This document shows positions 1-33,263 of a DNA stretch of 33,263 nt, piece after piece. A model generated the notes under the pieces. That model saw only the letters and a program-made list of their open reading frames with translations, searched no databases and was not told the DNA's origin. Both the position numbers and the translations under genes were made by a program. Source of the DNA: Xanthobacteraceae bacterium (lineage in GTDB: Bacteria; Pseudomonadota; Alphaproteobacteria; Rhizobiales; Xanthobacteraceae); assembly GCA_020441545.1 (NCBI GenBank), contig JAGRLZ010000044.1:1-33263 (forward strand), read 5' to 3'. Within the stretch, counting starts at the first letter, position 1. Each line of letters begins with the position of its first letter.

Positions 1-70
1 GCGTTCAGATAATCGCGTTCAGACAATCGCGTTCAGGTGATCGTATTCGGGTGATCGCGTTCAGGCGCGA
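1..70. repeat. 14-bp tandem repeat, five copies
   Basis: Five head-to-tail 14-bp units begin at 1, 15, 29, 43 and 57. The best-conserved form reads gcgttcag followed by variable bases and atc. Copies 1-3 differ at only a few positions and copies 4-5 are more decayed. The array lies downstream of the minus-strand oxidoreductase, just past its hairpin, and may extend left of the window. No reading frame of interest uses it. Confidence 0.85.
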
Positions 71-76
71 CGGTCG

Positions 77-99
77 CATCGGCGACATTGTCGCCGATG
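77..99 (-). terminator. Hairpin downstream of the oxidoreductase
   Basis: A perfect 10-bp inverted repeat (77-86 with 90-99) has a 3-nt loop. It starts 8 bases beyond the stop codon of the minus-strand oxidoreductase. There is no T-run after it, so it could be a weak intrinsic terminator or an mRNA 3'-end stabiliser. Confidence 0.5.
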
Positions 100-106
100 A
101 CCGGCC

Positions 107-1108
107 TCAGAGCCGGATCATCCGCTTGCCGCGATTTTCTCCGGCCAGCAGGCCGATCAGCGCCTGCGGCGTCTTTTCGAGGCCGTCGATCACGTCTTCC
201 AGCACCTTGAGCCGGCCCGACTGCACCCACGACTGCAAATCCGACAGTGCCTGATCGCGCTGCTCCATGTAGTCCATCACGATGAAGCCCTGCATGATGA
301 GGCGCTTGACGACAATCAGCCCGGGCACGCCGCGCGGGCCGGTTTCGGACGGCACGCCGTCATATTGCGAGATCGCGCCGCAGCAGGCGATGCGGCCGTA
401 CAGGTTCATCTGCGGCAGGCAGGCTTCGAGGATGTCGCCGCCGACATTGTCGAAATAGACGTCGATCCCCTTCGGCGCCGCGGCCTTGAGGTCCTTGTAG
501 ACATTGCCGCCCTTGTAGTCGACGGCGGCGTCGAAGCCGAGTTCGGACGTCAGCCAGTTGCACTTGTCGGCGCCGCCCGCGATGCCGACCACGCGGCAAT
601 CCTTGATCTTGGCGATCTGCCCGACGATCGAGCCGACCGATCCCGCCGCAGCCGAGACCACCACGGTTTCGCCTGCCTTGGGCCGGCCGATGTTGAGCAG
701 GCCGAAATACGCCGTCAGGCCCGCGATGCCGTAGATGCTGAGGAGATGGGTCAGCGGCTCGATCCGCGGCATCTTGGCCAGGTGCCTGGCCGGCACGGCG
801 GCATAGTCCTGCCAGCCGGTATCGCCGAAAACAATGTCGCCGGGGGCGAAGCCCGGGTCCTTGGATTCGATCACTTCGCCGATGCCGCCGCCGGCCATCA
901 CGGTATTGGCTTCCACCGCGGAGCGATAGGTCGCGCCATGCATCCAGGCGCGATTTGCGGCGTCGAGGGAAATGTAGCGGACCCGGACCAGAACCTCGCC
1001 GGCCTTGGGCTCGGGAATGGAGGTTTCGGACATCTTGAAGTTGCCGGGCGCCAGCTTGCCGGTCGGCTTTTCGACCAGCAGGATCTGGCGATTGGTTTTG
1101 GATGTCAT
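107..1108 (-). CDS. NADP-dependent MDR-family oxidoreductase (CurA/YncB-like)
   Basis: 333 residues, the normal length for the zinc-free medium-chain reductase group that includes CurA, YncB and leukotriene B4 12-hydroxydehydrogenase. The N-terminal half is a GroES-like fold. The Rossmann half begins near residue 145 with the AAAGSVGS nucleotide loop, followed by a GGADK segment near the second beta strand, as in NADPH-binding members. No structural-zinc cysteine cluster is seen. These cytoplasmic enzymes typically reduce the double bond of alpha,beta-unsaturated ketones or aldehydes; the actual substrate is unknown. The ATG at 1108 has a clean GGAGG about 8 bases upstream, which fixes the start. 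It lies 122 bp behind the Mur-ligase gene on the same strand and has an inverted repeat in its leader, so it is probably its own transcript. Confidence 0.88.
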   Translation of the reverse strand: MTSKTNRQILLVEKPTGKLAPGNFKMSETSIPEPKAGEVLVRVRYISLDAANRAWMHGATYRSAVEANTVMAGGGIGEVIESKDPGFAPGDIVFGDTGWQDYAAVPARHLAKMPRIEPLTHLLSIYGIAGLTAYFGLLNIGRPKAGETVVVSAAAGSVGSIVGQIAKIKDCRVVGIAGGADKCNWLTSELGFDAAVDYKGGNVYKDLKAAAPKGIDVYFDNVGGDILEACLPQMNLYGRIACCGAISQYDGVPSETGPRGVPGLIVVKRLIMQGFIVMDYMEQRDQALSDLQSWVQSGRLKVLEDVIDGLEKTPQALIGLLAGENRGKRMIRL

Positions 1109-1127
1109 GAACGGTCCTCCGTGGAAT

Positions 1128-1143
1128 GTCAGCGTTTGCTGAC
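1128..1143. promoter_or_regulatory. Inverted repeat upstream of the oxidoreductase
   Basis: GTCAGC-gttt-GCTGAC is a perfect 6-bp inverted repeat with a 4-nt spacer, 20 bases upstream of the oxidoreductase ATG. It may be an operator for a repressor, as MDR reductases are often inducible by electrophiles, or a small leader hairpin. No matching regulator gene is in the window. Confidence 0.35.
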
Positions 1144-1230
1144 CCGACGCTACAGGGTTTCGGGCCGGTGAGGAAAGAGGTTTCAGGGCTGCGGGGCCGA
1201 CAGGCCGATGGCGCTCGAAAACGGCTGCGC

Positions 1231-2547
1231 TCAGAAGAAATTCAATTCGGTCGCGTCCTGTCCATGGACGGTCGCGGCGAACTCGATCGCGACGAACAAT
1301 CCGCCGGCGACGAATATCTTTCGATTGCCCTGGCTGGCGAGCCGGTCGGCGAGCGCGGCCGCCTCGGCAATGGTGGCAGCTTCGCGAATGTCGGCTGCGG
1401 GATGCGTCTGCCGCGCGGCCGCGGCGATGATTTCGGCCGGGGTACCTTTATGATGCGCCGCCGTGCAGATGATCGTCTCGAATGCCGGGGCGAGCAGGCG
1501 CACGATCTCATCGGCCTGCTTGTCATGGGACACGCCCGTGACGAGAATCCAGTCGCCGGCGCCGTAAGCTTCGACAAGCCCGCGCAGCGCCTGGGCGATG
1601 CCGTCGGGCGTATGGCCGACATCGATGACGGTGAGGGGCTGTGGGCGGATCAGTTCGAGCCGCCCCGGCCAGCGTGTCTGACGCAGTCCCGACCGGGTCG
1701 CCTGATCGAGATCGGCGCCCGTGATCGCCGATGTCCGCTCGGCCCACAGCAGGAACAGCGTGGCCGCGACCGCCGCGTTGTTGATCTGGAACGCGCCCGC
1801 GAGTCCGATTTCAAGTGCCGGCAGATGGCGGCCGCCAGTTTGAAGATCGAAGCGCGCGTGACCGGCCGTGACGGTCTCCCGCCCGATCGCAATCTCGTCG
1901 CGGACGAACAGCGCCGAAACGTCGCGGTTGCGATTATAGGCCGCGATATGGGCGCGCAGCGGCCGGCAGTTCTCGCCGTAGACGACGGTGCCGCCGGCGG
2001 CGCAGGCATCGCTCTTGTCGGAGACGATGAAAGCGAGCGAATCGCCGAGCAGGGCCACGTGTTCGTGGTCGACCGATGTCACGCAGGTCAGCGCGGCATT
2101 GACCAGCCGGACCGGATCGTAGCGGCCGCCGATGCCGGCCTCGAAGACGGCGAGCCGGCAATCCATCTCCTGGAAGTACAGGCAGGCCAGCGCGAACTGG
2201 GCCTCGAACGCGCCGAAGCTTTCGTCGGCGAGTTTGCGCGAGACCTCGGCGATGGCCTCGCTCACCCGCGCCATCATCGCCGACAACGGCGCGTCGCCGA
2301 TCGGCTCGCCATCGATCCGGAAGCGCTCGCTGAAGCGATAGAGATGCGGGGATGTGAACAGGCCGGTCCGCAATCCGGCGGCCCGGCCGATGCCGGCGCA
2401 GAAGGCGGCGGTGCTGCCCTTGCCGTTCGAGCCGGTGATGACGATCGAATTCCGCCGCAGGCGCTCGCGGTCGACGCCCAGCACGGCCAGCAGCCGGGTG
2501 AGGCGGGCGAGGCAGACGCCGCGGCCGTATTTGGGCAGGTCAAACAT
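1231..2547 (-). CDS. FolC-like Mur ligase of unknown substrate
   Basis: 438 residues with the full FolC/Mur-ligase layout. The P-loop is GSNGKGST (39-46). TSPHL (65-69) is followed by a FolC-like ERF segment, EAGIGGRYD lies near 137, DHEHVALLGDS is at 160-170, and a lysine in SDKSD (178) sits at the carbamylated-lysine position. The C-terminal domain opens with TRWPGRLEL near 291. Two folate-ligase hallmarks are altered: DATN after GGR is replaced by DPVRL, and DGAHN is replaced by DVGHT (309-313). Family knowledge: such enzymes couple ATP hydrolysis to amide bond formation on an acyl-phosphate. Its start overlaps the end of the ATP-grasp ligase by 8 bp, so the two are translationally coupled. 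I infer a second amide ligase rather than the housekeeping folylpolyglutamate synthase. It would be annotated as FolC by homology alone. Confidence 0.8.
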   Translation of the reverse strand: MFDLPKYGRGVCLARLTRLLAVLGVDRERLRRNSIVITGSNGKGSTAAFCAGIGRAAGLRTGLFTSPHLYRFSERFRIDGEPIGDAPLSAMMARVSEAIAEVSRKLADESFGAFEAQFALACLYFQEMDCRLAVFEAGIGGRYDPVRLVNAALTCVTSVDHEHVALLGDSLAFIVSDKSDACAAGGTVVYGENCRPLRAHIAAYNRNRDVSALFVRDEIAIGRETVTAGHARFDLQTGGRHLPALEIGLAGAFQINNAAVAATLFLLWAERTSAITGADLDQATRSGLRQTRWPGRLELIRPQPLTVIDVGHTPDGIAQALRGLVEAYGAGDWILVTGVSHDKQADEIVRLLAPAFETIICTAAHHKGTPAEIIAAAARQTHPAADIREAATIAEAAALADRLASQGNRKIFVAGGLFVAIEFAATVHGQDATELNFF

Positions 2548-3583
2548 CCAGCAATCCGGTTGCGGCCAGGGTGTGCCGCCAGATGTCGAGGATCAGGTCC
2601 GCGCGATTGATGTCTTCGAGGAAGCGGATCGATGGATTGGCATTGACCTCGATGATGCGCACCGCGTGCGGATCGCCGTCGACATCGGTGAACAGGTCGA
2701 CCGCTCCCGCCCGCAGCCCCAGCGCTGCGACGGCGCGCCGGGCTGAATCGAAAACCGCATCGCGGTTCGGTGGATCGGCGAAGCTCATGCCGCCGCCGGC
2801 GCTGCGGTTCATCCGGCCGGCGATGGCCTGCCGCGTGCCGGCAGCGGGCACCGTGCCGTCGGCATCCTGCTTGCCGGCAACGGCGGGCGAGATGCCGCGG
2901 GATTCCAGGTCCGCGGCGCGGGCGGACATCAGCTCCGGGACGGTGTGAACGCCATCGCCTGCGAGGACGGGCGGGGTCTTGCGCGCCGAATACAGCACGT
3001 CGCCGTCAAGCAGGAAAATGCGGTACTCGTCGCCGGTGACGGCGGGTTGCAGCAGCACGGAATCGTAGACGCGGCTGACCCTGTCGAGGTAACGCGCCAG
3101 CGCGCCGGCTCCCTCCACCGGCTCCGCGAAATCGCCGCGCGAGCCATGCAGCGGCTTGGCAAAGGCGGCGCCGCCCAGGGCATCGAGATAGGCGAGGGCG
3201 TCGGTTCGCTCGTGGCCGGGGGGACGGTGGGCCCGGTGACGCGCGTTCAGGAAAAAATAGTCGCCGCCCAGCGTCGGAAGCCCGGCATGTGCCATGATGC
3301 GGTTGGCGAAGTGCTTGTCCGCGGCGAGCGTGGCCGCGGTGGCGTCGTTCTGCGGGAAGAACGAACAACGGCCGGCGGCAAAGCATCGGCTGCCGGCTTC
3401 CGATCCGATCCTGAAGATCAGTCCGGTGCCGCCATCGAGATCCTCGAAGATGAGGCCGAACGCGGCGCAGGCATACTCGGCGTAGAGCGTGTGGTCGGGA
3501 TAGAAAGCCGGCTTTCGTTTCCGAAGAGCCTGAAGATCCTGCATGGGGCAGTCCGAAAGCCTCAAAGGGCGATGGAGGTTCAT
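2540..3583 (-). CDS. ATP-grasp ligase, cyanophycin-synthetase/RimK-like
   Basis: 347 residues. The ATP-grasp signatures are intact: DK (89-90) before a GLPT turn, FAKPLHGSRGD (141-151) with the ATP-binding lysine and glycine-rich loop, LLQPAVTGDEYRIF (177-190), the loop APD-type segment ending GDGVHTVPEL (209-218), D296, and EVNANPS (312-318) for Mg2+ binding. The GDEYR and GDG-HT segments resemble the ATP-grasp half of cyanophycin synthetase and GshF. The N-terminal domain of about 160 residues typical of CphA is absent; about 85 residues precede the first lysine. It should form a peptide-like bond from a carboxylate, ATP and an amine. The ATG at 3583 is used here; an ATG 13 codons in (Met14), with GAGG further upstream, is an alternative. 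It is first gene of the pair with the FolC-like ligase and is divergent from fpr. Confidence 0.8.
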   Translation of the reverse strand: MNLHRPLRLSDCPMQDLQALRKRKPAFYPDHTLYAEYACAAFGLIFEDLDGGTGLIFRIGSEAGSRCFAAGRCSFFPQNDATAATLAADKHFANRIMAHAGLPTLGGDYFFLNARHRAHRPPGHERTDALAYLDALGGAAFAKPLHGSRGDFAEPVEGAGALARYLDRVSRVYDSVLLQPAVTGDEYRIFLLDGDVLYSARKTPPVLAGDGVHTVPELMSARAADLESRGISPAVAGKQDADGTVPAAGTRQAIAGRMNRSAGGGMSFADPPNRDAVFDSARRAVAALGLRAGAVDLFTDVDGDPHAVRIIEVNANPSIRFLEDINRADLILDIWRHTLAATGLLDV

Positions 3584-3666
3584 CTTGCGGCCATCACCCT
3601 ATCCGATCGGCGAGATACGATCCATTGGCGGGCGGTGGCCGCCGGCGAGGCTCGAGTCGTGCCGTT

Positions 3667-3714
3667 TGCGCAATTAATGCGCAGCGGACGGCCGCTTGCC
3701 GCAAGAAAAATTCT
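3667..3714. promoter_or_regulatory. Palindromic elements between the ligase pair and fpr
   Basis: In the 292-bp divergent gap, three symmetric elements sit close together. The first is TGCGCA-attaa-type-TGCGCA (3667-3683), a nearly perfect 17-bp palindrome that fits the T-N11-A form of LysR-type sites. The second is CTTGC-c-GCAAG (3695-3705). The third is AGAA-aaa-TTCT (3704-3714), which resembles the core of the rhizobial Irr/ICE iron element but lacks its flanking TTT/AAA bases. Which of the two genes they control is unknown. Confidence 0.4.
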
Positions 3715-3875
3715 CTTTTGAACGGATCGATTTCGAAAGGCGACAGAATGGATTGACTCGCCATTTTCATTCCGCAATTGCGGGCAAAACCCTCCGCCGC
3801 CGGGTGGGGCACCGCGCCCCGCCCGTGCCGGAACGGTTCGTTCCGCCGAGATTGACCCAGGACAAGCAAGTCAAC

Positions 3876-4649
3876 ATGAGTGCATTCCATCGGGAGAAGG
3901 TTCTCTCCGTTCGTCATTGGACCGATTCGCTTTTCAGCTTCACCGCAACGCGCAGTTCCGGCTTCCGCTTCCTCAACGGGCAGTTCGCCATGATCGGCCT
4001 CGAGATCGAGGGCCGTCCCTTGCTGCGCGCCTACAGCATGGCGAGCGCCAATCACGAGGAGTCGCTGGAGTTCTTCAGCATCAAGGTCGCGGACGGGCCG
4101 CTGACCTCCCGGCTGCAGAAGATTCAGGAAGGCGACACCATTCTGGTCGGCCGCAAGGCGACCGGGACGTTGATCGCCGACAACCTCATTCCCGGCGAGC
4201 GGCTGCTGCTGCTGTCGACCGGCACCGGGCTCGCGCCGTTCGCCAGCCTCATCAAGGATCCGGACATCTACGAGCGCTACGAGCGCATCGTGCTGGTGCA
4301 TGGATGCCGTCAGGTCTCGGAACTGGCCTATGGCGAGCAACTGGTGGCCCGGCTGCGCGATGACGACCTGTTCGGCGAACTGCTCGCGGACAAGCTGGTT
4401 TACTATCCTACCGTGACGCGCGAGCCGTTCCGCAATCGCGGACGCATCACCGACCTGATTACATCGAACCGGCTGTTCGACGACATTTGCCAGTCGCCAC
4501 TGGATATCGCGACCGACCGCATCATGATGTGCGGCAGCCCGGCGATGCTCGAGGAATTGCGCGCCATGTTCATGTCGCGCGACTTCGCGGAAGGCAACCA
4601 CAGCGAACCCGGCCATTTCGTCATCGAGAAGGCTTTCGTGGAGCGCTGA
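3876..4649 (+). CDS. fpr: Ferredoxin/flavodoxin-NADP reductase
   Basis: 257 residues, the usual length for the bacterial Fpr subclass. It exchanges electrons between NADPH and ferredoxin or flavodoxin using FAD. Visible features are the FAD-binding RAYS motif (51-54), the segment FFSIKVADGPLTSRL near 67-80, the NADP-binding STGTGLAPF (114-122), and the C-terminal AFVER, characteristic of subclass-I bacterial Fprs where the tail stacks over the flavin. The frame is open for 60 codons further upstream to 3696, but that stretch has no FNR similarity, so the ATG at 3876 is chosen; the AGGA upstream is weak. A strong terminator follows at 4678. The next gene downstream encodes an FMN/Fe-S oxidoreductase that may use the same electron carrier. 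Confidence 0.95.
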   Translation: MSAFHREKVLSVRHWTDSLFSFTATRSSGFRFLNGQFAMIGLEIEGRPLLRAYSMASANHEESLEFFSIKVADGPLTSRLQKIQEGDTILVGRKATGTLIADNLIPGERLLLLSTGTGLAPFASLIKDPDIYERYERIVLVHGCRQVSELAYGEQLVARLRDDDLFGELLADKLVYYPTVTREPFRNRGRITDLITSNRLFDDICQSPLDIATDRIMMCGSPAMLEELRAMFMSRDFAEGNHSEPGHFVIEKAFVER

Positions 4650-4677
4650 TCGCCTCACCGCCGCCCGTCCCGGCTGG

Positions 4678-4710
4678 AAGCCGCGTGGATCATGTCCGCG
4701 CGGCTTTTTT
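4678..4710 (+). terminator. Rho-independent terminator of fpr
   Basis: AAGCCGCG (4678-4685) pairs perfectly with CGCGGCTT (4699-4706) across a 13-nt loop, and a run of six T follows at 4705-4710. It lies 29 bases after the fpr stop codon. It is the only classic hairpin-plus-T-run in the window. Confidence 0.85.
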
Positions 4711-4821
4711 CATTGGGCTGCCGGTACTTTATCGCGGCGGGGGCAGAATGCCTGCTGACCGGGGCGCAATTTCCCGTAAACTGGTGATCCGCGGGTCGTG
4801 TCAGCGGACCGGCCGCAGGCA

Positions 4822-4865
4822 ATATTCGAAGAGCCCATATCCGAGGAGCCATATTTGAGGAGCCC
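4822..4865 (+). repeat. Triplicated ribosome-binding-site repeat
   Basis: Three imperfect copies of a 14-15 bp unit, of the form ATAT-t/c-YGARGAGCCC, begin at 4822, 4837 and 4851. The last abuts the ATG at 4866 and supplies its GAGGAG Shine-Dalgarno with only a 3-base gap after it. The earlier copies offer extra SD-like sequences (GAAGAG, GAGGAG) upstream. Confidence 0.75.
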
Positions 4866-6491
4866 ATGGAAACCCTGATGCTTCCGTTTTCGCCACGCTT
4901 CATCGTGCTGACGATCTGCGGCGTGATTACCCTGCTGCTGATCGGCCTCGGCCTTGCGGACCACAAGATCATCAACCTGATCGTCGTTCCGGTGCTGATC
5001 TTCGGCGGACTGACGCTTCTCGGCATTCGCGATCTCGTCCAGAAGGACCACGCGGTCCTGCGCAACTACCCGATCTCCGCGCATCTGCGGTTCCTGCTCG
5101 AGGAGATTCGCCCGGAGATGCGGCAGTATTTCTTCGAAGGCGAAAAGGACGGCATGCCGTTCAGCCGCGACACCCGCGCGGTGGTCTATCAGCGCGCCAA
5201 GATGGTGCTCGACAAGCGGCCGTTCGGCACGCAGGAAAACGTTTACGGCATCGGCTTCGAATGGATGAATCATTCGGTCGCGCCGAAGCCGCTGGCGCGC
5301 GAGAAATTCCGCATCACCGTCGGCGGGCCCGATTGCGCCAGGCCCTATTCGGCCTCGGTGTTCAACATCTCGGCGATGAGTTTCGGCGCGCTCAGCCCGA
5401 ACGCGATCCGCGCGCTGAACGCCGGGGCCAGGAAGGGCAGCTTCGCGCACGACACCGGCGAGGGCGGCGTCAGTCCGTATCACCGCGAGAACGGCGGCGA
5501 CCTGATCTGGCAGATCGGCTCCGGCTATTTCGGCTGCCGCAATCCCGACGGTTCGTTCAATCCCGATGCCTTCGCGAAGGTTGCGTCCGACGACCAGGTC
5601 AAGATGATCGAGTTGAAGGTCAGCCAGGGCGCCAAGCCGGGGCATGGCGGCGTGCTTCCCGCCGCCAAGGTTTCGGCCGAGATATCGCGGATCAGGGGCG
5701 TGACGATCGGCGAGGATTGTATCTCGCCGTCGACCCACAAGGCGTATTCGACGCCGATCCAGATGATGCAGTTCCTCGGCGAGATGCGGCGGCTGTCGGG
5801 CGGCAAGCCCGTGGGCTTCAAGCTCTGCGTCGGCCATCGCTGGGAGTTCCTCGCGATCTGCAAGGCCATGCTGGAAACCGGCATCTATCCCGATTTCATC
5901 GTCGTCGACGGCAAGGAAGGCGGCACCGGCGCGGCGCCGCTGGAATTCATGGATCATCTCGGCATGCCGATGCGCGAGGGCGTCAATTTCGTCCACAACG
6001 CGCTGGTCGGCATCGATGCGCGCGACCGCATCAAGATCGGCGCCGCCGGCAAGATCGCGACCGCGTTCGACATGGCGCGCGCGATGGCGCTGGGCGCGGA
6101 CTGGTGCAATTCGGCGCGTGGATTCATGATGTCGCTGGGCTGCATCCAGTCGCTGAGCTGCCATACCGACCGCTGCCCGACCGGCGTCGCGACGCAGGAC
6201 CCCGGACGCAGTCGCGCGCTGGTGGTGCCGCACAAGATGGAGCGCGTCTACAACTATCATCACGCGACCTTGCAGGCGCTCGCCGAATTGCTCGCCGCCG
6301 CCGGCCTCGAGCATCCGCGCGACATCCGGCCGGTGCATTTCTCGCATCGCCTGTCGAGCACGCAGGTAACGTCGTTCGCGCGGCTCTATCCGCAGCTTCG
6401 CCCGGGTGAACTTCTCACCGGCACCGACGAGCAGCGTTTCCGCGAGCCGTGGTCGATCGCGCGGGCGGACACGTTCGCTCCGGCGCTGTAG
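4866..6491 (+). CDS. Membrane-anchored FMN/3Fe-4S glutamate-synthase-family protein
   Basis: 541 residues. Two hydrophobic helices (about 12-30 and 35-54) form an N-terminal membrane anchor; the rest is the FMN-binding synthase domain of GltB. Seen in the sequence are FNISAMSFGALS near 180, a DTGEGGVSPYH loop near 198, KVSQGAKPGHGGVLP near 257, GKEGGTGAAP near 349-358, and the 3Fe-4S motif C426-x5-C432-x4-C437 inside a CPTGVATQDP segment, all as in GltS. The class-II glutaminase domain and the GXGXG domain are both absent, so it cannot make ammonia from glutamine by itself. Related proteins are annotated as FMN-binding glutamate synthase family; their reaction is unsettled. Being next to fpr suggests (inference) a ferredoxin-type electron donor. 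The start has GAGGAG very close upstream. Confidence 0.88.
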   Translation: METLMLPFSPRFIVLTICGVITLLLIGLGLADHKIINLIVVPVLIFGGLTLLGIRDLVQKDHAVLRNYPISAHLRFLLEEIRPEMRQYFFEGEKDGMPFSRDTRAVVYQRAKMVLDKRPFGTQENVYGIGFEWMNHSVAPKPLAREKFRITVGGPDCARPYSASVFNISAMSFGALSPNAIRALNAGARKGSFAHDTGEGGVSPYHRENGGDLIWQIGSGYFGCRNPDGSFNPDAFAKVASDDQVKMIELKVSQGAKPGHGGVLPAAKVSAEISRIRGVTIGEDCISPSTHKAYSTPIQMMQFLGEMRRLSGGKPVGFKLCVGHRWEFLAICKAMLETGIYPDFIVVDGKEGGTGAAPLEFMDHLGMPMREGVNFVHNALVGIDARDRIKIGAAGKIATAFDMARAMALGADWCNSARGFMMSLGCIQSLSCHTDRCPTGVATQDPGRSRALVVPHKMERVYNYHHATLQALAELLAAAGLEHPRDIRPVHFSHRLSSTQVTSFARLYPQLRPGELLTGTDEQRFREPWSIARADTFAPAL

Positions 6492-6558
6492 GGACGGCGG
6501 CGCGGCAACCGAAACGGGACGTCGGCATGGGGATGGATTGAGGTCGAATTGACATCGG

Positions 6559-6649
6559 CGTCATCGCCGGGCTGGTCCCGGCCATCCGCGTCTTTGTAGG
6601 GGCAACGCTCTCAAGATGTGGATGCCCGGCAGAAAGCCCGGCATGACGG
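6559..6649. repeat. Long interspersed-type inverted repeat between convergent genes
   Basis: Two imperfectly complementary arms of about 37 bases (6559-6596 and 6613-6649) flank a short centre. The left arm contains GTCATCGCCGGGCT and the right arm AGCCCGGCATGAC. The arms also carry the CATCCGCGTCTT / AAGATGTGGATG pair. It sits between the convergent stop codons of the FMN protein and the porin. From general knowledge this matches a palindromic repeat family scattered through Bradyrhizobium-type genomes, and here it could end transcription from both sides. Confidence 0.7.
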
Positions 6650-6664
6650 ATCAGGTTGAATGCC

Positions 6665-8746
6665 TCAAAACTCGCCGTGCAGCCGGGCCGAGAAGATCGA
6701 GACGGGGCCACGGTCGGCGTTGTAGGCCGGATTGGCGACGAACTGATAGTCCGCGGTCATCGTCAGCTGCTTGTTGATGGCATAGGCGTAGTAGGCCTCG
6801 AGGATGCGCTCTTTCCGATAATTCAGCCGGCCGTCGCCGACCAGCACGCCGAGCCCGCCGGCGGCGATGAAGTCGCGATGGTCGCGCGAGAGCGCATTGA
6901 CGGCGCCGCCGATTCCGATCACGTCGTCCGGCCGTCCCCAGCGGGTGCCCTTGATCGAGGTGCCGAGCGCGAGGCTGGCATCGATGTCGGTGAACGACAT
7001 GATCTCGGTCTTGCCGTCGTTCCAGCTCCAGCGGCCGAACAGGCCGATGTCGTCGCTGAGCGCCTGTTCGAGGCTGAGCACGTAGCCATATTTGACGCGC
7101 CCGCGCCGGGTCCGCGCGATATCGAGATTGAGTGCCGGGGCGTTCAGCGTCTCGCGATAGCTTCCCGAATAGGCGTTGCTGAGCCAGCCGATGGCGCGCA
7201 GCCTGCCGGGTTGCGAGAACAGGTTGAAGCGGGTCTCAAGCTCGACGACGTATTGCCCGCGCCGCGGCAGCCGCATGTCGAAGTTGTTGGCGTTGGGCTC
7301 GTCGCCGACCAGGAAGTAGCCGCCCCGAAGCGCCCACCGTTTCTGATTGAGTTCGGCGGTGGCGCCGTAGGTCGCCCCCAGCCGGTTGGCCGCGTAGTCG
7401 AACGCGCCCGGCGCCCACAGCGCCCAGTTCATGAAATCCTTGCGCGCGTCCTTGGCATAGGCATTGCCGTCGAACACGTCGGTGACGGCGAATTTGCCGA
7501 ACTGGAGCGTGAGCCGGGCGATGTCCTCCTTGCCGGCGAGCTGGCTCGGCCCGCTCTCCAGCTTCTCCTGCTCGCCGCCGAAGCCGAAGGTCTGGCGCAT
7601 GAACAGCCGCGATGTGCTGTAATGTGGATAGGGGAAGTTGGATTTCTGCGCTTCGCCGCTGGAGAATCCGGCGAGGCCGACGGTGTCGCTGAGGCCGAAG
7701 CCCTGCAGCAGTTCCGGGTTGAAATACACCTCGCCGCCGTCCCATAGCCGGGCGTTGAGATACAGGCTGTTGCTCCAGGTCTGCTGGGTCTGCGGTGCGG
7801 GCGTCAGGCTGTTGGTCCCGGTATAGGGCGCGCGGAACGCCGGATAGCCCTGCTGGATGTATGTCGTCTGGCCGTGGATTTCCCAGCGGCCGGATTCCGG
7901 ATCGGTCAGAGTAGCGAGGGCGGGGACGTCGCCGTCGGCGCCGAACCTGCGGCTGAGCCCGAGGCGCAGCGACTGGACGTCGAAGTTCGAGCGATATTGC
8001 GCGCCGGAGCCGAACCGGATGTCGGCCTGGTTGAACCGGCTGTAGAGATATTCGACGCGCGCCGTCCAATGCGGGGCGAAGGCGTATTCGATGCCGGCAC
8101 CGGCCGCCCAGCCGGGCCGGATGCCGAGGCGTTTCTCGACCGCGCCCGAAGGGAGCACATTGAAGAAGCGTTCGCCGGCCCAGGCGAACCCGGCGGTCGC
8201 GTAAGCAAGCCACGGCCCGGCGGTGTAGCCGATCCGCGCCCGCGCGGTGCCGGAATAATCGAGCTTCTCGGTCACCGTCGATGCGGCGGTGCCCAGCGCC
8301 GAGATGGTCGAGTTGGAATCGATCGAGCTCGGAAAGGAGAAATCGGCCTCGATGCCGAGCAGCAGGCCGGACGGCATCACGATATTGGTGCCGGCCTGAA
8401 TGCCGCCGATCATGCCGCCGAAGGTGTGGCTGCCGCGGACGGGCGGAACGCCCGACAGCGCGGCCTGGGATCCGCCAAGGCCGAAGCCGGCATGGACACC
8501 CAGATAGGGGCCGGCCCAACCCGACCGAATGTATGGAGGTGCCTTGCGATAGAAATCCGTGCCCAAATCGGCCGCGCGTGCCTGCCCGGCAAGGACGCAG
8601 GCCCCGAAAGCGACCGCGACGATCCTGGCTGATTTGCCTATGGAACCTGCCGGCAGGCGCCAGGACATCCCCAGCCTGCAACCAGCGCCTTGTTTGGCAA
8701 CGCCTTGTTTGGCAACGCCTTGTTTGAACGGAGTTTTTCGCTGCAC
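6665..8746 (-). CDS. Two-barrel outer-membrane porin (Omp25/31-like plus OprB-like)
   Basis: 693 residues from a GTG at 8746. An ATG at 8668 (Met27) is an equally good start: it would begin the signal peptide directly and leave the KQGVA repeats (about 8-20) untranslated. The signal peptide is hydrophobic at 41-54 with predicted cleavage after ARA (56-58). Residues about 59-280 look like the small 8-stranded Omp25/Omp31 barrel (GWAGPYLGVHAGFGLGG, later ARIGYTAGPWLAYATAGFAW and WTARVEYLYSRF). Residues about 295-693 look like an OprB carbohydrate-selective porin and end in F, as outer-membrane barrels do. OprB porins pass sugars and other small neutral solutes. A palindrome-bearing promoter lies at 8786-8814. 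The creatininase gene is upstream on the same strand. Confidence 0.85.
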   Translation of the reverse strand: MQRKTPFKQGVAKQGVAKQGAGCRLGMSWRLPAGSIGKSARIVAVAFGACVLAGQARAADLGTDFYRKAPPYIRSGWAGPYLGVHAGFGLGGSQAALSGVPPVRGSHTFGGMIGGIQAGTNIVMPSGLLLGIEADFSFPSSIDSNSTISALGTAASTVTEKLDYSGTARARIGYTAGPWLAYATAGFAWAGERFFNVLPSGAVEKRLGIRPGWAAGAGIEYAFAPHWTARVEYLYSRFNQADIRFGSGAQYRSNFDVQSLRLGLSRRFGADGDVPALATLTDPESGRWEIHGQTTYIQQGYPAFRAPYTGTNSLTPAPQTQQTWSNSLYLNARLWDGGEVYFNPELLQGFGLSDTVGLAGFSSGEAQKSNFPYPHYSTSRLFMRQTFGFGGEQEKLESGPSQLAGKEDIARLTLQFGKFAVTDVFDGNAYAKDARKDFMNWALWAPGAFDYAANRLGATYGATAELNQKRWALRGGYFLVGDEPNANNFDMRLPRRGQYVVELETRFNLFSQPGRLRAIGWLSNAYSGSYRETLNAPALNLDIARTRRGRVKYGYVLSLEQALSDDIGLFGRWSWNDGKTEIMSFTDIDASLALGTSIKGTRWGRPDDVIGIGGAVNALSRDHRDFIAAGGLGVLVGDGRLNYRKERILEAYYAYAINKQLTMTADYQFVANPAYNADRGPVSIFSARLHGEF
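8686..8730. repeat. 15-bp tandem triplication in the porin 5' end
   Basis: Three 15-bp units at 8686, 8701 and 8716 read cgccttgtttggcaa on the plus strand; the third differs in its last four bases. If translated from the GTG at 8746 they encode KQGVA repeats before the signal peptide. If translation starts at 8668 they form part of the leader. Confidence 0.85.
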
Positions 8747-8785
8747 GGCCCGCCTCGCCAGCCAAATCCGGATTGGTGAGCACCA

Positions 8786-8814
8786 TAATTATTGCGAATG
8801 GTTTGCAATAGCAA
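8786..8814 (-). promoter_or_regulatory. Porin promoter with Fur-like palindrome in the spacer
   Basis: An AT-rich island in GC-rich DNA. On the minus strand, TTGCTA (8814-8809) is a possible -35 and TAATTA (8791-8786) a possible -10. The 17 bases between them (8792-8808) form the palindrome TTGCRAA-n3-TTYGCAA. That symmetry resembles sites bound by Fur/Mur-type metalloregulators. The elements lie 40 bp from the GTG and 118 bp from the ATG start of the porin. Confidence 0.5.
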
Positions 8815-8873
8815 TTGATATTCGCTTGTCGGCTTCGATGTGCCATCGGGCCGTGACGGCATCGTTACGGTCG

Positions 8874-9680
8874 TCAGGTCGGGTTTCGGAAGGCCGCCAT
8901 GTCGAAGCGGTGGACGTCCGCCAGCAGTTCGCAGAAGGCTTGCGCGCCATGCGCCAGCAGGCGGCGGCCGTTTTCGGCGCTGGCCGCCGCGGCATTGCCG
9001 ACGGCGCCGCTGGGATGGAGATCCTGCGCCTGCCACGCGAAGGGGGCCGGCCGGCGGGTGCTCAGCCGGCGATAGTCTTTGTCCATCGCGACCGATGCAG
9101 GGTGAAAATCGCCGAGCGCGTCGGTGCGAACCTGGTCGGGGCAGGCGGCCAGCATGATCGAGGTCTCGACCGCCCCGCCATGAACGCCGTGGCGGATTTC
9201 GTCGTCGCAGAACAGGCCCTCCGGCGCACCGAACCGGCTCCATCCGGTGGCGACCGCCAGCATGCCGTGGTGGGCCCGCAATTCCTGCGCCACCACGCCC
9301 ATGGCGGCGCTGTTGCCGCCGTGGCTGCTCACCATCACCAGCTTGCGGATTCCGGCCCGCGCCACGCTTTCGCCGATCGCCATCCAGGTGCGGATCGCCA
9401 GCTCCGGAGGCACGGTGAGCGTGCCGGGATAGGCAATGTGCTCGGTGGAGATGCCGACCGGCTGGATCGGCAGGAACAGCGCCGGAATGCCGGCCGGCAA
9501 TATCGTGCGCACCTGGTCGAGATAGGCCCGCGCGATCACCACGTCGGTGCCGAGCGGCAGGTGCGGCCCGTGCTGCTCGGTTGCGGCGAGCGGCAGCACG
9601 GCGATGCGCTGATCCGCGTCCGCCTTCAGGTCGGGCGAATGGAGGTCGGACCAGTTGCGGGACGGTGATGGCTTGGTCAT
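8874..9680 (-). CDS. Creatininase-family amidohydrolase
   Basis: 268 residues from the ATG at 9680; a GTG two codons upstream (9686) is also possible, and neither has a strong Shine-Dalgarno. The creatininase metal site is visible. E-x-H sits in TEQHGPHLPLGTD (about residues 34-46, providing Glu, His and Asp ligands), SHGGN lies near 119-123, and HGGAVETS near 167-174 supplies the further Glu. Family members include creatininase, MftE peptidase and pyrroloquinoline- or riboflavin-pathway formamide hydrolases; all hydrolyse a cyclic or linear amide with two metals. The substrate cannot be told from sequence. It is divergent from the ABC importer at 9812 and upstream of the porin, so a role in handling the imported compound is possible but unproved. 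Confidence 0.82.
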   Translation of the reverse strand: MTKPSPSRNWSDLHSPDLKADADQRIAVLPLAATEQHGPHLPLGTDVVIARAYLDQVRTILPAGIPALFLPIQPVGISTEHIAYPGTLTVPPELAIRTWMAIGESVARAGIRKLVMVSSHGGNSAAMGVVAQELRAHHGMLAVATGWSRFGAPEGLFCDDEIRHGVHGGAVETSIMLAACPDQVRTDALGDFHPASVAMDKDYRRLSTRRPAPFAWQAQDLHPSGAVGNAAAASAENGRRLLAHGAQAFCELLADVHRFDMAAFRNPT

Positions 9681-9745
9681 GCTCACGCGGGCTGCATTGG
9701 GCGGGAAATCGGCACCGGATGTCCTGACGTCGGGCGGCTGAACCG

Positions 9746-9775
9746 TTACAACGTTTTCAACGCCTGTCCTATCGC
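9746..9775 (+). promoter_or_regulatory. Weak candidate promoter of the ABC importer operon
   Basis: TTACAA (9746-9751) and TATCGC (9770-9775) are spaced by 18 bp, 36 bp before the binding-protein ATG. Both hexamers are poor matches to consensus. The 125-bp gap is shared with the divergent creatininase. Confidence 0.22.
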
Positions 9776-9811
9776 GCCATCATGGGCCAGAACAATCGAC
9801 GGAGTCCAACC

Positions 9812-10849
9812 ATGAAGCCGGCCCATCTGCTTGCATTGTTAACCGTTGGGCTGGCTGCGGCCTTCGCCGGACCGGCCCATGCGGCGGACAGGGCGGAGGA
9901 CAAGGCGCCGGCGCTGGACAAGGTCTCGTTCGGCACCAACTGGGTCGCCGAGGCCGAGCACGGCGGCTTCTTCCAGGCTCTGGCCGATGGCACCTACAGG
10001 CAATACGGCCTCGACGTCACCATCGTGCCGGGCGGTCCGAACGTCAACAACCGGATCCTGCTGGTCGCCGGCAAGCTCGACTTCTTCATGACCGCCAATA
10101 CGCTGCAATCCTTCGACGCGGTGGCGAACAACGTGCCGGTGGTGGCGGTCGCCGCCATCTTCCAGAAGGATCCCCAGGTGTTCCTGGCGCATCCCGAGTC
10201 CAAGGTGCGCAAGCTCGACGATCTCAAGCCGCTGACCCTGTTCGTCTCCAAGGAGGGGATCGCCAGCTATTTCCAGTGGCTGAAATCGGAATACGGCTTC
10301 AGCGAGAGCAAGGTGAAGCCCTACACTTTCAATGCGCAGCCGTTCCTGGCCGACAAGGCGAGCGCGATGCAGGGCTATGTCACCTCCGAGCCGTTCGCCG
10401 TGGAGAAGCAGGCCGGCTTCAAGCCGACCGTGCTGCTGCTCGCCGACTACGGCTTCAATGCCTATTCGACGCTGATCGAGACGCGGCGCGATCTCGCCGA
10501 CCGGAAGCCAGACCTGGTGCAGCGCTTTGTCGACGCATCGATCATTGGCTGGTATCACTATCTCTATGGCGACAACAAACCCGGCAATGATCTCATCAAG
10601 AAGCTCAATCCGGAGATGACCGACGAACTGCTCGCCTATTCGGTCGCCAGGATGAAGGACCACGGCATCGTCGACTCGGGCGACGCCATCAAGGACGGCA
10701 TCGGCGCCATGACGGACGCGCGGGTCGCGAGCTTCTTCGACAAGATGGTGCGGGCCGGGGTGGTGCGTCGCGACATCGATTATCGCAAGGCGTATTCTCT
10801 GCGTTTCGTCAACAAGGGCGTCGGCGTCGATCTGCGGCCGAAGCCGTGA
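9812..10849 (+). CDS. ABC importer substrate-binding protein, NMT1/ThiY-like
   Basis: 345 residues. The ATG at 9812 is preceded by GGAG with a 7-base gap; the ATG ten codons upstream lacks such a site. The signal peptide ends near AHA (22-24). The mature protein is an NMT1/THI5-family periplasmic binding protein: FGTNWVAEAEHGGFFQA is the usual opening, followed by YGLDVTIVPGG and a VNNRILLVAGKLDFFM segment. The family binds pyrimidine precursors of thiamine, riboflavin, sulfonates or aromatic acids, and the ligand here is not evident. No thiamine riboswitch is seen upstream. It is first gene of a five-gene run through 14223. Confidence 0.88.
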   Translation: MKPAHLLALLTVGLAAAFAGPAHAADRAEDKAPALDKVSFGTNWVAEAEHGGFFQALADGTYRQYGLDVTIVPGGPNVNNRILLVAGKLDFFMTANTLQSFDAVANNVPVVAVAAIFQKDPQVFLAHPESKVRKLDDLKPLTLFVSKEGIASYFQWLKSEYGFSESKVKPYTFNAQPFLADKASAMQGYVTSEPFAVEKQAGFKPTVLLLADYGFNAYSTLIETRRDLADRKPDLVQRFVDASIIGWYHYLYGDNKPGNDLIKKLNPEMTDELLAYSVARMKDHGIVDSGDAIKDGIGAMTDARVASFFDKMVRAGVVRRDIDYRKAYSLRFVNKGVGVDLRPKP

Positions 10850-10877
10850 GCGCCGTTTCGCCCAACACCATTTTGCC

Positions 10878-11681
10878 ATGAGCCGCTTGTCCGCTTCATC
10901 GACCGATGCCGTTCCGGATTCTGATGTCGCGATCCGGTTGCGGGGCGTCGTCAAGGCTTACGCGAACGGCGTTGCGGCGCTGGGGCCGCTCGATCTCGAC
11001 CTGCGCCGCGGCGAATTCGTCTCGCTGCTGGGGCCGTCCGGATGCGGCAAGTCGACCGCCTTGCGCATCATCGCCGGCTTGTCCGAAGCATCGGAGGGCG
11101 AGGTCCGGCTCGCCGGCGGTGGGACGGCGCGGCGGCGAATCGGATTCGTCTTTCAGGAGCCGACCCTGATGCCGTGGGCCAGCGTGCGCGACAATGTCCG
11201 GCTTCCGCTCACGCTCGCCCGCATCGCGCGGCCGACCGCCGACCGCCAGGTCGCGGCGGCGCTCGCGGGCGTCGAGCTGTCCGAATTCGCCGATGCCTAT
11301 CCGCGGCAATTGTCGGGCGGCATGCGGATGCGGGTGTCGCTGGCGCGCGCCCTGGTGACCGATCCCGACGTGCTGCTGATGGACGAGCCGTTCGCGGCCC
11401 TCGACGAGATCACCCGCTTCAAGCTCAACAACGACCTGCTGTCGCTGTGGCACCGCCTGGGCAAGACGGTGGTGTTCGTGACCCATTCGGTGTTCGAATC
11501 GGTGTTCCTGTCGCAGCGCGTGGTCGTGATGACGCCGCGGCCCGGCCGCGTCGCCGCCGAGATCGCCATCGATGTCCCCGACCGCGGCGAGGCGTTCCGC
11601 ACCTCGCCCGAATATGCCGCCTATTGCCGACGGGCGTCGGTCGCGTTGGCCGATGCCGGACGATCGGACGCCGCCCTATGA
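10878..11681 (+). CDS. ABC importer ATPase (SsuB/TauB type)
   Basis: 267 residues with every ABC motif: Walker A GPSGCGKST (52-60), Q-loop Q93, signature LSGGM (145-149), Walker B LLMDEP (166-171), and H-loop H203. Family knowledge places it with the nitrate/sulfonate/taurine-type importers, which power a single-permease homodimer. It starts 28 bp after the binding-protein gene. Its TGA overlaps the ATG of the permease (ATGA), so the pair is translationally coupled. The upstream Shine-Dalgarno is poor. Confidence 0.92.
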   Translation: MSRLSASSTDAVPDSDVAIRLRGVVKAYANGVAALGPLDLDLRRGEFVSLLGPSGCGKSTALRIIAGLSEASEGEVRLAGGGTARRRIGFVFQEPTLMPWASVRDNVRLPLTLARIARPTADRQVAAALAGVELSEFADAYPRQLSGGMRMRVSLARALVTDPDVLLMDEPFAALDEITRFKLNNDLLSLWHRLGKTVVFVTHSVFESVFLSQRVVVMTPRPGRVAAEIAIDVPDRGEAFRTSPEYAAYCRRASVALADAGRSDAAL

Positions 11682-12505
11682 GCGCGCCCGATCCCGACGA
11701 CGGCCAGGCGGGGACCGGCGGCGGCGAAGGCGGCGTCGTGCGCTTTGTGCTGCCCGTGCTCGTCCTCGCGGTCGGCGTCCTCGCCTGGGATCTCACGGTG
11801 AGGATCAACGATATCCCGCCTTACGTGCTGCCGAGTCCCGGGACCGTGCTGCGCACGCTGGTCGTCGATTGGCCGATCCTGTGGTCCTCGCTGCTGACCA
11901 CCCTGGCCACCACGCTGGAGGGCTTCGTCGCGGCGGCGGTCGGGGGCATCGCCATCGCGCTGCTGTTCAGCCGCTCGAAATGGCTGGAATATTCCCTGTT
12001 TCCCTACGCCATCATGCTTCAGGTCACGCCGGTGATCGCGATCGCGCCGCTGCTGCTGATCTATCTGCCGCAACAGACCGCGGTGGTGATCTGCGCCTGG
12101 ATCGTGGCGTTCTTCCCGGTGCTGGCCAATACCATGCAGGGCCTCAAGTCGGTCGACCGCAACCTGTCCGGCCTGTTCCGTCTTTACGGCGCGTCGCCGC
12201 TACAGACGCTTCGCTATCTGAAATGGCCGTCGGCGCTGCCGCACATTCTCACCGGCCTGCGCATCGCCGGCGGGCTGTCGCTGATCGGCGCGGTGGTTGC
12301 CGAGATCGCCGCCGGCGCCGCGGGGGCCGGCTCGGGGCTTGCGTACCGCATCGCGGAATCCGGCTACCGGCTCAACATACCACGCATGTTCGCCGCGCTG
12401 TTGTTGCTCTCGCTTGCGGGTGTTGTCATTTATATGCTGCTGGCGCTGGCGTCATATCTCGTGCTGCGACGCTGGCACGACAGCGCGCTTGGAAAGGAAG
12501 GCTGA
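11678..12505 (+). CDS. ABC importer permease (SsuC/TauC type)
   Basis: 275 residues. After a short glycine-rich cytoplasmic lead there are about six hydrophobic helices, beginning VVRFVLPVLVLAVGVLAW (20-37). The cytoplasmic EAA-like coupling loop is seen as LFRLYGASPLQTLRYLKWPSALP. The proline- and glycine-rich segment YVLPSPGTVL after the first helix is typical of this permease family. The start overlaps the ATPase stop by 4 bp and the stop overlaps the next start (TGATG), so the four genes are tightly coupled. Confidence 0.9.
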   Translation: MSAPDPDDGQAGTGGGEGGVVRFVLPVLVLAVGVLAWDLTVRINDIPPYVLPSPGTVLRTLVVDWPILWSSLLTTLATTLEGFVAAAVGGIAIALLFSRSKWLEYSLFPYAIMLQVTPVIAIAPLLLIYLPQQTAVVICAWIVAFFPVLANTMQGLKSVDRNLSGLFRLYGASPLQTLRYLKWPSALPHILTGLRIAGGLSLIGAVVAEIAAGAAGAGSGLAYRIAESGYRLNIPRMFAALLLLSLAGVVIYMLLALASYLVLRRWHDSALGKEG

Positions 12506-13485
12506 TGGCGACTGCTGGTTCCGGGAAAATCGACCTGCTCATCTATGGTCCGCGCAAGCCGGTGGTGGACAACGGCTTCTCCGAGCGCTTCGTCCGTCAC
12601 AACGTGGAAAGCAAGGACGATCTCGACGGGCTGTCCCCGGATGTCGCCGCGCGCATCCGCGGCATCGCCGTCACCGGCCTGCGGCCGACCGATGCCACCG
12701 TGCTGTCGCGCTTCCCAAAACTGGAGATCGTGTCGAGCTTCGGCGTCGGCTACGATCATGTCGATTCCGCCCATGCGCGCGAGCGCGACATCGTCGTCAC
12801 CAACACGCCGGACGTGCTCACTGAGGAGGTGGCCGACACCACGATCGGGCTCCTGACCGCGACCCTGCGGGAGTTCGTCAAGGCCGACCGCTACCTGCGT
12901 TCGGGCCTGTGGACCACGCAGGACTATCCGCTCAGCGTCGGCAGCCTGCGCGACCGCAAGGTCGGCATGGTCGGCATGGGACGGATCGGACAGGCGATCG
13001 CCCGCCGGCTCGATGCCGCGCGGGTGCCGGTGGTCTATCATTCCCGCAACCCGGCCGCCGGCGTTTCCCACCAGCACTATCCGAGCCTGATCGAGATGGC
13101 GACCGCGGTCGATACCCTGATCGTGATTACGCCCGGCGGCGCCGCCACCGCCAACCTCATCAATGCCGACGTGATGAAGGCGCTGGGGCCGCGCGGCGTC
13201 ATCATCAACATGGCGCGCGGCTCGGTGATCGATGAGCCGGCCCTGATCGCGGCGCTGAAATCCGGCACGATCCTCGCGGCCGGGCTCGACGTCTATGCCA
13301 GGGAGCCGCAGGTTCCGGATGAACTCAAGGCGATGCAGAACGTGGTGCTGCTGCCGCATATCGGTTCGGCGTCGCTGGTGACCCGCAATGCGATGGACCA
13401 GCTCGTGGTCGACAATCTCAAGGCGTGGTTTTCCGGCAAGCCGCCGCTGACGCCGATCGCGGAAACCCCGGTGAAGGACCGCTAG
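12505..13485 (+). CDS. D-isomer 2-hydroxyacid dehydrogenase, NADP-type
   Basis: 326 residues. The Rossmann loop is GMGRIG (157-162). The catalytic set is R238 in MARGSVIDE, E267 in AREP and H285 in HIGS. The second beta strand ends YHSRNP (178-183), where the serine-arginine pair favours NADP(H), as in plant and bacterial hydroxypyruvate/glyoxylate reductases. It reduces a 2-keto acid to the D-hydroxy acid or the reverse. It overlaps the permease stop by one base, so the likely role is processing of the compound taken up by the transporter (inference). A serine-rich or thiamine-related role cannot be excluded. Confidence 0.9.
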   Translation: MATAGSGKIDLLIYGPRKPVVDNGFSERFVRHNVESKDDLDGLSPDVAARIRGIAVTGLRPTDATVLSRFPKLEIVSSFGVGYDHVDSAHARERDIVVTNTPDVLTEEVADTTIGLLTATLREFVKADRYLRSGLWTTQDYPLSVGSLRDRKVGMVGMGRIGQAIARRLDAARVPVVYHSRNPAAGVSHQHYPSLIEMATAVDTLIVITPGGAATANLINADVMKALGPRGVIINMARGSVIDEPALIAALKSGTILAAGLDVYAREPQVPDELKAMQNVVLLPHIGSASLVTRNAMDQLVVDNLKAWFSGKPPLTPIAETPVKDR

Positions 13486-13488
13486 CCG

Positions 13489-14223
13489 ATGACGATGCCT
13501 CCCGGCCGCTGGCTCATGGCCATATCGCTGCTGGCCGGGATGCTTTCCAGCATGCCGGTGCGCGCGCAGCAGGTATCATCGCAGCCGACAACACCATCGC
13601 AGCCGGCACCGTCCATGAAGGACCAGATGATCGGCAAGTGGGAGCTGTCCACCACCGAACGCAGCAAGACCTGCGTCGTCACGCTCGCGGCCGACGCGGT
13701 GCCGCAAGGCTTCAGGCTGGAACTCGAGCCCGGTTGCGGCAAGGCGCTGCCGTTCACGAAGGAGATCGTGAACTGGGCGATCCGGGGGCTCGACATCGTG
13801 CGCCTGCAGGATGCATCCGGGCAATCGGTGATCGACCTCACCGAAGTCGAGAGCGGCATCTTCGAGGGCCAGCGTGCGGGCGAGGGCATCTATCTGCTGC
13901 AGACGCTGGAGGCCGCCCGCGCCTCGGTGCGCCCGATGGACCAGATGATCGGGGATTGGGCGATCGTGCGCGGCAACGGCAACACCATCTGCCGGCTGAC
14001 CCTGACCAACACCGAAACCTCGGCCGACGGCTTCGATGTGTACCTGAAGCCGCGATGCGATCCGGCGGTCGAGAACTTCGCGCCGGCCTTCTGGCGGCTG
14101 GAGCGCGGCGAGATCCTGCTGATGTCCCGTCGCGGCGAAACCTGGCATTTCGAGGCCGACGACAACGCGCAATGGCGTCGTGTGCCGGACAGCGCCAATC
14201 CGATGATCCTGCTCCGCCAGTGA
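13489..14223 (+). CDS. Secreted protein with two AprI/Inh-like inhibitor repeats
   Basis: 244 residues. Signal peptide with cleavage after VRA (24-26), then a short S/Q/P/T linker built from an 18-bp direct repeat (13577-13612). Two homologous modules follow, at about 45-138 and 151-243. Each opens DQMIG-x-W, has a conserved cysteine pair (C62-C83 and C168-C190) and ends in a beta-rich GE-I-LL / W stretch. This is the pattern of the Inh/AprI family of periplasmic serralysin inhibitors, which normally carry a single domain with one disulfide. The gene starts 3 bp after the dehydrogenase stop, so it is co-transcribed with an importer, an odd partner. No metalloprotease is in the window. Assignment to Inh is by motif and layout, and is fairly but not fully secure. 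Confidence 0.75.
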   Translation: MTMPPGRWLMAISLLAGMLSSMPVRAQQVSSQPTTPSQPAPSMKDQMIGKWELSTTERSKTCVVTLAADAVPQGFRLELEPGCGKALPFTKEIVNWAIRGLDIVRLQDASGQSVIDLTEVESGIFEGQRAGEGIYLLQTLEAARASVRPMDQMIGDWAIVRGNGNTICRLTLTNTETSADGFDVYLKPRCDPAVENFAPAFWRLERGEILLMSRRGETWHFEADDNAQWRRVPDSANPMILLRQ

Positions 14224-14225
14224 CG

Positions 14226-14244
14226 TGAGCGCGCGCCGCGCTCA
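14226..14244. terminator. Hairpin in the 18-bp convergent gap
   Basis: TGAGCGCG (14226-14233) pairs perfectly with CGCGCTCA (14237-14244) over a 3-nt loop. It lies between the Inh-like gene and radC, and its right arm contains the radC stop codon. There is no T-run. It could act for both directions. Confidence 0.5.
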
Positions 14245-14961
14245 GATCAGGCGCAGGCCCTTCAGGCTGGCATGGCCGTTCTTGCCGACGATGATGTGAT
14301 CGTGCACCGAGATGCCGAGCGGGCTGGCGATGCCGACGATGGTTTTGGTCATCTGGATGTCGGCGGTCGACGGCGTCGGATCGCCGGACGGATGGTTGTG
14401 GACCATGATGATCGCGGTCGCCGACAATTCCAGCGCGCGCTTGACCACCTCGCGCGGATAGACCGGCGTGTGGTCGATGGTGCCGACCTGCTGCAATTCG
14501 TCGGCGATCAGTTGATTGCGCTTGTCGAGAAACAGGATGCGGAATTGCTCCTTGTCGGCAAAGGCCATCGCGGTCCGGCAATAGTCGATCACGCTGGACC
14601 ACGACGACAGCACCGTTTTGTGCTTGAGCTGTCCCTTGGCGACGCGGCTGGCGGCGGCGGCGATCAGCTTGACCTCGGTGATAGCGGATTCGCCGAGGCC
14701 GCTGATTTCCAGCAGCCGGGGCGTCGGCGCATGGATCACCTCCGCGAACGAGCCGAATTTCTCGATCAGGCTTTTGGCCAGCGGCTTGACGTCACGGCGC
14801 GGCAGCGCACGGAACAGCACCATCTCGAGCAGTTCGTAGTCGCTCAGCGCATCGGCGCCGGCGTCGCGGAAACGCTCGCGCAGCCGCTCGCGATGGCCAT
14901 GATAATGCGGCGCTTCGGCGAGTCCGGGCGGCTTTCGCGGAGGGGGGGTGTCGGTCGGCAT
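14242..14961 (-). CDS. radC: RadC/YsxA-family JAB1/MPN-domain protein
   Basis: 239 residues. An N-terminal helix-hairpin-helix-like region (about 35-105, with GLGE near 89) precedes the MPN/JAMM domain. The metal motif [14 protein letters not shown] (188-201) has the H-x-H-x7-S-x2-D pattern intact. The name comes from an old DNA-repair assignment later shown to be a mis-mapped mutation; the true function is unknown, and relatives are linked to natural transformation and phage defence. It is third in the sfsA-map-radC direction, 136 bp after map, and may have its own promoter. The stop lies within a hairpin. Confidence 0.93.
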
Positions 14962-15073
14962 CGTATGCGGGCATGATTCAGGGATCGTGCAACCATGCCG
15001 CTCCCGGCGACATTTGCAACAGCATTCGCGCGCACTGCTTGAAAAACGCAGGCCGCGCGATGGGGGGCGCCGG

Positions 15074-15109
15074 TCAGGTGGCCGTTCAGGTGGCCGTTCA
15101 GGTCGCCGT
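15074..15109. repeat. 12-bp tandem triplication across the map stop codon
   Basis: Three 12-bp units begin at 15074, 15086 and 15098, of the form tcaggtSgccgt; the first two are identical. The unit length is a multiple of three, and each unit carries an in-frame TGA on the minus strand. map therefore ends in three evenly spaced stop codons. Confidence 0.88.
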
Positions 15110-15922
15110 GGGGGCCTGCTCGTGGTGCCGGGCCGACAGCGTGAAGACCTCGACGCCGGTCTTGGTGACGCCGACCGAATGCTCGAACTGCGCCGACAGC
15201 GAGCGGTCGCGGGTCACCGCCGTCCAGCCGTCGGACAGGATCTTCACATGGGGCCGGCCGAGATTGATCATCGGCTCGATGGTGAAGAACATGCCCGGCT
15301 TGAGGACGACGCCTTCGCCGGGCCGCCCGACATGGATGATGTTCGGTTCGTCGTGGAACATGCGGCCGAGACCGTGGCCGCAGAAGTCGCGCACCACGCT
15401 CATGTGCTGCGGCTCGACGAAGCTCTGGATCGCATGGCCGATATCGCCGGTGGTCGCGCCCGGCTTGACCGCGGCGATGCCGCGCATCATCGCCTCATAG
15501 GTGACCTCGATCAGCCGTTCGGCCTTCCGCGCGATCGGCTGGATCGCATACATGCGGCTGGAATCGCCGTACCAGCCGTCGACGATGAAGGTCACGTCGA
15601 TATTGACGATGTCGCCTTCCTTGAGCAGGCGCTCGCCCGGCATGCCGTGGCAGACCACGTGGTTCAGCGACGTGCAGGTCGAATAGCGATAGCCGCGATA
15701 CATCAGCGTGGCGGGAAACGCCCCGTGTGAGAAGGCGAATTCGCGCACGAACGTGTCGATGCGGGATGTCGGGATGCCCGCCGTCACGATGTCGGTCAGC
15801 TCATCGAGGCATTGCGAGACGAGCGCGCCTGCCTTGCGCATGCCGGCAAAGCCGGTGGGGCCGTGCAGCTTGATCTGGCCGGTCTTGCGCAGGGCGGTAT
15901 CGGAGGCTTCGACGTAACTCAT
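15098..15922 (-). CDS. map: Methionine aminopeptidase, type I
   Basis: 274 residues. It removes the initiator methionine from nascent proteins. The full set of metal and catalytic residues is visible: H92 ([10 protein letters not shown]), D109, D120, H183 (CGHGLGR), E216 (TIEPM) and E247. There is no insert or zinc-finger extension, which fits type Ia. Residues 1-20 are a short extension before the first conserved block. The ATG at 15922 lacks a good Shine-Dalgarno, but a plausible promoter is 37 bp upstream at 15959-15986. Upstream is sfsA on the same strand. The gene is normally essential when single-copy. Confidence 0.96.
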
Positions 15923-15958
15923 GCAGGACTTAGATCCGGGGTTTAAGGGATTTCGCCT

Positions 15959-15986
15959 AATCTAGTGAGTTGTGCTGCCGGTGCAA
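15959..15986 (-). promoter_or_regulatory. Candidate sigma-70-type promoter of map
   Basis: On the minus strand TTGCAC (15986-15981) and TAGATT (15964-15959) are separated by 16 bp, about 37 bp upstream of the map ATG. Both hexamers match the consensus at four positions. It would give map a transcript independent of sfsA. Confidence 0.4.
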
Positions 15987-16010
15987 GCACATGACGGCGC
16001 TCTGCCCGGC

Positions 16011-16724
16011 TCACGGCAGAATCGGAATCGCCTTTGCCAGCGTGATTCCGTCGCGCCCGACCCGGCAGGTATAGGCCAACGCTTCGACCCCGTTCCGCCG
16101 TGCCAGGCGAAAAGCCTGCCCGTAGGCGGGATCGATGTCCTCGGCGACCGCGAGCGAACCGGCGGAGCCGATCTGCACCACGTAAAGCAGCGCGGCGCGG
16201 GCGCCGGTGCCGGCCATCGCGGCGAGTTCGGCGAGGTGCCGGGCGCCGCGCGCGGTGACCGAATCCGGGAATTCCGCGAGGCCCTTGCGCCGCATCAGAT
16301 GCACGTTCTTGACCTCGAGATAGCACGGCGGCTGGCCGTCGCGCGCGAGCAGGAAATCGACCCGGGACGCCTGTCCGTATCTGACCTCGCGGCGGATGCG
16401 GTCATAGCCGCGAAACTCCGGAATCCGGTTTGCAGCCAGCGCCTCCGCAACCAGCGCGTTGGGATGTCCGGTATTGACGCCGACGAGTTCGGTCCCCGAG
16501 CCGAAATCCGCCTCCACCAGTTCCCACGAATAGGGCAGCTTGCGGGTCTTGAGCTGTGACTTCGAGAGCCAGACCCGGGCGCCCGCGGCCTGGAGGCCGG
16601 TCATGGCGCCGGGATTGGCGACATGGACGGTCAGCGTCTGGCCGTCGGCCAGTTCGACATCGGCGAGGAATCGCTTGTAGCGACGCAGCAGCGTCGCCGG
16701 AATCAACGCGGAGGAGAATTTCAT
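16011..16724 (-). CDS. sfsA: SfsA-family protein (sugar fermentation stimulation homologue)
   Basis: 237 residues, the usual SfsA length. The chosen ATG at 16724 begins [20 protein letters not shown], the usual opening. A longer open frame to 16913 is not family-like. Conserved segments include [12 protein letters not shown] near 30, [13 protein letters not shown], the VDFLL..D segment around 140 and LEVKNVHLM near 155, the nuclease-like core with its D-x-E-x-K arrangement. SfsA binds DNA and was first found as a stimulator of maltose genes in E. coli, but its mechanism is unclear. It is upstream of map on the same strand (286-bp-scale cluster with radC) and divergent from the antiporter, with 217 bp between starts. 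Confidence 0.93.
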
Positions 16725-16941
16725 CGGCGCACGATCGGGGTGGTTGGGGCGAGGACGGGGGCCGCTCATCCATGCCCGATTCCGGATCGGTGATCCAGAA
16801 CGCCGGGGCGTCGGCCACGTCCTGGTTGCCGAAGGCGGACGTCGACGCGCGGGACATGCCCTGCGGCCAAAAATCGGTTGGCGCTCGCGAATCGCAAAGA
16901 TATGGATGGACATGCCCTAAATTCGAGGATCCCTGCCACAC

Positions 16942-18735
16942 ATGACGTCGCTGGACACCGTCAGCATCGCGATCTTCCTGGGTGCGGCCCTGGTCATGGT
17001 CGGCATCCTGTCGAGCTTGCTGGCGCTCCGGTTCGGCGCGCCCTTGCTGCTGGTCTTTCTCTTCATCGGCATTCTGGCCGGCGATTCCGGCCCGGGCGGA
17101 CTCAACTTCAACGACGTCCATGCGACCTACCTGGTCGGTTCGGTGGCGCTGGCGCTGATCCTGTTCGATGGCGGCCTCAAGACCCGGTTTCAGAGCATCC
17201 GTACCGTCCTGGCGCCATCGATGCTGCTGGCGACCGCCGGCGTGCTCGTGACCGCATTGCTGACGGCGCCGATCGCCAAGGTCGCGCTGGACCTGAACTG
17301 GACCGAGGCGTTGCTCGCGGGCGCGGTGGTGGCCTCCACCGATGCCGCCGCCGTGTTCCTGCTGGTCCATGCCCAGGGGCTGCGGCTGCGTCCGCGCGTC
17401 GGCGCCACGCTCGAGGTCGAGTCGGGCACCAACGATCCGTTCGCGGTGTTCCTGACGCTGATGCTGGTCGAGCTGATTTCGCTCGGCAGCAGCTCGGCGA
17501 CCCATGTGCTGGCGGAGTTCTTCCAGGAGGCGGTGCTCGGCCTGATGATCGGGGTGGTCGGCGGCTGGATCGTGATCGTTGCGCTCAACCGGGTCGAACT
17601 GCCCCAGGGGCTGCATGCGCCCTTTGTCACCACCGCGGCGCTGGTGATCTTCGGGCTGGCGGAGATCACCAACGCATCCGGCTTTCTGGCCGTATATCTG
17701 GCCGGGATCATGATCGGAAACCGGCCGACGCGCGCGCACAACTCGGTGCTGACCTTCCTGGATGCGGCAACCTGGCTGGCCCAGATCGTGATGTTCGTGC
17801 TGCTCGGCCTGCTGGTCTCGCCGCAGCGGCTGGGCGACAGCGTATTGCCGGCGATCGCGATCGCGCTGACCCTGATGCTGGTCGCGCGGCCGGTCGCCGT
17901 CTTTCTCTGTCTTGCCCCGTTCTCGTTCAACTGGCGGGAAAAGGTCTTCATCGCCTGGGTCGGCCTGCGTGGAGCGGTGGCGATCTTCCTGGCTTCGATC
18001 CCGATGCTGGTCGGCCTGTCGAAGGCTTATCTGTATTTCGACGTGGCCTTCGTCGTGGTGATTATCTCGCTGCTGCTGCAGGGATGGACCCTCGGCGCCG
18101 CGGCCCGCCGTCTCAACGTGGCGCTGCCGCGCACCGAACAGCGGGCGCGTCGCGTCGAACTGGACCTGCCGGGCCAGCTCGAACAGCAGCTGGTCGGCTA
18201 TCCGGTCCGGCCCAAGAGCCTGTTCCTGAAGCGCGGGCTGCTGCCGTCGTGGTCGCGCCCGACCCTGGTGATCCGCGACGAGAAGATTCTGTCGCCGGCG
18301 GAAGCGGACCCGGTGGCGGCGGGAGACTATCTCTATCTGCTGGCGCCGCCGGAAAAGGCCGACGCGCTGGATCGCTTCTTCACCGACATGCAGCCGTCGG
18401 TCCTGCCCGATCCGCATCTCCTCGGCGATTTCGTCGTCTCCGGCGAGATCGTGCTGGGCGACCTCGCCGAAATCTACGGCATCACGGTGCGCGAGGACGA
18501 ATCCAACCTGACGCTGGCGGATTATTTCGACATCCATCTCGACCGCGCGCCGAAGGTCGGCGCGACCCTGCCGCTGGACTCGCTGATTCTCGTTGCGCGC
18601 AGCATCAGCGGCGGCCGCGTCAATGTCGTCGGCCTGCGGTTGCCGGAAGACGAGGAAACGGCGCAGCCGCGAAGCCGCCTGGCGACGGTCAAGGGCCGGC
18701 TGTCGCGGCTGTGGTCGTCGCTGGCCGGAATCTAA
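16942..18735 (+). CDS. cvrA: Potassium/proton antiporter of the CvrA/NhaP2 family
   Basis: 597 residues. The first ~390 residues form about 12-13 transmembrane helices of the CPA1 sodium/potassium-proton antiporter fold. The ESGTNDPFAVF segment near 155 contains the ND pair of the transport site. A cytoplasmic TrkA-C-like domain (about 405-480) and a CorC/HlyC-like C-terminal domain (about 485-575) follow, as in NhaP2 (CvrA) and KhaP. It exports K+ in exchange for protons during osmotic or alkaline stress. The start is preceded by GAGG at a long distance, so the ribosome site is weak. It is convergent with modC, with 27 bp between stops. Confidence 0.93.
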   Translation: MTSLDTVSIAIFLGAALVMVGILSSLLALRFGAPLLLVFLFIGILAGDSGPGGLNFNDVHATYLVGSVALALILFDGGLKTRFQSIRTVLAPSMLLATAGVLVTALLTAPIAKVALDLNWTEALLAGAVVASTDAAAVFLLVHAQGLRLRPRVGATLEVESGTNDPFAVFLTLMLVELISLGSSSATHVLAEFFQEAVLGLMIGVVGGWIVIVALNRVELPQGLHAPFVTTAALVIFGLAEITNASGFLAVYLAGIMIGNRPTRAHNSVLTFLDAATWLAQIVMFVLLGLLVSPQRLGDSVLPAIAIALTLMLVARPVAVFLCLAPFSFNWREKVFIAWVGLRGAVAIFLASIPMLVGLSKAYLYFDVAFVVVIISLLLQGWTLGAAARRLNVALPRTEQRARRVELDLPGQLEQQLVGYPVRPKSLFLKRGLLPSWSRPTLVIRDEKILSPAEADPVAAGDYLYLLAPPEKADALDRFFTDMQPSVLPDPHLLGDFVVSGEIVLGDLAEIYGITVREDESNLTLADYFDIHLDRAPKVGATLPLDSLILVARSISGGRVNVVGLRLPEDEETAQPRSRLATVKGRLSRLWSSLAGI

Positions 18736-18762
18736 ATCTAGATGTCTCCGCCGAAAACGCTG

Positions 18763-19452
18763 TCATAGTTCCGGCGAGGCCGGCGGCCGCTCAACCAATA
18801 GATCCGGGCTTCCGGCTCTCGCGACCCGGCCCCGCTCGAGCACGACGACATCCGTCGCCAGGCGCCGAAGCTCGTCGGCGTCGTGGCTCACATAGATCAT
18901 CGGCACGCCGGTCTCGTCGCGCAGCCGCACCAGGTAGGGCAGGATCTCCGCCTTGCGGTCGGCATCGAGCGCGCCGAGCGGCTCGTCGAACAGCAGCAGC
19001 CGCGGCCGCGCCAGCAAAGCGCGGCCCAGCGCGACGCGCTGCCGCTCGCCGCCGGAAAGCTGGCCGGTGCGCCGGTCGAGCAGATGGCCGATATCGAGCA
19101 GGGCGACCACGCGATCCTGCGCGGCGGGGTCGAAGGAAAGGCGGTTCATGCATCGGCCGTAGTCGAGGTTCTGCTTGACGTCGAGGTGGGGAAACAGCCG
19201 CGCGTCCTGAAAGACGTAGCCGATCCGCCGCCGATGCGCCGGCGTGTGCCGGCCCGCTTGGGTATCGTCGAGCACCTGGCCGTCGACCACGATGAGTCCG
19301 TGGTCCGGCTTCAGCAGGCCGGCGATGATGTTGACCAGCGAGGTCTTGCCGGCGCCGGAGGCGCCGAACAGTCCGGTCACGCGGCCTTCGCTTCTGAAGG
19401 ACACGTCGAGCGCGAATTCGCCGAGCTGCTTGCGGACTTCGACCTCCAGCAT
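18763..19452 (-). CDS. modC: Molybdate ABC importer ATPase, short form
   Basis: 229 residues. Walker A GASGAGKT (30-37), Q-loop Q82, signature LSGGE (132-136), Walker B LLLFDEP (152-158) and H190 are intact, and GAGKTSLVNIIAGL is typical of ModC. Most ModC proteins are about 350-370 residues and carry a C-terminal MOP/TOBE domain that binds oxyanion and gates activity. That domain is missing here: the chain stops about 30 residues after the H-loop region. The frame ends cleanly with no sign of a frameshift, so this looks like a true short form. It starts 2 bp after the modB stop. Confidence 0.92.
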   Translation of the reverse strand: MLEVEVRKQLGEFALDVSFRSEGRVTGLFGASGAGKTSLVNIIAGLLKPDHGLIVVDGQVLDDTQAGRHTPAHRRRIGYVFQDARLFPHLDVKQNLDYGRCMNRLSFDPAAQDRVVALLDIGHLLDRRTGQLSGGERQRVALGRALLARPRLLLFDEPLGALDADRKAEILPYLVRLRDETGVPMIYVSHDADELRRLATDVVVLERGRVARAGSPDLLVERPPASPEL

Positions 19453-19454
19453 GG

Positions 19455-20150
19455 TCAGGTCCCGTGCAGGCGGCGGGTGGCGCGGCGTACGAACACCTCC
19501 GACGCGACCAGCGCGGCCATGGCGATGACGATCGAGATGACCACCAGCCGGAGCGCGGCGGCGTCGCCGTCCGGCACCTGGGTCAGGGTATAGATCGCGG
19601 CGGAGATGGTCTGGGTCTCGCCGGGAATGTTGGAGACGAAGGTGATGGTGGCGCCGAATTCGCCGATCGCCTTGGCGAAGCCGAGCACCATGCCGGCAAG
19701 CACGCCCGGCAGCGCCAGCGGCAGCGTGACGGTCCAGAACACCCGCCACGGCGGCGCGCCGAGCGTGGCGGCGGCCTGTTCGAAACGGCGATCCACCGCC
19801 TCGATCGAAAGCCGGATTGGCCGCACCAGCAGGGGAAACGACATGATGCCGCAGGCCAGCGCCGCGCCGGTCCAGCGGAACGCGAAGACGATGCCGAGAT
19901 GGTCGGCGAGCCATTCCCCGACCAGGCCGCGGCGCCCGAAGGTCAGCAGCAGGAGATAGCCGGTGACCACAGGGGGCAGCACCAGCGGCAGGTGGATGAC
20001 GGCATCGATCAGGGACTTGCCCCAGAACTCGCGCCGTGCCAGCAGCCAGGCCAAAGCGATCCCGATCGGAGTGGCCACCAGCGTGGCGACGATGCCGACG
20101 CGGAGCGACAGCAGGATCGCCGTCCACTCTGCTTGCGAGAGATGCTGCAC
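19455..20150 (-). CDS. modB: Molybdate ABC importer permease
   Basis: 231 residues, standard ModB length, with five to six helices. The cytoplasmic EAA loop reads EQAAATLGAPPWRVFWTVTL and is followed by PGVLAGMVLGFAKAIGEFGAT, a highly conserved ModB/CysT segment. HLPLVLPPVVTGYLLL near 70 is also family-typical. The start is a GTG at 20150, one base after the modA stop, so translation is probably coupled. It pairs with ModC and receives molybdate from ModA. Confidence 0.95.
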   Translation of the reverse strand: MQHLSQAEWTAILLSLRVGIVATLVATPIGIALAWLLARREFWGKSLIDAVIHLPLVLPPVVTGYLLLLTFGRRGLVGEWLADHLGIVFAFRWTGAALACGIMSFPLLVRPIRLSIEAVDRRFEQAAATLGAPPWRVFWTVTLPLALPGVLAGMVLGFAKAIGEFGATITFVSNIPGETQTISAAIYTLTQVPDGDAAALRLVVISIVIAMAALVASEVFVRRATRRLHGT

Positions 20151-20151
20151 G

Positions 20152-20949
20152 TTACGACGTCGGTCGGATCAGGAACGAGAAGCCGAACTTCTCGAAGATT
20201 GCCTTGGCTTCGGAGGTGCGCAGGAAGGCCAGATAGTCCCTGGCCTCGGCCCTGGCGTTCACGGTGGCGGCGACCGGATAGATGATCGGCGGGTGGGAGC
20301 CGGCCGGGAACGTGCCGACCACCTTGACGCCGGGTTCGACCCTGGCATCGGTTGCGTAGACGATGCCGAGCACGGCCTCGTTGCGGGCCACCAGCGCCAG
20401 CGCGGCGCGCACGTTTTCCGCCATCGCGAATTTCGGCTCCGCGGCTTTCCACGCGCCGAGCTTTTCCAGGGCGGCCTTGGCGTATTTGCCGACCGGCACC
20501 GCCCTGACGTCGCCGGTGGCGATGCGGCCGTCGCCCGCGAGCCTGGCAAGGTCGAAGCCGGGGCCGATGGCGACGTCGTCGATCCCGGACTCCTTCGGCG
20601 CGATCAGCACGATGGCGTTGCCGAGCAGGTTCACCCGGGTCGCGGGATCGATGGCCTTCGTCTCGATCCCGTAATCCATCCAGGCCATGTCGGCCGACAC
20701 GTAGACGTCGGCGGGGGCGCCTTGCGCGAGCTGCTTGGCAAGCGCGGAACTGGCGGCGTAGCTGGCACTGATCCTGACGCCGTTCCTGACGCCGTTCTTG
20801 GCGGTGTAGGCGGCATTGACCGCATCCAGCGCATTTCTCATCGACGCGGCGGCGAACACGGTCAGGATCTTGTCCTGCGCCTGCGCCGGCGTATGGACGG
20901 CCCCGGCGAGGACCAGGAAGGCGGTCACGAGTCCGGCGAGACGTTGCAT
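20152..20949 (-). CDS. modA: Periplasmic molybdate-binding protein
   Basis: 265 residues from the ATG at 20949, which has GGAG about 11 bases upstream; an in-frame ATG at 21045 is not family-like. Signal peptide ends AQA (22-24). The oxyanion site motifs VFAAASMRNALDAV (31-44) and GAPADVYVSAD (78-88) are present, with the ARVEPGVKVVGTFP segment further on. A 12-bp tandem duplication (20774-20797) gives an in-frame KNGVRNGV stretch (51-58) in a loop before the second motif. First gene of modABC; no modE is seen. Confidence 0.95.
   Translation of the reverse strand: MQRLAGLVTAFLVLAGAVHTPAQAQDKILTVFAAASMRNALDAVNAAYTAKNGVRNGVRISASYAASSALAKQLAQGAPADVYVSADMAWMDYGIETKAIDPATRVNLLGNAIVLIAPKESGIDDVAIGPGFDLARLAGDGRIATGDVRAVPVGKYAKAALEKLGAWKAAEPKFAMAENVRAALALVARNEAVLGIVYATDARVEPGVKVVGTFPAGSHPPIIYPVAATVNARAEARDYLAFLRTSEAKAIFEKFGFSFLIRPTS
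20774..20797. repeat. 12-bp direct duplication inside modA
   Basis: The 12-mer ctgacgccgttc occurs twice, back to back, on the plus strand. It keeps the modA frame and adds four residues of the RNGV type to a surface loop region. Confidence 0.85.
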
Positions 20950-21087
20950 TCTGGCGCTCCGAATCAGGCTCGCGGCGCCACGCGCACGCGATGCAGATAT
21001 CAGATGGTAAGTGGAGGGCGACGGGCGGAAGCGCCGTTCCGGCAAATCCGACAGGCTTACGGCCTCTCGGGATGTCGCTTGCCATTG

Positions 21088-21115
21088 ACTTTAGCAGGCT
21101 GGCGGCGCGGGTAAA
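21088..21115 (-). promoter_or_regulatory. Candidate modABC promoter within an inverted repeat
   Basis: On the minus strand TTTACC (21115-21110) and TAAAGT (21093-21088) are spaced by 16 bp, each matching four consensus bases. They sit inside a perfect 7-bp inverted repeat, GACTTTA (21087-21093) with TAAAGTC (21112-21118). The implied leader of about 130 nt contains one small hairpin (CGGAA 21026-21030 with TTCCG 21037-21041). Confidence 0.35.
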
Positions 21116-21151
21116 GTCCCCGGAATCGGGAGCCGGACGGATCGCACGGCT

Positions 21152-22381
21152 CTAGCCGGGATCGCTGGTCCGGCGCTCCATCGTCGATGGCATTGGCCCC
21201 AGGCGATAGTCTGGGAGGCGAAGCCTGTCGATCATCTCCCTGCCGACGGCAAGTTTTGCGAGGCCGGGAATCGCGAAAGACTGGATGACGAGGTTGCGGA
21301 ACCAGACCCCGAAGGCGGTCCGGGGTGCGAATGCGCTGGCGAACCGTGCGGCGCCAGCCTGCTTCGTCGCGATGTAAGGCCGTAGCCGCCGCTCATAGGC
21401 GGCGAAAGCCTCCTCGATGTGCCCTTCCGCGCGCGCAAGCTCGCCCGCCAGCACATAAGCGGCGACGATGGCCAGCGCCGATCCCTGGCCGGCAAGCAGC
21501 GAGGGGCAGAATGCGGCGTCGCCGACGAGCACGCTTCTGCCGCTGGACCATGTCGGCGCGACAACCTGGCTCACGTGATCGAAATAGAGTTCCTGCACCT
21601 CGTCGAGCCGCTGCAGGATATCCGCAATCTCCCATCCATCGGCCCGATAGAGTGAAGCCAGCAGCGTCTTCTGCTGCTCCAGCGTCGCGGGGCGTGCGCC
21701 GTCGTATGTGAACACGAAAAGGAAGAGGCTCCGGTCGTCGCGCAACGTAAAGCGGCCGACCATGCGTCCCGGCTTGGTATGCATCATATAGATGTCCGGA
21801 TCACGCCGTTGATAGTGACGCGCTTCAAACGCCGCGACAGCATAACCCAGCGGTTTCTCGAATTGTTCGTGCGGTCCGAATGCGAGCCGACGCACCTGCG
21901 AATGCAATCCGTCGGCGCCGACCACCAGATCGAAGCGGCGGACCGGCCCGCTTCGCAGCCTGGCGGTGACACCGGCAGGGTCATGCTGCAACATCACGAT
22001 CTCGTCGCCGAAGATCATCTCCGCGACCGGCGCGGCCTTGGCGAGAAGCAGCCGGGAAAGATCGCGGCGTGCAAGCGTGACGTATCGTCCGCCGGTGAGT
22101 TCATCGAACACCTTCGTTCCGAAACCGGCCAGCCGCTCTCCGCGATCGCCGATCACCCTGAGTTCGCGCGCGTGATAGCCGACCCGTTCAATTTCGTTCA
22201 GAAGGCCCATGCGCTCGGCAAGGTCGTAACCGAGTCCCCAGAAGTCGATCACGTATCCGCCGTCGCGCGGAGCGCCCGCATGTTCGACGATCGTGACCTG
22301 CCACCCCGCGGCGTTCAGCCAGTAGGCGGCGGCGGGGCCTGCGATGCCGGCGCCGGAAATGAGTGCGGTCTTCTGCTTCAT
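21152..22381 (-). CDS. FAD-dependent group-A monooxygenase
   Basis: 409 residues. The FAD dinucleotide motif GAGIAG (10-15) ends in an acid (E33) that binds the ribose. The DG fingerprint GADGLHSQVR is at 155-164, and the second FAD motif LVGDAAFCPSLLAGQGS near 287-304. These three mark group-A flavoprotein monooxygenases (aromatic hydroxylase/TetX-like), which use NAD(P)H and O2 to hydroxylate an aromatic or polyketide-like substrate. The substrate is unknown. The C-terminal ~50 residues are hydrophobic and amphipathic as in the TetX-like branch. It is a single gene with a 218-bp upstream gap carrying a palindrome. Confidence 0.87.
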   Translation of the reverse strand: MKQKTALISGAGIAGPAAAYWLNAAGWQVTIVEHAGAPRDGGYVIDFWGLGYDLAERMGLLNEIERVGYHARELRVIGDRGERLAGFGTKVFDELTGGRYVTLARRDLSRLLLAKAAPVAEMIFGDEIVMLQHDPAGVTARLRSGPVRRFDLVVGADGLHSQVRRLAFGPHEQFEKPLGYAVAAFEARHYQRRDPDIYMMHTKPGRMVGRFTLRDDRSLFLFVFTYDGARPATLEQQKTLLASLYRADGWEIADILQRLDEVQELYFDHVSQVVAPTWSSGRSVLVGDAAFCPSLLAGQGSALAIVAAYVLAGELARAEGHIEEAFAAYERRLRPYIATKQAGAARFASAFAPRTAFGVWFRNLVIQSFAIPGLAKLAVGREMIDRLRLPDYRLGPMPSTMERRTSDPG

Positions 22382-22490
22382 GGGTTCTCGCCTCGACCAC
22401 GACTCCCGTCATTGCGGCGAAAGCCAGAATGCGATCGGTTTCCGCAAAAGCGCAATCGCTCCCGCATTCTCGAGCGAGGCACGTCATCAA

Positions 22491-22504
22491 CGAGGCATGC
22501 CTCG
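22491..22504. promoter_or_regulatory. 14-bp palindrome upstream of the FAD monooxygenase
   Basis: CGAGGCATGCCTCG is a perfect palindrome about 110 bp upstream of the monooxygenase ATG. A further direct copy of its half (CGAGGCA) lies at 22475-22481. The rest of the 218-bp gap shows nothing else I can support. Confidence 0.4.
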
Positions 22505-22599
22505 ACATCAATCGCAGGAGTGGAGCCGCGCGGCCGCCGATGATCCGGCGGGAGCAGAAACCGGCCCGTGGGTGCATTCTGCCATGAATGTGGGACTTC

Positions 22600-23577
22600 T
22601 TATGGCGAGGCCAGCACCTGGCGGCAGGCCGGCGGCAGTTCGCTGAGCGTGATCTGGTGGCGCGGCTTCGGCGGTTTCTTGGGCGGTCTCTTGGGCGGCT
22701 TGGGGTGCAGCACCGCATCGCTGAACCAGTAGGCGAGATCGGAGGCCGCGCAGCCTTCGCGGTCAGGCGGCGGCTTTTGCGGCGTGCAGCCGTGGTCGCC
22801 GCGCGGGCAGGTGATGCGGATGTGGAAGTGATAATTGTGTCCGTACATCGGCCGCACCTTCGACAGCCAGGCGCGATTGCCGTGGGCTTCCCGGCACAAT
22901 GCCTTCTTGATCGCGGCGTTGACGAAGATTCGTTCGACGCGCGGCTCCAGTGCCGCGGCACGAATCACCTGAAGGTGGTGGGGCGTCCAGACACGGGGAT
23001 CGATATCGAGCTTGTCGGTCCGCACCATGTTCACGGCCGACATCTCCTCGCGTTCGTTGCGCGACAGCATCCGGTTCGGCATCGGCGTCAGCCAGATGTC
23101 GGCGTCGAGCCCGATCTGATGGCTGGCGTGGCCGGTAATCATCGGGCCGCCGCGGGGTTGTGCCATGTCGCCGACCAGAAGGCCCGGCCAGCCGGCGACC
23201 TTGTGGACCCTGGCGGACAGGCGTTCGACCAGCGCCACCATGTCCGGATGGCCCCAGTTGCGGTTGCGCGACAGCCGCATCACCTGCCATGTCGGCCCGT
23301 TCGCCGGCAGTTCCTCGGCGCCGGCGAGGCAGCCCTTGGCGTAAAATCCGATCGCGTCCGGCTTCTGCGCCGACGGCTTTGTCTTGCGGCCGAACAGTTG
23401 CTTGGCCGCCAGGTGCGGGTCGTTCGGATTGGCGAGGGCGGGCAGCGGCCTGGGGTGCAGCGTACCCTTCTGCTGGGCCGATGCGGGGGGCGCTACGGCG
23501 ACAAAGATCGCCGCAACGACGCCCGCAAGCCACGGACGGAGAATCGGCGGGCCGGGAGTTGGCGGGCGCATGGTCAT
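22600..23577 (-). CDS. mepA: Penicillin-insensitive murein endopeptidase
   Basis: 325 residues from the ATG at 23577; Met at 23589 or 23571 are alternatives, since none has a clear ribosome site. The signal peptide ends PASA before QQKG. The mature protein carries the M74/LAS zinc motifs: H-x6-D in SHQIGLDAD (His153, Asp160) and the H-x-H of NYHFHIR near 250-252. It cleaves D-alanyl-diaminopimelate cross-links in periplasmic peptidoglycan. The C-terminus has a PKPPKRPPKKPPKP-type basic proline-rich stretch, possibly a wall-binding tail. It is followed by the monooxygenase gene at some distance. Confidence 0.93.
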   Translation of the reverse strand: MTMRPPTPGPPILRPWLAGVVAAIFVAVAPPASAQQKGTLHPRPLPALANPNDPHLAAKQLFGRKTKPSAQKPDAIGFYAKGCLAGAEELPANGPTWQVMRLSRNRNWGHPDMVALVERLSARVHKVAGWPGLLVGDMAQPRGGPMITGHASHQIGLDADIWLTPMPNRMLSRNEREEMSAVNMVRTDKLDIDPRVWTPHHLQVIRAAALEPRVERIFVNAAIKKALCREAHGNRAWLSKVRPMYGHNYHFHIRITCPRGDHGCTPQKPPPDREGCAASDLAYWFSDAVLHPKPPKRPPKKPPKPRHQITLSELPPACRQVLASP

Positions 23578-23664
23578 CGAAGCAATCATACCCCCGCGAT
23601 GAACCGGGCTGGGCAGCCAAGGCTGCCCGGATCCGCAAGCGCCGCGTCGCACGAACGGCGAAAG

Positions 23665-23847
23665 CTATTTCGTCTGGTCGTCGACGTCGGCGCCGGGAGA
23701 ATTCTTCTTGATCGATTCGATCGCGCTCAAGGCCGATGCCTTCTGCACATAGCCTTCGGACCCGAACATGGTCTCGCCGTTCGAAGCCTTGAAACGGAAA
23801 CGGAATTCGCCGGCTTTGTCCTTGTAGACCTCGAACTTGTAGGCCAT
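23665..23847 (-). CDS. Small YegP/DUF1508-family protein
   Basis: 60 residues, one DUF1508 repeat: MAYKFEVYKDKAGEFRFRF opening, then GETMFGSEGYVQKASA and a SIKKNSPGA ending. The family is a small beta-alpha-beta unit found as one or two tandem copies; here a single copy. Function is unknown. GGAGGAG sits 6 bases before the ATG at 23847, which fixes the start and rejects the longer open frame to 23946. It lies just upstream of mepA on the same strand. Confidence 0.88.
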   Translation of the reverse strand: MAYKFEVYKDKAGEFRFRFKASNGETMFGSEGYVQKASALSAIESIKKNSPGADVDDQTK

Positions 23848-23953
23848 CTCGTTCTCCTCCCGAAAGCGAATCGAATTTGCAGTGCCGGACAGGGTTCGAT
23901 GCCGGCCACCGCGAGTCAAGGCGCAACTGCCGCCGTCATCGGACACGTTGTGG

Positions 23954-23983
23954 AGACCATCGCGCAGGCAAGCGCGATGGTCT
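23954..23983 (-). terminator. Strong hairpin after the branched-chain-type binding protein
   Basis: A perfect 12-bp stem (23954-23965 with 23972-23983) has a 6-nt loop. It lies 26 bases beyond the binding-protein stop codon in the minus direction. No T-run follows. Confidence 0.55.
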
Positions 23984-24008
23984 GCCGGGACGGGCGCATG
24001 CGGCCGGG

Positions 24009-25220
24009 CTATTTCACCAGCGGGCAGCCGCCGTCCTTCAGCGGACGGAACACCTGGTCGCCCGGGACCTCGGCGAGGATCTTGTAGTAGTCCCAGGGAT
24101 ACTTCGACTCTTCCGGCTTCTTCACTTCCAGCAGCAGCATGCTGTGGACCATGCGGCCGTCCTCGCGCAAGTGGCCGTTGTCGGTGAAGGCGTCGCGCAC
24201 CGGCGTCTCGCGCATCTTGGCCAGCACCGCCTTGGTGTCCCGGGTGCCGGCCGCCTTCACCGCCTTCAGGTAGTGCAGGGTCGCGCTATAGGTCGCGGCC
24301 TGGTTCATCGTCGGCATCCGCTTCATGCGTTCGAAGAACTTCTTGCCGAAGGCGCGGGTGCGGTCGTTCTGGTCCCAGTAATAGGCTTCGGTGATGACCA
24401 GCCCCTGCGCCATTTTCAGGCCCAGGCTGTGGATGTCGGAGATGAACATCACGATGCCGGCGAGCTTCTGGCCGCCGGCGACGATGCCGAATTCGGCGGC
24501 CTGCTTGATGGTGTTGATGGTGTCCCCGCCGCCGTTGGCGAGGCCGACGATCTTGGCCTTGGACGCCTGCGCCTGCAGCAGGAAGGACGAGAAGTCGGCG
24601 TTGTTGAGCGGATGCCGCGCGCCGCCGAGAATCTTGCCGCCGGCGCCCTTCACCACCGCGCTGACGTCGCGTTCGATGGAGTGGCCGAACAGATAGTCGG
24701 CGGTGATGAAGAACCAGCTGTCCCCGCCCTGCTTGACGATGGCGCTGCCGACCGTGTGCGCGTTGCCGTAGGTGTCATAGGTCCAGTGCGCGGTATAGGG
24801 CGAGCAGGATTTTCCGGTGATGTCGGAACTCGCCGCGTCGGTGACGATCATGATTTTCTCGAACTGCTTCGACATCTGCATCGCCGCCAGCGCGGTCGCC
24901 GAGGTCGGAAGGTCGATGATCATGTCGACGTTCTCGTTGCCGTACCATTTGCGCGCCAGCGCGGCGGCAATGTCCGGCTTGTTCTGCGCATCCGCCGAGA
25001 TCACCTCGATCGGCTTGCCGAACATCGAGCCGCCGAATTCCTCGATGGCGATCTTGGTCGCTTCGACGTTGCCCTGGCCGCCGATGTCCGAATAGACCGA
25101 CGAGAAATCGGCCAGCACGCCGATCTTCAGCGGCAGGTCGGATTGCGCCTGCGCGGCGCCTCCGATCGTCAGGGAAAGGGAAAACGTCGCCGCGGCGATC
25201 GCGCGGAAAGTGCCTCTCAT
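24009..25220 (-). CDS. ABC importer binding protein, Leu/Ile/Val-type (LivJ/HAAT family)
   Basis: 403 residues. GGAGG with a 5-base gap fixes the ATG at 25220. The signal peptide ends AQA before QSDLPLKIGVLADFS. That opening, followed by GSMFGKPIEVISADAQNKPD and the FITADYLFGHS segment, is typical of type-I periplasmic binding proteins of the branched-chain/aromatic amino-acid class. The ligand could be an amino acid, an aromatic acid or an amide. No permease or ATPase genes are adjacent, so it is an orphan binding protein that may share a transporter encoded elsewhere. Confidence 0.88.
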   Translation of the reverse strand: MRGTFRAIAAATFSLSLTIGGAAQAQSDLPLKIGVLADFSSVYSDIGGQGNVEATKIAIEEFGGSMFGKPIEVISADAQNKPDIAAALARKWYGNENVDMIIDLPTSATALAAMQMSKQFEKIMIVTDAASSDITGKSCSPYTAHWTYDTYGNAHTVGSAIVKQGGDSWFFITADYLFGHSIERDVSAVVKGAGGKILGGARHPLNNADFSSFLLQAQASKAKIVGLANGGGDTINTIKQAAEFGIVAGGQKLAGIVMFISDIHSLGLKMAQGLVITEAYYWDQNDRTRAFGKKFFERMKRMPTMNQAATYSATLHYLKAVKAAGTRDTKAVLAKMRETPVRDAFTDNGHLREDGRMVHSMLLLEVKKPEESKYPWDYYKILAEVPGDQVFRPLKDGGCPLVK

Positions 25221-25350
25221 GGTGCCTCCAGCTTTTCTTATTGAGAAGTGGCGGCAGCTTGGATGAGAGGTCAGGGGGTAGCAAGCGCATCCGTGCAAGG
25301 CTGTTGTGCGAGCGACCTTTTGGCGCAGGGGCGCGGCCGTGGCGGCTGCG

Positions 25351-27162
25351 TCAGCCGTCCACCTTCAACGCGGCGATGAAGGCTTCCTGCGGAATCTCGA
25401 CCTTGCCGAACTGCCGCATCTTCTTCTTGCCTTCCTTCTGCTTCTCCAGAAGTTTCCGTTTGCGGGTGATGTCGCCACCGTAGCATTTCGCGGTAACGTC
25501 CTTGCGCAGCGCCCGCACCGTCTCGCGCGCGATCACCTTGCCGCCGATCGCCGCCTGGATCGGAATCTGGAACATGTGCGGCGGGATCAATTCCTTCATC
25601 CTCTCGACCATGGCGCGGCCGCGGCCTTCGGCGCGGGTGCGATGCACCAGCATCGACAGCGCGTCCACCGGCTCGCCGTTGACGAGAATCTGCATCTTCA
25701 CGAGGTCGGCGGGGCGATACTCGGTGAGGTGATAGTCGAACGAGGCGTAGCCTTTCGAGACCGACTTGAGGCGGTCGTAGAAATCGAACACCACCTCGTT
25801 GAGCGGCAGTTCGTATTTGACCATGGCGCGGGCGCCGACATAGGTCAGCTCCTTCTGCACGCCGCGGCGGTCCTGGCACAGCTTCAGCACGCTGCCGAGA
25901 TATTCGTCCGGCGTCAGGATCGTGGCCTCGATCCAGGGTTCCTCGATCTCGGCGATCTTGACCACGTCCGGCATGTCCACCGGGTTGTGGATTTCGATCT
26001 CCTGGCCGTCGGTCAGGCGCATCTTGTAGATGACGCTCGGCGCGGTCGCGATCAGGTTGAGGTCGAATTCGCGCGACAGCCGCTCCTGGATGATCTCCAG
26101 GTGCAACAGGCCGAGGAAGCCGCAGCGGAAGCCGAAGCCGAGCGCGGCGGAGGTTTCCATCTCGAACGAGAAGCTGGCATCGTTCAGGCGCAGCTTGCCC
26201 ATCGCCGTGCGCAGCGTCTCGAAGTCGTCGGCGTCCACCGGGAACAGGCCGCAGAACACCACCGGGATCGCCGGCTTGAAGCCCGGCAGCATCTCCGCCA
26301 CCGGCCGCTTGTCGTCGGTGATGGTGTCGCCGACGCGGGTGTCGGCGACCTCCTTGATCGAGGCGGTGATGAAGCCGATCTCGCCGGGGCCGAGTTCGGC
26401 CACATTGACCATCTTCGGGGTGATGTAGCCGCTGCGCTCGACGTCATAGGCCGCGCCGGTGCCCAGCATGCGGATGCGCTGGCCCTTGGACATCACGCCG
26501 TCGACGATCCGCACCAGCACGACGACGCCGAGATAGACGTCGTACCAGCTGTCGACCAGCAGCGCCTTCAGCGGCGCGTCGCGGTCGCCCTTCGGCGGCG
26601 GCAGCCGATGCACGATGGCTTCGAGCACGTCCTCGATGCCCAGCCCGGTCTTGGCCGAGATCATCACGGCGTCGGAGGCGTCGATGCCGATCACGTCCTC
26701 GATCTGCTGCTTGATCTTGTCGGGCTCCGCGGCCGGAAGGTCGATCTTGTTGAGGACCGGCACGATCTCGTGATCGTTGTCGAGCGCCTGATAGACGTTG
26801 GCGAGCGTCTGCGCCTCCACCCCTTGCGAGGCGTCCACCACCAGCAGCGAGCCCTCGCAGGCCGCCAGCGACCGCGACACCTCGTAGGCGAAGTCGACAT
26901 GGCCGGGGGTGTCGATCAGGTTCAGGACATAGGCGTTGCCGTCCCTGGCCTTGTAGGTGAGCCGGACGGTCTGCGCCTTGATGGTGATGCCGCGCTCGCG
27001 CTCGATATCCATCGAATCGAGCACCTGTTCCTTGCCCGCCATCTCGCGCGCGTCGAGCGCGCCGGTCAGTTGGATCAGGCGGTCGGCAAGGGTCGATTTG
27101 CCATGGTCGATGTGGGCGACGATGGAAAAGTTGCGGATATTGGAAATGGGTTTGGCGCTCAT
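25351..27162 (-). CDS. lepA: Elongation factor 4 (back-translocating GTPase)
   Basis: 603 residues. The GTPase motifs are G1 AHIDHGKST (15-23), G3 DTPGH, and G4 NKID, with the usual switch region around ERERGITIK. Domains II-V and the LepA-specific C-terminal domain follow, ending near [18 protein letters not shown]4 acts on the ribosome during translation under ionic or cold stress. The ATG at 27162 is family-typical; a TTG nine codons upstream (27189) is an unlikely extension. A 5-bp hairpin (25344-25356) overlaps the stop codon. Confidence 0.97.
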
Positions 27163-27261
27163 GGGCGCGGGGATTACCACCCGCGGCAAGGGGCGGCAAC
27201 TCTCCCGCGAGGTTTCCGGCCAAGGGGTGATTTTCTTGTCCGTGAAAACAGGGTAGGGACG

Positions 27262-27282
27262 GGTCGATTTCCAGAATCGACC
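27262..27282. promoter_or_regulatory. Dyad between lepA and the glycosyltransferase
   Basis: GGTCGATT-tccag-AATCGACC is a perfect 8-bp dyad in the 213-bp gap between two divergent genes. It lies 100 bp from the lepA ATG and 94 bp from the glycosyltransferase ATG. Could be an operator or a leader hairpin. Confidence 0.35.
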
Positions 27283-27375
27283 GTTGCGACGCGATTCGGA
27301 TCCGCACGGTCCGGCGGCTCTTGAACGGGCGGGACCGGCTGCGGGTCACTGCCTTCTTGCCGGGAACCGTTGCGA

Positions 27376-28983
27376 ATGCCGCAGTCTCTTGTCCGGTCGT
27401 CCCGGCGTGCCTCTCCGATCCGCAGGCTGGCGGCGTGGGTCGCGGCGTCGGCGTGCGATCCAAGGACCGGCGACCGCTTCGTGGCCGGTTTCGTGCTGCT
27501 TCACGTGGTTTTGTGGACGGTGATCCTGACCGTGCTCAAGCGGGGGCAGGACATCCACTTCGATGCCGCCGAAGCCTATGCCTGGGGGCAGCAGGCGCTG
27601 CTGGGCTACGGCAAGCATCCGCCGTTGTCCGGCTGGGTCGCCGGCGTCTGGTTCCGGCTGTTTCCGGTTGCGGACTGGGCGAGCTACGCGCTGGCGATGG
27701 CGGTGACGGGGTTCGGCATCTGGGTCTGCTGGCGGATCGCATTGCGCATCGTCGATCGCCGCCGCGCCGTGCTCAGCGTGGCCATGCTGGCGCTGTACCC
27801 GATCTTCAACGTCAAGGGCTACAAATACAATGCCGACCTGTTGCAGGTGGCGACGCTGCCGCTGCTGGTGCTGGCCTATCTCGATGCTTTCGACAAGCGC
27901 AACGTGTGGTCCGGGGTTCTCCTGGGGCTCGCCGGCACCACAGCCCTGATGACGGAGTACTGGGCGCTGACCATGATCGGTGCCATCGGCCTTGCGGCGC
28001 TGCTTCATCCGGAGCGCCTGCGCTTCCTGCGGTCGCCGGTGCCGTGGGTGGCCATCGCAACGATGCTGGTGACGATGGCGCCGCACCTGTGGTGGTTGAA
28101 GCAGGTCGATTTCCTGCCGCTGACCTATGCCGGCGACAGCTACGAGACCCACAATCGGTGGCGGTCGCTGCATTCGGCGACCGGCTATCTCGGCCACAAT
28201 TTTGCGTTGCTGCTCCTGCCGGTGCTGCTTGCGGCGTTGGCCGTGCGGTTCGTGCCGGTGCTGGCGCCATGGCGATGGCGCGCCGCGCACATATGGGCCA
28301 ACTGGTCGCGCGCGCCCAGTCCGGCCGTCCGCATCCCGGAAGCGATTCAGATCTGGGCGATCCAGATCATCGTCGCGTTCGGGCCGCCGCTCGGCGGCAT
28401 TGCCTTCGCCGTGCTGATGAAGACGGATTGGGGTATCCCGCTGTTCTTCCTGACGCCGCTGGCGATCGTTGCGATGCCGGCATTGCGTCTGCCACGCATC
28501 GCGGTGGTGCAGGTCGTGGTGGCCTGGCTGGTGCTGACGGTGGGATTCCTGCTGCTGACGCCGCGTATCGTCAGCTACAACATCGCGCACAAGGCACAGA
28601 GCAATCCGGTCTACCAGGCGCGATCGGAACTGGCGCGTGAACTCACCAATATCTGGCGCATGCGGTTCGGGACGCGATGGGCCGTCGTCGCCGGCCCCCG
28701 GCCCACGGTGGACCTGATGGCCTTCTACAGCATCGATCACCCGGTGCCGTTCACGCCTTATGAGAAATGGTCGTCGGGACTCATGACGTTGGCGCAGGCT
28801 TCGCGCAGCGGCTATATCGGGATCTGCGATCCGACATCATGGGATCACAAGCTGTGTCGGGACTGGATGAAGGCGAACGTCCCCGATGCGTTTCATCTCG
28901 ACATCTCGACGCGCCGCTTCTTCAGCGGCGTCCCGGGTCCGGTGGTGAACTGGGAAATCTATCTCGTGGCGCCGACGCCGTAG
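27376..28983 (+). CDS. GT-C-fold polyprenol-phosphate glycosyltransferase (GT39/GT83-like)
   Basis: 535 residues from the ATG at 27376 (a TTG two codons upstream is possible). About 8-10 transmembrane helices. The first periplasmic loop carries the catalytic acid motif D63-x2-E66 in DAAEAYAWG and the conserved KHPPLSG (80-86), typical of ArnT-like and PMT-type integral-membrane enzymes that move a sugar from a polyprenyl-phosphate carrier to an acceptor. Substrates are unknown. There is a basic N-terminal lead, and a large periplasmic C-terminal domain follows the last helix (about 410-535). No ArnB/C-type partners are next to it. Confidence 0.87.
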   Translation: MPQSLVRSSRRASPIRRLAAWVAASACDPRTGDRFVAGFVLLHVVLWTVILTVLKRGQDIHFDAAEAYAWGQQALLGYGKHPPLSGWVAGVWFRLFPVADWASYALAMAVTGFGIWVCWRIALRIVDRRRAVLSVAMLALYPIFNVKGYKYNADLLQVATLPLLVLAYLDAFDKRNVWSGVLLGLAGTTALMTEYWALTMIGAIGLAALLHPERLRFLRSPVPWVAIATMLVTMAPHLWWLKQVDFLPLTYAGDSYETHNRWRSLHSATGYLGHNFALLLLPVLLAALAVRFVPVLAPWRWRAAHIWANWSRAPSPAVRIPEAIQIWAIQIIVAFGPPLGGIAFAVLMKTDWGIPLFFLTPLAIVAMPALRLPRIAVVQVVVAWLVLTVGFLLLTPRIVSYNIAHKAQSNPVYQARSELARELTNIWRMRFGTRWAVVAGPRPTVDLMAFYSIDHPVPFTPYEKWSSGLMTLAQASRSGYIGICDPTSWDHKLCRDWMKANVPDAFHLDISTRRFFSGVPGPVVNWEIYLVAPTP

Positions 28984-29031
28984 CGATCCGGGTGAGGGGA
29001 TGGAGCGTATCGGCAGGTTCAATCCCTCCGA

Positions 29032-29054
29032 CCCTCTCCCCGGAGAAGAGAGGG
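29032..29054. terminator. Palindrome between convergent glycosyltransferase and HPr genes
   Basis: CCCTCTC (29032-29038) pairs with GAGAGGG (29048-29054) over a 9-nt loop. It lies 49 bp after the glycosyltransferase stop and 43 bp after the HPr stop, so it can serve both. No T-run. The sequence resembles short CCCTCTC repeats common in this bacterial group. Confidence 0.5.
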
Positions 29055-29096
29055 AGCACGCGGTGCCGGAACGATCCGATCCGATCGAAATAAACG

Positions 29097-29444
29097 CTAT
29101 TCGCCTTCGCCAAACTTGTCGTTGACCAGTTCGGCGACGGCGGCGACGGCGGCCTCGGCTTCGGGGCCGGTGGCCGACACGGTGATCGTGCAGCCGGGGC
29201 TGGCGGACAGCATCATCAACCCCATGATCGAGGTGCCGCCGACCGTTTCGCCGTTGCGGGACACCGAGACCTCGGCATCGAAGCGTTCGACCAGCTGGAC
29301 GAACTTGGCGGAGGCGCGTGCGTGCAGGCCGCGCTTATTGATGATGAGGAGTTCGCGCGTGTTGGTGGCGGACGATGGCGGGGACGGCACGGCGCTGGTC
29401 TGGCCGCCGTCCGGATTTGCGGGATCGTCAGCGGACATCGTCAT
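29097..29444 (-). CDS. ptsH: HPr-family phosphocarrier with N-terminal extension
   Basis: 115 residues against about 85-90 for ordinary HPr. The extra 29 residues at the N-terminus are serine-, proline- and alanine-rich and look disordered. The HPr core is intact: H41 in RGLHARASAKF (the phospho-histidine), S72 in TSIMGLMMLSAS (the serine phosphorylated by HprK), and the final helix AAVAELVNDKFGEGE. It belongs to the regulatory PTS branch of alphaproteobacteria, not sugar uptake. The ATG at 29444 overlaps the EIIA stop (ATGA). The Met at 29438 is an alternative start. Confidence 0.92.
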   Translation of the reverse strand: MTMSADDPANPDGGQTSAVPSPPSSATNTRELLIINKRGLHARASAKFVQLVERFDAEVSVSRNGETVGGTSIMGLMMLSASPGCTITVSATGPEAEAAVAAVAELVNDKFGEGE

Positions 29445-29842
29445 TTGCCGGCAAGCACCCGGCTGGCGATGGTGACGTATTTCCGCCCGGCTTCCTGGGC
29501 GGCGGCGATGGCTTCCGGCAGCGGCAGTTCGGCGCGCACCTTGGCCAGCTTGACCAGCATCGGCAGATTGATGCCGGCAAGGACCTCGACCTTGGGCCGG
29601 CTCATGCAGGAGATCGCGAGATTGGAGGGGGTGCCGCCGAACATGTCGGTGAGGATAGCAACCCCATTGCCGCTGTCGACCCGGTTGACGGCTTCAATAA
29701 TGTCGCTGCGACACAAATCGGCGTCGTCTTCCGCACCGATGGTGATCGCTTCGATTTGCTTTTGCGGACCCATTACGTGCTCGAGCGCCGCCTTGAATTC
29801 ATCGGCAAGGCGCCCATGGGTCACAAGTACCAGACCAATCAT
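29441..29842 (-). CDS. PTS EIIA component of the mannose family
   Basis: 133 residues. GGAG with a 7-base gap fixes the ATG at 29842. The phospho-accepting H9 lies in VTHGRLADEF and the conserved DMFGGTPSN is at 66-74, as in EIIA-Man. No EIIB or EIIC is present in the window, so it is likely the terminal phosphate acceptor of the regulatory PTS cascade rather than part of a sugar permease. It is third in the chvI-chvG-hprK-EIIA-HPr run, 83 bp after hprK. Confidence 0.93.
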   Translation of the reverse strand: MIGLVLVTHGRLADEFKAALEHVMGPQKQIEAITIGAEDDADLCRSDIIEAVNRVDSGNGVAILTDMFGGTPSNLAISCMSRPKVEVLAGINLPMLVKLAKVRAELPLPEAIAAAQEAGRKYVTIASRVLAGK

Positions 29843-29925
29843 CGAGAACTCCACGTGGGTGCCTTTGATGCACCGCACGAACCGGCCACTTTGACCATCC
29901 AGCCGCCCAGCGCAAGGGGGCAGCA

Positions 29926-30510
29926 TCAGAATTCTCCCCGATTTTTGCCACAATGCGGGGAACCGGAGCGGGTCGATTTGGTGGCGATAGTGGGTTCTAT
30001 ATGGTTACCAAATTCTTTCCGGCAATCGGGGGGCATGGCGGCATCGTTTCGCGCATCGGTTGTCGTCATGAATCCGGCAACCAGGGGCAGAGCGTGGAAG
30101 CCCGCCGCGACCGGGATTCGCGGCAGCATGAAGCCGAACAGCTCGATGACAAGGCTTTCCGGGACGGGAAGGCGGCCGGCGTCGGCGGCGTCCAGGTCGA
30201 CGACCAGGCCAACGACCGCATCGGCGACATGGTCGCAGCGACGGATGCCGAGCCCCCGGATTTCGATCAGCCCGGCCAGCGCCGGGGGCGGACGCACCAT
30301 GAGCCGGTCGTCCCGGCGCGCGAGGTGAACGCGGTCGTCGCCGACCAGCACGGCGGGCGGCAGCTGCCCGGCGCGGCCCGCCAGCATCAGGTCGAAGGCG
30401 AGCCGGGATTTTCCGCTTCCCGACGGCCCGCGGATCAGGACGGCGGTGTCGCCGACCTTGACGGCGGATGCGTGGATTGTCCGGTCCGGGATGCGCGCCG
30501 TGGCGGTCAT
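29926..30510 (-). CDS. hprK: HPr kinase/phosphorylase, short form
   Basis: 194 residues. Only the C-terminal catalytic domain of HprK is present: P-loop GPSGSGKS (28-35), VGDDRVHL (57-63) and the family signature EIRGLGI (83-89). The ~130-residue N-terminal domain of Firmicute HprK is absent, as is usual in alphaproteobacteria. It phosphorylates HPr on serine using ATP. The C-terminal ~30 residues are basic and look unstructured. The ATG at 30510 overlaps the chvG stop (ATGA). Confidence 0.92.
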   Translation of the reverse strand: MTATARIPDRTIHASAVKVGDTAVLIRGPSGSGKSRLAFDLMLAGRAGQLPPAVLVGDDRVHLARRDDRLMVRPPPALAGLIEIRGLGIRRCDHVADAVVGLVVDLDAADAGRLPVPESLVIELFGFMLPRIPVAAGFHALPLVAGFMTTTDARNDAAMPPDCRKEFGNHIEPTIATKSTRSGSPHCGKNRGEF

Positions 30511-32315
30511 GTCGGCAGCCGCACCACGAAGCGGGCGCCGGCTACCGTCGGCAGGCCGTCCTCGTCCGGCGGGCCGGCGCGGTTCTCCGCCCAGATCCGT
30601 CCGCGATGCGCCTCGACGATCTGCCTGGAGATCGAAAGGCCGAGCCCCGAATTCTGGCCGAAGCCCTGATGCGGCCGGTCGGTGTAGAAGCGCTCGAAAA
30701 TCCGCTGCAGCGCATCCTCGCGGATGCCGGGGCCGTCGTCGTCGACCGTCACCTCGATCTCGTTCTTCACGCGGCGGCAGGCGACCCGGACCTTGCCGCC
30801 CGGTTCGGAGAACGACTGGGCGTTGACCACCAGGTTCGATATCACCTGTCCGAGGCGGGAGTCGTGCCCCCGCACCGAGAAGGTATCGGCCGGTCCCCCC
30901 TCGAAGCGGGTTTCGACGGCGACGTCATGGCCGAGCCGGGTTTCGTTGGCGACCGAGGTCAGCGTCGTCAGCAGGCGGCGGACGTCCACGGGCGTGACGT
31001 CCTGGCGCTGCAGCTCGGCGTCGAGCCGGCTGGCGTCGGAAATGTCCGAGATCAGGCGGTCGAGGCGGCGGACGTCGTGCTCGATGACGGCGAGCAGGCG
31101 GCCGCGGCTGTTCTCGTTCTTGGCCAGCGGCAGCGTCTCGACGGCGGAGCGCAGCGAGGTCAGCGGGTTCTTCAATTCGTGCGCGACGTCGGCGGCGAAC
31201 ATCTCGATGGCTTCGATGCGGTTGTAGAGCGACTCGGTCATGTCGCGAAGCGCGCCGGACAGGTGGCCGATCTCGTCGCGCCGCTGCGTGAAATCCGGAA
31301 TCTCGACGCGGGTCTTGACCCGGTGACGCACGCGCTCGGCGCCGTCGGCGAGCCGCCGCACCGGCCCCGCGATGGTGCTGGCGAGCAGCAGCGACAGCAC
31401 GATCATCACGATGGCCGCTACCCCGAACACCTTGAGGATGGCGAGCCGTTCGGCGGTGACCATCTGGTCGATGTCGTCGCCCTGGGTGGACAGCATCAAC
31501 GCGCCGCGGATGGCGCGGCCGTGCAGCACCGGCACCGCGACCGACACGATGATCTCGCCCCGGTCGTTGATGCGCACCATGCTGGCCTTCTGCCCGCGCA
31601 GCGAATCCGCCACCTCCTGATAGCCCCTGCCGTTCTCCGGCCCCAGCTCGCGATAGAGCGGCAGGTCGCCGCGATTGAGCCAGGTGCGGATCGCGATGGT
31701 CGCGCGTTCCATCAGGCCGGGCTTGACGTCGACCAGCGGCGGCAGTTCGAACCGCATCACGTCGCCGCGGCGGAACAGGCCGCGGCTGTCGAGGATTTCC
31801 ACGCCGTCGCGGTCGTAGATGCGGGCGCGGGTCTTGGTCGGCGAGATCAGGTGCCGCAACACCGGCGCCACGCGCTCCGGGTTGATCGGGAAATCGAGCC
31901 CCGCGAATTCGTCCGGCGGGCCGTAGGACTCGCCCGGCTTGAGGTCGAGCAGGCGGTCGGGATCGATGGTGATGGCATTGGTTTCGACGGTCGCGGAGGC
32001 TGCGATCGCGCCGGCGATGATTTCGCCCTGGACCAGCAGGCTCTGGGCGCGGGCGTCGATCAGGCCGGCACGGAATTGCGACAGGTAGAGAATGCTGGCG
32101 ACGAGCGCGATCAGGCCGGCGAGATTGAGCGAGACGATGCGGCGGGTGAGGCTCGAAAAGGTGACCGTGAAGAAGAACTGGCCGGCGCGGCGGAACCAGC
32201 CGAGCGGCCGCCGCCAGCCGCCATGGCTTGCGCCGGCGTCGCCCGACGCCGGGAGCGCCGCCGCATAGCCACCACCTTGATGTCGATCAGGCTGCGTTCG
32301 ATCCAGCAATGGCAA
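30507..32315 (-). CDS. chvG: ChvG sensor histidine kinase
   Basis: 602 residues from a TTG at 32315; a second TTG two codons in (32309) has better spacing to GGCGG. No ATG or GTG start is available upstream of the first membrane helix. The N-terminal cytoplasmic tail is about 55 residues, helices lie at about 60-80 and 293-313, and a periplasmic sensor domain is between. HAMP follows to about 345. HisKA has H379 in DVAHELKNPLTSL. The ATPase domain has an N-box (NLVVNA, 494-499), DDDGPG (525-530) and SGLGLS (556-561). ChvG/ExoS kinases respond to acid and envelope state and are held by ExoR, which is not in this window. Confidence 0.93.
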   Translation of the reverse strand: MPLLDRTQPDRHQGGGYAAALPASGDAGASHGGWRRPLGWFRRAGQFFFTVTFSSLTRRIVSLNLAGLIALVASILYLSQFRAGLIDARAQSLLVQGEIIAGAIAASATVETNAITIDPDRLLDLKPGESYGPPDEFAGLDFPINPERVAPVLRHLISPTKTRARIYDRDGVEILDSRGLFRRGDVMRFELPPLVDVKPGLMERATIAIRTWLNRGDLPLYRELGPENGRGYQEVADSLRGQKASMVRINDRGEIIVSVAVPVLHGRAIRGALMLSTQGDDIDQMVTAERLAILKVFGVAAIVMIVLSLLLASTIAGPVRRLADGAERVRHRVKTRVEIPDFTQRRDEIGHLSGALRDMTESLYNRIEAIEMFAADVAHELKNPLTSLRSAVETLPLAKNENSRGRLLAVIEHDVRRLDRLISDISDASRLDAELQRQDVTPVDVRRLLTTLTSVANETRLGHDVAVETRFEGGPADTFSVRGHDSRLGQVISNLVVNAQSFSEPGGKVRVACRRVKNEIEVTVDDDGPGIREDALQRIFERFYTDRPHQGFGQNSGLGLSISRQIVEAHRGRIWAENRAGPPDEDGLPTVAGARFVVRLPT

Positions 32316-32405
32316 AACCGCCGGGGTTGTTGTCCTGGGGCGCTCGCGGCGCGCGCACGCCCAGTCTATCCCAGACCGGCGGGCGCGTCAGTTAACAATC
32401 CGCCC

Positions 32406-32459
32406 GCCCGGCTTGATCGGGCAGCCCGGTTTAGTCGGGCCGCCCGGTTCAGATTTCCT
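32406..32459. repeat. 18-bp tandem repeat across the chvI stop codon
   Basis: Three 18-bp units begin at 32406, 32424 and 32442, each starting gcccgg. Units 1 and 2 can fold on themselves (GCCCG with CGGGC). Reading the minus strand in the chvI frame, unit 3 holds the chvI TGA, unit 2 has TAA at the equivalent place, and unit 1 has CAA. It lies between chvI and chvG. Confidence 0.85.
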
Positions 32460-33150
32460 TGAAACGATATCCGACGCCATAGAGCGTCTCGATCATTTCG
32501 AACTCCTCGTCGACCACCTTGAACTTCTTGCGCAGCCGCTTGATGTGGCTGTCGATGGTGCGGTCGTCGACATAGACCTGATCGTCATAGGCCGCGTCCA
32601 TCAGCGCGTTGCGGCTTTTCACCACGCCGGGGCGGGTGGCCAGGGCCTGCAGGATCAGGAATTCGGTCACGGTCAGGGTGACCGGCTCGTTCTTCCAGGT
32701 GCAGGTGTGGCGCTCCGGGTCCATCCGCAGCGGACCGCGGTCGAGCGCCTTGGCGTCGTTCTCCTTCGGCACCGCGGTCGGATCCTTCGGCGCCGAGCGG
32801 CGCAGCACCGCCTTGACGCGCTCGACCAGAAGCCGCTGGGAGAACGGCTTCCGGATGAAGTCGTCGGCGCCCATCTTGAGGCCGAACAACTCGTCGATCT
32901 CCTCGTCCTTGGAGGTCAGGAAGATCACCGGCAGGTCGGACTTCTGCCGCAGCCGCCGCAGCGTCTCCATGCCGTCCATGCGCGGCATCTTGATATCGAG
33001 CACCGCGAGGTCGGGCGGGCTGGTGCGGAAGCCGTCCAGCGCGGAGGCGCCATCCGTGTAGGTCATGATGCGGTAGCCTTCGGCTTCCAGCGCGATCGAC
33101 ACGGAGGTGAGAATGTTGCGGTCGTCATCGACCAGGGCAATTGTGGGCAT
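32449..33150 (-). CDS. chvI: ChvI response regulator (OmpR family)
   Basis: 233 residues, standard length. The receiver domain has acidic D8-D10, phospho-accepting D52 in [13 protein letters not shown]79 and K101 in RKPF. The C-terminal winged helix (about 135-230) contains [12 protein letters not shown] and [10 protein letters not shown] with the YGVGYRF ending, the OmpR/PhoB DNA-binding fold. It regulates exopolysaccharide, motility and acid-response genes in rhizobia and Agrobacterium. The ATG at 33150 has CAGG close upstream; a further in-frame Met at 33216 is not family-like. First gene of the operon. Confidence 0.95.
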
Positions 33151-33191
33151 GAACCTGCTTTCTGAAGCGGGAGCGACCAAAACCGTCAAGC

Positions 33192-33215
33192 CGTTCGACA
33201 CGATCGCGTTCGACA
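33192..33215. repeat. Direct repeat upstream of chvI
   Basis: CGTTCGACA occurs at 33192-33200 and 33207-33215, a 15-bp spacing, 42 bp before the chvI ATG. It could be a tandem binding site or another small duplication. The rest of the 113-bp edge shows nothing else clear. Confidence 0.4.
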
Positions 33216-33263
33216 ACGCAACCGGGCCATCCGGACCAAAGCCATACAGGCCAGACCATACGA

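Follow-up and report, generated by a model that had tools for sequence, protein, structure and literature searches.

An overlapping gene pair for a CphA/GshF-type ATP-grasp ligase and a FolC-derived Mur ligase shares its chromosomal slot with a second ATP-grasp gene in related genomes

The DNA analyzed here, a window of 33,263 nucleotides from a Xanthobacteraceae bacterium, carries an overlapping pair of ligase genes that is conserved across genomes and sits in a chromosomal slot that holds a different ATP-grasp gene in related strains. The first gene encodes an ATP-grasp ligase of CphA/GshF type (AG1), and the second encodes a FolC-derived Mur ligase, for which the label FsL (FolC-sister ligase) is given here. 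Computation showed the two genes to be paired and overlapping, FsL to form a FolC-derived clade of its own, the catalytic residues to be conserved, and the slot to be common to both kinds of occupant. From residues and neighbors we infer that AG1 and FsL would work in sequence, so that a short structure of amide-linked amino acids is built on a single small acceptor, which is probably something other than cyanophycin or ordinary folate; this reading is preferred here, tentatively and at somewhat less than even confidence. A literature search at the title and abstract level returned no description of the AG1-FsL pair.

Both open reading frames were confirmed on the minus strand, AG1 at 2540-3583 and FsL (438 aa) at 1231-2547, with AG1 as the first gene and FsL as the second. 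The AG1 frame comprises 347 aa, but its close homologues begin at Met14, so a protein of 334 aa encoded by 2540-3544 is more likely; AG1 residues are numbered by this form. The motifs GDEYR, GDGVHT, and EVNANPS were found in AG1. Divergent from the pair, on the plus strand, lie a ferredoxin-NADP reductase-like gene (Fpr, 3876-4649; NF008178, 144.9 bits against a cut-off of 390) and a GltB-like gene for an FMN-type glutamate-synthase-domain protein (4866-6491; PF01645, 282.3 bits). The downstream edge of the slot is an NADP-dependent oxidoreductase gene (ADH, 107-1108, minus strand), whose nearest model, curcumin reductase, scored below its cut-off. No folate genes occur among the named neighbors of the pair in the window. 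The overlap of the two genes, described in the sequence-only reading, amounts to 8 bp (2540-2547, minus strand). Among the 51 of 56 loci that could be read by script, with start codons picked by motif and some contigs present twice, the genes overlap by 8 bp in 27, 1 bp in 17, 11 bp in two, and 4 bp in one, abut in two, and lie 8 bp apart in two.

Pairing was then assessed across genomes. In genome contigs, 47 AG1-profile loci were confirmed from 135 pattern matches, and 45 of them carry FsL directly downstream on the same strand; the two loci without FsL belong to Methylococcaceae (L049) and Anaerolineales (L051). Together with the numbers of matching proteins given below, this speaks against chance open reading frames. 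In the family sample of 119 genomes, FsL was present in 14, and AG1 was found in the same 14 and adjoined it in all of them; one further genome had a weak AG1 relative only (101.5 bits). The class sample of 289 genomes contained FsL in four, three of them outside the family of the window, and again AG1 was adjoining in 4/4. The neighbors are conserved in relatives in both samples. An ATP-grasp relative (E ≤ 1e-20) was detected in nine genomes of the class sample, five of which lacked FsL, one of these (G067) at a contig end. In the order sample (297 genomes), 15 genomes matched AG1, four at >540 bits and 11 weakly at 91-119 bits, and no FsL was found beside the weak matches at the 10 of 11 loci that were read. 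The neighbors of the solo ATP-grasp relatives gave no functional hint. In the phylum sample of 398 genomes, the FsL profile matched 13 at E ≤ 1e-36; only four of these reached FsL level (738-797 bits), and the other nine (128-140 bits) were placed among canonical FolC in the tree.

The pair persists while its surroundings change, including in distant Alphaproteobacteria, as is evident from two differing contexts. In G040 it lies beside sugar-type ABC-permease genes (nearest model UgpE, below cut-off), and in L048 it stands directly behind accD-folC in the order trpB-trpA-accD-folC-AG1-FsL. The searches were extended to mobile elements. Ten plasmid records carried an AG relative, with the annotations gshAB, cyanophycin synthetase, CapA, or hypothetical. 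No record was common to these ten and the best 30 of 105 records with an FsL relative. The plasmid FsL relatives (30 listed of 105) all showed <60% identity and were mostly folate genes by annotation. The pair was not found in the viral contigs searched.

The sequence-only reading had noted cyanophycin-synthetase-like motifs in AG1 and the lack of a CphA N-terminal domain; profile, PDB, and fold matches bear this out and place AG1 in the CphA/GshF type. At E ≤ 1e-3, 1324 of 8000 scored candidates matched AG1. No Pfam match exceeded its cut-off. The best NCBIfam match was cyanophycin synthetase TIGR02068, with 54.7 bits over positions 202-450 of 862, corresponding to the G domain, and far below the cut-off of 850. 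A PDB sequence search returned CphA on top (E 4.6e-11), followed by GshF. The AlphaFold2 model of AG1 (pLDDT 88.3) matched CphA1 best (7wae, E 9.8e-17) and the ATP-grasp half of GshF second (3ln6, 1.7e-16); Ddl structures were also among the fold matches. AG1 and GshF have an EYR-F motif in common, but AG1 lacks the GshA half, and GshF contains nothing equivalent to the Mur partner. The ATP-grasp fold is likewise common to AG1 and the RimK alpha-L-glutamate ligases, yet AG1 scores far below the cut-off of that family (TIGR00768, 23.3 bits against 143.4).

AG1 was aligned to TeCphA1 (7wac), and the residue numbers agree with PMC9427784. In that paper, Arg309 of CphA1 is described as holding the C-terminal carboxylate of the chain, and Asn394, Arg323, Arg458, and Ser396 as holding or bordering the incoming aspartate. 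Of 11 CphA1 residues compared, which serve ATP, the end of the chain, or the incoming aspartate, AG1 of the close set keeps nine, with Arg323 to Lys counted as kept. Residues K77, K130, R175, N246, D283, and E299, equivalent to CphA1 Lys220, Lys261, Arg309, Asn394, Asp431, and Glu450, are present in 44/44 close sequences, as is K189 in place of Arg323; S248 and R307, equivalent to Ser396 and Arg458, are present in 43/44. The two departures are Arg (R136) for His267, in 43/44 with His in the remaining one, and Ser for Gly456, in 44/44. The Arg458 equivalent is Ala in AG1 of all three distant pair members, and the assignment of an acidic amino acid may therefore not extend to the whole family. 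The P-loop of AG1 reads GSRG in the window and in 3/3 distant pair members but in 0/8 compared relatives (four solo, four of the AG2 type introduced below); among those eight, Arg occurs at that place only in L071, a contig-end gene with GARG.

Profile and fold comparisons were performed for FsL as well. At E ≤ 1e-3, 4162 of 7998 scored candidates matched, a count that takes in ordinary FolC. FsL scored 246.8 bits against the TIGR01499 folC subfamily (cut-off 162.65) and about 26 bits (25.5) against the M part of the CphA model. Its AlphaFold2 model (pLDDT 92.8) was nearest to Mycobacterium tuberculosis FPGS (2vos, E 1.2e-31, TM 0.87), with MurC far behind (1.2e-16). The Mur half of the pair is therefore derived from FolC and not from CphA. 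The likeness to cyanophycin synthetase pointed out from the sequence holds for the two catalytic types, ATP-grasp and Mur, and for the resemblance of AG1 to the G domain by profile and fold. It is an analogy for the rest: AG1 and FsL are two separate chains, the N domain of CphA is missing, FsL descends from FolC, and AG1 carries Arg and Ser in place of His267 and Gly456. No CphA (TIGR02068) over cut-off was found in the 16 pair-bearing genomes. In G040 and G958, another G-domain-like stretch was noted, with 229 and 219 bits.

FsL is not the housekeeping FolC and belongs to its own clade of FolC relatives. In an unrooted tree, 17 FsL rows were split from 39 canonical FolC rows with 100/100 support and a stem of 1.86 changes/site, and a wider unrooted tree of 56 rows gave a division of 32 against 24, FsL side against FolC side, again at 100/100. 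The genome of the window (G000) holds a canonical folC elsewhere, on contig C55 (346.4 bits), besides FsL on contig C138, and a further FolC match besides FsL is present in G040 and L048 also. Placement of the Mur protein inside the true folate ligases of a genome with no other folC, which would have spoken against the sequence-only reading, was not observed. Scores against the equivalog folate synthase models (NF047860, 159.7 against 700; NF008101, 119 against 360) were no longer used to judge whether a protein is a FolC: in L048 even the canonical enzyme stays under both cut-offs (181.8 and 190.5).

The absence of the folate ligase motifs DATN and DGAHN from FsL was also confirmed: DPVR and DVGHT stand in their places, and the P-loop reads GSNGKGS. 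When 31 canonical FolCs from Alphaproteobacteria were set beside the FsLs, the former showed GTNGKGS, DATN, and mostly DG[GA]HN, whereas the latter showed GSNGKGS, D[PVS][VTA]R, and DV[GCA]H[TS]. Comparison of the 39 canonical rows with the 17 of FsL revealed at least eight residues swapped throughout the clade: 40 T to S (T in 39/39 FolC, S in 17/17 FsL), 112 T/S to G, 147 N to R (N in 38/39, R in 17/17), 162 D to E, 177 E to D, 180 G to D, 313 N to T/S (N in 39/39, T/S in 17/17), and 416 S to G, the last being the Ser of the GSLY motif. FsL and FolC agree in overall fold, in length, in the P-loop pattern GxNGKGS, and at G39, N41-G44, F114, E115, D144, H163, K178, N257, R296, D309, H312, and K343. 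Residue K178 corresponds to the lysine known to be carbamylated in Mur ligases. By motif, position 112 would correspond to Ser150 of the M. tuberculosis enzyme, an equivalence drawn here; PMC6455211 places Ser150 in a helix bundle contacting a dihydropteroate analogue and reports it as mutated in PAS resistance. The swap of Ser416 to Gly was considered as proof of a non-glutamate substrate of FsL, and this argument was weakened. Lactobacillus casei Ser412 aligns with Gly416, but the model in PMC10861534 names Ser473 of the M. tuberculosis enzyme, whereas coordinates put Gly416 near chain position 459 and so do not support that equivalence.

A search with the two L070 proteins joined as the query yielded 166 proteins, 120 of which were listed. 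None of these 120 matched the AG1 or AG2 profile, so no fusion of AG1 with FsL was found among them. Three proteins, P0246 (864 aa), P0247 (880 aa), and P0248 (956 aa), consist of a FolC-type N-half and an FsL-type C-half, and the FolC domain of P0246 keeps the canonical motifs GTNGKGS, DATN, DGAHN, and GSLF. The 56-row tree, which included 20 of roughly 80 newly listed FsL-like proteins, placed the FsL rows and the three C-halves on one side and the canonical rows and the three N-halves on the other (100/100). Of the N-halves, that of P0246 alone sits among canonical FolCs; those of P0247 and P0248 branch outside the canonical rows. The FsL protein P0272 is assigned by its source to a Blastocatellia MAG, and FsL therefore probably reaches beyond Alphaproteobacteria. 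Among the 120 proteins listed, five FsL-like ones (P0318-P0322) retain GTNGKGS, and P0295 and P0320 retain a GS motif near the C-terminus.

With the pair drawn on the plus strand, the order in the family of the window is OprB(+), GltB-like(-), [Fpr(-)], AG1(+), FsL(+), [SBP(-), SDF(-)], ADH(+). Of 44 close pair loci, 37 contain the GltB-like gene, and in the other seven the contigs end before it; this gene forms a steady edge of the slot, and Fpr a common but not constant one. SBP is nearest to glutamate/aspartate binding proteins and SDF to DctA/GltP symporters. These transport genes lie outside the operon of the pair and were found in 16 of 44 close pair loci, some loci being cut short. The GltB-like genes at ≥77% identity had AG1 or AG2 within about 2.5 kb in 12/12 cases. 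Four remote GltB-like genes (52-60% identity) had neither within about 6.6-9 kb; an association beyond the near clade was consequently rejected, and the neighborhood is regarded as a lineage feature.

The same slot can hold another ATP-grasp gene, AG2, an observation that goes beyond the sequence-only reading. In 6/6 pair-less genomes of genus g225 (G501, G538, G323, G428, G555, and G398), AG2 occupies the same place in the same orientation; in G398 the ADH side lies beyond the contig end. The closest named locus there was from Bradyrhizobium for five of the six and from Tardiphaga, then Bradyrhizobium, for G555, at 80-86% DNA identity. Two genomes of other genera, G936 (with ADH) and G954 (ADH not found), likewise have AG2 next to the GltB-like gene, and in the ninth AG2 genome, G995, none of the slot flanks was found. 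Both states occur within genus g536, with the pair in G974 and G1013 and AG2 in G936 and G995. AG2 is nearest to RimK (61 bits for the L140 form; cut-off 143.4) or CphA (45 bits for the L139 form). The homology between AG1 and AG2 is remote (hhalign probability 98.4%), and a branch with 100/100 support separates them. In the family sample, AG2 was present in six genomes, the pair in 14, and both in none; by a hand estimate, counts of this size would give no shared genome in about half of all cases, and the alternation therefore rests on slot position and not on exclusion. The pair and AG2 may serve the same or a cognate step.

In the preferred reading, the split module would act on an acceptor in the manner of the two sites of CphA. 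AG1 would phosphorylate the alpha-carboxylate at the end of an acceptor that terminates in a glutamyl or peptidyl group, with Arg175 in the role of CphA1 Arg309, and join to it an acidic amino acid through the amino group of the latter, with Asn246, Lys189, and Arg307 in the roles of Asn394, Arg323, and Arg458. FsL, using its P-loop, Lys178, Asp309, and His312, would then phosphorylate a second carboxylate and add a different, probably non-glutamate amino acid. A setting in glutamate/aspartate metabolism is suggested by the slot beside the GltB-like gene, by the acidic amino acid transport genes sometimes present, and by the RimK-like AG2 that the slot can hold instead. A more far-reaching version is doubtful: AG1-FsL would be a widespread, unnamed two-ligase machine finishing one metabolite, replaced as a whole module by AG2 in sister genomes that make an identical or cognate product, with FsL welded elsewhere to a FolC-type domain, so that an entire FolC branch would serve a non-standard amide tail.

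The strongest rival, owing to two physical links to FolC-type partners, is tailoring of the folate tail, with AG1 and FsL following canonical FolC and adding alpha-linked or non-glutamate residues to folylpolyglutamate; we consider it rather unlikely. The links are the gene order of L048 and the joining of a canonical-motif FolC domain to FsL in P0246, and the descent of FsL from FolC with F114, E115, and D144 kept in 17/17 rows agrees with such a role. It is opposed by the swaps at 112, 147, and 416, positions conserved in canonical FolC, by the N-halves of P0247 and P0248 outside the canonical rows, and by named neighbors in the window that are not folate genes. The sequence-only reading had called folate unlikely on the basis of motifs alone; the motif differences stand, but the accD-folC-AG1-FsL order and the three FolC-type/FsL fusions lend a folate-linked role some likelihood. 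The ATP-grasp relatives without FsL count against the preferred reading, and the links in L048 and P0246 fit a folate role better. That FsL is simply a redundant second FolC with an incidental ATP-grasp neighbor is highly improbable, given that the pair is kept across distant lineages, that FsL falls in a separate clade, and that G000, G040, and L048 have another FolC match, even though FsL passes TIGR01499 and carries folate names in databases.

Ddl and MurF divide their labor so that a dipeptide is made and then ligated to an acceptor. A similar division, in which AG1 makes a dipeptide and FsL ligates it, is permitted by the chemistry of both families and fits the gene order and the Ddl structures among the AG1 fold matches. 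We regard it as unlikely: CphA1 and GshF resemble AG1 more closely than Ddl does, and AG1 retains the arginine by which CphA1 holds the C-terminal carboxylate of the chain (PMC9427784). Improbable, too, is that both enzymes act repeatedly to make a storage polymer, as a true split analogue of cyanophycin synthetase. The same two catalytic types and the lack of any CphA over cut-off in the 16 pair-bearing genomes speak for it; AG1 is devoid of the N domain, which PMC9427784 proposes as the polymer anchor, and nothing found points to the polymer product suggested earlier.

If the pair makes a distinct metabolite, the exchange with AG2 in closely related strains provides a ready genetic comparison for finding the product, and the FolC-FsL fusions hint at the same step in other lineages. 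Many FsL-clade proteins carry the database names dihydrofolate or folylpolyglutamate synthase, and reconstructions of the folate pathway in Bradyrhizobium, Tardiphaga, Rhodopseudomonas, and others therefore probably count a false second FolC. The protein named "FolC2" in PMC1971073 is a CofE-type chlamydial protein unrelated to FsL.

In relatives that lack the pair of AG1 (CphA/GshF-type ATP-grasp ligase) and FsL (FolC-derived Mur ligase), the chromosomal slot of the pair, divergent from the GltB-like glutamate-synthase-domain gene, was filled by a different, RimK-like ATP-grasp gene, AG2. This gene was found at positions 8497–9456 of locus L139, 6504–7304 of L140, 5455–6288 of L141, 5854–6657 of L142, 5839–6633 of L143, and 86–892 of L144, as well as in L148 and L150. 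A segment of ~50 residues is kept in the AG2 of L139 but missing from the forms of L140–L144. In L076 (genome G247), two ATP-grasp genes were observed side by side (9184–11378), one resembling the wider family of AG1 and the other AG2-like. This tandem is another two-ligase arrangement. In some loci (L005, L006, L008, and L017), a PAS_5-domain gene (L005, 9173–9796) is located between the pair and the GltB-like side.

The database proteins P0246, P0247, and P0248 are tandem fusions in which an FsL domain follows one of FolC type. Because 422436 is given as the length of the longest contig for both P0246 and P0204, a window-type FsL, the two may be encoded on one contig.

Rhizobium rhododendri plasmid pTi6.2 carries an AG-like ATP-grasp gene of 1050 bp (NZ_CP117269.1, 115836–116885), which is annotated as cyanophycin synthetase, yet is much shorter than CphA. 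No FolC-type gene was annotated within the 13 kb examined at this gene.

The window also contains a 693-aa ORF (6665–8746, minus strand), in which residues 74–268 match an OMP β-barrel and residues 312–693 an OprB porin. Judged from these matches, the protein apparently combines two outer-membrane barrels in a single chain. Matches of >600 aa were found in several related loci.
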